From an uncultured Pseudomonadales bacterium (GTDB taxonomy: Bacteria > Pseudomonadota > Gammaproteobacteria > Pseudomonadales > Pseudohongiellaceae): a stretch of DNA of 64,000 bases. Below the pieces are notes generated by a model. That model saw only the letters and a list, made by a program, of their open reading frames with translations. It did no database searches and was not told the origin of the DNA. Location of the stretch: NCBI GenBank assembly GCA_943842505.1, contig CALTDI010000010.1:124001-188000 (forward strand), given 5' to 3'. Made by a program: the position numbers and the translations under genes. Numbering within the stretch: the stretch's first letter is position 1; each line of letters starts with the position of its first letter. Of this stretch, positions 1 to 64,000 are shown piece after piece.

Positions 1-65
1 TCAACCGAATCTGCGGCCACTCAGAAGGCGGCGACTGCAGGCCGCCGATAAGTCGGAACAGCAAG

Positions 66-896
66 ATGAATAAGCCTCGTTCTATAAACGCTAAGTCTCT
101 CGCTTATTGCCTGCTGCTTAGTCTGGTCATCCCCAGCAGCTGGGCAATAATTATTCGCCACGATGTAGGGCCTGCGCGCTATGAGGTCCCGCCAAGCCGT
201 TACCCCTCCGTATTTTTCATGGAACGTCAGGGCAATCGAAAAGTCTGCGCTGCAACTGTAATTCATAGGCAGTGGGCGTTGACGGCGGCGCATTGTGTAG
301 AGCAGACGCTGCTTGGCAACACCTTAGCCAACGACCGCGACTTCGCCGTGGTCGTTGCAGGGCAAGACCGGCAGATAGATGCGGTTATCATCCATCCGGA
401 TTTCGATATGAGTGACGCTGCGGATGTGGATCTCGCCCTACTGCGATTCAAAGAGTCATCGGCAACGCCGAGAGTGATGCCAATACGCCTGCAGGAATTG
501 GAGAGTGGCTCGACAGTGAGTCTGCTAGGCTGGGGTTACTTTGGTCTGGGGACGACGGGCCGGCAATATAACGATGGCAGCCTGCGTCTCGCTATGAATC
601 GCGTCACCGATGTGAATCGGCGATTTCGCATTGAGTTCGATGACCCTAGGGATTCTGCCAGTCTGGCTTTGCCTTTGGAGGGTGTGCCGGGCTTGGGTGA
701 TAGCGGGGGGCCGGCACTGTTCGACAACGGAAATGGTCTCTTCCTCGTAGGAATCACAGTGGGTGAGGTAGAGGGAGACGATTTTTCGGAGGAAACTCAG
801 GGAAAATACGGGGCCATTGCAGTTTACGAAAGTATCGCTGTGCATATAGACTGGATCGAAACTGTCATAGGCAGTCCGGCACCATTCGATAGCTAG
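66..896 (+). CDS. Secreted trypsin-like serine protease (S1 family)
   Basis: A 276-residue protein with an N-terminal signal peptide (about residues 1-27, ending SSWA) followed by a chymotrypsin-fold domain. All three catalytic residues are visible: His76 in TAAHC, Asp122 in DVDLALL and Ser213 in GLGDSGGPA. It should therefore be an active endopeptidase in the periplasm or outside the cell. The substrate cannot be inferred. It is followed 72 bp later by a same-strand AsmA-like gene, but there is no clear operon logic. The start at 66 is chosen because the signal peptide begins immediately. Confidence 0.9.
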   Translation: MNKPRSINAKSLAYCLLLSLVIPSSWAIIIRHDVGPARYEVPPSRYPSVFFMERQGNRKVCAATVIHRQWALTAAHCVEQTLLGNTLANDRDFAVVVAGQDRQIDAVIIHPDFDMSDAADVDLALLRFKESSATPRVMPIRLQELESGSTVSLLGWGYFGLGTTGRQYNDGSLRLAMNRVTDVNRRFRIEFDDPRDSASLALPLEGVPGLGDSGGPALFDNGNGLFLVGITVGEVEGDDFSEETQGKYGAIAVYESIAVHIDWIETVIGSPAPFDS

Positions 897-968
897 TCAC
901 GCCAACGCATTACTGACAATTTAGAACAATTGCTGATTCGATTCAGTTACTGAGAGGCAGGGACAATA

Positions 969-1706
969 ATGATCAAAAAAATTCTAATCTCCGTGGTATT
1001 TCTTCTGTTGATAGTGGTTGGTGGAGTGTACTTCTATTTCGATGCGCTGGTTAAGAGCGGCGTCGAAGTCGCGGGCTCCAGTGTGTTAGGGACGGCAGTT
1101 ACCGTGGAGGGTGTGTCGATATCGCCCCTCAATGGGCAGGGTGATATCTCGGGGCTGCGCGTCGAAAACCCGGAGGGTTACAATTCACAGTATGCGTTCG
1201 AGCTAGACTCGGTCTCCGTGAGCATCAATATGGGCTCGGTGTTCAGCGATGTTCTGGAGATAGATTCGATCACCATCGTGCAGCCAACGATCACCTATGA
1301 GACGAAGATTACTACCGACAATATCCGCGCCCTGCTCGCCAATCTTCCTGAGAGTGGTGCTGCTTCCAGCGGTTCGGCAGAATCGGGTGAGGATAGTCAG
1401 CAGCTTGTCATTCATGAACTACGTATCCTGGATTCGCAGCTCAACCTTGTTGCCGCGGTTGTCACGGCGCCCATTGTCCTGACAGATATCGAGATACGCG
1501 ATATCGGTGGTGAGGGAGGATCGACCAGTGCGGTGAATGCGGTGCGTGTTGTACTTGCAGAGCTGAGTCGCTCGATTCTCAATTCCGATCTACCTAGCCT
1601 GGACTTGTTAAGAGAGTCTGTGGAAGAGCGAATAGAGGATGGGGCGCAGAAAGTCGAAGAGGCGGTCGAAGATTTGGGCGGCAGGCTGCGCGGCCTCCTG
1701 AACTAA
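969..1706 (+). CDS. AsmA/DUF748-like membrane-anchored protein
   Basis: A 245-residue protein with one N-terminal membrane segment (about residues 4-24) and a periplasmic part. Residues 30-120 read like the repeating unit of AsmA/DUF748 proteins (VTVEGVSISPLNG, then GLRVENPEGY). AsmA-like proteins are long envelope proteins linked to lipid traffic and outer-membrane assembly; this is a short version, so the role is uncertain. The C-terminus (about 205-245) is charged and helical. A purine-rich AGGCAGGGA stretch precedes the ATG. Function is inferred from weak family resemblance only. Confidence 0.65.
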   Translation: MIKKILISVVFLLLIVVGGVYFYFDALVKSGVEVAGSSVLGTAVTVEGVSISPLNGQGDISGLRVENPEGYNSQYAFELDSVSVSINMGSVFSDVLEIDSITIVQPTITYETKITTDNIRALLANLPESGAASSGSAESGEDSQQLVIHELRILDSQLNLVAAVVTAPIVLTDIEIRDIGGEGGSTSAVNAVRVVLAELSRSILNSDLPSLDLLRESVEERIEDGAQKVEEAVEDLGGRLRGLLN

Positions 1707-1750
1707 GGTTCCCGACCCTATTCGGGTCTCGCAGGCGTCTGGGAATTGCT

Positions 1751-2581
1751 CTACTCGACGCCTGTTGTGGCGCAGTTGTTTCTCTCGCTGGGCAGGAATC
1801 GGTCGGTTCTGCCGCTGATACGGTAGGCAGTCAAGCCTACCCATTCTCTGAGGGCAGTTCGAAGTTCCGAGAGATTATCGCTGAAAGAGAAATCGATGCG
1901 TAGCAGATTCCCCTTCTGCGAGTAGTGATCGACCGGATAGGCCTGCACTATCCAACCCTCCTGACAGAATACCCCAATCGATCTAGGCATATGAAATGCG
2001 GAGGTAATCAGTAGCCAGTTCTCGTCATCATCGGGCGAGACCAGTTCTCTGCTGTTTCTGGCATTCTCGGACGTATTGCGCGACTCGCTCTCGTAGACGA
2101 TGGCGCGCTCGGTCAGGCCTAGCTGATCGAACAGAATGCGGGCCATCTCTGCCTCCTTAAACTCCTGCTCGGTAACGGAACCGCTGCCGCCGGTAAAAAC
2201 GAGCTGGGCGTTGGGATAGAGTCGCGCCAGATAGAGGAAGTTGCTGAGTCGGTCGGCACCTCCGCCTAGCTCCGGCTGCTGCCAGATATTGGAGAGCCGA
2301 GGGTTGATGGCGCCTCCAAGAACGACAATACCGTCTACCTCGCCAGGCAGAGCGGCATTGCTGGTGAAACGGTTCTCCAAGGGGGCTATTAGCCACTCAC
2401 CAACGGGGAAGAAGCCTATGATCAATAGCAGTAGAGCGCAGCAAGCGAGCAGGGTGCGCGAGACTCTCTGCCAGTTCAGAAGCACCGCTATCCAGGCAGA
2501 CACGCCCAGGATGACGATCAGGCTATCTGGTGAAATGAGGGCCCAGACGATCTTGGAGGCCAGAAAGAAGACGGTGTCCAT
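1751..2581 (-). CDS. YdcF/ElyC/SanA-family (DUF218) envelope protein
   Basis: A 276-residue protein with two N-terminal membrane helices (about 10-35 and 38-60) and then a DUF218 domain. Family signatures are VDGIVVLGGAINPRLS, LVFTGGSGS, the stretch ESESRNTSENARNS, and LLITSAFHMPRS. ElyC and SanA are inner-membrane proteins linked to envelope integrity and to peptidoglycan or lipid-carrier metabolism; the exact reaction is not established. It is convergent with the AsmA-like gene, 44 bp away. Confidence 0.8.
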   Translation of the reverse strand: MDTVFFLASKIVWALISPDSLIVILGVSAWIAVLLNWQRVSRTLLACCALLLLIIGFFPVGEWLIAPLENRFTSNAALPGEVDGIVVLGGAINPRLSNIWQQPELGGGADRLSNFLYLARLYPNAQLVFTGGSGSVTEQEFKEAEMARILFDQLGLTERAIVYESESRNTSENARNSRELVSPDDDENWLLITSAFHMPRSIGVFCQEGWIVQAYPVDHYSQKGNLLRIDFSFSDNLSELRTALREWVGLTAYRISGRTDRFLPSERNNCATTGVE

Positions 2582-2732
2582 GAAGGCTCTGCAGTCGCTT
2601 TACGGTAAATAAGGCTTTGAATGCTAACCCAAAATAGGGCGGATCACATCGCTATTTTTAAGCCTTAGCTTGTGCCATCGAATTTGCTACTATCCGTTCA
2701 CTGAATCAAATATAACCACGTAGGAGTTAGAC

Positions 2733-3212
2733 ATGACGATCCAAGTCGGAGACAAGGTTCCATCGGTAAATTTCAAGCACATGACTGCAGAGGGACCCGC
2801 AGACATAAGCAGTGATGAGATATTTGCAGGCAAGAAGGTGGTCTTCTTTGCCGTGCCTGGCGCTTTCACGCCGGGCTGTTCATTGACGCATCTGCCTGGC
2901 TTCGTAGTCAACGCCGATGCGCTGAAGGCTAAGGGCGCCGACACTATAGCCTGCATGGCGGTGAATGACGCTTTCGTCATGGGTGCCTGGGGTCAGAATC
3001 AGAATGCCGAAGAGATAATGATGCTTGCCGATGGCAATGCTGAATTCACCGCCGCAATTGGTCTTGAGCTGGACGCCAGTGGCTTCGGCATGGGTAAGCG
3101 CGCGCAGCGATTTGGCATGATCGTCGAAGACGGCACGGTGACTTATCTCGGCATCGAGGCCCCCGGCGAGATCAAGGTAAGCTCTGCAGAGGCTATGCTA
3201 GAGCAACTCTAG
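2733..3212 (+). CDS. Peroxiredoxin, Prx5/AhpE-like thiol peroxidase
   Basis: A 159-residue cytoplasmic peroxiredoxin. The peroxidatic cysteine is Cys49 in PGAFTPGCS, matching PxxxTxxC, and a Prx5-type LPGF follows. The downstream AQRFGMIVEDG is also typical of the Prx5 subfamily. It reduces H2O2 and organic hydroperoxides with thioredoxin or glutaredoxin as donor. AGGAG lies 7 bases before the ATG. It stands alone. It contrasts with the second peroxiredoxin at 22570, which has selenocysteine at the equivalent position. Confidence 0.92.
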   Translation: MTIQVGDKVPSVNFKHMTAEGPADISSDEIFAGKKVVFFAVPGAFTPGCSLTHLPGFVVNADALKAKGADTIACMAVNDAFVMGAWGQNQNAEEIMMLADGNAEFTAAIGLELDASGFGMGKRAQRFGMIVEDGTVTYLGIEAPGEIKVSSAEAMLEQL

Positions 3213-3427
3213 GGGTTTCTTGTCTAGGTATTGGGGGCAATGTCCCTGCATGTATCGCGTGTTCATGCCCTCCAATGCCTTCATCAATTCTGCTAGAGAT
3301 AATTCAGGCTCTGTAAGCTTATGTGGTTAACGGGTATCGCTTCGTTGATATCAGGCACTGGAAGGCTTTCTGAATCAGTAACAGATCGGATCGATTGCAA
3401 GACCAAGAATAAAAACAGGGAATCCTG

Positions 3428-5113
3428 ATGAGCGCGAATACGCAACAAGTCGAAAGCATACCCATGCGAAGCAAGATAGGCCTATGGCTGGGCCCCTTGG
3501 TTTTCATTCTTGTACTGTTATTCGTAGATCTTGATCCTGGCAATCCTCTGGTAACTCGAATGGCCGCGGTAATTTTACTGATGGCTATTTGGTGGATTAC
3601 CGAGGCTATTCCACTTTCCGCAACGGCGCTGCTTCCCATCGTGCTATTTCCTCTGTTGGGAATAATGCGCGGTCGTCTGGTGCCCGCTACAAATCAGATC
3701 GATTTCGAGACGGCAAGCTTACGCAATGGTCTTAGCCCCTCCGATCTGGATATCATTTACCCTAACGTAGCCGGTCAGTATATGGACTGGATAATCCTGC
3801 TATTTCTCGGCGGATTCATCATTGCTACTGCGGTGGAAAAATGGGCTCTGCATAAGCGTATCGCCTTACACATACTCAAATTAATCGGCGGGCAGCCGCA
3901 TCGTCTCGTTCTGGGTTTCATGGTTGCCACCGGATTTCTCTCTATGTGGCTATCGAATACCTCTACCGCGTTAATGATGATGCCCATGGGTATGTCGCTA
4001 ATTCTTTTATATGAAGAGTTGAATCGAGAGGCCGCGGCTAAGGGTGCCATTATCGACAAGCGAGCAGAAAACTTCCCCCTGACTCTCTTGTTAGGCATCG
4101 CCTATTCGGCCTCTATCGGTGGCTTCGCCACACTGATAGGCACGCCTCCTAACGGCGTGCTCGTGACTCAGATGCCACAGTTGTTTCCCGAAGCGCCAGA
4201 GATCACCTTTGCCTCCTGGATGGTCTTTGCCCTGCCTATGAGTGCCGCATATATGCTGATTGCCTGGTTCGTGCTGACCAGGTTTGTGTTTCCTCTGCCC
4301 GCGACGACCCCCTTCAGTGGTCGCGATTTCATCCGCGATGAGATCGCCAAGCTAGGCGTGATGTCCTCCGAGGAGAAGAGGGTCACCTTCGTGTTTGTCA
4401 GCGCAGCACTATTATGGATGACGAGAAAGGAGCGCCTGTTTGGTGCCGACGTAGATATATTTGGTTGGAGTCACTACCTGGATTCCTTTCTCGGCTATAT
4501 GGGCGCCGAACCGGTCGGCTATATGATAGACGATGGAACCGTATCGATAGCGATGGCGCTGCTGCTTTTCATCATTCCTGCCAGCAAGAAAGCCGGTGGT
4601 CGCTTGATGGATTGGGAAGACGCGAAAAAGGTGCCATGGGGCATCTTGTTATTGTTTGGCGGCGGTCTAGCCCTCGCGAAGGGATTTACCACATCCGGTC
4701 TGGGCAGCTTTATCGCCGGGCAGCTTCAGTCTCTGCTGGGTGATGCCAGCCCTCTGGTTATCGTGATGAGTACGGTAGGCTTCATTACCGGGCTTACCGA
4801 GGTAACATCAAATACGGCGACTATTTCCCTGTCTCTGCCTATTATGGCCAGCCTGTCTCAGGCCATAGGCGTGCATCCGCTGCTGCTGCTAATACCGACG
4901 ACTCTGGCAGCCTCCTGTGCCTTTATGCTGCCAGTGTCTACTCCGCCGAATGCAATAGTCTACGGCTCTGGACGGGTGCCGATAATGAAGATGGTGGTGG
5001 CGGGGATCTGGCTGGACATTATTTCGGTGTTTTTGCTCACGCTCTTCGTCTACACCTTGGGTCATCTAGCCTTCGGCGTATTAGGCCCATTTCCGGACTG
5101 GGCCGCACCCTAG
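3428..5113 (+). CDS. SLC13/DASS-family sodium:dicarboxylate (anion) symporter
   Basis: A 561-residue polytopic inner-membrane protein. The two SNT signatures of the DASS family are present: LSNTSTALMMMP near residue 178 and TSNTATISLSLP near residue 460, marking the two inverted-repeat halves that bind sodium and carboxylate. A loop of about 30 residues near 80-110 is longer than in compact members. It probably imports C4-dicarboxylates or related anions with sodium. It appears monocistronic, with a possible terminator hairpin about 140 bp downstream. Confidence 0.88.
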   Translation: MSANTQQVESIPMRSKIGLWLGPLVFILVLLFVDLDPGNPLVTRMAAVILLMAIWWITEAIPLSATALLPIVLFPLLGIMRGRLVPATNQIDFETASLRNGLSPSDLDIIYPNVAGQYMDWIILLFLGGFIIATAVEKWALHKRIALHILKLIGGQPHRLVLGFMVATGFLSMWLSNTSTALMMMPMGMSLILLYEELNREAAAKGAIIDKRAENFPLTLLLGIAYSASIGGFATLIGTPPNGVLVTQMPQLFPEAPEITFASWMVFALPMSAAYMLIAWFVLTRFVFPLPATTPFSGRDFIRDEIAKLGVMSSEEKRVTFVFVSAALLWMTRKERLFGADVDIFGWSHYLDSFLGYMGAEPVGYMIDDGTVSIAMALLLFIIPASKKAGGRLMDWEDAKKVPWGILLLFGGGLALAKGFTTSGLGSFIAGQLQSLLGDASPLVIVMSTVGFITGLTEVTSNTATISLSLPIMASLSQAIGVHPLLLLIPTTLAASCAFMLPVSTPPNAIVYGSGRVPIMKMVVAGIWLDIISVFLLTLFVYTLGHLAFGVLGPFPDWAAP

Positions 5114-5253
5114 GACGCTGAATTTTAGAAATAATTGAAGAAAGGCCAAAAAATGCGGTGGCTACACCCTCTTTATGCTATGTTTTATCGTTATATAGAG
5201 TGTCCGGTTGGTATTTCCTCAAAGAATCAGGGTGTTAAGCCCGGTGAGGTGGT

Positions 5254-5284
5254 GGGAAAATCGCCAGTACGCGATTTTTTTCGC
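5254..5284 (+). terminator. Possible Rho-independent terminator
   Basis: A 7-bp stem, AAATCGC pairing with GCGATTT around a CAGTAC loop, is followed by a T-run. It lies between the SLC13 gene and the diguanylate cyclase gene, so it may end the transporter transcript. The stem is short. Confidence 0.5.
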
Positions 5285-5334
5285 CAACGGATGTTGTCAT
5301 CCAGCCGAAAACAACGATTAGCTTTTGAAAATTT

Positions 5335-6000
5335 ATGAATGGTGAGCAGATAGACAATAAGGTGGCAGTGAAACCCTGTCCAGCTGGCGATGAGAATTGC
5401 ACGAATCTCTCTGATGTGCAGCGCCTTCAGGAAGAGATTAGACAATTAGCCGCGTTGGTGCGCACGGACGAGCTAACTCGCCTATTCAATTATCGCTACT
5501 TCAATCAGGCGTTGAGTCTGGAGATGGAGCGTACGCGCCGTTCTGGCCAGCCCACCTGTCTGATCATGATAGACTTGGATCATTTTAAGACAATCAATGA
5601 TGCCTACGGTCATGAGGTCGGAAATGTCGTACTTGGCCACATATCTACCCTTATAAAAAAGACAGTGCGTAGGCTCGACATACCATGTCGATACGGAGGT
5701 GAGGAATTCACAATTATTCTTCCCGATACAACTCTCAAACAGGGTGTGCGCTTCGCGAATCGTCTTCGTCTTATCATTGAAAACTCTCCGGCGAAAGCAC
5801 CCGACGCTCTATTGGGAATTGAGGCGAGCTTTGGTGTTGACGTCTACGAGAAGGGCGATCAACAGACAGAAAAAGAATTTGTTGAGAAGGTTGATTCCTA
5901 TCTCTATCTGGCAAAACAGGAAGGGCGTAATAGAGTTTGCCACCGGCCCCTTAGCGAAGGGGCTAGCGACACAGCGCAGACAAACAGCGCCAAGAAATAG
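5335..6000 (+). CDS. Diguanylate cyclase (GGDEF domain, GGEEF active site)
   Basis: A 221-residue soluble protein. A short N-terminal region (1-45) with a heptad-like helix leads into a GGDEF domain. The active-site loop is GGEEF at residues 121-125, so it should make cyclic di-GMP from two GTP. The inhibitory I-site RxxD (Arg112-Asp115 in RRLD) sits exactly five residues before GGEEF, so product inhibition is expected. No sensor domain or membrane segment is present, so the input signal is unknown. An alternative upstream start is not supported by a ribosome site. Confidence 0.9.
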   Translation: MNGEQIDNKVAVKPCPAGDENCTNLSDVQRLQEEIRQLAALVRTDELTRLFNYRYFNQALSLEMERTRRSGQPTCLIMIDLDHFKTINDAYGHEVGNVVLGHISTLIKKTVRRLDIPCRYGGEEFTIILPDTTLKQGVRFANRLRLIIENSPAKAPDALLGIEASFGVDVYEKGDQQTEKEFVEKVDSYLYLAKQEGRNRVCHRPLSEGASDTAQTNSAKK

Positions 6001-6033
6001 TACCTGAGTCCTGCTGTAAACCAGCCCGAAAAC

Positions 6034-6702
6034 CTAAACCCTACTTTTTTCCTCGGCTATCATCTGTGCAAGGTGGTAAAGAATTGCTGCGGTCGCGCCC
6101 CAAATCCGAAATCGTTCAAATTGAAGCTCGAGTACTTTTCTCGATTGCTTGTCATAGTTCATTGTCGAGGAGGTATAGGCATTTCTGTCGAGTAAAAGTG
6201 ACAGAGGTACATGAAAGATCTCGGCAACTTCTATTGGGCAGGGCTTGAGTTGAAGACCAGGCTCTATAAGGCCTACGATAGGCGTAATCTGAAAGCCCGA
6301 CGGAAGCGCCATGTCTCCCAGGCGACCTATCACCTCTACCTTGTCTTGAGCTAGGCCAATCTCTTCTTCGCTCTCTCGCAGTGCCGTCGCCACAACATCC
6401 ACATCCATGTCATCTGCGGACCCGCCAGGCAGGCTGACTTGGCCAGCGTGACTGTTTAAATTTTCAGAGCGCACTGTCAGTACGATCTCGCTATTATTGC
6501 CTGCGCCATGACGCGTGATGGGGATTAAGACAGAGGCTTTGCGCAGGGGAGCAGTCCGCGCTTGCATCATCTTATTGACAGAGTTATCGGGGTGAAATAT
6601 CGGGTCGGGGTTTTCGTTACCGTTGCGAGAAAAATAGGCTATCAGGTCATCGAAGACCTGCTGCGCATCATTGTCATCTTGGTATTTATCACGTCTGCTC
6701 AT
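6034..6702 (-). CDS. nudL: NUDIX hydrolase, CoA pyrophosphatase NudL-like
   Basis: A 222-residue NUDIX protein of the CoA pyrophosphatase (UPF0035) group. The family motif LNSHAGQVSLPGG leads into a NUDIX box GGSADDMD...ATALRESEEEIGL, with the substitutions usual in NudL. It is expected to split CoA or oxidised CoA into 4'-phosphopantetheine and 3',5'-ADP. It is cytoplasmic, and its end lies 34 bp from the convergent diguanylate cyclase gene. Confidence 0.88.
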   Translation of the reverse strand: MSRRDKYQDDNDAQQVFDDLIAYFSRNGNENPDPIFHPDNSVNKMMQARTAPLRKASVLIPITRHGAGNNSEIVLTVRSENLNSHAGQVSLPGGSADDMDVDVVATALRESEEEIGLAQDKVEVIGRLGDMALPSGFQITPIVGLIEPGLQLKPCPIEVAEIFHVPLSLLLDRNAYTSSTMNYDKQSRKVLELQFERFRIWGATAAILYHLAQMIAEEKSRV

Positions 6703-6746
6703 TGCGCTGACACTATACCCTAATCGCTAATTTGTAAAAGGCGGAA

Positions 6747-6778
6747 ATAAAAATGCCGACTTGCGTCGGCATTTTTAT
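6747..6778 (-). terminator. Bidirectional Rho-independent terminator
   Basis: A hairpin with arms AATGCCGAC and GTCGGCATT, a TTGC loop and flanking A and T runs. It lies just after the stop of the TonB receptor gene on the minus strand and before the start of nudL, so it most likely ends the receptor transcript. Confidence 0.85.
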
Positions 6779-6793
6779 ATTGCGCTATTGAGG

Positions 6794-8872
6794 TTACTTA
6801 TAGTTCCAGGTAACTCCAAAGAACGCTCTCACAGGCTGGCCAGGGAAATAGCGATCGCCGTTAAACGTAGTCCAGTCAGCACGTTCTGCATATTTTTCGT
6901 CGGTGACGTTTAGAACATTTACGTAGAAACTCAGGTCGTCATTGACTTGATATTGCGTTCTCCAATTCAATATGTCGTGGCCTTCATAGTCTGCTGTGTT
7001 TTCCGGGTTCGTATAGTAGTCGCCCATGTTAACCCATTCGACTTCGCTTAGAATTGCGCTGGTTGGGCGCCACTGTAGGCGAAGATTGCCGAACGTGTTT
7101 GGAGCGGTATCTATATCGTTACCGTTTATGTCTATACCGCCTGAGAGCTGAGATTTCTCGTAGGTATGCTTGGCCAGGTTGACGACGCCCTGTACAGAAA
7201 GTGTATCTGAAATATCGTAGCCCATGGCAAATTCGATACCTCGATGAGCGGTATGGCTATCATTCAGATTTTCTCTTGCGCTGTTAGTGAGAATTTCATT
7301 CTCCTTGTCCATGAAGTACCACGAGGCAGAATAGTTCCAGTTGTCACCTGCACCTTTCAATGATATTTCATAACTGTCGAGTTCTACCGAGTCTAAACTC
7401 GCCACCGTCTGCGAATTTTGTAAACGATATAACTCAGTGGCCTGCGGTGCGCGAAAACCCTGTTGTACTCTAAATTGGAGATCGTGGTTGTCGTTCAAGG
7501 CATAGCTCAGGCCCAGCTTTGGAGAGAGGTTAGTAAAGCTGTCATCTCTGTCGGCAGGGCGGTTATAGCGACAACCGAATCGGCAGGCGACGCCGAATTC
7601 ATCGGTGCGACCGTCCAACATCTTGTTGTCATACTCATATCCCATGTTCTCCAGGCGTAGGCCTAGAGATATTTCCCAGCCACTTCCCAGATCTTGCTCG
7701 TAGTTAACGAATCCGGCAACTTGTTGAATATCTACATCATAGTCGTAGTGTTTGCCCTGTGGGATCGAATTACGTAGAAAGAATGAACCCGTGGTTGGAT
7801 TTGGTTGAGTCTGCTTCAGTGAGCCGCTGGTATCTTCGAGATCGAGGCCCATTGCAAACTCGGCGCCATTGTCCAGAGTCCTGTAGGCAGCCAACTGCAG
7901 ACCAAGGCTACGCTGTTCGGTGTCTTCTATGGGCTGACCTGGCAAGAAGTGCTGCATGAAGTTCATATTCACTTCGCGAAAGTAGGGAGTCAAAACCACT
8001 TCCCAGTCATTAACCTGTTGAGTGATAGTTGTCCAAACTCGGCCGTTGACGCTATCGCGATAAGCCTCTGGGTTAGGATTGGTAGCCCGCAGTGCGCTGT
8101 CGGCATAGGAGTTAGTGCCAGTTACGTAGCCAGCGGTCTCCTGATTCAGGTTTATCATGGTAAAGCCGCCATCAAGAGTCGCGCCGTTCTTAGTGGTGTA
8201 GTTGTAAAGCCATGAAACTTTTTGCTGATCGACACCGCTATCATCGCGATAGCCTTCTTCATCAGTGCCATTTACCATCAGCAGTTGCTTGAAGTTGCCG
8301 TAGTCCTTACCGAATGAGCCGCGAATTCGTTTTGACCCACGTGGTCCCTGCTCGAGCATGATCTCGCCGGCATCGCCAGCCTTGGGGAGTACCACATTGA
8401 TCAGGCCGTGAATGGCATTTGAACCCCAGAATGCACTGCCCGGTCCGCGCACTACTTCTATGCTTGAAGCATTTTCGGAGTGAGTGTCGAACATTTCGTT
8501 CACATTACAGAAGCCGGCTGAGCGCACTGGTATGCTGTTCTCGGCGACAAGAAACGCACCGCAGGCACCCGCGCCAGTCATAACGGCTGAACGGATAGCG
8601 ACCAGGCTCTCCTGTCCATTATTCCGATGAATGCTCACCCCTGGAAGTCTGTTTAATGATTCCTGCAGATGAGTATGGTTGATTAAATCCAATTCCTGCT
8701 CGCCGAGCACAGAGACGGCCGCGTTAACATCGGCGAGTCCTGCCGATTTTCTTAGTGTTGATGTAACCTGGATTTCTTCGATGGCCTGTTGACCATTTTG
8801 AGCAAGCGCCGCCGGCGCTGCTGCCAGGGCAGTCGCAGTGGCAATACTGCTGACAAGTAACTTCCGAATCAT
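6794..8872 (-). CDS. TonB-dependent outer-membrane receptor
   Basis: A 692-residue receptor with signal peptide (1-24, ending ALAQ), an N-terminal plug domain (about 45-170; SIEVVRGPGSAFWGSNA is the plug signature) and a 22-strand-type barrel. The C-terminus ends WNYK rather than the usual phenylalanine. It would import a large or scarce ligand using TonB energy. Architecture resembles vitamin/siderophore-type receptors, but the ligand cannot be named. GGAG lies 7 bases before the ATG. No partner transport genes are adjacent. Confidence 0.9.
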   Translation of the reverse strand: MIRKLLVSSIATATALAAAPAALAQNGQQAIEEIQVTSTLRKSAGLADVNAAVSVLGEQELDLINHTHLQESLNRLPGVSIHRNNGQESLVAIRSAVMTGAGACGAFLVAENSIPVRSAGFCNVNEMFDTHSENASSIEVVRGPGSAFWGSNAIHGLINVVLPKAGDAGEIMLEQGPRGSKRIRGSFGKDYGNFKQLLMVNGTDEEGYRDDSGVDQQKVSWLYNYTTKNGATLDGGFTMINLNQETAGYVTGTNSYADSALRATNPNPEAYRDSVNGRVWTTITQQVNDWEVVLTPYFREVNMNFMQHFLPGQPIEDTEQRSLGLQLAAYRTLDNGAEFAMGLDLEDTSGSLKQTQPNPTTGSFFLRNSIPQGKHYDYDVDIQQVAGFVNYEQDLGSGWEISLGLRLENMGYEYDNKMLDGRTDEFGVACRFGCRYNRPADRDDSFTNLSPKLGLSYALNDNHDLQFRVQQGFRAPQATELYRLQNSQTVASLDSVELDSYEISLKGAGDNWNYSASWYFMDKENEILTNSARENLNDSHTAHRGIEFAMGYDISDTLSVQGVVNLAKHTYEKSQLSGGIDINGNDIDTAPNTFGNLRLQWRPTSAILSEVEWVNMGDYYTNPENTADYEGHDILNWRTQYQVNDDLSFYVNVLNVTDEKYAERADWTTFNGDRYFPGQPVRAFFGVTWNYK

Positions 8873-9215
8873 TCTAATTCTCCAATTTGTGGGATTACCC
8901 TCTATCCGGCATGATCGCTCTGTGTCGATTCCTTCATGTAGATAAAATCAGGGTTGGATGTAACGTTCCTTATTTTCATTAATGGCCAGCTAAGGAAATT
9001 TCTCCGGGGGCTAAAAAACTAGCCTTTTTGCTGGTCTGTACATTGGCGGTTAGTCTACTAACGCGCAAATATATCACAGGTTATCGACCTATTCCCCTGT
9101 CTTTGCACCCCTAGGTTTTACCACGTACACTAACTCCCGGATTTGAGACAAGCCGCACGGTAGCTGCGGCTTAGAGACCGCTGCCAAGGTCTAGCGGGTG
9201 GAGACGGAGACGCCA
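8873..9215. other. Divergent intergenic region, promoters not resolved
   Basis: This 343-bp region separates the minus-strand TonB receptor gene from the plus-strand 9216 operon and should hold promoters for both. The only structure I see is a hairpin at about 9148-9172 (AAGCCGCA pairing with TGCGGCTT) without a T-run. No Fur box or riboswitch was recognised. Confidence 0.4.
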
Positions 9216-10193
9216 ATGAAGACAAGAATCACCGAGCTGCTGGGCATCCAGCATCCAGTCGTGCAGGGGGGCATGCAATGGGTAGGTTTGGCGGAGCTAG
9301 CATCCGCAGTATCCAATGCAGGAGGCCTGGGAATCATAACAGGCCTAACGCAGCCCACGCCGGAAGACCTGCTCAAGGAGATCGATCGCTGTAAGTCGAT
9401 GACCGACAAGCCTTTTGGGGTGAATCTGACCATTCTGCCTACTATTAAACCCGTGCCCTATGAGGAATATGCCCGAGCCATTGTGGATTCTGGTGTCAAG
9501 ATTGTTGAGACAGCGGGTCGCAACCCAGAACCCTTTCTGCCAATGTTTAAAGAGGCAGGTATTAAGGTTATTCATAAATGCACATCGATACGCCATTCAT
9601 TGAAGGCCGAGAAGATTGGCTGCGATGCGGTTAGTGTCGATGGTTTCGAGTGTGCGGGTCACCCAGGTGAGGATGATGTCACCAATATGATCTTGCTGCC
9701 TCTGGCCGCTCGAAGATTAAAGATTCCTTTTCTCGCATCCGGAGGCTTGGGCGATGGCAGGGGCCTGGCTGCGGCACTTGCTCTGGGTGCTGGCGGCATC
9801 AATATGGGAACACGCTTCATGGTAACCAAGGAGGCCCCCATTCATGACAACGTGAAGCGCAGGATGATAGAGGCAACGGAATTAGACACGGCGCTCATCT
9901 ATCGCTCGCTACGAAACACTGCGCGTGTTTTCAAGAACAGTGTCGCGGAGCAGGTCGTAGAAATCGAATCTCGGCCCGGCGAGACAAAATTTGAAGACAT
10001 TCAGCCCCTGGTGCAAGGTGTTAAGGGCAGGGAGCTTTTTGATGGCGGAGACCTCGACAAAGGAATCTGGTCGGCGGGCATGATTGTTGGATTGATAGAT
10101 GACAATCCAAGCTGTGAGGATTTAATCTCAAGAATAGTTGCCGAGGCGGAAGATATTATTTCCAATCGTCTGGCTGGAATGGTCGCAGGATAG
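9216..10193 (+). CDS. Nitronate monooxygenase / NPD-family flavoprotein
   Basis: A TIM-barrel FMN protein of the 2-nitropropane dioxygenase family. Visible features are GGMQWVGLAELASAVSNAGG at the start, the central VDGFECAGHPGEDD, and the phosphate-binding SGGLGDGRGLAAALALGAGG. Members oxidise alkyl nitronates or act as FabK-like enoyl-ACP reductases; the sequence alone does not decide. The ATG at 9216 is preferred over an upstream GTG at 9198 because GGAGA sits 5 bases before it. It is followed by an SDR gene 69 bp away, probably one operon. Confidence 0.87.
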   Translation: MKTRITELLGIQHPVVQGGMQWVGLAELASAVSNAGGLGIITGLTQPTPEDLLKEIDRCKSMTDKPFGVNLTILPTIKPVPYEEYARAIVDSGVKIVETAGRNPEPFLPMFKEAGIKVIHKCTSIRHSLKAEKIGCDAVSVDGFECAGHPGEDDVTNMILLPLAARRLKIPFLASGGLGDGRGLAAALALGAGGINMGTRFMVTKEAPIHDNVKRRMIEATELDTALIYRSLRNTARVFKNSVAEQVVEIESRPGETKFEDIQPLVQGVKGRELFDGGDLDKGIWSAGMIVGLIDDNPSCEDLISRIVAEAEDIISNRLAGMVAG

Positions 10194-10262
10194 AACGCAG
10201 AGCGGTCACGTTATGGTGGCAGTGGTTTAAGAAAAATCAACTTAGTAGGAATCTAAAATACT

Positions 10263-11072
10263 ATGCAAGTTAAAGATAAAGTCATTGTAGTTACCGGTGG
10301 TGCGAGCGGCATCGGAAAATCACTCTGCGAGAGATTCGCAAAAGAAGGCGCGAAGGCAGTGGTAGTGTCTGATATCGATCAGGCAGGCATCGACGCGACA
10401 GTCGCCGACATTAGCGCCAGCACTCAGGCGCTAGGGGTAAGAACAAACGTCGCCGACGAGAATGAGGTGAACGATCTGGTTGCACAGACGCTGGAGAAAT
10501 TTGGTCAGATCGATCTGTTCTGTTCCAATGCCGGTATCTTCACAGCCGGTGGTGAGAATGTCAGTACGGATGCCTGGCAATCGATCTGGGATATTAATGT
10601 TATGTCCCATGTGTTTGCGGCTAGGGCCGTGCTGCCCGCTATGCTTGAGCGTGGCGAGGGTTACTTTTTGAATACGTCGTCGGCGGCAGGTCTATTGAGT
10701 CAGGTGGGTTCGGCGCCGTACTCGGTGACAAAACATGCTGCCATCGGTTTCGCCGAGTGGCTATCGATTACCTATGGCAAGCGTGGCATCAAGGTCTCGG
10801 TGCTATGTCCTCAGGCCGTGCGTACAGCGATGACGGCAGGGGGCGACGGTGGCGTGGCAGGTCTGGATGGTATGTTGGAGCCGGATAGATTAGCAGACAC
10901 GGTCATGGAGACTCTGGAGTCAGAGCAATTCCTCTGTCTGCCGCACCCGGAGGTGTTGACCTATATGCGCAGGAAGACTGATGACTACGATCGCTGGCTT
11001 GGCGGTATGCGTCGCCTGCAGGGTCAATTTGAAGAGGTCTATAAGAACAGAGAAGAATCCCAGGATAGCTAA
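10263..11072 (+). CDS. Short-chain dehydrogenase/reductase (SDR)
   Basis: A 269-residue classical SDR. The nucleotide-binding motif TGGASGIG is near residues 11-18, NAG follows near residue 90, and the catalytic Tyr and Lys are in PYSVTKHA near residue 156, preceded by the catalytic serine in NTSSAAG. It should oxidise or reduce an alcohol/ketone with NAD(P)(H); the substrate is unknown. It lies between the nitronate monooxygenase-like gene and an exported hydrolase, with spacings of 69 and 24 bp that suggest co-transcription. Confidence 0.9.
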
Positions 11073-11096
11073 AACTACCTTTATCGGAGGCGCGAG

Positions 11097-11777
11097 ATGA
11101 AAACACTGACTTCATTCCTTATGTTCTGCTGCTGTCTGCTGGCCATGACAGCGAGTCAGGCGCAAGAGCGCATTACCCTGGCAGATGGCTCGGTTCTCAA
11201 TGTGTTCATGGTCGCGCCAGAGATTGAATCCGATGAGGCCTATCCGCTAGTGATACTCATGGGCGGTGGACCGGGTAATGCATCGATATCACAGGACACT
11301 TCGCGCTGGCTGGGTAGCGGGTTTGCGCGCAGAGGCTGGATGGTCGCCGTGCCCATATCGCCTACGAACCGCTCTTTCCGAGGTGCGGCGAGCAATGCGC
11401 TGATAGTGGAGTTAATCTTGGAGCTGCAGAAACGAGAGAATATTGCCGAGGGCAAGGTGCTACTGGCGGGTGTTTCCAATGGTGGGATGTCGGCGTTGGA
11501 AATTGCACGGCGCAATCCACAGAATTATCTAGGCGTGGCGGCGGTGCCTGCAATATCCAATGAGAATACAGAAAACGATGCGTTAAGGGATTTTCCTGTC
11601 TACTTGCGTATCGGTGGAGATGATCAGCTGGGCTGGGCGGATCGCTTTGAGGAAACTGTGGCTAGCTTGAGCAGTGCCGGTGTTGACTTGAATGCCGATG
11701 TTATCTACGGAGCACCGCATATGTTTAGGATGGAGTGGGAGTCGCTGGCAAGTTGGCTGGAAGAAATACAAGACTAG
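11097..11777 (+). CDS. Exported alpha/beta hydrolase
   Basis: A 226-residue protein with a signal peptide (1-22, ending SQAQ). The nucleophile elbow is GVSNG, a likely oxyanion loop is LMGGGPGN, and the acid and histidine are in GGDDQ and GAPHMF, so the catalytic triad is complete. It is probably a periplasmic esterase or peptidase-like hydrolase. CGGAGG lies shortly before the ATG, and the gap to the SDR gene is 24 bp, so it likely belongs to the same operon. Confidence 0.82.
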   Translation: MKTLTSFLMFCCCLLAMTASQAQERITLADGSVLNVFMVAPEIESDEAYPLVILMGGGPGNASISQDTSRWLGSGFARRGWMVAVPISPTNRSFRGAASNALIVELILELQKRENIAEGKVLLAGVSNGGMSALEIARRNPQNYLGVAAVPAISNENTENDALRDFPVYLRIGGDDQLGWADRFEETVASLSSAGVDLNADVIYGAPHMFRMEWESLASWLEEIQD

Positions 11778-11859
11778 AGTTTGTAAGCCCGGTTCTAGTG
11801 CGATGATTAGATTAGTGAGTTTGACAATAAAACCTAGCAATTGATCTACGGAGAAAAAC

Positions 11860-12358
11860 ATGAATATTCGAAAAACTTTACTATCACTAGCGTTGCTTGC
11901 AATGGCAGCACTTTCTTCCTCTAGCTTTGCAGGACCGCCGGCGAAGGTTGCCGATCTGGCGTGGATGACTGGCAATTGGGCAGGAAATTTAGGCCCGAAC
12001 CAGCTGGAAGAGAACTGGATAATGGGCGAGGCTGGTTCGATAGCCGCCATGGTCAGAATGACCGGTGAGGGTGCGACCAGCATGTTCGAGATGATCACTA
12101 TCGAGGAGGTGGACGGCTCCTCTGATGTTGCATATCCAGCAGTGGGATCCAGGCATGGTGGCTCGTACAGAGGGTCCGCAGGAAATGGAGCTTGAGACTA
12201 TTACGAGTAACAGCGTAAAATTTAAAGCCACATCAGAAGGTGGCATGTCTTCTCTGGGCTATAGCCATCCCGATGCCGAGACGTTCATCATTCATGTCGA
12301 AAACCCCGGCCGCCCTGTTTTCGACATTACCTTGCAGTCGCGCAGTATCTGGAAGTAG
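11860..12358 (+). pseudogene. DUF6265-like exported protein, single frameshift
   Basis: The first frame (11860-12195) gives a signal peptide ending SSFAG and the family start LAWMTGNWAG, LEENWIMGEAG and FEMITIEEVDGS. The expected continuation (MLHIQQWDP, FKATSEGG, ETFIIHVENP) is in the next frame, 12125-12358. Reading TCC TCT GATG as TCC CTG ATG, that is removing one T near 12118-12121, fuses the two halves into a protein of about 165 residues. It is either a decayed gene or a base-call error. The role of this lipocalin-like family is not known. It may belong to the 9216 operon, with an 82-bp gap. Confidence 0.65.
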
Positions 12359-12452
12359 ATAGCCGAGATTGGAAAGATAAGAATCAATAGGCGAGACAGC
12401 TTCGCATAAGCACCGAGAGAAGGGGCTCAATAGAATTCTTTTTTTTTGGTGT

Positions 12453-12902
12453 TCAGATAAGCAGGCCGCGACGTTTCAGTCCCGCGGCGATGGCCTGCAT
12501 TATCTCACTATCACGACTCGCATTGAACGCGGGCGCGCTCTCCCAGTCGTAGAACCACACCGGCTTTAGTCTAAGTTCTTCAGGCTCATCTTCGAATCGT
12601 GGAAATACGTGGGCATGCAATGCGGGTTCGACGTTGCCCAGCATCTCGTAGTTGATGCGCACGGCGCCGGTTATCTCCAGAATAACATCGCCCACGACGG
12701 ACATCTCATGGAGGAATATTCTTCGAGTTTCATCATCCATCTCGTTGAGATGAGGCACGACTGGGTCCGGCAGGAGGAGGCTATAGCCACGCAGAAACTG
12801 CACGTCGCCCAGCACTACCCAGCCTGACTTCAGGCGGCAGATCATCTTTGGGTAGTCGCCAGATCGGCATAGCCTTACACGTTCATGAATTAGAGTAGTC
12901 AT
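12453..12902 (-). CDS. HIT-family hydrolase
   Basis: A 149-residue cytoplasmic protein. The histidine-triad variant HAHVFPRF lies near residues 97-104, in the usual place for HIT nucleotide hydrolases such as diadenosine tetraphosphate hydrolases. The N-terminal YPKMICRLKSGWVVLGD contains the typical substrate pocket strand. The last histidine of a full HxHxH motif is replaced by Pro, as in HxHxxP-like relatives. The substrate is probably a dinucleoside polyphosphate or AMP conjugate, by family inference. Confidence 0.8.
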   Translation of the reverse strand: MTTLIHERVRLCRSGDYPKMICRLKSGWVVLGDVQFLRGYSLLLPDPVVPHLNEMDDETRRIFLHEMSVVGDVILEITGAVRINYEMLGNVEPALHAHVFPRFEDEPEELRLKPVWFYDWESAPAFNASRDSEIMQAIAAGLKRRGLLI

Positions 12903-12915
12903 CTGTGCCGCTTTG

Positions 12916-12986
12916 GGGTGGGTGATAGATTGGGTAGTGGACTGGATAGTGGATTGGGTGATGGGGCAGTAGAAAACTACTGCCCT
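12916..12986. repeat. GT-rich imperfect tandem repeat plus hairpin
   Basis: Degenerate units of about 12 bases (TTGGGTAGTGGA-like) repeat at 12927-12964. They are followed by a strong hairpin at 12964-12985 with arms GGGCAGTAG and CTACTGCCC around AAAA. The hairpin lies downstream of the VOC gene on the minus strand, but the T-run is on the plus side and short, so a terminator role is only possible. Confidence 0.5.
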
Positions 12987-13030
12987 TTCAAATCGATTGG
13001 AAAGCGCTTTCAGCCAATGACTCGTTCTTG

Positions 13031-13435
13031 CTAGGAGACTTCCAGCAGTTCGACCCAGTTACCATCGGGGTCGGCAATGATGGCGATGGTGATGCCTTCG
13101 CGCACGACCTTGGCTGGAACTACTATTTTAGCTCCAGAGGCCGCCGCTTTATCGACGCACGCCTCGAGATTGCCAACCGTAATCGTCCAGTAACGGTAGC
13201 CATGAGCTCCGCGAATGCCGCCGGGGGCCGCGTCTGCCGGTGCGGCGGGGTCAAGCTCGATGACCTTGATCACGCTGTCGCCAACCTTGAAGCGATTCAT
13301 GGTGCCGCCACCGGGCATGGGAATGGATGCTTCGAACTGTAGCCCGAGGGTTTCACCATAGAAAGTCATCATGGCATCTATGTCTTTGGCAACGATTCCA
13401 ATATCGATAGCCGCTTTTTTAACATCGACTGACAT
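13031..13435 (-). CDS. VOC-family (glyoxalase/bleomycin-resistance fold) protein
   Basis: A 134-residue protein made of two beta-alpha-beta-beta-beta modules typical of the vicinal oxygen chelate fold, with IGIVAKDIDAMMTFYGETLGL at the start and IIADPDGNWVELLEVS at the end, the latter holding the usual metal-ligand glutamate. The reaction may be isomerisation, ring cleavage or lyase; it cannot be assigned. It lies 12 bp downstream of the aldehyde dehydrogenase gene on the same strand, so the two are likely co-transcribed and may handle a shared aldehyde or ketone. Confidence 0.85.
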   Translation of the reverse strand: MSVDVKKAAIDIGIVAKDIDAMMTFYGETLGLQFEASIPMPGGGTMNRFKVGDSVIKVIELDPAAPADAAPGGIRGAHGYRYWTITVGNLEACVDKAAASGAKIVVPAKVVREGITIAIIADPDGNWVELLEVS

Positions 13436-13447
13436 AGCAGATTCCTC

Positions 13448-14872
13448 TTAGGCAGCGCCAAGCATGGCTTTGGTTTCCAAAAACTCTTCGAAGCCTTCCA
13501 GGCCCCACTCGCGACCATTTCCGGACTTCTTATAGCCGCCAAATGGGGATGAGAAGTCTGGGCCTGCGCCGTTGATATGCACCATGCCGGTTCTGATCTG
13601 TCGCGCGATCTGTTCGGCGTGAGCGGGCTCTCCCGACACGTAGCCAGACAGGCCATATTCGGTGTCGTTAGCTATACGAACGGCATCTGCATCATCTTCG
13701 TAGCCGATGATGGACAGCACTGGCCCGAAAATTTCTTCGCGCGCGATAGTCATATCATTCGTTACATTGGCGAATACCGTAGGCTGAATAAAATAACCTG
13801 TCTCGATGCCTTCGGGGCGGCCTGGGCCGCCAACGATTAGTTCGGCGCCTTCTGCGATACCCTTCTCAATCAAGGCTGTGATCTTGTTGAACTGCAGCTC
13901 GCTAACTACAGGCCCCAGTCTGGTTTTTTCATCGGACGGATCTCCGACGCTTGCCTTTGCCGCGGCAGCCTTCGCGATCTCGATCGCCTCCGCCATGCGC
14001 GCCTTTGGCACCAGCATACGAGTGGGTGCATTGCAGGACTGACCGCTATTACCGAAGCAGCCGATGACGCCGCCGCCGACTGCCTTGGTCAGGTCGGCAT
14101 CGTCAAGGATTATGTTCGCAGACTTGCCGCCTAACTCCTGAGTGACGCGCTTGATGCCGTCCGCTGCCGCCTTCGCAACTTCCTGGCCGGCGCGAGTAGA
14201 GCCCGTAAATGAAACAACGTCGATTTCAGGGTGTGCAGATATTGCTGCGCCGACCGTAGGGCCGTCGCCATTGACTAGATTGAACACGCCGGCAGGCAAG
14301 CCAGAGTCCGCGATAATCTCGGCCAGGATGTAGGCGCTCAGTGGGGCTATCTCGCTAGGCTTTAGTACGATGGTGCAACCCGCGGCAATGGCTGGGGCGA
14401 CCTTGCAGGCGATCTGGTTAAGTGGCCAGTTCCATGGCGTGATAAACCCGCAGACACCAGCGGGTTCCTTCACTATCTTGGTGGTGCCTCGTATTTCTTC
14501 GAATTCGTAGCTGTCCAGAATGCCGAGGATATTGGCAAAATGACCCATGCCGCTGCCTAGTTGTGCAGTCTTGGCCATCCCCATTGGGGCGCCCATCTCA
14601 TTGGAGATAGCCGTGGCGATCTCGTCGCCGCGTGTCTTCATTCCAGCGATTATGTTGCCGATAACGGCTTTGCGTTCTTCGATTGTCGATTGTGACCAGG
14701 CTGGGAAGGCGGCTCTGGCAGCTTTTGCCGCAGCGTCGACGTCGTCGGCGGTTCCCATGCTTATAGTTGCAAATGCTTTCTCTGTCGCAGGGTTTATCAC
14801 ATCAAGCGTTGGGCGGCCTGAGGGTTCTACCCATTCGCCATTAATGAAGAATTTGTTGTAAGCCTTGGTCAT
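13448..14872 (-). CDS. NAD(P)-dependent aldehyde dehydrogenase
   Basis: A 474-residue full-length ALDH. The catalytic pair is Glu246 in QELGGKSAN and Cys280 in GNSGQSCNAPTR. The coenzyme loop is FTGSTRAGQ near 222-230, and the PWNWPLNQ motif is near 146-153. It converts an aldehyde to a carboxylate in the cytoplasm. The downstream VOC gene forms a two-gene operon with it. The substrate is not deducible. Confidence 0.93.
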   Translation of the reverse strand: MTKAYNKFFINGEWVEPSGRPTLDVINPATEKAFATISMGTADDVDAAAKAARAAFPAWSQSTIEERKAVIGNIIAGMKTRGDEIATAISNEMGAPMGMAKTAQLGSGMGHFANILGILDSYEFEEIRGTTKIVKEPAGVCGFITPWNWPLNQIACKVAPAIAAGCTIVLKPSEIAPLSAYILAEIIADSGLPAGVFNLVNGDGPTVGAAISAHPEIDVVSFTGSTRAGQEVAKAAADGIKRVTQELGGKSANIILDDADLTKAVGGGVIGCFGNSGQSCNAPTRMLVPKARMAEAIEIAKAAAAKASVGDPSDEKTRLGPVVSELQFNKITALIEKGIAEGAELIVGGPGRPEGIETGYFIQPTVFANVTNDMTIAREEIFGPVLSIIGYEDDADAVRIANDTEYGLSGYVSGEPAHAEQIARQIRTGMVHINGAGPDFSSPFGGYKKSGNGREWGLEGFEEFLETKAMLGAA

Positions 14873-15017
14873 TTTGCTACTCCTGTCAATTCGATTACAC
14901 TGTCGTGGTGTTCAGTTTACTACTCGTCATCTGCCGCTGATATCGGCTGGCTAGTATACCTGATTTTCCGGACATCATAAGTGCCAATCTGACTGTCAGT
15001 TTCCAAAGAAGGATGCA

Positions 15018-15782
15018 ATGTTTAACTCTTTAAAGCGCATCATCGGTGAGCGCCTCGCGGCCTTTCTCAGCAAAGATCTGCCGGGTTATCAGCGTCTGGA
15101 TACCATTGCTATAGCGGATGTAGCCAGCACTCTCGAGAAGGGAGATATCGTACTGGTCGACGGCAATACGCGAATCAGCACAGCTATAAAATATCTAACC
15201 CAGTCAACCTGGTCCCATGCCTGCCTCTATATAGGCGAGAGCGGAGCAGACAGTTCTCAACTCAATCTTATCGAGGCAGATCTAAAGAATGGGGTGCATC
15301 TGATTAACCTGGATCACTATGCCAATTTCAATCTAAGAATCTGCAGGCCGGTGAATCTTAGCGCAGAGGAATCGGGTCAACTTGTGGAGTTTGCAAAGAA
15401 GCGACTTGGCCATTTGTATGATCTGAAGAACGTAGTGGATCTAATTCGCTATGTTATTCAGAAACCAGCCGTGCCCAATCGCTATCGGCGATCCTTGCTA
15501 AGTCTGGGTAGTGGTGAGCCTACTAAGGCGATCTGTTCGACCCTGATTGCGGAGGCATTTCAATCAATCAATTATCCGATTCTGCCGCGGCGAGATCACG
15601 AGAAGGGAGAAGAGGGTGAGGTGCCGCTCCTATATAAGCCACACTTTACGCATTTTACGCCACGAGATTTTGATCTATCTCCGTACTTCAGAATCGTCAA
15701 GCCTACGATTGAAAATGGTTTCGATCACCACAGCTTGCTCTGGAAATCAATTAAGAGCGAGGACGAGGTTCCCGGCTTCTGA
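15018..15782 (+). CDS. YiiX/YebB-like permuted NlpC/P60 (papain-like) hydrolase
   Basis: A 254-residue protein. Features of the permuted NlpC/P60 group are LEKGDIVLVDG, the histidine in WSHACLYIGE near residue 76 and the nucleophile Cys in KAICSTLIAEAF near residue 174. Such enzymes cleave amide bonds in peptidoglycan or lipids. No signal peptide or membrane segment is obvious. It is convergent with the S41-like gene, 10 bp away. Confidence 0.8.
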   Translation: MFNSLKRIIGERLAAFLSKDLPGYQRLDTIAIADVASTLEKGDIVLVDGNTRISTAIKYLTQSTWSHACLYIGESGADSSQLNLIEADLKNGVHLINLDHYANFNLRICRPVNLSAEESGQLVEFAKKRLGHLYDLKNVVDLIRYVIQKPAVPNRYRRSLLSLGSGEPTKAICSTLIAEAFQSINYPILPRRDHEKGEEGEVPLLYKPHFTHFTPRDFDLSPYFRIVKPTIENGFDHHSLLWKSIKSEDEVPGF

Positions 15783-15792
15783 TTGCTCTGTT

Positions 15793-16863
15793 CTAGATTC
15801 TTCCTAACAGAACATCTACAGCCGCTTCAAACTGCGGGTCGCTGCGACCACCTTGTGCATAGGGGAAGGCGATCACCTGCTTGGGTGCAACTCCAACATC
15901 CTCGAACGGCTGTCCATCGATGAGGGTCTGGTCTGCGGGTAGATAGCGAAATGTATCTTCGTTCACTGTGAATGGGCCGATCTCGCCAGCGCTCTTCTCA
16001 CCGAGTGTGGTCACTCTGCCTATCTTCGACAGGGCATGCGCAAATAGTTCTGCGCCGCCTCGAGTCTGGGCGTTAATCAAAACCACAATAGGTTTAGTGA
16101 ATACACGGTTGGCACTGGATGCAAAACTCGATTCTATAGCGGCGTGTGAATTAGAGTCATTCGATGCCGTGAAGCTGACGCGAGAATTTCTGATAAACAT
16201 GTCTAAGTGGTTGCTGCTCAGATAGCCATACGAGTTACGCAGATCTATTATTAAACCATCGCTATTAGTAAACCCACTCATAGCTACTTCCAGGGAGAAC
16301 AAGTCCGAAGTGGCCCTGGAGAGTCCCCAGAAGCGGATATAGCCAATAGTCTTATTCCCCAGGGGAAATGCCTGCATGCTATTTAATGTGGCGGTGCGAT
16401 AGCTGTCATAGAGATTCTCGAATACCGGCACGGTATCGACAGTTTCCAGATTCCCAAGCTTTTCATATTCCACGCGGTACTCGGAAGGATTTGGAGTAAA
16501 ACCAAGGCCGCCGGTATCATCGGCGTTGAAGGAGTAGACAGGGTGATAGGGCTCGCCGTTGACCCGAACTATAGTGTCGCCACGCTCGATTCCCCCTTGG
16601 TGGGCAGGGTAGCCCTCCAGAGCGGCGGTTACTCGATATCCGCCTTCCGCCTTCTGCACCGTAACGCCAATATGATTCAGCGGGATGCGCTCTCTCACGC
16701 TCGGGGCCTGAAAAGCCTGAATCAAGTAGTAGTCTAGCGTGTCTGGAGAAAATTCATACCCGCTACTAGCCTGTGCCCCCGCGAATTGAGATACAAGAGC
16801 GCTTAGCGCAATGAGAACCCAGTGGGAGTAAGGTCTTGTCACAGGAATCATAGTGAGATGCAT
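15793..16863 (-). CDS. S41-family peptidase-like protein with degenerate active site
   Basis: A 356-residue exported protein (signal peptide about 1-31, ending AGAQA). A PDZ-like segment (about 63-120; GGIERGDTIVRVNGEPY) is followed by the tail-specific protease core (about 165-320). In active S41 enzymes the nucleophile serine sits three residues before a conserved Glu and the base lysine lies about 22 residues later. Here those positions are Gly269 in TRGGAE and Glu294 in GEKSAGEIG. The Ser/Lys dyad therefore seems lost and it may bind peptides rather than cut them. The start could also be an ATG four codons in. Confidence 0.8.
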   Translation of the reverse strand: MHLTMIPVTRPYSHWVLIALSALVSQFAGAQASSGYEFSPDTLDYYLIQAFQAPSVRERIPLNHIGVTVQKAEGGYRVTAALEGYPAHQGGIERGDTIVRVNGEPYHPVYSFNADDTGGLGFTPNPSEYRVEYEKLGNLETVDTVPVFENLYDSYRTATLNSMQAFPLGNKTIGYIRFWGLSRATSDLFSLEVAMSGFTNSDGLIIDLRNSYGYLSSNHLDMFIRNSRVSFTASNDSNSHAAIESSFASSANRVFTKPIVVLINAQTRGGAELFAHALSKIGRVTTLGEKSAGEIGPFTVNEDTFRYLPADQTLIDGQPFEDVGVAPKQVIAFPYAQGGRSDPQFEAAVDVLLGRI

Positions 16864-16880
16864 CGAGTGGTTTGCATCGC

Positions 16881-17510
16881 TTATTCAATAATGGCCATAG
16901 CACGTTGTGCGGCCGGTCTTTGGTAGTGGCGGTCACGCAGTGCGGTAAATTTGTCGGGCACATCGAACTCGAACCGGATCGCCCAGTTAAATGTATGTGC
17001 AAGCAGGAGGTCTACCATACAAAACTCGTTACCTAAGACATACTCGTTGTCATTTTCGCCTAACAAATGATCTAGAGCATTGACGGCCTTGTTGAATTCA
17101 AATTTTGCGGTATCGAACATAGCGGGAATTCGATACTCCTCAGGTAGTGCAAACATGTGCTTGCCTTTAGACCAGAGTGGTTGCTCGAGCTCGGCAAGGA
17201 TGAAATAAGATAGCTCGTCGAGTTTTGCATAGGCCGGAGTGCTTACCTTGGGTAGCAAGCCGGAGTCCGGTGCGCTTCGGGCTATGTAGTTCAGTATTGC
17301 AAAACACTCGGTAAGTACGAGATCTCCATCTACCAGGGTAGGTACCTTGCCCTGAACATTGAGTTCCAGATAGCTGGGGTGTTTGGCGCTGTCGGTATCT
17401 GTGCTATCGGTGCGCAGCGTAGTGTTTACATAGTCGTATTCTAGCCCGCTTTCTTCCAGTGCCCAGAGAGCTCGGAACGATCGCGATTGGCCCATACCAT
17501 AGAGTTTCAT
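16881..17510 (-). CDS. Glutathione S-transferase family protein
   Basis: A 209-residue GST. The N-terminal thioredoxin-like half (1-80) has MKLYGMGQSRSFRALWALEE and the cis-proline in GKVPTLVDGDLVLTEC with the following acidic residue that binds glutathione. The helical C-terminal half ends LAHTFNWAIRF and RPAAQRAMAI. It is cytoplasmic. The substrate is unknown. It lies 17 bp upstream of the S41-like gene on the same strand, so the two may share a transcript. Confidence 0.9.
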   Translation of the reverse strand: MKLYGMGQSRSFRALWALEESGLEYDYVNTTLRTDSTDTDSAKHPSYLELNVQGKVPTLVDGDLVLTECFAILNYIARSAPDSGLLPKVSTPAYAKLDELSYFILAELEQPLWSKGKHMFALPEEYRIPAMFDTAKFEFNKAVNALDHLLGENDNEYVLGNEFCMVDLLLAHTFNWAIRFEFDVPDKFTALRDRHYQRPAAQRAMAIIE

Positions 17511-17530
17511 TGGATAATTCTTCCTGTCTT

Positions 17531-17572
17531 AAAAAACAAATGGTGTCGCCTTCGAAGGCAACACCATTTTGG
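17531..17572 (-). terminator. Rho-independent terminator
   Basis: An inverted repeat with AATGGTGT and GCCTTC pairing to GAAGGC and ACACCATT forms a long hairpin. On the minus strand it is followed by a T-rich run. It ends the transcript of the endostatin-fold gene just upstream. Confidence 0.8.
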
Positions 17573-17593
17573 GGGCTTCGGTGCCTGCTAAGA

Positions 17594-18247
17594 TTAATCG
17601 ATTGCGAAGCAGTAGAAGTAACCGGCACCACCCGTGGCTACGAGATCGGGTTGGCTGCAACCCCTTGAGCCGTGTGCGCTATTCCAGGACGTTGGGTTTG
17701 CCCCACCGCCGGTTCTGTCGAAGTGGCCCACCTGAGCAGAACCTTCACCGTTGCTAGTCCAGTTGTTGCAGGTGTGATTCGAACCGTCATCGATAAGGCG
17801 GCCGCTCAGTGAAGAGCCGGTCAGAATGTCGTGTTGATTCGGGGTGTCGCCACGGCCGTTAACCTGGTCGCCATTTTCGGTAATTGAATTCGCTTTACCA
17901 AGCTGCATATATTCGCTGTGCAGGTTGTTGAGCGTGCTAGCTACTTCAACGCCTTCGGCGTTGTACCAGGGGCCAAACCCGATGCGCTCTCTGGCATTCA
18001 CGCGAGGAGAGCTTGCGGTCTCATGTGCGCTTAGATAGGCGCGCCAGGTCTTGCCGCGAGAACCCGCAGCGGACGCTAGTGTCGCGCAGTGAGCATCGGC
18101 TCCGGCCAGGCCGCCAAGGTTGGCGCCATCGCCCGAGCCCTCACTAGTAATGAAGAAGCTCATTTCATTTTCTTGTGAGTTGATCGTGCTAAATGTAGCG
18201 GCTGCCGAAATGGCGATAGCGGAAGCTAATAGTAATTTTTTGTTCAT
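17594..18247 (-). CDS. Secreted endostatin/collagen-XV-like fold protein
   Basis: A 217-residue protein with a signal peptide. The mature part shows the pattern of bacterial endostatin-like lectin-fold proteins: FITSEGSGDGANLGGLAGAD, HCATLASAAG, TWRAYLS, and a late Cys-rich SRGCSQPDL...FYCFAID. Several cysteines suggest disulfides outside the cell. Function is unknown; the fold is known from C-type-lectin-like domains. The ATG at 18247 is chosen because AAGGAG lies 7 bases upstream, while the ATG at 18253 is too close. It lies 56 bp downstream of a quinoprotein gene on the same strand. Confidence 0.75.
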   Translation of the reverse strand: MNKKLLLASAIAISAAATFSTINSQENEMSFFITSEGSGDGANLGGLAGADAHCATLASAAGSRGKTWRAYLSAHETASSPRVNARERIGFGPWYNAEGVEVASTLNNLHSEYMQLGKANSITENGDQVNGRGDTPNQHDILTGSSLSGRLIDDGSNHTCNNWTSNGEGSAQVGHFDRTGGGANPTSWNSAHGSRGCSQPDLVATGGAGYFYCFAID

Positions 18248-18302
18248 ATACATACTCCTTATTATAAATTTTGTTATTGAATAGTTTGATTCTCTATAAG
18301 CA

Positions 18303-20306
18303 CTAGTGTGCAGCCGAACCCTGCGCTGCTGCACCTGGCAAAGCCATAGCCGTCAGTGTGCTGCCTGTCTGCAGAATGACATACTGGTGTCCTTCGTGAG
18401 TCCAGGAGCTCATGCCGTAGCGACTCGCCGCAGGAACTTCTACCCGGCCAACTTCTGCGCCTGTGGACTTGTCGATGGCAAACAGCTGCGGCGTGCCGTC
18501 GCTGTCTACATCGGAATAGATCAGCAGGTTCGCGGTAGTCACCATGGCTACGGCATTTCCTGTGCCTGTATTGCCGATATCAACACCCTGTAGTTCGGGC
18601 AGATTGGCGATGCGTGCCGGTGTCTCGCCGGTAGGTATCATCCATAGATGCTCGCCGGTGTTCATGTCTATTGCGGTGATGCGGCTATAGGGGGGCTTCC
18701 AAAGTGGAATGCCTAAGGGGTGTCTTGGGGTTGCTCCACCACGGCCTGCCGCATATTGTGAAAGCGTCGTGCCGGTTGGGGCGTCGTAGTAGGTGTCTGC
18801 CTCTTCCCCCGATACGAGAGGGCGAGCGGAACAGCTTGACCGGGACGTTACGTAGAGGATGCCTGTAGTGGGATCAGCCACAGAAGGGTGCGTAATATTC
18901 ACCGCGCCAGAGGGACAGATCATCGCCGAGATCTTGCCCAGTGGATTGTCTCTATGCAGAGGCGGATTGAATAATGGCCCCATCTGATATTCGGCAACGG
19001 CAGCGATGGCCTGTGCTCGAATCTCTGGCGTGAAATCAACCAGGGTATCTAAGCTGAGACCTTGCATGTCGTAAGGAGCGGGCTTGGTTGGGATGGGTTG
19101 TGTTGTAGACAGCTTCTCTCCTGGCACTATAGAGGCAGGAAAAGGTACTTCCTCTATGGGCCATATCGGTTCGCCGGTCTCTCTATTGAAGGTATAGACC
19201 AATCCCTGTTTCGTCGTCTGCGCCACGATGGGAGTGGTGCCCTGATCGGTTTCCACATCTAGCAGAATTGGCGCCGTTGGCAGGTCGAAGTTCCAGATGT
19301 CATGATGCACGATCTGAAAGTGCCAGGCTCGCTCGCCGGTTCTCGCATTCAATGCGATCAGGCTGGTGCCGTAGAGGTTGTCGCCGGGGTGATGACCGCC
19401 ATAGTAGTCGATCGTCACGCCATTCGTTGGTATGTAAACCAGGCCCAACTCTGGGTCTGCCGAAATTGGTGCCCAGGAGGAGATGTCGCCCGTGTACTGC
19501 CAGGCATCGTTCTCCCAAGTCTCATGCCCGTACTCTCCAGGCTGAGGAATCACGTTGAACTTCCAGAGGAACTCGCCGGTGCGGGCATCGTAGCCCAGCA
19601 TGTCGCCTGGCACGTTCTCGATTCTGGATTGGTTATAGCCTTGTTCCGCCGAATTACCCACGATGACTACATCGTTCACGACCAACGGTGGCGAGGAAGA
19701 AGTTATATAGCCTCGCTCTAGAGGAAGCCCCTCGTAGGGGTCGTAGGGATGGCCGAGATCGGCAAGCAGATCGACAACACCTGTGTCGGGAAAGCCATCT
19801 ATCGGCACGGGGCTGCCGAAACCGTCAAGTGGCGCGCCTGTTTCCGCATCCAGTGCGGTAAGGAAGAAACCCGGTGAAATGATGTAGATGATGTCTTTGC
19901 CGTCTACCTGACCGAAGCCTACACCCTTGCCGTAGTCTGCACGCATCGAATACTGATAACGCTCTGTATCGGGTTCTCTATAGGACCAAATAGTTTCGCC
20001 AGTCTTCGGGTCGATGGCGATGACGTGGCGACGTGCGCCGGCGACGGTATACATTCTGCCGTTAATATAGCTAGGTGTTGAGCGACCGCTCTGCGCCTGG
20101 AAGCTGGAACCATCCCATTGCCAGGCCACTTCTAGCTGACTGAAATTCTCAGCGGTGATTTCCTCCGAAGGGGAGAAGCGCGTATGGGCAAAGTCGTTTC
20201 CGAGGGTTGTCCATTCGACGGTGTCTTGTTGGGCAGTGGCCAGAGATGCCAATGATGCCAACAGGAAGGTCGCTGCACTGTTCAATAATTGGCGAGTTCT
20301 TATCAT
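18303..20306 (-). CDS. Periplasmic PQQ-dependent dehydrogenase (quinoprotein)
   Basis: A 667-residue exported quinoprotein (signal peptide 1-25, ending LATAQ). It is an eight-bladed propeller: W-type docking repeats such as DPKTGETIWSYR, NARTGERAWHF, NRETGEPIWPIEE and DMNTGEHLWMIP recur along the chain. HHDIWNFDLPTAPILLD is typical of the glucose/alcohol quinoprotein group. No haem c motif is present. It oxidises an alcohol or sugar in the periplasm and passes electrons to a cytochrome or quinone; the substrate is uncertain. No pqq biosynthesis genes are in the window. Confidence 0.9.
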   Translation of the reverse strand: MIRTRQLLNSAATFLLASLASLATAQQDTVEWTTLGNDFAHTRFSPSEEITAENFSQLEVAWQWDGSSFQAQSGRSTPSYINGRMYTVAGARRHVIAIDPKTGETIWSYREPDTERYQYSMRADYGKGVGFGQVDGKDIIYIISPGFFLTALDAETGAPLDGFGSPVPIDGFPDTGVVDLLADLGHPYDPYEGLPLERGYITSSSPPLVVNDVVIVGNSAEQGYNQSRIENVPGDMLGYDARTGEFLWKFNVIPQPGEYGHETWENDAWQYTGDISSWAPISADPELGLVYIPTNGVTIDYYGGHHPGDNLYGTSLIALNARTGERAWHFQIVHHDIWNFDLPTAPILLDVETDQGTTPIVAQTTKQGLVYTFNRETGEPIWPIEEVPFPASIVPGEKLSTTQPIPTKPAPYDMQGLSLDTLVDFTPEIRAQAIAAVAEYQMGPLFNPPLHRDNPLGKISAMICPSGAVNITHPSVADPTTGILYVTSRSSCSARPLVSGEEADTYYDAPTGTTLSQYAAGRGGATPRHPLGIPLWKPPYSRITAIDMNTGEHLWMIPTGETPARIANLPELQGVDIGNTGTGNAVAMVTTANLLIYSDVDSDGTPQLFAIDKSTGAEVGRVEVPAASRYGMSSWTHEGHQYVILQTGSTLTAMALPGAAAQGSAAH

Positions 20307-20598
20307 TATTAGATCCTCATATTGGAGTAGCGGTGATTGCTGGTCTGTGCTGCGGGCTCTGTAGAGATGTTCTCGCAGGGTGTTCCCGCGACAGCTTCAA
20401 GGGTGCGCAGGACCAACAGATACTGGTTCTGAGAGTAACGCAGCTACTGCTTTTTGTCATGCAACATTGCAGCGTAGACGGGGTGTGGGGGAGATTTTCC
20501 GGGGCGAGATGAAGAAGCTGAGAAAATGCGCGTTAGCGGCTCGATCTCTGCCGCTGTCGTGACGCTGCAACTGCAGCTGGGGAGGGGCAGAGCTCTGC

Positions 20599-20910
20599 CT
20601 ATTGAGGGCCTGGGTAGCGATCCTCTTCGGCAGATACATACACCGTTGTGGCGCAGATCGCCTGCTCGCGTAGAGCCTCTAGAGATTTCAGCCTGCCGTC
20701 CTTCTTGTAGCGTTCGAACGCATCGAGGTCTGGAAATTTAAGGACATGTACCTCATCGACCCTCGGTGTTTGCTTTAGGTCCGTTGAGCTAGGTCGGAAA
20801 GCGGTTTCCAGGTTTCCACCATGTGCCGCCATGATTGTCATGGCCTGCCTCTCAAACTGCGCAAAGGCCTCGGCATCGCGAATACTAAGTAGGGCAACGA
20901 TTGTTAGCAT
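20599..20910 (-). CDS. DUF1330-family small protein
   Basis: A 103-residue protein of the ferredoxin-like, dimeric alpha+beta barrel DUF1330 group: IRDAEAFAQFERQAMTIMAAHGG, then VDEVHVLKFPDLDAFERY and a short tail. The role of the family is not established. The ATG at 20910 is preferred because the domain begins right there; a longer frame reaching 21105 adds a stretch without family resemblance. The ribosome site is weak. Confidence 0.7.
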   Translation of the reverse strand: MLTIVALLSIRDAEAFAQFERQAMTIMAAHGGNLETAFRPSSTDLKQTPRVDEVHVLKFPDLDAFERYKKDGRLKSLEALREQAICATTVYVSAEEDRYPGPQ

Positions 20911-21269
20911 AGCGATTTCTGCTGTAGCGGGAATGACAAAAGTCTGACATAGAGTAGGTGAAATTAGTGGAGTAAGAAACTGCTCGCGCCTGCACTGCGC
21001 GCTTTCGCATAGATTGATGCCTTGACCAAGTAGGCCGCAAATTGCCACACTGGCAGAGGTAGCTATATCTACTGCTATGGCGAAGTAAAAGGCACTTAAA
21101 TACAATGTGTTAGGTAGGTTCGCTATGACTTCGACAGCCGCGCCTCGTGTTTAGCTCGAGTTCAGTGTTGATTCAGGTCGAGCGCCCTATAAATGCAGTC
21201 AGTTCCATGAATAGTGGCGAGAAAAGATTCGCCCCTCAAGAGCGAGTCGTTGCTGTAACCGGTAGAACT

Positions 21270-22379
21270 ATGAGAACAAGCATGTACAGGCCTCCAATCT
21301 CTCGTGCCAGCACAGCCTGGCGGGCTCTGCCCTGCCTTGCCTTGGCGATTCTGGGGGCTGTCCTTGTAACTAGTCCTGCGCTAGCGCAGCAGCCGCCGAA
21401 TGATTCCGAGCAGGGCTTAATCGAATTGGATAGCAGTGTAGAGAATGATCAGCTTGACTCGCAGCAGCGTGCCCGTGAAGAAGAAATTGCGCAAGAGTTA
21501 AGCCTGCGCCGGCGAGCGATCGATGAGCTGCAGGGCAGTCAGGGTATCTATGCGCCTGAGCTGCAAGAGGCTTATGGGGATTTGGCGTCACTGTTTGAGG
21601 AGATGGACGATTTCGAATCGGCAATTGCTGTCTATTCTGATGCGCTACAGATAAGCAGGATCAACACGGGTCTCTATAGCGATCAGCAACTGCCTATCAT
21701 TCAGTCTCTGATAGAGAGTAATAGTCAGCTGCGAAACTGGGAAGCAGCGGATGACCTGCAAGAACTGCGCTACCATATAAGCACTCGCCTATACGATTTG
21801 GCTGATCTCGCCTACTTGGAGGCGGCGGAGAATTACGGCGCATGGAAGCTGCGCCTGCTGCGACAGAACCTGCTCGATCTGAGCTATCGTTCCTATTCGG
21901 GCAGTGCGGAAGAACTGAGCGAGTTCTATGAGCGCCTCTTGCTGAATCTGGAAGTCCATCCCAACTTCAGGGCAGCGAAAAAGATTGACGTTCTCCAGGG
22001 TAAGTCCGAGGCAGATTTGATTCTGGTAAGGGCTATAGCGACTACTCCCTATACGTCGTTTGAAGGCACCGTCAGTCGCTATATCAACCAGCAGCGTTGT
22101 CGCAATGTGCGCAGTGCATCGGGGCAGGTAGTCAGGGAGTGCGTTAGTGTTCAGGTTGAGAACCCGCGTTACCGGCAATCACAAAGGGATGCGAAGCGCT
22201 TTGCCCTGAATCGAAGGACCAGGGCCGTGCAGGATTCCATCGACATGCTGAAACAGATCTATGAGCAGAGCGATGAGCTAGGCTCCAGGGAGCGCGAACA
22301 GCTCGAAGCGCAGATCGCCGAGCTCGAGACCGAGACATTTCAGCTGCTCAGGCAGTCCAGGTCGCGGCGATTGTTCTAA
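21270..22379 (+). CDS. Exported TPR-like protein of unknown function
   Basis: The predicted protein has a signal peptide (about 35 residues, ending SPALAQ) and is then almost wholly helical. YAPELQEAYGDLASLFEEM and FESAIAVYSDALQ form TPR-like repeats near residues 80-125. A C-terminal coiled coil (about 335-410) is rich in Glu, Arg and Gln. It is likely a periplasmic scaffold. The frame is open back to 21147, but the ATG at 21270 places the signal peptide properly. No function is assigned. It is divergent from the DUF1330 gene across a 359-bp gap in which I see no clear motif. Confidence 0.7.
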   Translation: MRTSMYRPPISRASTAWRALPCLALAILGAVLVTSPALAQQPPNDSEQGLIELDSSVENDQLDSQQRAREEEIAQELSLRRRAIDELQGSQGIYAPELQEAYGDLASLFEEMDDFESAIAVYSDALQISRINTGLYSDQQLPIIQSLIESNSQLRNWEAADDLQELRYHISTRLYDLADLAYLEAAENYGAWKLRLLRQNLLDLSYRSYSGSAEELSEFYERLLLNLEVHPNFRAAKKIDVLQGKSEADLILVRAIATTPYTSFEGTVSRYINQQRCRNVRSASGQVVRECVSVQVENPRYRQSQRDAKRFALNRRTRAVQDSIDMLKQIYEQSDELGSREREQLEAQIAELETETFQLLRQSRSRRLF

Positions 22380-22569
22380 GGCTTCTCTTGCTGCAGACAT
22401 CCTCAATTAGGCTCTGAAAGCCGATTAACGGGCGAGACTTGCGTATTAGTCGCATTTATCCCGGGATCTGCCCCTGTTTTACTGGAAAATCGGTAGTACA
22501 AAGTGTTCAATAGCCCTGTCCTGTGACGCGTCCGCGATTCAGGTCTGTATTAAACAACCGGAGGAGATT

Positions 22570-23112
22570 ATGTCTCATTTTGTTAACCGACTAACTCGGC
22601 TTACGCTGGCTGCTGTATTAGCTGCCGTCGCGCTGGGAAGTCAATTTGCTGCCGCATTGGAAGTGGGTGATAAAGCACCTGATTTTTCTCTGCAGGCATC
22701 GGATGGCAAGACCTATAGCATGTCCCAGTTTCTGGGCGAGAAGCCTGTAGTAATTGCTTTTTTTCCTAAAGCCTTCACCGGCGGATGAACTATGCAATGT
22801 AAAGCGCTGCGTGACAGTGCAAGAGAAATTGAAAGTTTTGACGTTGCTTATTTCATGGCTAGTGTAGATACCCTTGAAGACAATACGGCTTTTGCTGAAG
22901 AGCATGCGGCTGGTTTTCCGATTCTTGCAGATCCAGAGAAGAAGATGACAACTGACTATGGGGTTTTGATGGCGGCGGGTTTCGCTAATCGTTGGACCTA
23001 TTACATCGGTGCCGACGGTACAATTCTTAAGATAGACAAGGAAACCAAGCCAGCAACGGCAGGCAAGGACTTAACCCGCACGATGGAAGAATTGGGTTTT
23101 CCTAAGGTATAA
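22570..23112 (+). CDS. Selenocysteine-containing exported peroxiredoxin (UGA at codon 73)
   Basis: Codon 73 (22786-22788) is an in-frame TGA. On both sides the frame encodes one uninterrupted peroxiredoxin of 180 residues: PDFSLQASDGKTYSM before, then FFPKAFTGG-U-TMQCKALRDS, and FPILADPEKKMTTDYGV after. The TGA stands exactly where PxxxTxxC requires the peroxidatic cysteine, so reading it as Sec gives PxxxTxxU. Cys77, four residues on, could resolve the selenenic acid. A signal peptide (about 1-29) places it in the periplasm. GGAGGAG lies before the ATG. Standard gene calling splits it into 72-residue and 106-residue pieces. A candidate SECIS lies 21 nt after the TGA. A terminator follows at 23187. 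Confidence 0.9.
22786..22820 (+). promoter_or_regulatory. UGA(Sec) codon plus candidate bacterial SECIS hairpin
   Basis: After the TGA at 22786-22788, GCGCTG (22804-22809) pairs with CAGTGC (22815-22820), six pairs including one G-U, around the loop CGTGA. The loop begins 21 nt after the UGA and has G at its second position. Both agree with the known bacterial SECIS rules (16-37 nt distance, a G among the first two loop bases). Function is inferred. Confidence 0.7.
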
Positions 23113-23186
23113 ATCACAGAGCTGAGTCTCATTTTGTGTGCCTCAGTTCAGGTCTTGTAAATCAAGACAGTGTGAATGCAGTAATT

Positions 23187-23220
23187 AAACCCGAATGTGA
23201 GTGCGCATTCGGGTTTTTTA
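23187..23220 (+). terminator. Rho-independent terminator of the seleno-peroxiredoxin gene
   Basis: AAACCCGAATG pairs with CATTCGGGTTT, followed by a T-run. It lies 75 bp after the peroxiredoxin stop and shows that transcription covers the whole UGA-containing gene. Confidence 0.88.
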
Positions 23221-23393
23221 TTGCAGCGCCGCAAGCAATCGATAGAGGCTAGTGCAATCTGTCCAAAATGGGGCAGTTCATGACAATAGCCTGACAGTGC
23301 CATGTACTGTGTTGTAGCCTGTCAGGGGCTGTGACAAAATGTTAGACATCTAGCTCTTTCCCACACAAGCAACCGCACTATTGGAGTGATTTA

Positions 23394-24272
23394 ATGTCAA
23401 AAGCTGGCATCTGGGTAATCGCGGCCATAGCCGTGTTCACGCTATTGTATCTCGTGTACTTGGCGGCCACTTTTGAAGCCCCTACGGGTACCACAACCGT
23501 GATCGTGCCAGCGACGCCTACGCAAGCGGCTGCCGAGCCTGCTCCAGTGAGGGCTCCCAGTCTTCCGCAGACGCGATTGCAGCCCAGGGATGAACCGCCG
23601 GCCACCGCTACGGCGCCGGTAATAGAAGAGCCTCCAGTGGAAGTGGAAATCACCGAGCCGGTTTTGCAAGAGGCGCCGGCAGAGGTCGTGCAATTGCCCA
23701 GTCTTAATGAGAGCGATGCTTTTGTCTTTGAGGGATTGCGTGCTTTGCAGAATGGCGCGGCTGTAATTAGCGTGCTCGCCGATGAGCAATTGATACGCAG
23801 TATCGTTGTTTTCGTCGACAACATTAGCCGAGGCGGGTTTCCACAGACAGGCCTGCCCTATAAGCGCATAGGACAGGAGATGCCTGTTCGAAATATCGAT
23901 GCGAACCTTTTCGTAATGGAGCCGAGCGCACATGCTCGCTTTGATTCAATCATCGACACCTTTGTCTCGGTTGATACGCAGCAGGCCATGGCTCTGTATA
24001 GGACCCTGGGGCCATTGTTTCAACAAGCCTACGCGGAAATCGGATATCGGAATGTAGATTTTGATGACACCCTGCGCTCGGCTATCAACATAGTACTGCG
24101 CTCACCCAATGTCGAAGGGCCTTATCAGTTAGTGAAGCCTTCAGTCATGTTTCTGTATGCGGATGCTAACATTGAGAATATGGCAGAGGTGCAGAAACAG
24201 CTGATTCGGATTGGGCCTGAAAATACTGAAAAACTAAAAGAAAAGCTGCGATTATTTTCCGAACAGTTGTAG
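23394..24272 (+). CDS. DUF3014-family membrane-anchored protein
   Basis: A 292-residue protein: one N-terminal membrane helix (about 6-27), a long Pro/Ala/Glu linker (30-100) and a C-terminal DUF3014 domain. Domain marks are LPSLNESDAFVFEGL, the strand IRSIVVFVDNISRG, HARFDSIIDTFVSVDT and LYRTLGPLFQQAYAEIGY. The function of DUF3014 is not known. The linker suggests it reaches across the periplasm. The next gene (sseA-like) starts 33 bp later on the same strand. Confidence 0.85.
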   Translation: MSKAGIWVIAAIAVFTLLYLVYLAATFEAPTGTTTVIVPATPTQAAAEPAPVRAPSLPQTRLQPRDEPPATATAPVIEEPPVEVEITEPVLQEAPAEVVQLPSLNESDAFVFEGLRALQNGAAVISVLADEQLIRSIVVFVDNISRGGFPQTGLPYKRIGQEMPVRNIDANLFVMEPSAHARFDSIIDTFVSVDTQQAMALYRTLGPLFQQAYAEIGYRNVDFDDTLRSAINIVLRSPNVEGPYQLVKPSVMFLYADANIENMAEVQKQLIRIGPENTEKLKEKLRLFSEQL

Positions 24273-24305
24273 CGCTTTATTAGATCAAACTAACTGGCTG
24301 ACTTC

Positions 24306-25160
24306 ATGCTGCGATTACCTTCACCACTCGTCGATAGTAACTGGTTGAATGAGAATCTTCATGCGCCTGAGCTTGTTATATTGGATGCCTCGGTTGCTCC
24401 CGTCGTGCCGGGGTATGAGTCGCTAAATAGCGAGGCGAGTTTCGTTGCTATCCCGGGCGCGCGACGCTTCGATTACGATACAAGAATCTGCAAACAAGAT
24501 TCCTCCCTGCCTCATATGATGCCTGAACAGGAATTGTTTGAAGAAGAAGTAAGAAAGCTCGGTATAAATAGCAACAGCGTTATAGTGGTGTATGACGACG
24601 TCGGTATCTACGCCAGCCCACGGGCCTGGTGGATGCTTCGTGCTATGGGGCATGAGCAAGTCGCCGTTCTCGATGGCGGTTTGCGTGCCTGGATCGATGC
24701 TGGCCTTGCGACCAGCGATAGCCTAGAGACAGAATTTCCTCTCGGTGATTTTCAAGCCCAGTATGCGGCCGAGTCATTCTGTGATTTTTCCGTTGTACTC
24801 TCGGCGTTGGATGACCCTGCTTGCGCTATTCTCGATGCCCGCTCCAGCGGTAGATTTTACGGGACTGCTCCCGAGCCCAGGCCCGGCATTCGCGGAGGGC
24901 ATATGCCTAATGCGCAAAACTTGCCCTTCCCGGAGTTGCTGGACGGTGGCAGGATGAAGCCGGTAGCACAGCTTGAGAAAATCTTCGATGAGTTAGTCGA
25001 TGGCAGCGATAGGCGGCTAATTACTTCCTGTGGTTCTGGGCTTACCGCTTGTATCCTCACCTTCGCGGCCTACTTAGCGGGGCATCGCAAGTTATCTGTC
25101 TATGATGGCTCCTGGATCGAGTGGGGAGCGCCCTCCAAACTACCCGTCGTTACCGATTGA
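24306..25160 (+). CDS. sseA: 3-Mercaptopyruvate/thiosulfate sulfurtransferase (tandem rhodanese)
   Basis: A 284-residue two-domain rhodanese. The N-terminal inactive domain has VIVVYDDVGIYASPRAWWML; the C-terminal domain carries the active-site loop with Cys242 in SCGSGLTAC. The CGSG(V/L)T loop is characteristic of 3-mercaptopyruvate sulfurtransferases rather than CRKGVT thiosulfate enzymes. It transfers sulfur from 3-mercaptopyruvate to cyanide or thiols. It is cytoplasmic and probably co-transcribed with the DUF3014 gene. Confidence 0.9.
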   Translation: MLRLPSPLVDSNWLNENLHAPELVILDASVAPVVPGYESLNSEASFVAIPGARRFDYDTRICKQDSSLPHMMPEQELFEEEVRKLGINSNSVIVVYDDVGIYASPRAWWMLRAMGHEQVAVLDGGLRAWIDAGLATSDSLETEFPLGDFQAQYAAESFCDFSVVLSALDDPACAILDARSSGRFYGTAPEPRPGIRGGHMPNAQNLPFPELLDGGRMKPVAQLEKIFDELVDGSDRRLITSCGSGLTACILTFAAYLAGHRKLSVYDGSWIEWGAPSKLPVVTD

Positions 25161-25286
25161 GATTGTAGGCAATTCCCTCAGGCTGCAGCCTAGTAGTGGT
25201 CCCTTGTTGCGGTATAGGATCGCTTGGAATAAATCGTTGGCAGGCTAGTTTGTGATTGTTGCAAAGATAGAAGCGGGGGTTTTAGC

Positions 25287-25541
25287 TTGAAGTGCTCAAA
25301 TCACCCGAGTGTAGAGGCCATCGCAGAATGTGCGAAGTGTGCCGCGGCGCTATGTGGTATCTGCGCGGATTTCAGCGGTTCCTCTATTCCATTCCTGCGC
25401 TGCCAGGAGAACTCCCGCTCTCAATATAATTACGCGAGCAGCGGGCGATATCGAAGTCAGGCATCCTAATCCGCAAATTCTCGGCTTCAGTGAGTTGTAT
25501 GTCAGTAGAAATAATCACACTCCTACGGCAATGGTGCTCTG
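25287..25541 (+). pseudogene. B-box-type zinc-finger fragment, decayed
   Basis: The first 30 codons from a TTG start read as a B-box-like zinc knuckle: CSNHPSVEAIAECAKC then LCGICADF, with paired Cys/His ligands. After that the similarity breaks up (SSIPFLRCQEN) and the frame ends at 25469. It looks like the start of a membrane or secretion-associated B-box protein that has lost its remainder. The next locus is a frameshifted pilin, so this whole 0.8-kb stretch seems to be decaying. Confidence 0.4.
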
Positions 25542-26080
25542 ATGATTCGCCGCGCACATCAAACAATGGCCGCCAAAAACTCCGGCTTTACGCTCATCGA
25601 GCTAATGGCTGTAACGGCGATTTTTGGAATTCTGCTTAGTGTTGCCTTTCCTGTAGTCAGAAATTACAACATCAAGGCGCAGGCGACCGAAGGTGTATTG
25701 CTCTTGAGCGAGCTGCGTCCCGAGTAGAGATCGGCTTTAACCGAACCAATACTTTAGATTTAGAGATACCTTCGTCGCCACCCGCGGATGGGCAGAAATT
25801 TGGTGGGCCTTCCTATACCTTCTCCACGCTGTTCGGGGTGGCAAGCGAAATGTGGGACAGCGCAGAGTATCAAGTAAAAGGGCCTCATGGAGTACTTGTG
25901 TTGCGAGCGAAGAGAAAGCCGGAGTGGGGGAATTTAGATATCGGATTGTATCTACAGATTCGATTGAATGATGATGATACTCTCAGCTTTCGTTGCACGA
26001 TTAATAACCTGGCTAGCCGTGAACCTTATGTGCCGTCGACTTGTATGGATGGTAGTGTAGATGACTGGGTGTCCTGGTGA
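25542..26080 (+). pseudogene. Type IV pilin-like protein, single frameshift
   Basis: The start of the gene is a type IV pilin/pseudopilin leader and helix: KNSGFTLIELMAVTAIFGIL, with Gly before the processed Phe. The frame stops at 25727 after LLSELRPE. The rest (RVEIGFNRTNTL, FSTLFGVASEMWDSAEYQVKG, LYLQIRLNDDDTLSFRC) is in the frame ending at 26080. One missing C in the CCC run near 25714-25717 would restore CGT CCC CGA GTA GAG and give a pilin of about 179 residues with a C-terminal Cys pair. It is either decayed or an indel error. No other pilus genes are nearby. Confidence 0.65.
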
Positions 26081-26087
26081 TAATCCG

Positions 26088-26639
26088 CTAGCTTATCTCT
26101 TCTTTTTCTTTTCCTTCCTCTTCCTCCTCGCTAGTCTTCTTCGCTTGAGGTTTCTGTTTTAGTCTCATAAAGGGCTTTTGTATAAGCAAGTTGTTTGGAT
26201 AGTTGATTAGGTTTCCTTCACTGTCTACCAGCAGCACCTGAAATACCTTGATGTCCACGATCTTTCCTTCCAGGGTGTTCTCGGCATCGATGATGCGGAC
26301 ATAGTCTCCAATTCGAGCAGGGTAATTAAAGAAGATCACGACACTCGCGGTTAGGTTGCTCAGAATAGACCACTGTGCAAACAAGGCGACGCCGCCTATG
26401 GCGATTACCGAGGAGCCGAATAGAAGCACGCCGTTGTAGTCTACGCCCCATATGAAAAACAGCACGAAGATGCTCAGGCTCGCGAGTGCAAAGTTGATGA
26501 TCTTGGAGACGTAGATGGCGCGCTCGGGAGCTGCGCGCTTCTTCTTGCCTAGTTCCACAACGAAATGCGATATCATATTTGTGGACAGGATGAATGCCCC
26601 AAGTACGACAGCCGTAAATAGCCAATTGTAGTAGTTCAT
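26088..26639 (-). CDS. Small mechanosensitive channel (MscS family)
   Basis: A 183-residue protein with three membrane helices (about 5-25, 48-68, 75-95) and the start of an MscS beta domain: FGSSVIAIGGVALFAQWSILSNLTA is the pore-lining TM3 pattern, and FFNYPARIGDYVRI the following strand. The usual C-terminal alpha/beta cage is missing; instead there is a Lys/Glu-rich tail. It is a minimal MscS-type channel for osmotic release or signalling. Confidence 0.8.
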   Translation of the reverse strand: MNYYNWLFTAVVLGAFILSTNMISHFVVELGKKKRAAPERAIYVSKIINFALASLSIFVLFFIWGVDYNGVLLFGSSVIAIGGVALFAQWSILSNLTASVVIFFNYPARIGDYVRIIDAENTLEGKIVDIKVFQVLLVDSEGNLINYPNNLLIQKPFMRLKQKPQAKKTSEEEEEGKEKEEIS

Positions 26640-26780
26640 TTTGCCTAGCTCTGGGAGTAGAGGGAGCGAGATTATCTATGAAATTTGTGCGGAATGAGAG
26701 GGTTTTTTACAAGTCTGCGCAATTTTTAGTACAATCGATAGTTAGTAAATGCGCTGGATTTACGTTCCAGTCAGCTGAGG

Positions 26781-27800
26781 ATGATCATGAATAGCACTGC
26801 CAATGACGTAGTTGTCGCCGCTCTCTATCGTTTCGCGAAATTGCCCGACTATGAATCTTATCGAGACCCCCTGCTCGAGCTAATGCTCAAGCATGATGTG
26901 CGCGGCACACTGTTACTTGCGGCCGAGGGTATTAATGGCACGATCGCTGGCAGTCGAGCGGGCATCGACTCCGTGCTCGATTGGCTTGCGTTAGACGAGC
27001 GCTTTGCAGACATCGAGGCCAAGGAGTCTTACGTCGCCGAAAATCCTTTCTATCGAACCAAGGTGAAACTTAAGAAAGAGATAGTCACCATGGGGGTCGA
27101 GGATATCGATCCGACTCATATCGTTGGCACCTATGTTGAGCCGGAGGATTGGAACGCGTTGATCGAGGACCCGGCGGTGCTCGTTCTGGATACCCGCAAT
27201 CAATATGAAGTCGAGATCGGAACATTCAAGAACGCGGTCAATCCACAGACAGATTCATTCAGGGAGTTTCCCGAATACGTAGAGGAAAATCTCGATCCGG
27301 CGGTGCATAAGAAAGTCGCCATGTTTTGCACAGGAGGCATACGCTGCGAGAAATCGACTGCCTACTTAAAGCAGCAGGGTTTCGAGGATGTATTTCATCT
27401 CAAAGGTGGCATTTTAAAATACCTGGAGCAGCAGCCGGAAGCCGATAGTAAATGGCAGGGTGAATGCTTTGTTTTCGACAATCGCGTGACGGTTAATCAT
27501 AAGCTGGAGAAGGGCGATTACGATCAATGCCATGCCTGCCGTCGTCCCATTACCGAACAGGACAAGGGCAGCGAGCACTATCAGAAGGGTGTTAGCTGTC
27601 ACCATTGCTACGATAAACATACTAGGGAACAGACCCGTCGCTTCGCCGAGCGTGAGCGCCAGGTGCAGCTTGCTCAGCAACGGGGAGAGCCGCATATTGG
27701 TGCCCCTATGCAATCCGCTATCGAGAAGGGAAAGCAGGAGAAACTTCGCTTCAAGGAGGCGCAGAGAGAGCGAGAGAAGGGGAAGCTCCATAACTCCTAG
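26781..27800 (+). CDS. trhO: tRNA uridine(34) hydroxylase TrhO (rhodanese domain, UPF0176)
   Basis: A 339-residue protein matching the E. coli YceA/TrhO layout: an N-terminal ferredoxin-like domain ([14 protein letters not shown]), a central rhodanese domain with the catalytic Cys183 in [13 protein letters not shown], and a C-terminal cysteine-rich region ([17 protein letters not shown]). TrhO hydroxylates U34 of certain tRNAs as the first step of cmo5U/mo5U formation. The C-terminus has a Lys/Glu/Arg-rich tail. It is monocistronic. An ATG two codons in is an equally possible start. Confidence 0.93.
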
Positions 27801-27915
27801 ATGCTGATTTCTCATCGGCATGGCTGCACGCTTGCTTTTTGGGTATAGTCTTTTGCTATTGCTATGGCACTGTGATGCGCGGTGAATAGCTGAAAAATAG
27901 TAAAAGGCGACTACT

Positions 27916-30267
27916 ATGAATGCTCATTCAGACAGTAAAGCTCCTCGTGTTTTTCCCGGTATTTTATTCTTGCTCGCCGTGCCGCTGCTGCTGGGCGGCC
28001 TGCAGCTAGTCCTTCTGGGTGGCTCCCTATATTATCTGATCGCAGGATTCTTCTTGGTCTCCTGTGCTGTAAGGCTATGGCAGCAGAATCCTGCGGCGCC
28101 GATGATCTATGCTGTATTTATGCTGATTACGGTGCTGTGGTCTCTCTATGAGTCCGGCACGAATCACTGGGCATTACTCCCGAGAATCCTACCCTTCGCT
28201 GTACTCGGCGCGTGGTTTCTGACGCCATGGCTGCGTCACTCGCTGTATCACGGAAATCCTCCAGCCTTGCTGGCTTCTAAATATCCGCTCTATGCAGTGG
28301 CGGTTTCTTTAGCGCTGTTGGCCTATATCGCAGTCGATGGTTACGGCTATACGGTCAAGCCTCTGTCTGCGCGCTCGGGGATTAATACGGTTAATACGGC
28401 GGGCGATTGGCCTAGCTACGGCAATAATGTGGGCGGCAGTCGTTACTCGCCTCTGGATCAGATTAATCGAGATAACGTGAGCGAGCTGGAAGTGGCCTGG
28501 ACCTATCGCACGAATGCGGGCGGTTCCTTCAAGGCGACACCGCTGCAGGTAGGCGAGTTACTGTATGTGTGTACCGGTGGTAACAGAGTCATCGCATTGG
28601 ATGCAGACAGTGGCGAATTGCGCTGGCAGTTTGATCCGCTCATCGATCCAGAACATCTGGAATTTGCGCGGTACTTTACGACGGGCTGTCGTGGTGTTTC
28701 CTATTTCGAGGCGCCTGCTGATTATCAGGGGGAATGTTCGGAAAGAATACTAACGGCGACTAGCGATGCCAGGCTGATCGCAATTGATGCCCTTAGCGGT
28801 GCTCGTTGTTCCCGGTTTGGCGAGCAGGGAGAGATCGACCTAACAATTGGTATGGGAAATGACCCCAGGATATTTAACTTCCAGACTTCCCCTCCGGGTA
28901 TCGTTCGCGGCAATGCCGTAGTAGGCGGCTGGGTTCTCGACAATCGCAGCGTGGGTGAGCCTTCCGGGGTGGTGCGTGCCTTCGATGCGCTCAGCGGAGA
29001 TTTTTCCTGGGCCTGGGATATGGGTAGGCCGGGGATTCACACTGAGCCGCTTCGAGGAGAGGTCTATACCCGTGGCACTCCCAATGTCTGGAGTCTATTC
29101 AGTGTCGATGAGGAATTGGGGCTGATCTATGCGCCAACCGGGAACGAGACTCCTGATTATTTTGGCGGCCAGCGTCTCGAGTCCAGCGAGCAGTATGCAA
29201 GCTCCGTGGTGGCGATCGATGGAGAGACCGGGTCTGTGCGCTGGTCGTTCCAGACCACGCATCATGACATTTGGGATTACGATGTTCCCTCGCAGCCTGT
29301 GCTGATCGATCTGCCTGGCGAGAACGGTGAGAAGGTGCCTGCTGTTCTGGTGCCTACCAAACGTTCCGAAGTCTTCGTGCTCAATAGAGTAACGGGCGAG
29401 CCTATCTTCGATATTCAGGAATTACCCGTACCGCAAGAGGGCGGAGTGCCGGAAGATTATGTGGCGGCGACGCAGCCATTCGCCGTTGATCTACCTAATT
29501 TTCGCGAGGACCTGTCCGAGGCGAAGATGTGGGGTGCTACTCCTCTCGATCAACTCTGGTGCCGCATCGAGTTTAAGAAGATGCGCTATGACGGACATTT
29601 CACCGTTCCGGGTGCGGGCACGATATTTCAGTTTCCGGGCAACGCCGGCGGCCATAACTGGGGTTCGGTGAGTGTCGATCAGGTGAACAACATCATGGTA
29701 GTGAACCCAATGCTATTGGGCAATCAGCTAACACTGATTCCAAGGGATGAGCTGCCAGAGGGTGTACAGGGAAATCAATTGGGCACGCCTTATTCCCATA
29801 CTACGGTGCGTTTCCTGTCTCCCCTAGGGATACCCTGCAATCAGCCGCCCTACGGCGTTCTTGCGGCTATAGATCTTGAAACAAAACAGCTGCTTTGGGA
29901 GCGGCCTATAGGATCTGCGAAAGAGAGCGGACCCTTCGGCATTAAATCACGACTCCCTGTAACAATTGGTACGCCGCAGAGTGCAGGTACCGTCACTACG
30001 GCAGGCGGGCTTATATTCAGTGCGGGCACATTCGACAATACAATTCGCGCTACCAATATTAGTGACGGCAGGGAAATGTGGAGCGATAGTCTGCCGTTCA
30101 CGGCTCATGCGACACCGATGAGCTATCTTTCTCCGGCTGGAGAACAGACCGTCGTTATTACCGTGCCCGTTTTTAACTCGAACAATGGCAATGGTTTTCG
30201 CGTACTGCCCGCAGATGAAGAAGACCCAGAGGGAGGCTACATCATTGCCTACAGGCTGGCGCAATAG
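27916..30267 (+). CDS. Membrane-bound PQQ-dependent dehydrogenase (glucose/quinate/shikimate type)
   Basis: A 783-residue quinoprotein in two parts. Residues 1-150 form about five membrane helices, as in Gcd and QuiA. Residues about 160-783 form the periplasmic PQQ propeller: DWPSYGNNVGGSRYSPLDQI, HHDIWDYDVPSQPVLIDLPG, GNAGGHNWGSVSVD, and RAFDALSGDFSWAWDMG. It oxidises an aldose or cyclic polyol at the outer face and delivers electrons directly to ubiquinone through the membrane part. Substrate choice between glucose, quinate and shikimate cannot be made. No PQQ synthesis genes are near. Confidence 0.92.
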   Translation: MNAHSDSKAPRVFPGILFLLAVPLLLGGLQLVLLGGSLYYLIAGFFLVSCAVRLWQQNPAAPMIYAVFMLITVLWSLYESGTNHWALLPRILPFAVLGAWFLTPWLRHSLYHGNPPALLASKYPLYAVAVSLALLAYIAVDGYGYTVKPLSARSGINTVNTAGDWPSYGNNVGGSRYSPLDQINRDNVSELEVAWTYRTNAGGSFKATPLQVGELLYVCTGGNRVIALDADSGELRWQFDPLIDPEHLEFARYFTTGCRGVSYFEAPADYQGECSERILTATSDARLIAIDALSGARCSRFGEQGEIDLTIGMGNDPRIFNFQTSPPGIVRGNAVVGGWVLDNRSVGEPSGVVRAFDALSGDFSWAWDMGRPGIHTEPLRGEVYTRGTPNVWSLFSVDEELGLIYAPTGNETPDYFGGQRLESSEQYASSVVAIDGETGSVRWSFQTTHHDIWDYDVPSQPVLIDLPGENGEKVPAVLVPTKRSEVFVLNRVTGEPIFDIQELPVPQEGGVPEDYVAATQPFAVDLPNFREDLSEAKMWGATPLDQLWCRIEFKKMRYDGHFTVPGAGTIFQFPGNAGGHNWGSVSVDQVNNIMVVNPMLLGNQLTLIPRDELPEGVQGNQLGTPYSHTTVRFLSPLGIPCNQPPYGVLAAIDLETKQLLWERPIGSAKESGPFGIKSRLPVTIGTPQSAGTVTTAGGLIFSAGTFDNTIRATNISDGREMWSDSLPFTAHATPMSYLSPAGEQTVVITVPVFNSNNGNGFRVLPADEEDPEGGYIIAYRLAQ

Positions 30268-30278
30268 ATGAAAGCATT

Positions 30279-30491
30279 ATGCAATCAAAGTGGCTTGTTT
30301 TATTGCTTTCCACCTTGTTTCTATCGCTATCCTTGGCTCAGACCAATCTATGCGTCGATGGCGCGTCAAACGCGGGATTGTCATGGCCTGGCAGGTGCAG
30401 TCACTCTCCCGCGGAGACCGCAGAACTCGGAGACGTAGCTAAACTGATCGATCTGATACAGGCCATGGCCGAGGCGCCTCAAGGTCCCTGA
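30279..30491 (+). CDS. Small putative exported protein
   Basis: A 70-residue frame starting 11 bp after the membrane quinoprotein stop. It has an apparent signal peptide (SKWLVLLLSTLFLSLSLAQ) and two Cys in the mature part (LCVDG, GRCSHS). No family is recognised. The position suggests a small periplasmic partner of the dehydrogenase, but it could also be chance coding. A decayed cytochrome fragment is an alternative. Confidence 0.35.
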   Translation: MQSKWLVLLLSTLFLSLSLAQTNLCVDGASNAGLSWPGRCSHSPAETAELGDVAKLIDLIQAMAEAPQGP

Positions 30492-30522
30492 ACGCAAACC
30501 ATCTACCAGGCAGGAAGCATAA

Positions 30523-30912
30523 ATGAGCGACAAAGAATTGCCATCGAGTCCCTATGGAGACTTTCTCGGCATCAAAATTATAGAAGTGGCGGCGGGCAAG
30601 AGTGTCTGTAGGCTGGAGCTTCAAGACCATCATATGAACACCGGCGGCCGCGTGCATGGCGGCGCACTGACCTCGCTGGCAGATACGGCAGCGGGGGTGG
30701 CGGTGCGATCGATTCGCCCGGAGGGAAAATCATCTGCTACTACCGATCTGAGTATTGCGTTTATACGCCCACCCCTAGGCAAAATTCTTGAGGCGCGAGC
30801 GGAGGTTATTCATGCGGGTAAGCGACTATTTAGAACGGAGATAGCGGTCTACTGCGAAGACAAGCTAATTGCGAAGACTACTGCAACGTTTATGATTGTT
30901 GATGCGCCTTAG
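30523..30912 (+). CDS. PaaI-family hotdog thioesterase
   Basis: A 129-residue hotdog-fold protein. The helix and motif GGRVHGGALTSLADTAAG is the PaaI/YbgC-like active-site region, and SSATTDLSIAFIRPP the following strand. It hydrolyses acyl- or aryl-CoA thioesters in the cytoplasm. The AGGAAG upstream is a good ribosome site. It may be in the same transcript as the quinoprotein, but no metabolic link is evident. Confidence 0.88.
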   Translation: MSDKELPSSPYGDFLGIKIIEVAAGKSVCRLELQDHHMNTGGRVHGGALTSLADTAAGVAVRSIRPEGKSSATTDLSIAFIRPPLGKILEARAEVIHAGKRLFRTEIAVYCEDKLIAKTTATFMIVDAP

Positions 30913-30979
30913 GCTTCGCTGGGTTGGTGATCTTCACTGCCCGCGCAAGATCTAAATTAAAGCAATACTAACCCTATTC

Positions 30980-33199
30980 CTAGAAATTGAATCGAAGTCC
31001 CGCCGTCACGGTGCGATCTTTGTTCGGGCGTGCGCCATAGGGCTGACGGCCGAGAATATCTTCCTCGCTAGTTAGGTTTTCTACACGGGCATAGAAATTC
31101 AATGCGCTGCTAAACTGGTAGTTCGCTGAGATATCCACCGTGAAAGTGTTGTCGGTTTTCTCGAAGGCACCACAAGATGCTCGCACACAGACCTCGTCCA
31201 CATAGTTGCCGCTAAGATAGGCGGCCCAATTGTTCTTCTCAAAACCCACCGAGGCAAGAAACTGATTCTCGGGCAGGTAGGGCAATGGGTCGCCCTTGCT
31301 CACGGAGCCAAAGAAATCCGTATCGGCAATGTCGGTGTCGAACTCGCCATCGATCAGGGTGTAGCTTAGCGATACAGGAACTCTGTAGCTGCTGCTTCTA
31401 GCCAGATTTGCGCTGACTAGTAATTCCAGGCCCGCGACCGTAGCGGCGTCGCCGTTGAAGGCGTCGCCAATCGTGCAGTCAGACCCCGATGAGGAGGTAC
31501 ATTCCCCCAGTATATTGTCGTAGTCGCTCATGAAGCCGATGAGCTCGGTGGACAAGGAGCCATTCTGGTAGCGGAAGCCTAGCTCATAGTTAATGGCGGT
31601 TTCCTCATCGACGTTGGGTGAGTTGCTAGGCGCCGTAAAGCCCTTGTGTGCACCGCCTAGCACAGAGAGTGAATCATTCACTTGATAGAGAATACCCAGC
31701 CCCGGGAGAAAGACTTGCGTGTCGTTCTGGCGAGAGTCACGAAAAGTTCTAAGCTCACCTTCTGCAAAGCGTGTTCGCTTCTGCTCGATATCTTCATAGC
31801 GCAGGCCCGGTGATAGTGTCCAATCGCCTAGTTGAATATTGTCATGAATATGAATAGCTAGTGCTTGGGCTTGCTGTACTCGATTGCCGGCATTGCCGAG
31901 AATGCCAAGATCATCGAGCGCAAGTTCGCCATTGTTTTGACTGTAGTTGCTATTGCGCTGCAGTCGATCTTCCTCGTCTTCGTGCAGGCGAATGCCGAAT
32001 TCAAGATCGTGTAGGCTATTGCCTATCATGCCGCTGAAGTTAAGTCCCACTTGTACGCCGCGAGAAAAGTATTCGCGCTTGTTCGAACGTAGCTGAATGC
32101 TGCCGGGCGCCGTGTCGCTGCTGCCGTCCAGAATGGATTGAAGTTGATCTGGGTTGAGGCCGCCCAGACTTGTGCCGCTATTGATAGCCTGAAGCACATT
32201 GGCCCAGCTGGTTCGGTCGAAGTCTTCGGCGCTGCTGCTGCCATCGATATCGATACCCTCAGTCTTGAACCAGTCACGCTGATGTTCGTTGTTGTAGGCA
32301 GTGACAGATACATCGAAGGAGTCGCTAATGTCGTAGCTGTAGCGGAGAATCTGTTGCTCGTGCTCGGTTTCAATATTGTCGAGCGCGGAGATGCCGTAGC
32401 GCCGAAACGCACTATTGTCGAAGTCTCTATCGGTGAGCCCGAGGTAGCTCTGATTCGAATTCTGCTGTGTAGACTGCAGCTTTAATTCAATCGCGTGGGC
32501 AGAGTCGCTGGGCGCATAGCTAAGCTTGACCGTGTAATCCTCGACATCAAGACCCGTATTATTGTCGCTGCGGTCGATGTCTTGAAAGCCATCGGACTGC
32601 CACTGGTGCGTCTCTAGCAGAAAGCCAAAACCGGATTCGCTTCTGCCACCATAGGTAGCATGAACGCGGTAGGTGGAATTTTCGCCCGCCTCGGTGACAA
32701 TATTGCCCGACATCGCAGTGGGAATTGGCGTAGACACCATGTTGAGAGCGCCGCCAATGGTGTAGGGCCCTTGGGTAATCGCAGCAGGTCCCTTAACTAC
32801 CTCGATAGCACTGAGTCTGCCCACGGTAGGGAAATAATAGGCCGAGGGAGCGGAGTAGGGAGCGGGTGCGATAAGCACATTGTCTTCTAACAGCGTGATG
32901 CGACCGCTGCGCTCGGTTGCTACGCCACGGATACCTATGTTTGGCCTAAGCCCATAGCCGTCTTCAATTTGAATAGCGACACCTGGTACTTCACGCGCGA
33001 TGCGCTGAATGTCGCTATAGGCGAACTGTGCCAGTTTGTCTGAGCCAATATAGTGGGCAGATCCGGCGATTCGCTGCGCCTGCTCGCGGCTGCCGACGAT
33101 GGTGACTTCCTCGATGCCAGCATCCACTTCCTGTGCATTAACTAGGGAGCTGCTTACTGCCGAGATCGCCATAGTTAGTAGGAGTTTAGTGTGCTTCAT
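30980..33199 (-). CDS. TonB-dependent siderophore-type receptor, Fur-box controlled
   Basis: A 739-residue receptor with signal peptide (1-22), plug domain (about 45-160; RPNIGIRGVATERSGRITLL and SAIEVVKGPAAITQGPYT) and a barrel ending in the canonical aromatic pattern TAGLRFNF. The plug wording (RITLLEDNVLIAPAPYSAP) resembles FecA-type ferric-chelate receptors. A Fur box lies about 45 bp before the start, supporting iron-repressed expression and an iron-chelate ligand. It has no partner ABC genes nearby. Confidence 0.92.
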   Translation of the reverse strand: MKHTKLLLTMAISAVSSSLVNAQEVDAGIEEVTIVGSREQAQRIAGSAHYIGSDKLAQFAYSDIQRIAREVPGVAIQIEDGYGLRPNIGIRGVATERSGRITLLEDNVLIAPAPYSAPSAYYFPTVGRLSAIEVVKGPAAITQGPYTIGGALNMVSTPIPTAMSGNIVTEAGENSTYRVHATYGGRSESGFGFLLETHQWQSDGFQDIDRSDNNTGLDVEDYTVKLSYAPSDSAHAIELKLQSTQQNSNQSYLGLTDRDFDNSAFRRYGISALDNIETEHEQQILRYSYDISDSFDVSVTAYNNEHQRDWFKTEGIDIDGSSSAEDFDRTSWANVLQAINSGTSLGGLNPDQLQSILDGSSDTAPGSIQLRSNKREYFSRGVQVGLNFSGMIGNSLHDLEFGIRLHEDEEDRLQRNSNYSQNNGELALDDLGILGNAGNRVQQAQALAIHIHDNIQLGDWTLSPGLRYEDIEQKRTRFAEGELRTFRDSRQNDTQVFLPGLGILYQVNDSLSVLGGAHKGFTAPSNSPNVDEETAINYELGFRYQNGSLSTELIGFMSDYDNILGECTSSSGSDCTIGDAFNGDAATVAGLELLVSANLARSSSYRVPVSLSYTLIDGEFDTDIADTDFFGSVSKGDPLPYLPENQFLASVGFEKNNWAAYLSGNYVDEVCVRASCGAFEKTDNTFTVDISANYQFSSALNFYARVENLTSEEDILGRQPYGARPNKDRTVTAGLRFNF

Positions 33200-33244
33200 T
33201 AACGTGCCTGGTTGTTGCGAATTCTTAGAGGAGAGAATACTATT

Positions 33245-33263
33245 CTAAATGAGAATCATTATC
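33245..33263 (-). promoter_or_regulatory. Fur box upstream of the TonB receptor
   Basis: CTAAATGAGAATCATTATC matches 15 of 19 positions of the Fur consensus. A second partial half-site (GGTTCTCATTT) lies 10 bp further. It sits 46 bp before the receptor start, where Fur would block RNA polymerase when iron is plentiful. Confidence 0.8.
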
Positions 33264-33614
33264 AAATGAATTTGGTTCTCATTTGGTGTGTCTCTTGAGT
33301 GGGAGCGAAATCACCGTGAATCATTCCCAGCGCAGGGATTGAAGTTCGCTCAAGTGCTTGATTCTGCTAGGGCTGCGCTGGTAAGCAGTGTAGATTTCGT
33401 CTCCGGGTAAACCCTTTTAGGGGTAGCGCGTTATATAGACCAAGGGCATCGGACCCAGAGGTAGCAAATGCTGTCAGGCAAACCGTCTAACTAGCAATAG
33501 CAGGGCAAACTCCGGTCTCCTGTAGCTGGAAGCGTTTTCGAAACTGTGGTCTATTCGGCATTTAGATTGATCGAATATGGTTAAATAACCCGTGTTTATT
33601 GTGATAGAGCGATT

Positions 33615-36411
33615 ATGATTATGAAATATCAAGTAACTAGATTGACGCGATGCGCAGGGGGGAAGCTGCTGACTTATAGTCTGCTATTTGCCTGCCTGGG
33701 ATTGTTCTCCAGCCTAGCTGTGGCGCAGCTGCCAGAGTTGGGCAGCCCCTCTGACAGGCTCAGGGGTAGCGACCACCGCAAAATTCTTTGGAGGCGCAAC
33801 GGCTGATAACAGTGTTAGCTTTGGCTCCAGTTTTGGCGCCGACCAGCCGTTGGATATCTTCACCGAGGTGCAGGTCGAGAGCGGCCATGTAAATACGGTG
33901 GGCAACATCTACCTGTTGATTCAGCTGGGCGCGGACATCTTTATGCGTCTCGAATCGGGTGAGTATGCTATCTGGGATCAAACCCTGCCGAATCTGCAGG
34001 CGACCCTGCCTGGCAGAACCCTGCAGGCTAGCGAGCCCATCACGATCCTGGAGAATGTGGCATTCGGGCCCGCAGGTCTGGCTGGCGCAACACTAAGTAT
34101 CTTCCTGGCCTATGACACGACCGCCGCAACCGGTGAGTTGTACTACAGCGGCGTGCCTCTAACTGTTGCGATTGAGGCGGAAGTTACAGAGGCGGCAAGT
34201 CTCACTTTTTTCAGATCCAATATCTCCTCGCCGATAATACAGAGCAATTGCATTGGCTGTCATGTTAGTGGGGGCCCTGCTGGGGGTACTCCGCTAGTCT
34301 ATGTTACGAGCGGGGTTGAGGGCTTTCAGGATACAAACTACAACACGCTTCTCGAATATATAAAGAATGTGCCAAATGGCAGCTCCAAGATTTTATCAAG
34401 ACCACAGGGTATTGGTCATGGTGGAGGCGCAGTCCTTGCAACTGAGAGTGCAGGTTTCGCTGATTGGTCGCAATTCGTGTCGAGTGTGCAGAATGAAGTC
34501 GCTGGCAATGGCAGCAATGTGCAGAGCATCTTCGCCGCCGTCGCGAAGATGGACAACGAGCAAACCCTGCGCAAGGCGGCGCTGCTCTACGCGGGTCGAC
34601 TGCCGACGGAGCAGGAGATCGCCAGCGTCAGCGGCGGTAGCGAGGCAGACCTGGCGCTAGCGGTTCGTGCGCTGATGTCTGGCGAGGGATTCGAGAGCTT
34701 CTTGATGGAAACGGCAAACGATCGCCTGCTGACTGAGGCGTTCTCGACAAGCCTCTTCGGTATAGTCAATCGTGCCTACTACCCGAACTCCTATCAGTAT
34801 TATCAGGTGCCTGGCCCCATCGGCTCCGACAAGCGTCTCACCTCCGAGGCGCTTGCCCAAGAGCCGCTGCGTCTGGTCTCCCATGTGGTAACAAACGAAA
34901 GACCCTATACCGAAGTATTAACTGCGGATTACATCATGGTGAATCCCTACTCGGCGGAGGTCTACGGGGGAAATGTTACCTTCGACGATGCAGGTGATCC
35001 TGAAGAGTGGCGTGAAGGCAGGATCACCGAATATTACCGTTGCACCGTATGTGGACAGAATAATCCGAACGCCAGTTATAACATCGCTACAGATTACCCC
35101 CATGCAGGTTTACTAAACTCTCCCGCTTTTCTAAGCCGCTTTCCATCGACAGATACAAATCGTAACCGCGCCCGCGCTCGTTGGGCCTACTATTTTTTTC
35201 TTGGAGTCGATATCGAAGGGCTCTCGGAGCGCACCACCGATCAATCTGCCCTTGCAGATGAGAACAACCCAACACTGAACAATTCAAATTGCACCGTATG
35301 TCACAACATCATGGACCCCGTCGCGGGTGCCTTTCAGAACTACGGTGACGACGGATTCTATAAAGACAAGCCCGGTGGCTTGCATTCCCTGCCGCGCTCC
35401 TATCGTTTCGACCCCAATAGCGACTATCAACCCGGTGATACCTGGTACTCCGATATGCTTGCGCCAGGCTTTGGCGAAGAGCTAGCGCCGAATAGTGACA
35501 ACTCCATTCAGTGGCTGGCCGAGAAATTTGTGAAAGACCCGCGCTTTGCTTATGGCACAGTTTATTTTTGGTATCCCGCCGTCATGGGCCGCGATGCCTA
35601 CGCGCTTCCTGAGAACTCGGAAGATTTCGACTATGAGTCCAAGCTCGCCGCCTACAGCGTCGAGCAGGAAATGTTGCAAGATGTCGCGGCCAGATTCGTC
35701 GCGGGCAGCGCCGGAAATGGCGCGCACAATCTGAAAGATCTACTGGTAGACCTGACCCTTAGCGATCACTTCCGCGCAGATTCGGTAGATGCGATTACTT
35801 CGGTGCAGGAAGCGGAGCTGGACCAGATAGGTACCGGCAAGCTATTGACCCCGGAACAACTGAACAGAAAATTAGAATTCACCACGGGCTTTCGTTGGGA
35901 CTACGGCAGCTTCAGTGCGCTCGAACAAGTCTATAGCCTTATCTACGGCGGCATCGATTCCTTTGGTATTACCGAGCGAGCCACCGATCTGACAACTCTG
36001 ATGAGCAGCGTAGTAACTGCCATGGCCAATGAAGTCTCATGTCCCATCACCGCTCAAGAATTCGGATTGAGTCAGAGTCAGCGCAAACTATTTCCCTTCG
36101 TCGAGTTAACTAGCCTGCCGACGAATTCAGAGACGGCTATTCGCAATAACATACAGCATCTGCATAGCACCCTGCTTGGTGAGGCATTAGCGACAAATGA
36201 TGCCGAGATTGATGCGACCTTCGATTTATTTTCAGCGATATGGAATGCGCGGCTCGCCGCTAACAAGGGCTCTAATGTGGTCAGCGATTCAGAGATATGC
36301 ATTACTGAAAACGTCGCTAACCCTGTATTAACCGATTCAAATCAGACTCTGCGTAGCTGGGCTGCGATTGTTAACTACATGATTCGGGACTACAAATTCA
36401 TTCACGAATAG
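33615..36411 (+). pseudogene. DUF1592/DUF1588-like c-type haem protein, N-terminal frameshift
   Basis: The main open frame runs 33850-36411 (853 residues). Its natural start lies at 33615 in another frame: a signal peptide ending SLAVAQ. The two frames join if one C is removed from the CCCC run at 33745-33748 (GSP then LTGSGVATTAKFFGG). The protein has two haem c sites, CIGCH near 33850+400 bp and CTVCH in CTVCHNIMDPVAGAFQNYG, as in planctomycete-type DUF1588/DUF1592 proteins. DYIMVNPYSAEVYGG is the DUF1592-like segment. It probably works with the DUF1501 protein just downstream. Whether the frameshift is real or an assembly error is open. Confidence 0.7.
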
Positions 36412-36443
36412 TAGCCCACTAAAAGATTGAGAGACGAGTCATC

Positions 36444-37721
36444 ATGAATAGACGCGAATTTACAAAACTTTTAGGCATGGCCGGACTGGGTGCCACTGCT
36501 ACACTGCCGCTGGGGATTGCCTCGGCGGCTGAGCCCTATAGCGGTCCCTTCTACATCAATATTGCAGCCATTGGCGGCTGGGATGTGACTAGCTTCTGTG
36601 ATCCCAAGGCAAATATTACGGGCGAGAGAACCATAAACAACTGGGCCGACTCGGCGAGTATCGAGCAGGTCGGCAATATTGCCTACGCTCCGGTTGCAAA
36701 CAACCAGGCGTTCTTCGAGCGCTTCTATCAAGACATGATGGTGATCAATGGCATCGATACCCAGACCAACTCTCATGACGATGGCCGACGACATACCTGG
36801 AGCGGACGACTGGGTTTTGGCTATCCAAGCTTCGGTGCCATTGCATCAAACGCCATCGGCCCCGAGTTGCCGCTATCGCTAGTGCACGCTGCCGGTTACA
36901 ACGAGACTGCGGGTATAGCGCGGTTCAGTCGACTGCAGGACCCGGAGGTAATTAGAAATCTGGTGAATGACTCGGTGGTTCAGGATGGAGACAGCACTTA
37001 CGGTTTGATAGAGGACAATGAGCTTAGTCTGATTACGCAATATCAAGATGCGCGCCTCGCTAGATTACAGGGTAGTAATCAGTTATTACCGCGACAGATC
37101 GAAGGCATGAATTCTCTGCAACTGGCGAACGCAACTCGTGACGACTTGAAACTGTTCGCCGATCTGTTGCCGACGACATTTGAGGGGGGACGAGACAAGA
37201 GGTCTGCGCAGCTGGCATTGATCGCCTACCAGTCCGGGCTATGTGTCTCCTGCCAGCTGGGGCTTAGCGGATTCGATACGCATCAGGATCATGATGACGA
37301 CCATTTCTCTTCTATGGCCGAGCTCACAGATCTGGTTACCTATATCTTCGATACGGCTGAGGCAGGTGGCTTCGCCGACAAGATTGTAATCACCCTGGGG
37401 TCGGACTTCGGGCGCAAGCCCTATTACAACGCCGGCGGTGGCAAAGATCATTGGCCTATTGGCAGTGCCATGTTTATCCAGAAGGGTGCCTCATGGGGTA
37501 ACCGAGTAGTTGGTGCAACCGATGACTTGCACAATGCCTTGAAGATAAATCCGAGCACACTACAGCTCGATAGTACTAGTGCCGGCCTAGTCTTGGAACC
37601 TAAGCACCTGCAACAGGCGATACGCGAATTGGCGGGCGTGGATCAGAGTGCGGCGGCACTGCAGTTTCCACTGAACGCGGAAGACGTAGACTTCTTCAAT
37701 CCTGCCAAACAGACTGGCTAG
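36444..37721 (+). CDS. DUF1501-family Tat-exported protein
   Basis: A 425-residue protein with a twin-arginine leader (MNRREFTKLLGMAG, cleaved near SAAE). The body follows the DUF1501 pattern, an alkaline-phosphatase-superfamily relative: GWDVTSFCDPK, MMVINGIDTQTNSHDDG, GLSGFDTHQDHD, and VITLGSDFGRKPYYN. It starts 32 bp after the haem-protein gene. Paired DUF1592-like and DUF1501 genes are commonly found as two-gene units, with unknown substrate; a periplasmic hydrolase/oxidase pair is inferred. Confidence 0.85.
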   Translation: MNRREFTKLLGMAGLGATATLPLGIASAAEPYSGPFYINIAAIGGWDVTSFCDPKANITGERTINNWADSASIEQVGNIAYAPVANNQAFFERFYQDMMVINGIDTQTNSHDDGRRHTWSGRLGFGYPSFGAIASNAIGPELPLSLVHAAGYNETAGIARFSRLQDPEVIRNLVNDSVVQDGDSTYGLIEDNELSLITQYQDARLARLQGSNQLLPRQIEGMNSLQLANATRDDLKLFADLLPTTFEGGRDKRSAQLALIAYQSGLCVSCQLGLSGFDTHQDHDDDHFSSMAELTDLVTYIFDTAEAGGFADKIVITLGSDFGRKPYYNAGGGKDHWPIGSAMFIQKGASWGNRVVGATDDLHNALKINPSTLQLDSTSAGLVLEPKHLQQAIRELAGVDQSAAALQFPLNAEDVDFFNPAKQTG

Positions 37722-38067
37722 CGTTGTGATGATAGTGGTTTGCTAGCGGCCTTCGGGTTTTCATCTCTATCTGCAGGTTGCGTCAAGTTGATGATTAACT
37801 CGTTTTTCTTCTGTGGGAAATTACTGCCGGGTGCGTCGTTCTCGAATTCTCCGTCGAAGGTCAAGCTTTTCTCTCATGGCGTGATTGGGTGCTGCATTAT
37901 TGTGCGCGCTCTAATTACAAAGGTCTGCAGCCAAGTGGAATGGTTCTATCGATGTTCTCCTGTGCTAGACTATTCGCAGTCTTTGTGGGCCCAAAACAGA
38001 TCTGCAGCTAGAAAATCTGCACTGTAAATTGTGGCCGTAACTGTAAGAATTCATTGGGGGAACAACA
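37722..38067. other. Intergenic region without recognisable genes
   Basis: This 346-bp stretch holds a weak open frame (37740-38027) with no family resemblance, no ribosome site and Cys/Phe-rich nonsense composition. I see no terminator or riboswitch. It should contain the promoter of the next operon. Confidence 0.4.
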
Positions 38068-38649
38068 GTGGAAGATCAGCAATTTTCTCGTCGCGCATTC
38101 TTAAGATCGGCAACTGGTACAGCGCGCAACTCAATCATCTTGTTAAGCCTGCCGGCCATACTCGTTTCCTGTGAGCGTGCAAGAGAAGCGAATATGAATA
38201 ATGAGGCATTTTCTGTGCTCAGCGAAGAAGAGGCGCAGGAGTTTAAAGCGATTGCTGCACGAATTATACCCACTGATGAAACCCCGGGCGCAACAGAAGC
38301 TGGCGTTATCTACTTTATTGACAATGTGCTAGCCGACGATAGAGAGGCGGAACATGAAATCCTTTATAATGGAATGCGCGAGTTGCAGGTTGCAGCTGCG
38401 CGCGGTTTCAATGCTGCCTATTTTTTCGAGCTCGAGCCTGAGCAGCAGGATCAGCTGTTAAGAGAGGTTGAAGAGTCGCCATTCTTCGGCACTATGCGTT
38501 TTCTCACTATTGCCGGCATGTTTTCCTTGCCCGAGTACGGGGGCAATCGCGACAAGATTGGTTATAAGCTTATCGGCTTTGAAGACAGACATGCCTGGCA
38601 GCCTCCCTATGGATCCTATGATGCAGACTATGCAGAGAGGGGAGAATAA
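38068..38649 (+). CDS. Gluconate 2-dehydrogenase subunit 3-like protein
   Basis: A 193-residue protein with a twin-arginine leader (FSRRAFLRSATG) and a Cys near the cleavage site (LVSCERA) that could be a lipobox. The mature part matches the small subunit of membrane-bound FAD gluconate/sugar dehydrogenases: FKAIAARIIPTDETPGATEAG and YIDN-like FIDNVLADD. The small subunit helps fold and export the flavin subunit. The GMC gene begins 2 bp later, so the two are translationally coupled. Confidence 0.88.
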   Translation: MEDQQFSRRAFLRSATGTARNSIILLSLPAILVSCERAREANMNNEAFSVLSEEEAQEFKAIAARIIPTDETPGATEAGVIYFIDNVLADDREAEHEILYNGMRELQVAAARGFNAAYFFELEPEQQDQLLREVEESPFFGTMRFLTIAGMFSLPEYGGNRDKIGYKLIGFEDRHAWQPPYGSYDADYAERGE

Positions 38650-38651
38650 AC

Positions 38652-40325
38652 ATGGCGCAAGCGAACAATTCCCAGCCCAGCTATCCGACTCGTGAGGAAG
38701 TAGATTTCGTCATTGTCGGTTCCGGCGCCGCCGGTGGCGTCATGGCCAAAGAGCTTTCTGTTGCAGGGTTCTCGGTCGTTGTTTTGGAGCAGGGTCCTCA
38801 TCTGCAAGCGGCTGACTTCAAGCATGACGAATGGGGTTACGATGTTAATAATGACTTAACGTGGGGTGCCCGTAAGGGGCATCCGCAGACGTTTCGCAAG
38901 ACGGTGAACGACACAGCAGAGACCCGTGAGAGTGTGCTCGGTTATGCGCACAATGTGGGAGGAAGCAGCGTGCATTTCTCCGGTAACTTCTGGCGCTTCA
39001 GGCCTATCGATTTTATTGAGGCGAGTGTTCGTGGCCCGATCGCCGGCACCAATTTCGCGGATTGGCCAATTACCTATGACGACCTGGAGCCGTACTACAC
39101 CAAGGTAGACTGGGAGGTGGGCGTGTCAGGCTTGGCCGGTCCCTGGGATCCGCCTCGCTCAAGAGATTATCCCTGTCCACCCCTGCCGGTGAAGTCCTCG
39201 GATGTTCTTTTAGAGCGCGCCGCAAAGCAGATGGGTTATACGCCATATCCGGCGCCGGTTGCGATCTTGTCGCAGCCTCATAACGGGCGCCCTGGTTGTA
39301 TCCACTGTGGTTTCTGCAATGGCTATGGCTGTGAGGTGAATGCGAAATCGTCCTCGATGGCTTCCATGATTCCTCTGGCGCTAGCTTCGGGTAATTGCGA
39401 GCTGCGCACCGGTTGCACCGTATCGCGAGTTAACACCGACGAGAGCGGGCGTGCCAATGAAGTGGTCTACTGGGAAGAGGATGGCACCGAGCAAGCGCAA
39501 CGCGCGAAGGCCGTTGTGCTCTGCGCGAATGGAGCAGAGACGCCAAGACTGCTACTCGCCTCGGCATCGAGTCAACATCCCGACGGCCTGGCGAACTCCA
39601 GCGGCTTCGTTGGAACGAACCTCATGTTCAATGGCTACTCTACCGCCGTCGGTCTTTTTGACGAGCCCGTCAATGCCTATAAGAGTGTGCCAGCGACGCG
39701 GGTAATGCATGATTTCTATGAGCTCGACCCGAGTCTAGGCTTCTATGGCGGAGGCGGCATCGACGCGCGCCACTTCAGCGCCGGCAAACCCATGGAGATG
39801 GCACTGTCAGGTGGGGTATTAGGTGGCCCTAGCTGGGGTAGCGAATACAAGAAAAATCTAGAGAAAGAGTTTACCCATACCGCGGCATTCGATGGCCATA
39901 CCACCTCGCTGCCATTAGCCACCAATACGGTAACTCTAGACCCGAATGTGCAGGACAAGTGGGGGCGGCCTGCGATGCGCACTACCTACACGGATCATCC
40001 CGATGACATCGCCACCATGAAGTTCTTCTATGAGAAGACCATGGAGCTGTTAGATGTTGCCGGAGCAACAAAGTCGGCAGGTTTTTATGCCGAGAACGGT
40101 CAAGAGGGGAATGTTCATTTGCTGGGTACGTGTCGCATGGGTAATGACCCAAGCTCATCGGTGGTCGATAAATTTAATCGATCTCACGATGTAGAGAATC
40201 TTTTCATGGTTGATGGCAGTAGCCTGGTAACCTCGGGCCGGGGCCAGCCCACTATGACGATAATGGCGCTGGCGTTTCGTGCGGCAGACAACATCATTCA
40301 GTCTGCGAGAAGAGGCGAGATCTAA
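38652..40325 (+). CDS. GMC oxidoreductase, FAD-dependent dehydrogenase large subunit
   Basis: A 557-residue GMC protein. The FAD-binding GSGAAGGVMAKELS is near residue 20, the second GMC segment VGGSSVHFSG near residue 100, and the C-terminal LLGTCRMGND with GQPTMTIMALAFRAAD carries the active site. The cysteine-rich CIHCGFCNGYGCEVNAK is typical of gluconate/alcohol dehydrogenases of this group. Together with the subunit 3 it should form a periplasmic FAD sugar or alcohol dehydrogenase. A third cytochrome subunit is not seen. It may use a separate cytochrome. Confidence 0.92.
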   Translation: MAQANNSQPSYPTREEVDFVIVGSGAAGGVMAKELSVAGFSVVVLEQGPHLQAADFKHDEWGYDVNNDLTWGARKGHPQTFRKTVNDTAETRESVLGYAHNVGGSSVHFSGNFWRFRPIDFIEASVRGPIAGTNFADWPITYDDLEPYYTKVDWEVGVSGLAGPWDPPRSRDYPCPPLPVKSSDVLLERAAKQMGYTPYPAPVAILSQPHNGRPGCIHCGFCNGYGCEVNAKSSSMASMIPLALASGNCELRTGCTVSRVNTDESGRANEVVYWEEDGTEQAQRAKAVVLCANGAETPRLLLASASSQHPDGLANSSGFVGTNLMFNGYSTAVGLFDEPVNAYKSVPATRVMHDFYELDPSLGFYGGGGIDARHFSAGKPMEMALSGGVLGGPSWGSEYKKNLEKEFTHTAAFDGHTTSLPLATNTVTLDPNVQDKWGRPAMRTTYTDHPDDIATMKFFYEKTMELLDVAGATKSAGFYAENGQEGNVHLLGTCRMGNDPSSSVVDKFNRSHDVENLFMVDGSSLVTSGRGQPTMTIMALAFRAADNIIQSARRGEI

Positions 40326-40361
40326 ACTTGCTACTTTGCGATCTCGGCAAGCCGGGCAGAT

Positions 40362-40868
40362 TTAATACTGTTCGGCTTGGGTCTTAATCGTAGCGTAGAC
40401 TTCGGACGTGCCGTCTTTCTTCATCAGTATCACGTCGTAACTATTGAAGCGGTCTCCTATCTCCATGCCTGGGCTGCCCATGGGCATCCCGGGTACTGCC
40501 AGTCCCAAGGCATTTTCCGGTGGCGACGCTAGAAATTGGCTGATGAATTTAGCCGGTATATGGCCTTCAAATAGATAGCCCTCTTTGGACACGGCCGTGT
40601 GGCAAGACTGCCATTTCGGCAACACACCCAGTTCGTCTTTTACCGCGTAGAGGTCCTTGGGATGAAACACCGTAGATTCGAATCCGCGATCATCCATGTG
40701 AGCGATCCATCCGACACAGCAACCGCAAGTCTCTTCCTTGTACACATTGAGAGTAATGTCATCGAGTGGCTGGGCAGATGCGCTTTCCGAGGCGCTCATT
40801 CCCAGGCCCAGGGAGAGGGCGAATGCAAAGACAAGATTCGCGGGGTGACTGTTAAGTAGTGACTTCAT
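40362..40868 (-). CDS. DUF411 metal-binding protein
   Basis: A 168-residue exported protein with signal peptide (about 1-32). The DUF411 core begins NVYKEETCGCCVGWIAHMDD: the CxCC motif is a likely metal site. Later marks are GVLPKWQSCHTAV and GHIPAKFI, then the typical GLAVPGMPMGSPGME. DUF411 proteins are associated with copper or other soft-metal handling. Convergent with the GMC gene. No metal transporter is adjacent. Confidence 0.88.
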   Translation of the reverse strand: MKSLLNSHPANLVFAFALSLGLGMSASESASAQPLDDITLNVYKEETCGCCVGWIAHMDDRGFESTVFHPKDLYAVKDELGVLPKWQSCHTAVSKEGYLFEGHIPAKFISQFLASPPENALGLAVPGMPMGSPGMEIGDRFNSYDVILMKKDGTSEVYATIKTQAEQY

Positions 40869-41153
40869 TGTATGCTCCTTGCTTACTGAGCGTGATGATT
40901 TGCGACTGGGCTAGCCTAGCCGACGACAGTTCAACGATAGCTTAAGATAACATAGACCGGCAGATTCCTGCCATTGTGCCTTCGGTTGTCTTGGATTGAC
41001 CAATCACGTACCATGCTTGCCGTCTCGGATGTCCAATTAGCGCTATCGGAAAGGCTCTCTTCCCGACCTCCATCCGACATCCAGGGCGTCATGCGCTTAT
41101 AACGTTCCAACTTACATCTGTTAATAGATCCCTAGTGATTTTCAAGCTACGCC

Positions 41154-42542
41154 GTGAGTATCCTTGTGCTGCAACGTCTACACTTCAATAAAGAAACGAT
41201 GCTCGAGCTGATGCGGATAGCGATCCCCATGATTGTTTCTCAGGGCACGTTCGCGGTGATGATCTTTACCGATCGCTATTTCATGTCGCAGATCGATCCT
41301 ATCCACATGGCGGCAGCTCTGGGCGGCGGTGTGGCAGCCTTCTTCTCCTTCTGTTTCTTCTCTGGGCTATTCTCTTACGCGAACGCACTCTCCGCGCAAT
41401 ATTTAGGCGCAGGTGACATAGCCAAATGTCCGAAGGTGGTAAGTCAGGGAATCATCATGGTGGCCATGAGTGTTCCCCTGCTCATAATAATTACCCTGCT
41501 AGTGGCTGGCATCTTTGAGGGCATGGATCATGACCCGGTGCAGGTGCAGCTGGAGCGTAGTTACTATCAGATACTCATGCTGGGCACGGTGTTCACCCTG
41601 GCTAAGATTTGTCTGTCTTCCTATTTTGCCGGTATCGGTAGAACGAAACTCGTAATGATCTGCGACCTATGTGGGCTGATACTGAATGTGCCGCTGTGCT
41701 ATGCGATGGTCTTTGGAAAGTTCGGTCTGCCGGAATTAGGCATCATAGGTGCTGGCGTCTCAACAATTATCGCCACGGGCTTCGCCTTGTTACTCTTTAT
41801 TTTTTGCTACTTCCGCAAGGAGCATCAGGAAAAATTCAAGGTGATGGATTCCTTTAAGTACGACGGGGGGATTTTGAAGCGCTTCGTGCGCCTTGGTTTT
41901 CCCTCGGGCTTGGAGCTGTTTCTCAATGTTGCGGCATTCAATCTATTCCTGCTTATGTTTCAGGGTTATGGCATCGTCGAGGGAGCGTCGGCCGCGATAG
42001 TGTTCAACTGGGACATTCTCTCTTTCGTGCCCATGGTCGGCTTGAATATTGGCTTGATTAGCATGATAGGGCGCTTCGTCGGTGCGCAGAACATGCTGCG
42101 CGCCAACGAGGCAATCACGGCGGGCTTCGTGTTGGGCCTAAGCTATTCTGCCGTGTTGGCATTTATCTATATCACTTTTCGCTTCGCCCTGGTCGAGGTG
42201 TTCGCGCCACCGGAGGGGGATTTTACCGAGATACTGGAACTCGCCGGCTTCATGATGGTGGGGCTTTCCAGTTACGCGATGGCCGATGCAATCATTCAGG
42301 TCTGCGGTGGCGTCCTGCGCGGGGCGGGTGACACGCGCTGGATCATGTATACCTCGGTCACCCTGCACTGGATCATGCTGGTAGCCCAGTATCTTATTAT
42401 CCGCGTCTTCGAATGGGGCCCGAAGGCGTCATGGCTGGCCTTCGTCGTCATGATTCTGGCGATTGCGGTAGTGTTTGTCGGTCGTCTGCGCGGCGGTCGT
42501 TGGCGCGATGAGGAGGCCCTGCGCATGGTTATGGCAGAATAG
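41154..42542 (+). CDS. MATE-family multidrug/sodium antiporter
   Basis: A 462-residue polytopic inner-membrane protein with about twelve helices in two halves. The MATE pattern is visible in MRIAIPMIVSQGTFAVMIFTDRYFM, SAQYLGAG and GAGDTRW near the end. It exports cationic drugs or metabolites with Na+ or H+. A GTG start is used; an ATG 15 codons in (41199) is an alternative. No regulator is near. Confidence 0.9.
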   Translation: MSILVLQRLHFNKETMLELMRIAIPMIVSQGTFAVMIFTDRYFMSQIDPIHMAAALGGGVAAFFSFCFFSGLFSYANALSAQYLGAGDIAKCPKVVSQGIIMVAMSVPLLIIITLLVAGIFEGMDHDPVQVQLERSYYQILMLGTVFTLAKICLSSYFAGIGRTKLVMICDLCGLILNVPLCYAMVFGKFGLPELGIIGAGVSTIIATGFALLLFIFCYFRKEHQEKFKVMDSFKYDGGILKRFVRLGFPSGLELFLNVAAFNLFLLMFQGYGIVEGASAAIVFNWDILSFVPMVGLNIGLISMIGRFVGAQNMLRANEAITAGFVLGLSYSAVLAFIYITFRFALVEVFAPPEGDFTEILELAGFMMVGLSSYAMADAIIQVCGGVLRGAGDTRWIMYTSVTLHWIMLVAQYLIIRVFEWGPKASWLAFVVMILAIAVVFVGRLRGGRWRDEEALRMVMAE

Positions 42543-42634
42543 CGCTACGCCCCACGATTCTTGGCTTGCAGCATCTTCTGTGAGCAGGTAGCCTCCATAT
42601 TGTCTATCAATTAAGGCTCCGCAGAGAGTAACCC

Positions 42635-43846
42635 ATGAAGAAAAGCACACTCAGCATAGGCGCATTACTCATCGCAGTATCCGCTTCATTTAGTCAGGTC
42701 TATTCGCAATCCGGCGACGGTTACCCGGAAGCACTCCTAAACACCAAGCGCGTATTCTCCCGCGGCCTGGCCGATGCTATCGGGCAGCCATTTCGCGGAG
42801 TTGCTACATCGACAGGTGTGGTAAGCGATCTTTTTCCATTGAAATCTACAGGCGCATCTACGGCAATGATCGTCTCCGCAGCTTCGACATTTCTCGGCAC
42901 CCTAAATAACGCCGAACTAAGTCGGACGCAGTATGCCGTCGACGACCCTGAATGGCGTAATTGGTCTAACGTCGATGTTGGCATATTCTCACGCCACGGT
43001 GTGAGCCTGGAAGAAATGTCCGAGCAACAGAAGACGGCTGCATGGGCTCTGCTTCGCGCCTCACTCAGTGCCGAGGGTGTCGCACAAACGCAGGACATCA
43101 TGAAAACCGAGCAGTCGCTGTTCGAGCTCAACGGTGAGCCGATACGCTACGGCGAAGAGAAATACTATTTCACGGTAATGGGAATTCCCTCGACTACGGA
43201 ACCCTGGGGCTGGCAGCTGGATGGCCATCATCTAGTCATCAATTTCTTCGTGTTGGGTGATCAGGTCGTAATGACACCTGCGTTCTGGGGTGGCGAGCCC
43301 GTCTTTACCGAGAGCGGTAAATACGCGGGGAATAGAATAATGCAGGATGAACAGAATCAGGGTCTTGCCTTCATGCAGTCTCTGGATGCGGGTCAGCAGG
43401 CGGCGGCTACGATTGATCCGAATAAGACGCGTAACAATCAGCTGGCTGCGGCTAATGAGGACAATCTCACTCTCGACTACGAAGGCCTGCGTGGCAGCGA
43501 GTTGAGTAGCGCGCAAAAATCTCAATTATTAAATCTGATTCGAGTCTACATAGCGAACATGCGCGAGCCCCATGCCAATATAACTATGGACGAGATAGGT
43601 CAGCATATTGGAGAGACCTACTTTTCCTGGATTGGAAACGCAGAAGACGACGCAGTCTTCTACTATAGAATACATAGCCCGGTAATTCTGATCGAGTTCG
43701 ACCATCAGAATCCGGTGGGCACAACGCAAATAAATGCACCTGGCACACCAACTCGAGACCATATCCATACTATCGTTAGAACGCCTAACGGGAATGACTA
43801 TGGCAAGGACTTGTTGGCGCAGCATCTCGCTGCCCATCCACATTAA
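42635..43846 (+). CDS. DUF3500-family exported protein
   Basis: A 403-residue protein with signal peptide (1-24, ending YSQS). It follows the DUF3500 pattern: FLGTLNNAELSRTQYAVDDPEWRNW near residue 90-115, WGWQLDGHHLVINFFVLGDQV and the C-terminal FDHQNPVGT with a HIHTIVRTPNGNDYG segment. Function is unknown; the His-rich C-terminus suggests metal binding. It starts an apparent cluster of exported peptide/amide enzymes (GGT, lipoprotein, amidase) on the same strand; the GGT gene begins 23 bp later. Confidence 0.85.
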   Translation: MKKSTLSIGALLIAVSASFSQVYSQSGDGYPEALLNTKRVFSRGLADAIGQPFRGVATSTGVVSDLFPLKSTGASTAMIVSAASTFLGTLNNAELSRTQYAVDDPEWRNWSNVDVGIFSRHGVSLEEMSEQQKTAAWALLRASLSAEGVAQTQDIMKTEQSLFELNGEPIRYGEEKYYFTVMGIPSTTEPWGWQLDGHHLVINFFVLGDQVVMTPAFWGGEPVFTESGKYAGNRIMQDEQNQGLAFMQSLDAGQQAAATIDPNKTRNNQLAAANEDNLTLDYEGLRGSELSSAQKSQLLNLIRVYIANMREPHANITMDEIGQHIGETYFSWIGNAEDDAVFYYRIHSPVILIEFDHQNPVGTTQINAPGTPTRDHIHTIVRTPNGNDYGKDLLAQHLAAHPH

Positions 43847-43869
43847 GCATAACTTATTGGAGAGAAGTA

Positions 43870-45714
43870 ATGGTTTCAATTAACACCGGTTTACAGGGAG
43901 CGGGCCTTAGAGTTGTAGTTGCTTCACTACTGCTCGCCAGCCCTATTACAGCGCTTCAAGCCCAGTCTCCGAATGCCTTTGGTATTCCAACCGAGACAAT
44001 CAGCAACCCTGCGGCGAACGTCGTTGCGGCTCCGGGCTCCCGCGGGCAGGGTTGGCTGGGTCAGGGGCGCTCCGAGGTTATTGCCAGACATGGCATGGTG
44101 GCGACCAGTGACCCGATTGCGGCGCAGGCGGGATTAGAGATTCTCAGAAACGGTGGCAATGCCATCGACGCGGCCGTAGCTGCCGCGGCAGTGCTGGACG
44201 TCACCTCGCAAAACGACACTGGCATAGCCGGAGACCTCTTCGCACTGGTGTGGAGCGCGCAGGACAAGAAACTCTATGCACTGAACTCTGCAGGTTGGGC
44301 GCCGTCGGGATGGACGCCGGAATACTTTAAGGAAACCCTGGGGGTGGACAGCATCCCTGGAAGAGGCGTAAACGCGGCCACCGTGCCCGGCGCCATCAGT
44401 GGCTATGATGCGCTTCTCAAGCGCTTCGGCAGCATGGGGTTTGAGGAGACATTTGCCCGAGCGGTGCAGGTTGCCGACGAGGGTTGGGGTCAGGCAGAGA
44501 GACGTCATCAGGATCTGAGTTCGGTGCAAGAGAAGCTGCGCAGCGATGCTGACTCCAGTGCCGTTTTTCTGAATGACGGCGAGATACCGCCTTTGTACAG
44601 CATCATCCGCAACCCCCAGCTGGCGAATGCGCTGCGGCTAATTCAAGAGCAGGGCAGAGATGCGTTCTATAAGGGCCCCATTGCCGATGCGATAGTTGCG
44701 AAGATGCAGGCTGATGGGGGCGTAATGACCCATGCCGATCTGGCCGAATTCGAATCGGAGTGGGTAGAGCCAATCACTACTAACTATCACGGTTACGATG
44801 TGTTTCAGCTTCCACCCCCGGGGCAGGGATTCGCGGCGCTGGAGATGTTGAATATATTAGAGGTCTGTGCGCCGCAGCACGGCGTAAACCTGTCTGCGCT
44901 GGGCCCCTCGAACGCCGATTACTGGCATTTTCTGGTGGAGGCGAAGAAGCTCGCCTACTCGGATCTACAGGCCTATAACGGTGACCCGCTGTTCTCCGAT
45001 ATTCCAGTCGACAGATTGCTCTCCAAGAGTTATGCGGCAACCCTATGCGATCGTATCGATATGGATGCTGCCACCGAACCTTCTATCAAGGGCGGTCTCG
45101 ATGGTGGCACCATCTACCTAACTACGGCAGATCGTTGGGGGAATATGGTTTCCTTCATACACAGTATTTTCTCTGTGTATGGCAGCGGCGCGACGGTACC
45201 GCCGTACGGCATGATGCTGCACAATCGTGGTGTCGCCTTCTCGATGGATGAAGACCACCCCAACGTGGTTGCTCCTCGCAAGCGGCCCTTTCATTCGATA
45301 ATTGCAGGATTTGTCATGCAGGACGACGAGCCATTAATGACATTCGGTAATATGGGTGGCTCGGTGCAACCAGAGACGCATGTGCAACATATGGTGAATG
45401 TTATAGACAATGGCATGAATGTTCAGATGACTACGGATGCGGCGCGCTTTACTCACAGCCAGAATAGTAATGTGCTCTCGCTGGAAGATAATCTGTACAG
45501 TCTGGTGGGTAGGGCCCTGCAGGCGAAGGGGCACGATGTGCGTTCGGTGAACGGCGGCAGAGTAGGAGGCTATCAAGGCATCTTGTTTACTAAAGACTCT
45601 AGCCTGGCGATGCCCGTATTTGGTCAGGAGAGCATAGACCAAGACCACCCGGTCAACGGTGTCTACCGAGCCGGATCTGATCATCGCAAGGATGGCCAGG
45701 CAGTAGGCTGGTAA
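43870..45714 (+). CDS. ggt: Gamma-glutamyltransferase
   Basis: A 614-residue exported gamma-glutamyltransferase (signal peptide about 1-29). Residues about 75-375 form the large subunit (GGNAIDAAVAAAAVLDV is a family mark) and the small subunit starts at a Thr in GGTIYLT, the autoproteolysis site and catalytic nucleophile. GSGATVPPYGMMLHNRG follows. It splits glutathione and transfers gamma-glutamyl groups in the periplasm. It lies between DUF3500 and a lipoprotein gene, on one strand. Confidence 0.92.
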   Translation: MVSINTGLQGAGLRVVVASLLLASPITALQAQSPNAFGIPTETISNPAANVVAAPGSRGQGWLGQGRSEVIARHGMVATSDPIAAQAGLEILRNGGNAIDAAVAAAAVLDVTSQNDTGIAGDLFALVWSAQDKKLYALNSAGWAPSGWTPEYFKETLGVDSIPGRGVNAATVPGAISGYDALLKRFGSMGFEETFARAVQVADEGWGQAERRHQDLSSVQEKLRSDADSSAVFLNDGEIPPLYSIIRNPQLANALRLIQEQGRDAFYKGPIADAIVAKMQADGGVMTHADLAEFESEWVEPITTNYHGYDVFQLPPPGQGFAALEMLNILEVCAPQHGVNLSALGPSNADYWHFLVEAKKLAYSDLQAYNGDPLFSDIPVDRLLSKSYAATLCDRIDMDAATEPSIKGGLDGGTIYLTTADRWGNMVSFIHSIFSVYGSGATVPPYGMMLHNRGVAFSMDEDHPNVVAPRKRPFHSIIAGFVMQDDEPLMTFGNMGGSVQPETHVQHMVNVIDNGMNVQMTTDAARFTHSQNSNVLSLEDNLYSLVGRALQAKGHDVRSVNGGRVGGYQGILFTKDSSLAMPVFGQESIDQDHPVNGVYRAGSDHRKDGQAVGW

Positions 45715-45766
45715 CACAAGATTGCTAAGACGAGATTGATAGTGGACGAGAGTAGTGCCTGGATTA

Positions 45767-46327
45767 ATGAGTGAAAGTAGTAAACGCATGATGCTGTTTA
45801 GACCCTTGTCTGTGAGCCTGACTCTGCTGTTGCTAGTCTCTTGTGTGGGACCGAATATCCAGGATTGGCCCGACTCGATACCGCAGACACAGGTATTCAG
45901 CGAAATCTATTCGGCAGACGCAACGAATCAAGACCGTCAGTCAGAAGCCGAGTATCTGCAATGGGTGTTGAGTTTTTATCAGGGGAATCTAGCCTATCAA
46001 TCGGGCTGGCAGGATATTGCGGGCTATGTATTCGATGCTCCCAGCCCGGAGTTGGCGGGGCAGCTGCGGGATCAGTTAAGCGAACTGGGTGTTGCTATAG
46101 GCAGTGAGTGGGCCAAGCACAATGATGTTCGCCAGATCGATACGCGCATGCTGTCTCTGTGGGGCTCGACCATTCAGCTCGCTCCCGACTTCGAGACACA
46201 GAAGCAGACGGTTGAAGTCATCGCGCAAGATGTAGCTCTTCTACTCGATGGCGGTCTTGCTAAGGAAGAGATTCTCGACGAGCGCTACGCGGCTATTCTG
46301 GGTTTCGATCTTTTCGATGATTTTTAG
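45767..46327 (+). CDS. Putative lipoprotein of unknown function
   Basis: About 186 residues with an N-terminal hydrophobic leader and a likely lipobox (LLLLVSCVG), so probably membrane-anchored. The mature region is acidic and helical; WPDSIPQTQVF and YLQWVLSFYQG are distinctive but unassigned. A GTG at 45755 and an ATG at 45788 are alternative starts. It sits between the ggt and amidase genes, spaced 52 and 67 bp, so may be co-transcribed with them. Confidence 0.6.
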   Translation: MSESSKRMMLFRPLSVSLTLLLLVSCVGPNIQDWPDSIPQTQVFSEIYSADATNQDRQSEAEYLQWVLSFYQGNLAYQSGWQDIAGYVFDAPSPELAGQLRDQLSELGVAIGSEWAKHNDVRQIDTRMLSLWGSTIQLAPDFETQKQTVEVIAQDVALLLDGGLAKEEILDERYAAILGFDLFDDF

Positions 46328-46394
46328 AGCTTCAGTGGCAATGAGTCTGTAGGTTTGCACCGGCAGGCAAAAGAAAATTGAATAGGGTTTAGAT

Positions 46395-47918
46395 ATGAAA
46401 CGCCGAACTTTTTTAAACAAGTCTCTGAATACTTCTCTCGCAGTCACCGCTTCGCTGCATGCGCCACTTGGACTGCTTGCCAGCGAACTACCTGCCGACA
46501 TTACTGAACTGTCGGCATCGCAACTCTCGGCGGCGATTCGAAGTCGTCAGGCTAGTTGTCTCGAAGTCATGCAGGCCTATTTGCAACGTATCGAGCGCTA
46601 CAACCCGGTTTACAATGCCATCGTGAATCTTGCCGAGCAGGACGGCCTGTTAGATCAGGCGCGACGCGCCGATGTCGCTCTGGACAGAGGTGAGTACTGG
46701 GGTTGGATGCACGGCATGCCCCAGGCAATTAAAGACCTGGCTAATGTCGAAGGAATGATTACCACTAGCGGCTCACCGATGTACGCAAATCGTGTGGCGA
46801 GCAGCGACAGCTCTTTAGTCGCCAGCCTCAGAGAGCAGGGTGCTATCTTTATCGGTAAAACGAATACACCAGAATTTGGCCTGGGCTCGCAGACTTACAA
46901 TGCAGTCTTCGGCGCTACCGGAAGCGCCTGCAATCCGCAGCTCACGGCGGGTGGGAGTAGCGGCGGGGCTGCCAGTGGCCTAGGTACACACATGCTGCCT
47001 GTCGCCGATGGCAGCGACATGATGGGGTCACTGCGCAACCCAGCTGCGTTCAATAACATTATCGGCTTCCGGCCTTCCAAGGGTCGGGTCGGGGGCGGAG
47101 ATCCTTTCTATCAGCGTCTCTCAACGGCGGGCCCAATGGGGCGAAATACCGAAGACACGATTCGCTTTCTGCATACCATCGCAGGGCCGGTTAACGATCA
47201 GCCCTATTCGATTCAAGAACGCCTTCCAGAGGCGGAGCAATATACGGCGCTTAATCTTCGCGACATTAAGATTGGCTGGATGGGAGATTTTGAAAAATAC
47301 CTGGCGATGGAAGACGGGGTTCTCGAGGTTTGTGAATCCAGTCTGCGCCAATTGGAGACCGCAGGTGTCACAGTAGAACCTTGCATGCCTGAGTTTGACA
47401 TGGCGGAGCTGTGGCGTAGCTGGACAGACTTAAGACACTGGTCGCGCACTTCGGCGCAAGAGATGTACAACGATCCGGCCAGGCGCGGGCAGCTGAAGCC
47501 TGAATATATCTGGGAGATCGAACAGTCTCTGGAGTTAACGGCGCGGCAGGTTTATGAGGCGGGTAATATCAGAGGTCGATGGTATCGCGAAGTAGTGCGC
47601 CTGTTAGAGCAGTATGATTTTCTGGTACTGCCTAGTGCGCAAGTCTTTCCATTCTCGAAAGATATTCACTGGCCAACCGAGATAGCGGGCCGCGAGATGG
47701 ACACCTATCATCGCTGGATGGAGGTAGTCATCGGCGGTAGTCTCGCTGGAAATCCGGTGGTCAATGTGCCGGCTGGATTCGACGCCCAGGGCAGGCCCAT
47801 GGGTATTCAAGTCATGGGTCGTTTCGGGCAGGACCAGAAGGTGTTGGAATTCGCCCTGGCCTATGAGCAGGTGACAGACTACTTGCAGCAGCGGCCTGTG
47901 CTTGTGGAGAAGGTCTAG
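46395..47918 (+). CDS. Tat-exported amidase (amidase signature family)
   Basis: A 507-residue amidase with a leader beginning MKRRTFLNK, compatible with Tat export. The Ser-cisSer-Lys triad is visible: Lys in QAIKDLAN near residue 115, cis-Ser in AGGSSGGAASG and the nucleophile Ser in DMMGSLRNPA. It hydrolyses a carboxamide, possibly of a peptide or amino-acid derivative. The closeness of ggt suggests a shared role in scavenging glutamyl or amide nitrogen. The substrate is unknown. Confidence 0.9.
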   Translation: MKRRTFLNKSLNTSLAVTASLHAPLGLLASELPADITELSASQLSAAIRSRQASCLEVMQAYLQRIERYNPVYNAIVNLAEQDGLLDQARRADVALDRGEYWGWMHGMPQAIKDLANVEGMITTSGSPMYANRVASSDSSLVASLREQGAIFIGKTNTPEFGLGSQTYNAVFGATGSACNPQLTAGGSSGGAASGLGTHMLPVADGSDMMGSLRNPAAFNNIIGFRPSKGRVGGGDPFYQRLSTAGPMGRNTEDTIRFLHTIAGPVNDQPYSIQERLPEAEQYTALNLRDIKIGWMGDFEKYLAMEDGVLEVCESSLRQLETAGVTVEPCMPEFDMAELWRSWTDLRHWSRTSAQEMYNDPARRGQLKPEYIWEIEQSLELTARQVYEAGNIRGRWYREVVRLLEQYDFLVLPSAQVFPFSKDIHWPTEIAGREMDTYHRWMEVVIGGSLAGNPVVNVPAGFDAQGRPMGIQVMGRFGQDQKVLEFALAYEQVTDYLQQRPVLVEKV

Positions 47919-47974
47919 ATCCTTTTTTGGGACCGTGGTGTGTTAATCATCGTTTATTGAGAGCTCAGTGATGC

Positions 47975-48083
47975 GGCAGCGGGCCTCTAGCGGCGCTCGA
48001 CGCACGCTGTAAATACATCCCTGTACGCTCGAGCTCGGCGTCCTGCCTCGCACGGCGTCAATCGCCACTAGAGACCCGCTGCC
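47975..48083. repeat. 109-bp imperfect palindromic REP-like element
   Basis: Outer arms of about 29 bp match at 25 positions when inverted: GGCAGCGGGCCTCTAGCGGC at the left and GCCACTAGAGACCCGCTGCC at the right. Inside lies the smaller palindrome-rich segment TGTAAATACATCCCTGTACG. It lies between two convergent genes (amidase, quinoprotein) and could act as a bidirectional terminator or a RAYT-mobilised repeat. Confidence 0.7.
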
Positions 48084-48147
48084 TTCTGGCAACAGTTACA
48101 TACTTCCGACTAAACACTGCAGTAGACTTGGATAGTTTCGTCGATTT

Positions 48148-50010
48148 TTAGGGTAGCCTGAAGGCTTCTATTGAATCGGTGGCACTTATCACAACGTACT
48201 GATTGCCGTCCGCCCCTAGGTAGGTCATCGGGTTGGCATTGCCTCGTTTTGGAAGAGACGTCTCCCACAATTGGTTGCCGGTCGCCGTATCTAGCGCACG
48301 CAGTCGATTGTCATCCGTAGCCGCAATGAAAAGTAAATCTCCTGCCGTTATCAGTGCCGCCGCGCGGCCAGGCCTTCCCGTGGCCTGCTTACCTTGCGGC
48401 AACACGTCGCTAACACCTACCGCGCGCTGCCAAGCAATATTGCCTGTGCTTGTGTCAACCGCAGACAGGGTTCCCCAGGGTGGCTTCTGACAGGGAAGCT
48501 GCATGCCGTCGATGTTCACCTGGAAATTACCGGGCCTCGGGCCGCGGCGTTGCATCGGGTATTCGGCACCTTCTTCCGATTCTTCTACCCAGCCAAAGCT
48601 GCCTATGTCTCCGGAGAAGACGAAGGCATATTTAGTTGCCGGGTCAAAGGATACGCCGCCCCAGTTAGGTCCGCCGGTTAGCCCCGGAAACAGGAGAGTC
48701 GTTCGGTCTCCTGCGCCGTTGGGTCTATAGGCCCAGGGGGTGAAGGGCCCCTGATTAACAATTTCGCCGGAATTCGCCAGTAGCTCGGAACAGGCCGCGG
48801 CGTGCTCGGCTGAGGTGTCATTGGCTGTGACCAGGTCCGAGGCATTAAAGCTGACTCTGGCAAGAGCAGGAGGATTGCTTGGGATAGGCTGGGTTGGTGA
48901 AGTCTCCTCACCCGGCACATCGCTGGCCGGCATGGGGCGTTCTTCTATATCGAAGATGGGCTCGCCGGTCTCTCTGTTAAGCAAATACAGATAGCCTGAC
49001 TTGGTGGTAACTCCCAGGGCAGGAATCGAGACACCGTCCTTATCTATGTCGAACAGGGCAGGGGGTGCCGGTGGATCGTGATCCCATAGATCGTGATGTA
49101 TGGTCTGGAAATGCCAACGGTATTCGCCGCTGCGAATATCGACGGCTACAAGAGAGTTCGAGAAGAGATTATTTCCTGCTCTATCGCCGCCGTAGCCAAA
49201 CGGAATCGGTGAGGCGAGGGGGAGATAGATCAAACCCCGTTGTTCGTCCACGGTAAAATAGAAAGGCCACGCATTGGCGCCCAGTCTGCCCTGCCAGCTA
49301 TCGCCTTCCCAGGTGTCGTGGCCCAGGCTGCCGGGTTGCGGAACCGATTCAAACTCCCAGACCTTCTCACCGTTACGGGCATCGAAGGCTCTGGCGTTTC
49401 CGAGTCCTCCAGCTGCGCCGCGGGGGGTATTCGCGCCAACGACAATTGTGTTCTCGAAGACCATAGCGACGGAGTTATAGGGGATCTGCATATCGATCTC
49501 GCCGGACTCACCAAATTCGCTGGCGAGCTCTCCGGTTGCGGCATCGAGTGCGACGAGTCTGCGGCCAGCGGTATAGAGTATTCGCGGCCGCGAGGAATTA
49601 TCTCCGGGCCAATAGGAAACGCCGCGTCTGGAGGCGGCGCTCTCGGTCACGCGGTGGACCCATAACTCCTGACCTGAAACAGGGTCTAGCGCGATAACGC
49701 GATCGGCTGCAGGAAGGTACATGACGCCATCGACGACGATCGGTGTGGCTTGGGAATTGGGTGCGCGCGGATTCTCATCTGCGTTGAGTGCGCTAGCGAG
49801 TAGCGAGTAGGACCAGGCACCTTGCAGACGCGTCACGTTGCCCTGATTAATCTGTTCCAGAGGAGAAAAGCCCGTGCCCGCGAGGTTGCCGCGATATTGA
49901 GTCCACTGGGATCCGGAAGATCGCGTATCTGGCGCCTGGGCATGCCCGGCTGTGATAAAAAGACAGCTGAACAAGCCGCCAAGTAGCGTGGTGGTGCGCG
50001 AAACTCTCAT
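48148..50010 (-). CDS. Periplasmic PQQ-dependent dehydrogenase (third quinoprotein)
   Basis: About 620 residues, exported (signal peptide ending AGHAQA). It is a quinoprotein propeller of the glucose-dehydrogenase type: SQWTQYRGNLAGTGFSPLEQ, DPVSGQELWVHR, HHDLWDHDPPAPPALFD, DTSTGNIAWQR. The start at 50010 is preferred over an upstream frame to 50070 because AGGAGG lies just before it. It oxidises an alcohol or sugar in the periplasm. It stands alone, 220 bp from the divergent OYE-type gene. Confidence 0.9.
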   Translation of the reverse strand: MRVSRTTTLLGGLFSCLFITAGHAQAPDTRSSGSQWTQYRGNLAGTGFSPLEQINQGNVTRLQGAWSYSLLASALNADENPRAPNSQATPIVVDGVMYLPAADRVIALDPVSGQELWVHRVTESAASRRGVSYWPGDNSSRPRILYTAGRRLVALDAATGELASEFGESGEIDMQIPYNSVAMVFENTIVVGANTPRGAAGGLGNARAFDARNGEKVWEFESVPQPGSLGHDTWEGDSWQGRLGANAWPFYFTVDEQRGLIYLPLASPIPFGYGGDRAGNNLFSNSLVAVDIRSGEYRWHFQTIHHDLWDHDPPAPPALFDIDKDGVSIPALGVTTKSGYLYLLNRETGEPIFDIEERPMPASDVPGEETSPTQPIPSNPPALARVSFNASDLVTANDTSAEHAAACSELLANSGEIVNQGPFTPWAYRPNGAGDRTTLLFPGLTGGPNWGGVSFDPATKYAFVFSGDIGSFGWVEESEEGAEYPMQRRGPRPGNFQVNIDGMQLPCQKPPWGTLSAVDTSTGNIAWQRAVGVSDVLPQGKQATGRPGRAAALITAGDLLFIAATDDNRLRALDTATGNQLWETSLPKRGNANPMTYLGADGNQYVVISATDSIEAFRLP

Positions 50011-50230
50011 GGTGCCTCCTGTCTCTTCGCTATCTATTAGTCGTAAAGTCTGTGCGAAATTGGCGAGCAATTAGTCTACTGTATTCCTCTGTATTTGTAT
50101 TCCAGCCAAATCTACACTCGATTTGAGTAGTAAGACGGTTTAACTCACTGCCTCAAAAGGGTAATCTTGCCCAGCTTTTCTCGCCGTCACATTTTTGCTC
50201 TAAGAGCTTTTTTAAGGAAGTAGATAACCC

Positions 50231-51310
50231 ATGAGCCAATTGCTGCAGCCGCTTACTTTTACCAGTGGACCTACCATGAAGAATCGCTTCATGCTGGCAC
50301 CCTTGACCAATTCCCAGAGCCATGAAGACGGTGTGCTTTCCGATGAAGAGTTCAATTGGTTGACCATGCGAGCTGCGGGAGGCTTTGGTTTAACCATGAC
50401 CTGTGCTGCACATGTGCAGGCGATTGGTCAGGGATTTCCCGGCCAGCTCGGCGTATTTGCGGATAAGCATATTGAGGGTCTGAGTCATCTCGCGGCGACC
50501 ATCAAGGCACATGAGAGCATCGCTATTTGTCAGCTGCATCATGCTGGCATGCGTTCGCCCAAGGAGTTAATCGGTACCAGTCCGGTTAGCCCTTCTTATG
50601 ATGAGAAGACGGGAGCGCGCGGCCTGAGCACCGAAGAAGTAGAGCTGCTAGTACAGGACTTCATCGCAGCGGCGGTGCGCTGCGAGAAGGCCGGTTTCGA
50701 TGGTGTTGAAATACATGGCGCACACAGTTACATACTGTGTCAGTTCCTCAGCAAGGAAAATAACCGCAGAGAAGATCACTATGGTGGATCTTTGGAAAAC
50801 AGGAATCGTATCTTCTTCGAAATAATCGAGGGTATTCGCGAGGCTTGCGGTGAGAATTTCATGGTGGGTGTGCGTCTATCGCCCGAGCGCTTCGGCCTGG
50901 AACTGCTGGAGGTTCAAACGCTGGCGCAGCAACTCATGAGCGGTGGTCAGATCGACTTCCTGGATATGTCCCTGTGGGATGTCTTCAAGGAGCCCATTGA
51001 TGAAGCCTTGCAGGGCAGAACGCTGATGTCCTTCTTCACCGAGTTGAACAGAGACGAGGTTCGTCTGGGTGTGGCAGGCAAGATACGCACGCCAGAAGAG
51101 GCAGAGAAGGCTCTGGCAGCGGGCGCGGACTGGATAATGCTGGGGCGAGCGGCAATTCTGCACCATGATTTCCCCGACCGCTATCGGGAAGACCCGGGCT
51201 TCACCCCTGTGGAAACACCGATTTCCCGCGAGCACCTGGCCGCCGAGGGTCTATCGGAAGCGTTCATCGCCTATATGGCTACCTGGGAAGGCTTTGTCGA
51301 GAAAGAGTAG
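50231..51310 (+). CDS. NADH:flavin oxidoreductase (old yellow enzyme family)
   Basis: A 359-residue TIM-barrel FMN protein. Family marks are FMLAPLTNSQSHEDG, CQLHHAGMRS, GFDGVEIHGAHSYILCQFLS and GAGDWIMLGRAAILHHDF near the end, all present in OYE-type reductases. It reduces activated double bonds with NAD(P)H. The catalytic His pair is the one in GVEIHGAH. It is the last gene before the attC island. Confidence 0.92.
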   Translation: MSQLLQPLTFTSGPTMKNRFMLAPLTNSQSHEDGVLSDEEFNWLTMRAAGGFGLTMTCAAHVQAIGQGFPGQLGVFADKHIEGLSHLAATIKAHESIAICQLHHAGMRSPKELIGTSPVSPSYDEKTGARGLSTEEVELLVQDFIAAAVRCEKAGFDGVEIHGAHSYILCQFLSKENNRREDHYGGSLENRNRIFFEIIEGIREACGENFMVGVRLSPERFGLELLEVQTLAQQLMSGGQIDFLDMSLWDVFKEPIDEALQGRTLMSFFTELNRDEVRLGVAGKIRTPEEAEKALAAGADWIMLGRAAILHHDFPDRYREDPGFTPVETPISREHLAAEGLSEAFIAYMATWEGFVEKE

Positions 51311-51374
51311 AACGAGTGGGCTGATACAAAGACATTGGGCGTAGCTTAAGGCTTCGAATCATTTAGTTGTAGTA

Positions 51375-51400
51375 GCGGCTTACGACCAGAAGCGGGCGTT
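51375..51400. repeat. Dispersed palindromic repeat, copy 1
   Basis: GCGGCTTACGACCAGAAGCG plus GGCGTT. It fits the pattern GCnGCTT-YCGACC-nnAAGCnGnC seen about twelve times in 51.3-59.3 kb and not elsewhere. Confidence 0.55.
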
Positions 51401-51455
51401 AACGCCCGTAGTAATGGGAGCAGGCTGTGTCCCCTATTGACTTATTTGTTATGTG
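51398..51455 (-). repeat. Integron attC-like site 1
   Basis: On the minus strand it begins CATAACAAATAAGTCAATAG and ends CTACGGGCGTTAAC, i.e. TAAC at the left and GTTAACG at the right. The arms TCAATAGGGGA and TCCCATTA pair with unpaired bases, typical of attC. It marks the outer end of the cassette array. Confidence 0.7.
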
Positions 51456-51467
51456 TCGTTACGCTGA

Positions 51468-51492
51468 CGTACAGTTTAACGTACATGTACAG
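51468..51492 (+). promoter_or_regulatory. YefM-type operator upstream of the TA pair
   Basis: Repeated GTACA elements (ACGTACAG, then ACGTACATGTACAG) include the palindrome GTACATGTAC at 51481-51490. YefM antitoxins bind TGTACA palindromes, so autoregulation is expected. It lies just upstream of the antitoxin start. Confidence 0.65.
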
Positions 51493-51502
51493 GAATCCTA
51501 TA

Positions 51503-51754
51503 ATGGACAGCATAAGTTATACCTCAGCTCGAAGCAACCTGGCGAAGACCATGGACCATGTTTGCGATGACCATGCCCCTGTTGCGATCACCAGAAAAGG
51601 GCAAGGAGCCGTAGTTATGATGTCGATGGACGATTTCCAAGCTCTTGAAGAGACGGCCTATCTTCTCCGTAGCCCAAAAAATGTGAGACGCCTTGTTGAG
51701 GCCATATCTGAGCTTGAAAATGGAAAGGGCAGAGAAAGAGCGCTGGCTGAATGA
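51503..51754 (+). CDS. yefM: YefM-family antitoxin
   Basis: An 83-residue Phd/YefM antitoxin. The N-terminal dimer/DNA-binding part reads SYTSARSNLAKTMDHVCDD and PVAITRKGQGAVVMMSMDDF, the latter a clear Phd/YefM mark. The C-terminal tail wraps the toxin. The ATG at 51503 has AGGA 8 bases before it; an upstream start is not supported. Its stop overlaps the toxin start by 4 bp. The pair is plus-strand, opposite the other cassette genes, as is common for self-promoted TA cassettes. Confidence 0.93.
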   Translation: MDSISYTSARSNLAKTMDHVCDDHAPVAITRKGQGAVVMMSMDDFQALEETAYLLRSPKNVRRLVEAISELENGKGRERALAE

Positions 51755-52005
51755 AGCTGATCTTTGCTGAATCTGCATGGGAAGATTACTTATACTGGCA
51801 GAAGCAAGACAAGAAAATACTCAATCGTATTAACACGCTTGTCAAAGAGATTAAACGAAGCCCCTTTGAGGGAGTCGGTAAGCCAGAGCCATTGAAACAC
51901 GCTCTCTCTGGATATTGGTCGCGCAGGATAAATGATGCTCATCGTATTGTTTACGCTGTAAGGGGTGATTCGATATTTATCGCTCAACTTCGATATCACT
52001 ATTAG
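51751..52005 (+). CDS. yoeB: YoeB-family ribosome-dependent mRNA interferase toxin
   Basis: An 84-residue protein, the same length as E. coli YoeB and similar along its whole length: AWEDYLYWQKQDKKILNRIN, PFEGVGKPEPLKHALSGYWS and RRINDAHRIVYAV, ending in RYHY. The catalytic Glu, Arg and C-terminal His-Tyr are kept. It cleaves mRNA in the ribosomal A site and is neutralised by YefM. The stop lies 6 bp before attC site 2. Confidence 0.94.
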   Translation: MKLIFAESAWEDYLYWQKQDKKILNRINTLVKEIKRSPFEGVGKPEPLKHALSGYWSRRINDAHRIVYAVRGDSIFIAQLRYHY

Positions 52006-52010
52006 TAAAC

Positions 52011-52128
52011 ATAACGCCCGTAATAATAGGGGTGATCTTGTACCGCTTTCTTGGTCATTAGTTTAAATCCGCTGCTGCTTAACGGCAGCTTTCGGCCAAT
52101 AGCAGTCATTGATTCGCTTGTTATGTGT
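52011..52128 (-). repeat. Integron attC-like site 2
   Basis: Minus strand: begins ACATAACAAGCGAATCAATG and ends TTACGGGCGTTATG, about 118 bp. It contains a copy of the dispersed palindrome (GCTATTGGCCGAAAGC at 52082-52104). The stop codon of the next minus-strand gene (TAA) is the TAA of the attC core. Confidence 0.8.
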
Positions 52129-52501
52129 CATTTCGAGCACGATATTGGTAAATAGCATAGCTGACTGCTGCAATGCTCCCAAGAATAAATGTCGCCATAG
52201 AAAACAACGTTTGGCCTAAAGTTACGACTACGTTTGTTACTAGCAATTCAAATCCTTCATTTGTCATGCGCTCGTTCAGCAAATCTATTTTTCCAACGGT
52301 CCTCACGTATCGAAGAATGGCAGCAACAGATGCCATCATGTATAAACCGCAACCGATAAATGCCAAAGGTTTTGTAATGGATTTTCTGCCTGCATGGAAA
52401 GCAACGATGAATGCAAAAGTGCTTGCAAGCCAGTATTCCCAAATAGAAGAAATCAGGTGCAATTGTTCGGAAATAATGAGGTGATACTCTGCTTCAGTCA
52501 T
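52121..52501 (-). CDS. Cassette gene: four-helix membrane protein, unknown
   Basis: About 126 residues with four predicted membrane helices (WLASTFAFIVAF, LAFIGCGLYMMASVAAIL, VVVTLGQTLFSMATFIL and AAVSYAIY). No family recognised. The start is set at an ATG (52501, MTEAEYHL); the frame also reaches 52531 inside the next attC. The stop lies inside attC site 2, exactly as expected for an integron cassette on the minus strand. The base composition is AT-richer than the core genes. Confidence 0.65.
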   Translation of the reverse strand: MTEAEYHLIISEQLHLISSIWEYWLASTFAFIVAFHAGRKSITKPLAFIGCGLYMMASVAAILRYVRTVGKIDLLNERMTNEGFELLVTNVVVTLGQTLFSMATFILGSIAAVSYAIYQYRARNDT

Positions 52502-52530
52502 TGGTTTGAATTCCGCACGATGTGGGTACA

Positions 52531-52590
52531 CATAACGCCCGTAATAAGGTGTGCTGCTTGCAGCATCCCATTGATTTGATTGTTATGTGC
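52531..52590 (-). repeat. Integron attC-like site 3
   Basis: Minus strand: begins ACATAACAATCAAATCAATG, folds on GGATGCTGC/GCAGCACACC, ends TTACGGGCGTTATG. Short (about 60 bp) and almost canonical, located 3 bp beyond the stop of the following minus gene. Confidence 0.88.
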
Positions 52591-52591
52591 C

Positions 52592-53038
52592 TTATGCACT
52601 GAAATGCTCATCAACAATACTTCGCCAAGGATCAAAAAATCCATTTCGATTTCTGTGCCACCACTGTTCTAATCCTGGCTTCTGCATGTACCACTTGAGG
52701 GTGGTTAGCGCGACATCGTGGGAGACTTCTATAGTATCTGAAGCACTATGTTCCCACGCAACTTCTAGTGTTGTCATGAATCGAAAGAAGTACTCATCAA
52801 GCAAAATACTTTCCCAGTTTTCTAAAGAATCTCCTGAACTATTTTTTGCAATTACTCTAGCTAGTTCCGGCGTGATGCTCTCAGAGGCATCTATGAAAAA
52901 CTTGTTAACTTCTCTAACTCCAGAAACATGCAAATCCTTCTTGACTTGTTTTATCTGAAGAGACAGATATATAAGAGTAATACCGACAGCTGTCGCGCCA
53001 ATGATTTCTCCTAAAGCCCCTATCGCGTCCCAATTCAT
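52592..53038 (-). CDS. Cassette gene: membrane-anchored protein, unknown
   Basis: A 148-residue protein with one N-terminal helix (GALGEIIGATAVGITLIYLS) and an acidic helical soluble part (EVNKFFIDASESITPELARV, ENWESILLDEYFF). Similar single-helix proteins of unknown role are frequent in marine gammaproteobacteria. The stop lies 3 bp from attC site 3, the expected cassette arrangement. Confidence 0.75.
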   Translation of the reverse strand: MNWDAIGALGEIIGATAVGITLIYLSLQIKQVKKDLHVSGVREVNKFFIDASESITPELARVIAKNSSGDSLENWESILLDEYFFRFMTTLEVAWEHSASDTIEVSHDVALTTLKWYMQKPGLEQWWHRNRNGFFDPWRSIVDEHFSA

Positions 53039-53058
53039 GCAAGATTCCTAATTAGCAC

Positions 53059-53159
53059 ACATAACACCGGGTTAAGCGGCAGGCCAATGTGGCGCGGCTT
53101 TTGCGCACGTAAAAGATGTGACATGTTGGACTGTCCGACTTCAACCCCATGTTATGCGT
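53059..53159 (-). repeat. Integron attC-like site 4 (most canonical)
   Basis: Minus strand: CATAACATGGGGTTGAAGTC at the left and GCTTAACCCGGTGTTATG at the right. GGGTTGAAG pairs with CTTAACCC leaving one extrahelical G, the classical signature recognised by integron integrases. The site is 101 bp long. Confidence 0.88.
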
Positions 53160-53206
53160 GCCCCTCTCACTAAGAGAGGCTCGCGATAGATCGGAACACC
53201 AACCGA

Positions 53207-53855
53207 TCAGCGAGCATGATAAACGGTCGGCTCCAAAGGTTTGCGGAACGTCGCCGTGTAGTTCCAAGATGGACCACTCCGACGATCGAGAACGAAACCA
53301 GCTTGCTCGACCAAGGGACATAATTCTGCGAACCACATGAGATTGTCCGGAAGCTGCTCATGGAAGACCACTACTCCGGCGGGACGAAGCACCCGACTGA
53401 TCTCCGTCAGGCAGGCCCCCTTATCGGGAACCTCGCGAAGGACGGTAACCAACACAGCAATGTCAAAGTGAGCATCCGGGAAAGGCAAACGCTCGCTAGC
53501 GTTACCGACCGTGTACCCGACGTTCTCGATCCCCTTCTTCACCAGCTTACGTCTGGCTTTTGCGAGCATCTCTGGCTGGAGGTCGAACAGCTCAAGGCGG
53601 CCAGCTCGGACACGATGAGCAAGCTCAACACTGAAGTAACCCGATCCCGGCCCAATCTCTAGAATGCGATCCGTCTCTGAAATCTGAAATCTGAAATCGA
53701 TTCGCGAGCGTGCTGGGCGACAGCAGGAGTCGCCGGACAGGATTATCCATAATCCACGCGAGTTGATGGGGTGCATAGCCTCGTCTCAGCGCTTCCCACC
53801 AAGAGATGGCTGATCCAGTGCTCCCTTGGTTCGTGCTCTCTTTGTCATGCTTCAT
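53207..53855 (-). pseudogene. Cassette gene: SAM-dependent methyltransferase split by 7-bp tandem repeats
   Basis: The N-terminal part (53855 frame: YAPHQLAWIMDNPVRRLLLS, LANRF) and the catalytic part (ILEIGPGSGYFSVELA, then FDIAVLVTVLREVPD, VLRPAGVVVFHE) lie in different frames. The junction is exactly three TCTGAAA units at 53676-53696. Removing one unit joins LANRFQIS to ETDRILEIGPG and yields a 213-residue class I methyltransferase. Seven is not a multiple of three, so copy-number slips switch the frame. The substrate is unknown. The start is near the attC 5 core and the stop lies 50 bp from attC 4. Could be phase-variable, decayed or an indel error. Confidence 0.75.
53676..53696. repeat. 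Heptanucleotide tandem repeat (TCTGAAA)x3 inside the methyltransferase gene
   Basis: Three perfect 7-bp units followed by TC. Loss or gain of one unit changes the reading frame of the methyltransferase; two units give the continuous protein. Confidence 0.9.
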
Positions 53856-53870
53856 CGCTTCACTCGTACC

Positions 53871-53950
53871 GCATAACGCCCTTGTATGGTTGTTCTATGG
53901 GTTTCTCTCTCATTTCTCAGGGCCGCTTCCGGCCAATAGCTGCCGTTCGA
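53871..53950 (-). repeat. Integron attC-like site 5 (degenerate)
   Basis: The right end on the minus strand is canonical (AAGGGCGTTATGC), just before the methyltransferase start. The left end is only GTCGAACGG. It contains a dispersed-palindrome copy (53920-53950). Confidence 0.45.
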
Positions 53951-53981
53951 CCCTCTAAATCGCGCTTTCCAGCTATGAAAG

Positions 53982-54668
53982 CTAAATTTCTTGATCAAGT
54001 AGATTTAGAATTTCTTCACCCCAATCTATAGCGCGCCTCATACCAACTTCTTCATAGAGTTCAAGCCGTTGGATTTTGAGTATTGCCAAATTTCTGAACT
54101 CGACATTGACTCTTAAAGAGTCATAGCTTTTAGGCGTCCAATTCAAACCACCATCATCAGAAACAACAAACTCTGTATTAGTCAAAAAATCGATCCTATC
54201 ACGTACATACAAACGCTCAGATTCCATCATTCCACGAACAGCTGGGTAAGCTATTTCGTAGAAGTTTACAATTCGTAGTCGTATGTCCTCATTTGAAATT
54301 AGATCGAAGCCTTTTGATTTCAGTACCTCATAAACTGAAAAATTAAACTGCTGAGCTCTATAGCTTTTCAGTGCCTCAATACCCTTGCTTGATTTCTGTG
54401 GAAATACGTCACTCGAGTCAAAAGTAGCCAATAAATCAACTAGTTCCTCTTTGTCATATCCAATACTAGCAAGCCTATTTTTTAGCCTTAAGACTTCTAT
54501 TTCCAATGTTTCGCGGAATTGACTCAGAATTTCCCGTTCTTCGTGACGTCGCTGTGAATCTTCGTACCAAGAAGACGTTCCGAGTGCTATAAGAACTCCG
54601 AGCACAACCACTATCAATTCGGCAAATAGCCATCGAAAAGACTGGTTGGGCATTGTTAAAATTGACAT
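53982..54668 (-). CDS. DUF6090-like membrane-anchored protein
   Basis: A 228-residue protein with one N-terminal helix (FAELIVVVLGVLIALG), followed by a soluble helical region rich in Glu and Arg: WYEDSQRRHEEREILSQFRE and VYEVLKSKGFDLISNEDIRL. The N-terminal signature is that of DUF6090-type proteins, whose role is unknown. It is the first gene of the minus-strand array, 30 bp from attC site 5. A start at a second ATG five codons in is possible. Confidence 0.7.
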   Translation of the reverse strand: MSILTMPNQSFRWLFAELIVVVLGVLIALGTSSWYEDSQRRHEEREILSQFRETLEIEVLRLKNRLASIGYDKEELVDLLATFDSSDVFPQKSSKGIEALKSYRAQQFNFSVYEVLKSKGFDLISNEDIRLRIVNFYEIAYPAVRGMMESERLYVRDRIDFLTNTEFVVSDDGGLNWTPKSYDSLRVNVEFRNLAILKIQRLELYEEVGMRRAIDWGEEILNLLDQEI

Positions 54669-54690
54669 ACTTATCTAGCTTTTTGGTTTA

Positions 54691-54720
54691 GGGGCAGCTT
54701 TCGGCCAATAGCTGACGCTT
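54691..54720. repeat. Dispersed palindromic repeat, upstream of the array
   Basis: GGGGCAGCTTTCGGCCAATA then GCTGACGCTT. An outer stem TAGGGGC/GCCCCTA surrounds it (54688-54740). It marks the right boundary of the recognised cassette array. Confidence 0.6.
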
Positions 54721-54795
54721 TGAAAACTATGTCGCCCCTAGACACCCTCTATTTTCTTAATCTACTCGACCACCGCATTGTGCAACCGATCTTAT

Positions 54796-55503
54796 TTAAT
54801 TAGAGGTTAGAGCGTTAAGCCTTTCAGCTAATTCCTTTTTAGGGATTGGTCCAACTGAGCGGAATATTTCTTGGCCTGATGAATCTAGTACCAGCAGAGT
54901 TGGCATACCTACGATTTTGTAGAAAACTGCACTTCGAGGGAACAGATCAGTATCAACTTTGGTAAAGATGAAATTCTGAAGTGCGGCTTGCACATCTGTA
55001 CTATTGAGGGTTTGTTGCTCTAATATCTTACAGACAATGCACCATTCCGCGAAGAAATCGACGAAAACCAATTTGTCTTCGGCAAGAGCTGCCACTAACG
55101 CACTGGCTATTGGTTCCGGCACTGCGCCTTCGGGGGCAAGTTGATCAGTCTGAGAAATATCGCCGAGAGTTAAACGTGGTGTGTAACCTAAGCTTTGAAT
55201 TGCTTCATACATATCATCTAGCGTAGTGACGCTCGAATCATACTCAATGGTGAAAGCATCTCTATCGAGTATCATCTCAACATGTTCTTCTGACTTAATT
55301 CCAGGCAACTCTGACAGAGCTGCTACGACACTCTCGGGTCAGCTCAGTCAAGTGACGCCGCCGCGACTCTTCATCATACCTTCGACGAATAATGTCACTT
55401 TGGATAGCTCCGATTCCAATGCCGCCGCCTGAACGTAAATCGATAGCATAAGTCCTGCTATGAGAAAGGACGCTGAGGCGAAGGTTTTAGCGAATTGTTT
55501 CAC
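54796..55503 (-). CDS. Double-selenocysteine (UxxU) HMA-thioredoxin exported protein
   Basis: From a GTG at 55503 the frame runs 235 codons with only two internal stops, both TGA, at codons 52 (55350-55348) and 55 (55341-55339). Read as Sec they give T-U-L-S-U-P, the place where heavy-metal-associated (HMA) domains carry CxxC, followed by ESVVAALSELPGI and, later, SVTTLDDMYEAIQSLGYTP, both typical HMA. Residues 1-28 form a signal peptide (FLIAGLMLSIYVQA). Residues about 130-235 form a DsbD-gamma-like thioredoxin domain with Cys155/Cys158 (FFAEWCIVCK) and the cis-Pro in GMPTLLV. The product should be periplasmic, binding soft metals or acting as a selenol redox protein recycled by its own thioredoxin domain. 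Plain gene calling sees only 54796-55308. Confidence 0.85.
55305..55350 (-). promoter_or_regulatory. Two UGA(Sec) codons and a perfect SECIS-like hairpin
   Basis: On the minus strand GCAGCTCT (55323-55316) pairs with AGAGTTGC (55312-55305), eight pairs with one G-T, around the loop GTC. The loop starts 23 nt after the second UGA and 32 nt after the first, both within the 16-37 nt rule, and its first base is G. One element can thus serve both codons. Confidence 0.8.
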
Positions 55504-55946
55504 TACGAAAGATGTCTCTTAACGATAGAATTAGGACACAGTCTAACGCCTGCACCTACTATGCGCGCAAGTATTATTTCCCATTCAAGGTGTAAATCAG
55601 GGATATAACGAGAATCTCTTCTATTTTTGCACCTAGGGTTGAGCGTTTCCTACAAAATCACCACTGACCGCTGTGGGTCGATAGCGGTCATAAGGCCAGA
55701 TTCTTGGATGTTATGAGAAATGGACAGCTTTTAGACCAGAGCGGACGTTACAAATATTCCTTAACGTATGAAATTCGTGGGTTGGCTCTAACGGCAGCTA
55801 TCGACCCGAAGCTGTCATTCGATGTTTTTCAGAATGTCTCAATTTCTGCTTCCGAAAGCGGACATAGCGGGTATAAACCCTACTGTGCTAGGCTCTGGCG
55901 CTAATAATTAAGAAAAAACTAGTCCCCCTATTTTGGGAACGCTGTT
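55504..55946. other. Repeat-rich intergenic region
   Basis: No gene is seen in these 443 bases. The right half is made of four dispersed-repeat copies. A 66-codon open frame (55704-55904) is built from repeats and is not believed. Confidence 0.5.
55663..55875. repeat. Cluster of four dispersed palindromic repeats at about 60-bp spacing
   Basis: Copies at about 55663-55692 (TGACCGCTGTGGGTCGATAG, then CGGTCA), 55723-55750 (ACAGCTTTTAGACCAGAGCG, then GACGTT), 55787-55821 (ACGGCAGCTATCGACCCGAA, then GCTGTCATT) and 55848-55875 (CTGCTTCCGAAAGCGGACAT). Each is an imperfect inverted repeat. The spacers are not conserved. Confidence 0.65.
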
Positions 55947-55964
55947 TGAATCGCTATCAATTCT

Positions 55965-56777
55965 CTAGACACTTAGCAGCCTCTGTTGATAACGCTCTTC
56001 ATACTTTACAGGCGACAGCTGATTATTGGAACTGTGCCGTCGTTTGCTGTTATAAAACATTTCAATGTAATCAAAAATATCACTCCTAGCTGCATCTCTT
56101 GTAGCGTAGGTTTGCCGGCGAATTCGCTCTCGCTTCAGTAACTGGAAAAAGCTCTCGGCCACCGCATTATTATGACAGTTCCCTCGTCGACTCATACTTC
56201 CTTCCAAGCCATGCGTTTTAAGAAAAGACTGCCAGTCATGACTCGTATACTGACTCCCTTGATCTGAATGCACGATTACCTGAGTAGTTGGGCTTCGTCG
56301 CCATACAGCCATTAGCAATGCGTTTAATACGATCTCCTTAGTAATCCGAGATTGCATCGACCAGCCTATTACTTTTCTTGAAAACAGATCCAACACGACA
56401 GCAAGATATAACCAGCCTTCGTGCGTGCGAATATAAGTGATATCCGTCACCCATGCCGCATCTGGCGTAGCCGGATTAAATTGCCGTTGTAACCGATTCG
56501 AGACTACAACATGGGGTTGCCCGCTTCGATGCCGAGGGCGCCGATAACCAATCTGTGCCCGAAGCCCAGCTGCTCGCATTAGCCGATAGACCCGAGCCTC
56601 TCCGCAATACTCACCGTACTCTCGCAAGTCGCTGTAGATCTTCCTGTAACCATAGACCGCACCGCTCTCCAGCCAGAATTGCTTAATCAGGCCTGTGAGC
56701 CGTACATTCGCAACAGCTCGCCTAGACTGCGGTTGTTTTATCCAGGCGGAATAGCCGCTGGGATGCAGGTCTAACAA
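55965..56777 (-). CDS. IS3-family transposase OrfB (DDE integrase core)
   Basis: A 270-residue DDE transposase frame with HTH-like YGYRKIYSDLREYGEYCG and the catalytic residues Asp in WVTDITYIRT, Asp in VHSDQGSQYTS and Glu in AVAESFFQLLKRE. The frame is open upstream to just after a TAG at 56847-56849, including VRCAFIRSHNKAWPVRWLCN, so the natural product extends beyond the ATG-like start at 56777. It is normally made as an OrfAB fusion. Confidence 0.92.
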   Translation of the reverse strand: MLDLHPSGYSAWIKQPQSRRAVANVRLTGLIKQFWLESGAVYGYRKIYSDLREYGEYCGEARVYRLMRAAGLRAQIGYRRPRHRSGQPHVVVSNRLQRQFNPATPDAAWVTDITYIRTHEGWLYLAVVLDLFSRKVIGWSMQSRITKEIVLNALLMAVWRRSPTTQVIVHSDQGSQYTSHDWQSFLKTHGLEGSMSRRGNCHNNAVAESFFQLLKRERIRRQTYATRDAARSDIFDYIEMFYNSKRRHSSNNQLSPVKYEERYQQRLLSV

Positions 56778-56833
56778 GTTGCAGAGCCAGCGAACAGGCC
56801 ATGCCTTATTGTGAGATCTAATAAAGGCGCACC

Positions 56834-57133
56834 TTACTCGGACTGGCTAGCAAAGTACGCCGCGGCTTTTTTTAGGATATCGCGCTCTTCGGTGACGCGT
56901 TTTAACTCCTTCTTAAGCTGGCGAATCTCGGCCTGTTCTGCGGCTAGCACTTGGTGTTTAGCAGAATCAGGTCCGTATTTCTTTTTCCAAGCGTAAAGAC
57001 TGTGCGTTGTGATGCCAAGACGACTCGCCACTTCTGCGACACTGTGGCCTCGATCAACTACTTGCTTGACCGCTTCTATTCTAAATTCTTCTGTGTATCG
57101 ATTGTTGCTCATATTCACCTCTCTTATAGCCAT
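56834..57133 (-). CDS. IS3-family transposase OrfA (HTH)
   Basis: A 99-residue protein: helix-turn-helix (EEFRIEAVKQVVDRGHSVAE, LGITTHSLYAWKKKYG) and a leucine-zipper-like helix (EIRQLKKELKRVTEERDILKK). A run of seven A residues on the coding strand (56867-56873) resembles an IS3 slippery site. However a -1 slip there meets TAG at 56847-56849 before orfB opens, so fusion synthesis may be impaired or use another site. Confidence 0.92.
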   Translation of the reverse strand: MAIREVNMSNNRYTEEFRIEAVKQVVDRGHSVAEVASRLGITTHSLYAWKKKYGPDSAKHQVLAAEQAEIRQLKKELKRVTEERDILKKAAAYFASQSE

Positions 57134-57175
57134 TTTGTATGACTGAAAGGTGTCTAGTAAAGTGATAGCGATTCA

Positions 57176-57350
57176 GTTTGAGGTAACCATTCTCTTTCTT
57201 GAGGTTACTTTCTTCTCAGCTGTTGGCATGACGTTTAGTGTCACCTGCCAGGCGTTGTTTGCCCGTCTCCAGAAACTTCTTCGACCAGCTGTAGTACTGG
57301 CTGGCAGCTATGCCTTCACAAGCACAAATTACTCTGACCCCTTTGATTCC
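57176..57350 (-). pseudogene. Remnant of a different IS3-type OrfA transposase
   Basis: The minus strand reads ICACEGIAASQYYSWSKKFL then ETGKQRLAGDTKRHANS and, after a TGA, EESNLKKENGYLK. This is the HTH and zipper wording of another IS3-family OrfA. It is degenerate, lacks a start, and is cut at 57175 by the insertion described above. Confidence 0.7.
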
Positions 57351-57433
57351 AGATTGATCTCTATTACCACTAGCAACAAGACTGCAATTTACGGTCTAAT
57401 AGCCTGCATAGTATTACCTTAGAGGATGACTGA

Positions 57434-57961
57434 TTGAGCCAGTTTGAGTTTGTATCCGTTGCGGCTTCTCTGGTGATAGCGTTAGCTATTGCCCGACTTG
57501 TTTCCGCTCTTCCATCAGTTATGAATCCTAAGCGGTTCGATTGGCTGCACAGTATCTTTGCCATCTCATTGGTGCTTTTTAGTTTTCAGATCTGGTGGCG
57601 CAGCTGGGGTCATGTTGAGGTTGAATCGTGGTCGTTGCTCAAGATGATTGTACTGATTATCCCCAACATCCTTATTTATTTATGTGCGCTGTTTCTAGTG
57701 GGAGAGAAACCGCAAAAAGTTCGCTCCTGGGCAAGGTTCTTCGATTCTTCCGGTCAGGCGATGTTTGGCGCATTCTTCGCAACGATGCTGGCGATCTTAA
57801 CCCGCAACTATTACCTCGACGGTCTACTACCCGGGCTGCCGGGAATAACCGTAAGTCTGGCGTGCTTAGCTGGCATGGTGTGGCGCAATAGAGTGCTCTG
57901 GTGGGCGATTGTTGTTTTGGTCGACGCTTCCTTTATAGCTGTAATTTTTCGGGAACTATAG
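57434..57961 (+). CDS. Membrane protein of unknown function
   Basis: A 175-residue protein with about five membrane helices (FVSVAASLVIALAIARLVSA, HSIFAISLVLFSFQIWW, MIVLIIPNILIYLCALFL, AMFGAFFATMLAIL, VLWWAIVVLVDASFIAVI). No family was recognised. The start is a TTG with AGAGGA 7 bases upstream. A hairpin (AGCCGAAAG/CTTTCGGCT) lies just downstream at 57989-58011 and may end the transcript. Confidence 0.7.
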   Translation: MSQFEFVSVAASLVIALAIARLVSALPSVMNPKRFDWLHSIFAISLVLFSFQIWWRSWGHVEVESWSLLKMIVLIIPNILIYLCALFLVGEKPQKVRSWARFFDSSGQAMFGAFFATMLAILTRNYYLDGLLPGLPGITVSLACLAGMVWRNRVLWWAIVVLVDASFIAVIFREL

Positions 57962-57975
57962 CCGGCTATGGAAAT

Positions 57976-58011
57976 GATGTCCGCTCACAGCCGAAAGCAA
58001 CCCTTTCGGCT
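57976..58011. repeat. Dispersed palindromic repeat with strong hairpin
   Basis: GATGTCCGCTCACAGCCGAA continues to AGCAACCCTTTCGGCT. AGCCGAAAG pairs with CTTTCGGCT (9 bp). It follows the 57434 gene stop by 15 bp. Confidence 0.6.
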
Positions 58012-58240
58012 AGGAATATTCTCAAAAATTAGTTATATGTCTACTATAGATCCAAAGCTGCAGAGGACTTATCCTTTTCATAGACTTTTAAGTCGCATAT
58101 GCTTAGGAGCAATGCAAAATAGTAGAAGAGAATAACGATAGAATATATAGCTCTAATTGGGACCAATATTGAGCTAGGTTTAACTATATAAGAACAGCCG
58201 AATACAAATATTTCGTTAATTATTAACTAGGATGGGACTA

Positions 58241-58444
58241 ATGTTAGAGAAAGCCTTACAAAGACCGAGGGTCATATTAACTTCATTATGGCTTGTATAC
58301 TGTGTTTTGTTTTTGGGAAGTAACGTCAGTGACGATGGTTCTGTTATAGATCAAACTGGAATAATTATTGACGCGATAATAATGGTTCTATTTGTCATCG
58401 GTTTAATCTGGATGACACTCAAAAAGAAAGAAATAGAGAATTAG
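58241..58444 (+). CDS. Small two-helix membrane protein
   Basis: About 67 residues with two membrane helices (LTSLWLVYCVLFLGSN and IIIDAIIMVLFVIGLIWM) and a basic C-terminal tail (KKKEIEN). The ATG at 58241 has AGGATGGG upstream; an ATG at 58232 is an alternative start. It is AT-rich, unlike the core genes. Function unknown. Confidence 0.55.
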   Translation: MLEKALQRPRVILTSLWLVYCVLFLGSNVSDDGSVIDQTGIIIDAIIMVLFVIGLIWMTLKKKEIEN

Positions 58445-58625
58445 AAAAAGGGCTTTTTGTCGTATTTTGCCCCCCCCAAATACCTCTAATACTCACAAGT
58501 AGTATTATAAATCGCCTGTGGATGCGTTAGGTTGAGTAAATCACAGAATCTGTTTACCTAAATAAAGTCAACTTCTGACCGGAAGCAGCCTTTGACTAAG
58601 AGTAATACAGATAGTGAGGCCAACA

Positions 58626-58684
58626 TATAACAATCAAATCAAAAAGGAGGGGCTACGCGCCCCTATTATTCAGGGCGTTAACGA
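58626..58684 (+). repeat. Integron attC-like site 6 (opposite orientation)
   Basis: On the plus strand: TATAACAATCAAATCAAAAA at the left, hairpin GGAGGGGC/GCCCCTATT, and CAGGGCGTTAACG at the right. The left end matches sites 3 and 1. Its orientation is opposite to sites 1-5. Confidence 0.8.
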
Positions 58685-58710
58685 CTGCTCCTGGCCGGAA
58701 GCGGTCGTTT
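58681..58710. repeat. Dispersed palindromic repeat
   Basis: ACGACTGCTCCTGGCCGGAA then GCGGTCGTTT, a good inverted repeat adjoining attC site 6. Confidence 0.6.
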
Positions 58711-58751
58711 CAAAACGTGGTCTGTCTCAATTTGTCCAAGGAACTAAGACA

Positions 58752-59243
58752 ATGAAAATATTCCCCTCTTCATTTCTACATTTTCTCTGTACTCCCGCCT
58801 TTTATTTCGTCACGTCTCTCATACTTATGCCGGTGACAGTCGCCCAAGCCCAGAGTTTACTCAGCTCAGATGAGCGAGCGGAAATCCACAATCTTTACGC
58901 GCAATACAATCTGGTGCTCGACGCGGGCGATTCCCAGTCTTGGGCTGATACGTTCATTGAAGATGGCAGCTTCAATACCTTTGTCGGGAGGGAGGCACTT
59001 ATAGCTTTCGCCGACGGCTTTGCAACCGCCAATCCGAATACTAGGCACTGGAACAGTAGCATCCGGATTACTCCCACCGCCGATGGAGCGGCGGGTACCG
59101 CTTATCTCATGCTCTGGAAAGTTAGTACGCAGCCGGCAGAAGTCGTTCTCACGGGTATTTACACGGACGAGTTGGTTAAAACCTCGAAAGGTTGGCGGTT
59201 CAAAGCACGGCTAATTGAGGTCGACCAGCCCGCGAATCCTTGA
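58752..59243 (+). CDS. Exported SnoaL/NTF2-like protein
   Basis: About 163 residues. A signal peptide (ending TVAQAQS) is followed by an NTF2/SnoaL-like cone fold: IHNLYAQYNLVLDAGDSQSW, FIEDGSFNTFVGREALIAF, TRHWNSSIRITPTADGA and GIYTDELVKTSKGWRF. Such proteins are isomerases or dehydratases or simple ligand binders; no activity is assigned. The ATG at 58752 has AAGGAA upstream. The frame is open earlier, but that part consists of attC and repeat sequence. Confidence 0.8.
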   Translation: MKIFPSSFLHFLCTPAFYFVTSLILMPVTVAQAQSLLSSDERAEIHNLYAQYNLVLDAGDSQSWADTFIEDGSFNTFVGREALIAFADGFATANPNTRHWNSSIRITPTADGAAGTAYLMLWKVSTQPAEVVLTGIYTDELVKTSKGWRFKARLIEVDQPANP

Positions 59244-59272
59244 AGAAACAGGGACAGGCCACGTTTTTCGAA

Positions 59273-59303
59273 CGTTCGTCCCTGACCGAAGCAGACTTTC
59301 AAC
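59273..59303. repeat. Dispersed palindromic repeat, last copy
   Basis: AACGTTCGTCCCTGACCGAA then GCAGACTTTC. It is the rightmost copy; none is seen beyond 59.3 kb. Confidence 0.5.
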
Positions 59304-59501
59304 AGGTCTCAGGGCACAACGCCATGATCAAATAAATCAAGGTGTTACAAAGCTGAGAAGTTGGCTCACTGGGACAGAACCTTCGTGTAGAGATCAATAT
59401 CGAGCAGTGGTTGGGAATTAGGCAATCAGACTGGCACTGAAGTCTGCTCGGCGGTATTCTACTTCTTCGGTAAATAAGCATCGAAGCAAGGCGAATACCC
59501 T

Positions 59502-60848
59502 ATGTCCTCCGTCATCTATCCAGTTACTAATCTGAAGTCTGTCGAGCAGATCAATATTGTCAGGGGCAAGGGTGTCTATGTCTATGACGATGCCGGCAAT
59601 CAATATCTAGAGGGTCTGTCGGGGCTCTGGTGTTCCGCCCTGGGCTACGGCAACGAAGAGTTGATCGAAGCCATCAGCTCGCAGCTACATACTCTTTCCT
59701 ACAGCCATCTGTTTGGTGGTCGCACTCACCCCGCTGTCATGGAGCTGTCCGACCGGCTCGCTGCCATGGTGCCGCTTAAGGATGCCAAGATATTCTTCAG
59801 TAATTCCGGCAGCGAGGCGAATGACTCGCAGATAAAGATGCTGCGCTATTACGCCAATGCTATAGGCAAGCCTGAGAAGAAGAAAATTATTGCGCTGGAC
59901 CGAGGTTATCACGGTGTGACTGTTGCCGCGGCGGCGCTTACTGGTCTGCCGGTAATGCACAGTCATTTCGACTTGCCTGTGGATGCCCTCGGCATTCTGC
60001 GCGCCGATTGCCCGCATTATTTTCGCGGTAGAGTCGGTGCAGAAACCGAAGAGGAATTCGTGGCGCGCCTGCTGACAAACCTCCAGCAACTCATTCATGA
60101 CGAGGGCGCCGACACTATCGCGGCCTTCATTGCCGAGCCGCTAATGGGTGCCGGTGGTGTGATCGTGTCACCGGAGGGCTATCTGCCGCAGGTTCAGGCC
60201 CTGCTCAATGAGAACGATATTTTCCTCTGGGCCGATGAGGTGATCTGCGGTTTTGGTAGAACGGGTAATGACTTCGGTTCCACCACCATGGGAATACAGC
60301 CGGACATCATGAGCCTGGCGAAGCAACTTTCCTCAGCCTATGTTCCAATTAGCGCGGCCGTTATTCCCGGTGCCATGTATGAGGCAATGATTGAGCAGAG
60401 CGCCGAGGTCGGTGTCTTTGGTCATGGTTATACCTACACGGGGCACCCCGTAGCCTGCGCTGCGGCATTGAAGGCATTAGAGATTTATGAGCGAGACGAG
60501 CTGTTCGCCAGGGCGGCGAAGCAGGGTGCGTACATGCAGTCCCGCTTGCAGGAATTTGCAGGCCATGAGCTTGTGGGTGAAGTGCGCGGCAAAGGTCTCA
60601 TCGGCGCGATTGAACTGGTGGCGAATAAAGAAACGGGCCAGGCATTTACCGATGGCAGGGTAGGGGCCTTTGCGCAGCGCGCCTGCCAGGACGAAGGTTT
60701 ATTGCTTCGTGCCGTGGCTGGAAACTCCGTCGCCTTCTGTCCTCCTCTGATAATAGAAGAAGCACAGATCGATGAGATGATTGAGAAATTCGCCAGGGCT
60801 CTCGATGCCTCGTATGAATTTGCGAAAAAAGAGAAACTGATTACTTAG
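59502..60848 (+). CDS. Class III PLP-dependent aminotransferase (omega type)
   Basis: A 448-residue aminotransferase. The PLP-binding Asp lies in WADEVICGFGRTG and the Schiff-base Lys in MSLAKQLSSAYVPIS. SNSGSEANDSQIKMLRYY is the cofactor-phosphate region. Substrates are likely omega-amino acids, diamines or amines with pyruvate, by family inference. It is followed 40 bp later by an amidohydrolase lipoprotein gene on the same strand. Confidence 0.93.
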   Translation: MSSVIYPVTNLKSVEQINIVRGKGVYVYDDAGNQYLEGLSGLWCSALGYGNEELIEAISSQLHTLSYSHLFGGRTHPAVMELSDRLAAMVPLKDAKIFFSNSGSEANDSQIKMLRYYANAIGKPEKKKIIALDRGYHGVTVAAAALTGLPVMHSHFDLPVDALGILRADCPHYFRGRVGAETEEEFVARLLTNLQQLIHDEGADTIAAFIAEPLMGAGGVIVSPEGYLPQVQALLNENDIFLWADEVICGFGRTGNDFGSTTMGIQPDIMSLAKQLSSAYVPISAAVIPGAMYEAMIEQSAEVGVFGHGYTYTGHPVACAAALKALEIYERDELFARAAKQGAYMQSRLQEFAGHELVGEVRGKGLIGAIELVANKETGQAFTDGRVGAFAQRACQDEGLLLRAVAGNSVAFCPPLIIEEAQIDEMIEKFARALDASYEFAKKEKLIT

Positions 60849-60888
60849 AACACTGTGCACAAAATTAATAAACTAGGACGCAGCAAAA

Positions 60889-62556
60889 ATGAAGAAAATT
60901 AAGTATGTAGTTCTCCTGACAAGCCTGCTGGTTTTTCTCTCATCTTGTCAGCCAGAGCAGGAGACGGCGACCGTCTCTGCAGAGAAGATAGCGGCAGACC
61001 TTATATTAAATAACGGCAAGATCGTTTCCGTGGATGAGGCCTTTAGCATTCATGACACCCTCGTCGTGAGCGACGGGCGAGTGGTGGAACTGGGCGATGC
61101 CTCGCTGCTGGACAAATATTCCGCAACTACTGTGCGCGACCTGCAGGGCAAGACGCTTATTCCCGGTTTTATCGATTCCCACACGCATATTCGTGGCCGA
61201 CCGCGTCGCTATATCGAGCTAAGCGAGGTCAACTCTATCGCCGAGATGCAGGATCTTATTCGTGCCAAGGCTGCCGAACTGGGTGAGGGCGAGTGGATTA
61301 CCGGCTACGGCTGGTCGGAAGATGAGCTGGCGGAGGGGCGCAAGCCGCTTCGTGGCGATCTGGATATCGCAGCACCGAACAATCCGATCACCTTTACCAG
61401 GGCGGGAGGCCATAGTGCGGTTGTTAGTACCTTGGCTCTGGAGCTAGCGAATATTACTGACGAGACTCCCGACCCTGAGGGCGGGGTTATCGAACGTGAC
61501 GAGAATGGGGTGGCGAATGGAGTTATTCGCGAGCGTCAGGAAATCGTCGGTAGGCTGGTGCCGGATTCAACTTACGAAGAACTGATTGCAAGCCTGGAGA
61601 TCAATCTTGGCGATCTTCTGGCGAAGGGAATTACCAGCATCACAGATGCCTCCAAACGCCCCGATGAATATGCGATGTGGGAAGAGCTGTACGCAAAGCC
61701 GGGGGTAAATCTACCGCGCTCTGCGATTCAATTTCAATGGTTCGAACCCGAGGCGACTGCCGAGTTAAAGGCCAGGGTTGGCGATGGTAATGAATTTCTC
61801 AAGATCGGCCCCATCAAGATATTTGCCGATGGTGGCTTTACCGGCCCCGCAGCCTTCACCAAGGAGCCCTACCTGAATCAGGGTGACTATCGTGGTTATC
61901 TCAATATGCCCGAAGAAGAACTGGTCAGCCTGATCAACGAGGTGCACGATGCTGGCTGGCAGATGGGCATCCATGCGATTGGCGATGCGGCTATCGAGCT
62001 GGTGGTAGACACGCTCGCCGATGCACTCACGCGAAACCCAAGGGAAGATCACCGCAGCTACCTCAATCATTTCTCGATGCGTCCGTCCGATGCAACCATG
62101 GAGAAGATGGCGCAGCACGGCATCCATATTACGCAGCAGCCCAACTTCACCTATACCCTGGAAGGCCGTTACGTGGCGAACCTGGATGGTTGGCGACTGG
62201 AGCATAACAATCCGGTTCGCTCACCTATGGACCACGGCATCCATGTCGCTATTTCCAGCGATATCCTGCCTATAGGTCCTCTAGTGGGCATCTATGCCGC
62301 CGTGACCCGAAAGGGTATGAGTGGCAGAGTCTTCGGCGCAGACGAGGCCATCACCATCGAAGAGGCGATTCAGGGCTACACGATCAAGGGTGCCTATCTG
62401 GGCTTCGAGGAAGACATCAAGGGATCCCTCGAGCCCGGTAAGCTGGCGGATATGATTGTCCTCTCCAAAGACATTCTCACCGTCGATGCAGAAGAGATTA
62501 TGGGCATAGAGATCGAACAAACCTATGTGGGTGGTAATTTGGTATTCCAAAACTAG
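60889..62556 (+). CDS. YtcJ-like amidohydrolase, lipoprotein
   Basis: A 555-residue protein with a lipoprotein signal (FLSSC, Cys20). The amidohydrolase fold is shown by GFIDSHTHIRGRP (metal ligands), GWQMGIHAIGDAAIELVVD and the late SSDILPIGPL. It belongs to the YtcJ-type amidohydrolase_3 group, which hydrolyse N-acyl or amide bonds. It would act in the periplasm or at the inner membrane surface. With the aminotransferase upstream and the exported protein downstream it may form one operon. Confidence 0.9.
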   Translation: MKKIKYVVLLTSLLVFLSSCQPEQETATVSAEKIAADLILNNGKIVSVDEAFSIHDTLVVSDGRVVELGDASLLDKYSATTVRDLQGKTLIPGFIDSHTHIRGRPRRYIELSEVNSIAEMQDLIRAKAAELGEGEWITGYGWSEDELAEGRKPLRGDLDIAAPNNPITFTRAGGHSAVVSTLALELANITDETPDPEGGVIERDENGVANGVIRERQEIVGRLVPDSTYEELIASLEINLGDLLAKGITSITDASKRPDEYAMWEELYAKPGVNLPRSAIQFQWFEPEATAELKARVGDGNEFLKIGPIKIFADGGFTGPAAFTKEPYLNQGDYRGYLNMPEEELVSLINEVHDAGWQMGIHAIGDAAIELVVDTLADALTRNPREDHRSYLNHFSMRPSDATMEKMAQHGIHITQQPNFTYTLEGRYVANLDGWRLEHNNPVRSPMDHGIHVAISSDILPIGPLVGIYAAVTRKGMSGRVFGADEAITIEEAIQGYTIKGAYLGFEEDIKGSLEPGKLADMIVLSKDILTVDAEEIMGIEIEQTYVGGNLVFQN

Positions 62557-62648
62557 CGGCCTGTGTGTTTGCTTTGCCCGCTACTACGCGCAGCAATAAA
62601 AAGTTAAAGAAATACGATACAAAAATAATAGGTAAAAAGGAGAATCCC

Positions 62649-63626
62649 GTGAGCAGAAGATTCCTAAGTAGAGCCGTTGCCTTATCCCTGGCCGCCGCGC
62701 CCGCGCTGATGGCGCAGTCCTCGAGCATCCCGCGCACCGAGCACGGTGTGCCAGATTTTCAGGGCACCTATACCTTCAGAACCCTAACGCCCTTGAATAG
62801 ACCTCCCGAACTCGCCGACAAGGCGACGCTTACCGAGGAAGAGGCGGCGGAATGGGCTGCCTTCGAGAATAGACGACAGAATCGTGACTTGATCATCGAT
62901 TCGGTCGGCGGCGCGGGCTATCCGCCGGGGGTAATCTCCTATAACGAGTTCTGGTATGAGCGCGGCGTCGAAACGATCGCCGATCGCAGAACCTCCTTAG
63001 TGTACGACCCGCCGAATGGTCGCGTGCCGCCGCTGAATGCAGTGGGTAAAGAGCGAGCCGCCGAGAGGTCGGAAAAGCTCAGACTAAGCGAAGGCCCTGA
63101 GGCGAGAACGCTGAATGATCGCTGTCTGCTGAATGCTCGCACCGGGCCGCCGATGATATCGGGGTCCTATAACAACAATATGCAGCTGGTGCAGACTAAG
63201 GATCACGTGATGATTCTGAGTGAGATGATTCATCACGCGCGCATTATACGCTTCGATGATGAGCACCATACCAGGCAGCTGAAATGGGAAGGGGACTCGA
63301 TCGCGCATTGGGATGGAGACACGCTGGTAATCAATACGCAAAACTATTACTACCCCAATGGCTGGAGGAATACATCGAAGGCGATGCAGGTCGAGGAGCG
63401 TTTCACCTGGCTCGATGAGAACACCTTAGACTATGACTTCACCGTCGAAGACCCGAATACCTGGGACGTCTCCTGGTCGGCAAGACTGCCCATGCGCCGC
63501 ATCGAAGACCCTATCTATGAGTATGCCTGCCACGAGGGCAACCACGGGCTAGCCGGAATTTTGGCCGGTTGGAGACGCTACGAATCCATGGGCATGAATG
63601 GTGATGGTACGCCTAAGGAAGACTAG
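62649..63626 (+). CDS. Exported protein of unknown function
   Basis: About 325 residues. A GTG at 62649 is chosen as start: AAGGAGA lies 5 bases before it and the encoded SRRFLSRAVALSLAAAPALMA is a signal sequence with an Arg pair. The body has VPDFQGTYTFRTLTPLNRP, NNNMQLVQTKDHVMILSEMI and WSARLPMRRIEDPIYEYACH. The final part is rich in Trp and Tyr. Similar proteins are seen near amidohydrolases in marine bacteria, but I do not know a function. An earlier frame start at 62565 is unsupported. Confidence 0.7.
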   Translation: MSRRFLSRAVALSLAAAPALMAQSSSIPRTEHGVPDFQGTYTFRTLTPLNRPPELADKATLTEEEAAEWAAFENRRQNRDLIIDSVGGAGYPPGVISYNEFWYERGVETIADRRTSLVYDPPNGRVPPLNAVGKERAAERSEKLRLSEGPEARTLNDRCLLNARTGPPMISGSYNNNMQLVQTKDHVMILSEMIHHARIIRFDDEHHTRQLKWEGDSIAHWDGDTLVINTQNYYYPNGWRNTSKAMQVEERFTWLDENTLDYDFTVEDPNTWDVSWSARLPMRRIEDPIYEYACHEGNHGLAGILAGWRRYESMGMNGDGTPKED

Positions 63627-63802
63627 CGCTAAGTCGGGGATAGACGCGTTCGTTGGCATTGCTAGCGTACGCGTATAATCCCTGTAGCTTAGACATTCAA
63701 GATGCCGGCGCTCGCCATTATTCAACTCCCTCCCCGCAAAAACCTATCCTATCCCCTATGCTATAGTCGGGCAGCGTTTAATCAATTAGCAGATAGAAAG
63801 TA

Positions 63803-64000
63803 ATGACTGAAGAAAAATCTAGCGCCTTCAGGGCGCGGCTCATAGGCGTCGCTGGCAACTCGGCCACCATGGAGGTATTAGACGGTGAGGCGAGGAGTTC
63901 GGATGAACTGGTGTTTTGTGGCAGTGCCCAGACGCGAAAGGTTTTAAGCCTGCGCGAATATAACGGCCATACCATGGCTGAACTGGACTCTCCGGTAGAG
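63803..64000 (+). CDS. Partial gene at the window edge
   Basis: The first 66 codons from an ATG; no stop before the window ends. MTEEKSSAFRARLIGVAGNS then MEVLDGEARSSDELVFCGSA: no signal peptide and no family recognised. The frame is uninterrupted. Confidence 0.5.
   Translation, partial: MTEEKSSAFRARLIGVAGNSATMEVLDGEARSSDELVFCGSAQTRKVLSLREYNGHTMAELDSPVE

Follow-up and report, generated by a model that had tools for sequence, protein, structure and literature searches.

A UxxU HMA-thioredoxin protein from an uncultured Pseudomonadales bacterium that probably uses selenium to bind mercury or a similar metal

Selenocysteine (Sec) almost certainly occupies both positions of a UxxU motif in a small HMA-thioredoxin protein, a prediction that we draw from sequence comparison and that concerns a gene in a 64,000-nucleotide stretch of an uncultured Pseudomonadales genome (hereafter the window). 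In the reading that we prefer, with a probability of about 0.68, the product would be a metal-induced periplasmic diselenol binder of a soft metal, most likely Hg(II), kept reduced by its own thioredoxin domain. Because many relatives of the gene carry a metal-type promoter or mercury-resistance-like neighbours, it is probable that the protein employs selenium in binding mercury or a metal like it. The features on which this reading is built are listed in Table 1.

Table 1. Features of the UxxU HMA-thioredoxin gene and its upstream region, in window coordinates
Feature	Position	Strand	Remarks
Coding frame, UxxU HMA-thioredoxin protein	54796..55503	minus	235 codons; homologous frame in 14 genes
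GTG start; TAA stop	55503; 54798-54796	minus	
UGA 1 (predicted Sec52)	55348..55350	minus	
UGA 2 (predicted Sec55)	55339..55341	minus	
Probable signal peptide, residues 1-27	55423..55503	minus	hydrophobic core and AxA end, judged by eye
HMA-like domain, about residues 34-109	55177..55404	minus	Pfam HMA and PDB alignment
MMKSRGG, residues 43-49	55357..55377	minus	directly before V-T-U
Thioredoxin domain, DsbD-gamma-like, about residues 130-232	54808..55116	minus	Pfam, DsbD profile, PDB DsbD chains
CIVC redox motif, Cys155 and Cys158	55030..55041	minus	
SECIS-like hairpin	55305..55323	minus	5-pair core GCUCU/AGAGU, loop GUC, 3-pair lower stem
Diverged MerR-type promoter	55540..55570	minus	TTGCGC, 19-base spacer with operator-like stretch, TAGACT

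The only internal stops of the frame are U52 and U55 (TGA read as U), in the context GGVTULSUPE. With Sec entered as Cys, residues 49-108 match the Pfam HMA family (PF00403) with 30.8 bits against a cut-off of 24.8. Residues 140-230 match Thioredoxin (PF00085) with 50.8 bits (cut-off 23.5) and contain a CxxC, CIVC, whose two cysteines are invariant among 38 aligned proteins. A PDB sequence search placed T-U-L-S-U opposite the TCxxC of copper ATPases (7xuk, 7si3, 1p6t, 2rml), with the MerP chains 1osd (E 0.0066) and 1afi (E 0.018) as weaker matches, and the thioredoxin part matched DsbD chains, among others. Thus, two proposals of the initial annotation are borne out: the two TGAs take the place of the CxxC cysteines in an HMA domain, as seen in the frame, the Pfam and PDB alignments and all 14 full-length genes, and this domain is fused to a DsbD-gamma-like thioredoxin. 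The MMKSRGG stretch seems to be an insertion relative to ordinary HMA domains, and its M43, M44, K45, S46 and G49 are invariant among 22 aligned proteins. Outside that alignment, HMA-only forms read GMKKTKGG at this place, and L090 and L092 carry N and T for the S between both U.

The two TGAs are a stable property of the family. TGA stands at both places in 14/14 full-length genes whose DNA was read, which come from 11 genomes and reach down to 39% protein identity, and independent assemblies agree on the TGA positions. These are the window gene, its second copy on contig C24 (the C24 copy; 98% in the search of the class), L011, L012, L013 and L014, two genes each in G643 and G762, and one each in G812, G813, G783 and G904; among these genes, the closest relative outside the genome of origin is L011, in G754. 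Both TGAs also occur in two HMA-only homologues, from G854 and G859. Their UxxU frames (L094 4557-4808 and L093 552-908, respectively) have the same hairpin, lack the thioredoxin and a clear start codon, and are perhaps relatives of minimal form, perhaps remnants. A scan of genome contigs gave seven loci, four of them UxxU genes and three matching the thioredoxin part only. Across 390 genomes of the order (E 1e-25), the gene was found in two, the genome of origin (G000) and G643; in the family of G643 it was found in eight of 206, none with Cys, and nine of the ten rows of that search show exactly two TGA, the tenth, from G859, having further stops in the matched stretch. Outside the genome of origin, none of the matches listed in a search of 369 genomes of the class starts before residue 84, and the plasmid and viral contigs searched gave no match for the UxxU gene. 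Pairwise comparisons indicate purifying selection on both sides of the TGAs: dN/dS is 0.03-0.36 upstream (10/11 pairs calculable, over only 40-51 codons; the window gene and the C24 copy, with zero differences there, yield no value) and 0.12-0.30 downstream (8/11 pairs calculable, three being saturated).

A candidate recoding signal lies close behind the two codons. Bacterial SECIS elements are stem-loops just 3' of the UGA, according to the available text of PMC9312934. The initial annotation had described a perfect 8-bp hairpin with a GTC loop; the eight pairs and the loop are there, as is the spacing (the loop starts 23 nt past UGA2 and 32 nt past UGA1), but one pair is G-U, so the window hairpin is not strictly perfect. 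The core pairs in 16/16 sequences with a loop of GUY, a G in the loop being typical of bacterial SECIS. Among the 16, one sequence has exchanged a C-G pair of the core for U-A, another has exchanged U-A for C-G, and one shows U-G at that pair. Below the core, the stem forms directly in six, with a bulged U in eight and imperfectly in two. When the bulged structure was imposed on the 15 distinct rows, 90.0% of cells paired and three pairs showed two-sided changes, against 1.0 in shuffles (7/500 as high). Its covariation was 0.202, against 0.143 +/- 0.013 in shuffles (0/500) and a maximum of 0.064 when the partners were slid, with the caveat that related sequences may beat shuffles without any structure; the unbulged form reached 0.145. 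One of the five covariation measures, further pair types, was not above shuffles (5 versus 4.9). When synonymous codons were drawn at random, the chance of obtaining the core hairpin together with the loop G was P = 0.013-0.056 for a single gene; the genes are related, but each was treated singly. The folding energy is unexceptional (z = -1.03 for the 42-nt piece after UGA2; 28/200 shuffles fold as well), and no Rfam family was matched in the window. A 57-nt minimum-energy fold that pairs UGA1 was rejected as the recoding signal, with one two-sided pair and a covariation score reached by 125/500 shuffles. RNAalifold additionally proposes a second helix, which pairs UGA2.

The initial annotation had tied the Sec reading to a Sec machinery in the same genome, and this is largely in place: selA (523.6 bits), selD (282.4 bits) and selB, whose wing domain scores 52 bits in a 663-aa frame, are all over their cut-offs, while selC (tRNA-Sec) is missing from the assembly of the genome of origin (94.09% complete). 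All ten family matches to tRNA-Sec are under the cut-off there, and ARAGORN takes the eight of these ten that became loci for ordinary tRNAs. A relative's tRNA-Sec, used as DNA query in a search with no positive control, found no match in the same assembly, and two 20-kb stretches of the selA/selB contig contain no tRNA. The tRNA was found in 5/5 other gene-bearing genomes tested. Of a set of 15 genomes, 12 have selA and 13 a tRNA-Sec that scores over the cut-off; the six gene-bearing genomes of this set include five with selA (not G755) and five with tRNA-Sec (not G000). The tRNA-Sec of G754 sits at a contig edge (L067 1-95; G754:C87:3-94), which may hint at why the assembly of the genome of origin misses its own. 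In seven genomes of the same genus, tRNA-Sec occurs in all seven and selA in six, and the UxxU gene has no match at E 1e-25 in any of them; thus, the Sec trait predates the UxxU gene and does not depend on it. The selD gene (G000:C10:355780-356694) sits within a 759-aa open frame and is therefore probably fused to another domain.

How does the family appear in protein databases? A protein search gave 105 relatives and a profile search 145, of which the best 120 were used, for 139 distinct proteins overall. Sorted by pattern, 27 have the motif, every one as WxxW, 39 begin just downstream of it and 73 fit neither pattern, many of these beginning further downstream and a few being other thioredoxins. 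CxxC at the motif was seen in 0/139, nor did it appear among the matches listed for the class or in the searches of the order and of the family of G643. The initial annotation had suggested looking for homologues with CxxC at this place; these searches gave none, and since homologues keep the TGA instead, the missing Cys homologue is no refutation of the Sec reading. To judge from the protein records alone, WxxW is what gene calling with TGA as Trp would produce. The databases have a blind spot here, as none of the 139 relatives shows Sec and the entries are either truncated or have W in both positions.

Such records could also be taken at face value, in two ways. The truncated ones, together with a 170-aa frame that opens at TTG 55308, would suit a decayed gene in which two stop mutations have left the downstream 170-codon frame as a separate thioredoxin. 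We rejected this as highly improbable, given the same two TGAs in all 14 genes, the low dN/dS on either side of them and the conserved hairpin; the downstream frame is also without a signal peptide, as judged by eye. The WxxW records are what one would see if TGA were read as tryptophan in a reassigned code, and to this we give next to no chance. It was rejected because the genome has selA, selB and selD, the hairpin covaries, TGA aligns with the HMA Cys, and TGG is in normal use: 37 frames of 200-853 aa are open in the standard code, with 226 TGG and three ending in TGA, the missing internal TGA in these frames being partly by construction.

The initial annotation had also raised the idea of a soft metal, and this gains strength from what is new here: a MerR-type promoter before 10/14 genes, with a diverged version before the window gene, and mer-like neighbours at 8/14. 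The dyad CTGTAGnnnCTACAG lies at most 300 bases upstream of these ten genes with at most three mismatches, mononucleotide shuffles giving 1.9 matches per set, and is also found close to the merR genes of L012, L013, L014, L071, L072 and L091. In promoters controlled by MerR, the dyad stands between -35 and -10 boxes that are 19-20 bases apart. Twelve sites, namely the ten dyad sites and those of the window gene and L011, were aligned by hand on TTG; TAnnnT follows 19 bases after TTG in 12/12, against 27/2001 TTG positions of the window. A matrix built from the ten relatives' sites, with the window and L011 excluded, gives its highest score among 127,934 positions to the site upstream of the window gene (22.4 bits versus 9.7 for the next), a score under those of all ten training sites (27.9-43.3); these sites are homologous, and the match thus shows descent of the promoter, not that the promoter works. 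Only 9/14 operator bases are kept in the window site, so the window promoter, as its sequence suggests, may no longer be responsive. The C24 copy lacks the upstream promoter.

Neighbours were called by tblastn in flanks that vary from 0.5 kb to tens of kb beside the 14 genes, so that missing neighbours are uneven evidence. The eight genes with a MerR-, MerC-, MerT- or GDCCVxC-like neighbour break down as follows: a MerR-like gene beside seven (L012, L013, L014, L071, L072, L087, L091), GDCCVxC beside four (L014, L071, L072, L088), MerC beside two (L071, with 172.3 against a cut-off of 170, and L014, under the NCBIfam cut-off and over that of Pfam) and a MerT-like protein at L088 (39.4 bits, cut-off 150). 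L087 has in addition a neighbouring HMA protein with CxxC. None of the queried mer-like neighbours was found in the available flanks of the window gene, C24, L011, L089, L090 and L092. Three of the UxxU genes have, in their MerR/MerC/GDCCVxC neighbourhood, a 180-aa membrane protein with no Pfam match (L071 6193-6741, L072 11133-11675, L014 7746-8285).

Which metal, then, would the protein bind? The regulators point to mercury: TIGR02051 MerR is the top model for 5/5 scanned (126.6-135.7 bits, all under the cut-off of 150.85), and six that we compared have three Cys, with spacings of 35 and 8 in five of them and of 35 and 9 in the sixth, CueR being without the Cys 35 residues ahead of the second. 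Copper, silver, cadmium, lead or zinc in place of mercury would be an unlikely choice, if one to be taken seriously: MerR is followed closely in score by the CadR-PbrR, CueR and ZntR models, CopZ is the best HMA profile for the window protein (36.1 bits, under cut-off), a CDF exporter and a RicR-like repressor lie near L091, and MerA is mostly absent. We nevertheless favour Hg(II), because of the MerC over cut-off beside one gene and the top regulator model, and the cysteine spacing speaks the same way. MerA is over its cut-off in 1/13 gene-bearing genomes (G756); taking MerA in the genome as the criterion, a classical mer operon is thus wanting in 12/13. Weaker MerA relatives occur in 20/20 genomes searched, and MerA-like frames of about 710-730 aa, such as that at G000:C4:155635-156990 and similar ones elsewhere, score 375-399 bits against the MerA cut-off of 454.

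A different role for the same Sec residues also has to be weighed. The protein could be a real selenoprotein that works as a redox enzyme, its UxxU acting as a selenol catalyst on a peroxide, a disulfide or a metalloid and its thioredoxin regenerating it. Most selenoproteins are likely redox proteins, as stated in the accessible part of a 2026 review (PMC13188914), and a CxxC thioredoxin within the same chain suits an enzyme. We hold this to be improbable, because the Sec residues occupy the metal-ligand positions of an HMA domain and both the promoter and the neighbours are of the metal-resistance type.

Returning to the binder of a soft metal, we infer from the sequences how Sec insertion, export, the binding and identity of the metal, electron flow between domains and regulation could fit together. 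SelB would decode both UGAs, aided by a single SECIS hairpin that lies shortly behind them, and the finished protein would be exported to the periplasm. There, two selenols in place of the HMA thiols (G-V/A-T-U-x-S-U) would bind the metal, most likely Hg(II). The DsbD-gamma-like CxxC thioredoxin could reduce the diselenide formed in the oxidising periplasm, or aid metal release, and would itself be recharged through thiol reduction in the periplasm. In most relatives, a MerR-family metal sensor probably switches on transcription at the dyad, between boxes 19 bases apart. Since MerA is mostly absent, the captured metal would probably be handed to a carrier or retained. Selenolate binds mercury more tightly than thiolate. 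More tentatively, and with less than even confidence, we envision a selenium-dependent mercury defence that does without MerA: the induced, secreted diselenol HMA site would capture Hg(II) as an Hg-Se complex, and the thioredoxin would keep this site reduced and drive release or hand-over to MerC/MerT-like carriers. Such a defence, if true, would depend strictly on Sec, and the failure to find a Cys form would then have its explanation.

Several known families share parts of this design. The review cited above, in its accessible part, counts 119 selenoprotein families or subfamilies and has an NF041115-type entry, a 'putative mercuric reductase' with UxxU and 2 Sec (PMC13188914). NF041115 (UxxU_metal_bind, metal-binding (seleno)protein) resembles the window protein in its HMA-type domain, UxxU and two Sec, but is a 74-position model without thioredoxin. 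Membership was rejected, as the window protein scores 26.6 bits and the best of six members scanned singly 51.7, against a cut-off of 95. NF045683, the MerT/CopZ fusion-like heavy metal transport selenoprotein, shares a metallochaperone domain and a link to metal transport and differs by a MerT part and no thioredoxin, as far as its name tells; it gave no match to the window protein at E 1 or better and is matched by 6/38 UxxU family members at E 0.001. MerP (TIGR02052) is an exported HMA-type metal binder, as the window protein is predicted to be, in a mer-like setting as in the UxxU relatives, but has CxxC and no thioredoxin where the window protein has UxxU and thioredoxin; with 23.6 bits against a cut-off of 92.55, membership was again rejected. 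The C-terminal (gamma) domain of DsbD, closest by profile and PDB search, shares the CxxC thioredoxin fold (58 bits, against a whole-protein cut-off of 330). Unlike DsbD, the window protein has no membrane domain, and its thioredoxin is fused behind an HMA domain.

The HMA-thioredoxin protein is absent from Table 1 of the 2026 review, where NF041115 and the MerT-type entry come nearest (PMC13188914), and the main text of PMC12013277, as available, mentions neither mercury, heavy metal, UxxU nor HMA. A 2008 GOS survey tabulates a Sec form of the mercuric transport protein MerP, with two sequences, and thus shares with our case Sec in a MerP-like protein; the available text gives no sequence, motif or thioredoxin fusion for comparison (PMC2398784). 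This row may be a glimpse, or fragment, of the UxxU HMA-thioredoxin family. Aside from it, we did not find a double-Sec HMA-thioredoxin family described in the portions of the literature covered here. The family combines two selenols at metallochaperone thiol positions with a reductase of its own and, in relatives, metal-type control. It gives an opportunity to test whether Sec can be chosen for metal binding as well as for catalysis, and whether a single SECIS can serve two UGAs that are nine bases apart. To our knowledge, few proteins seem built for selenium as a metal ligand.

The C24 copy (L073 1828-2651) and window 54703-55526 have only an 824-bp block in common, 98.9% identical, and the flanks differ; the UxxU gene thus moved or was copied alone. 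IS3-type transposase genes lie directly upstream of it (window 55965-57133), and an IS200/Y1-type transposase gene (L072 8006-8650) follows one UxxU gene of G643. Further along, a small gene (52121-52531) is bracketed by two near-identical short repeat pairs (22 nt, 95%; 21 nt, 90%) at window 52005-52127 and 52526-52589, which look to us like the attC sites of integrons. Next come several small and unrelated genes of the minus strand. A REP-like palindromic unit of 31 nt is scattered in five copies among the genes of window 52080-55819, and a core pattern of it occurs eight times in the window against 1.7 expected.
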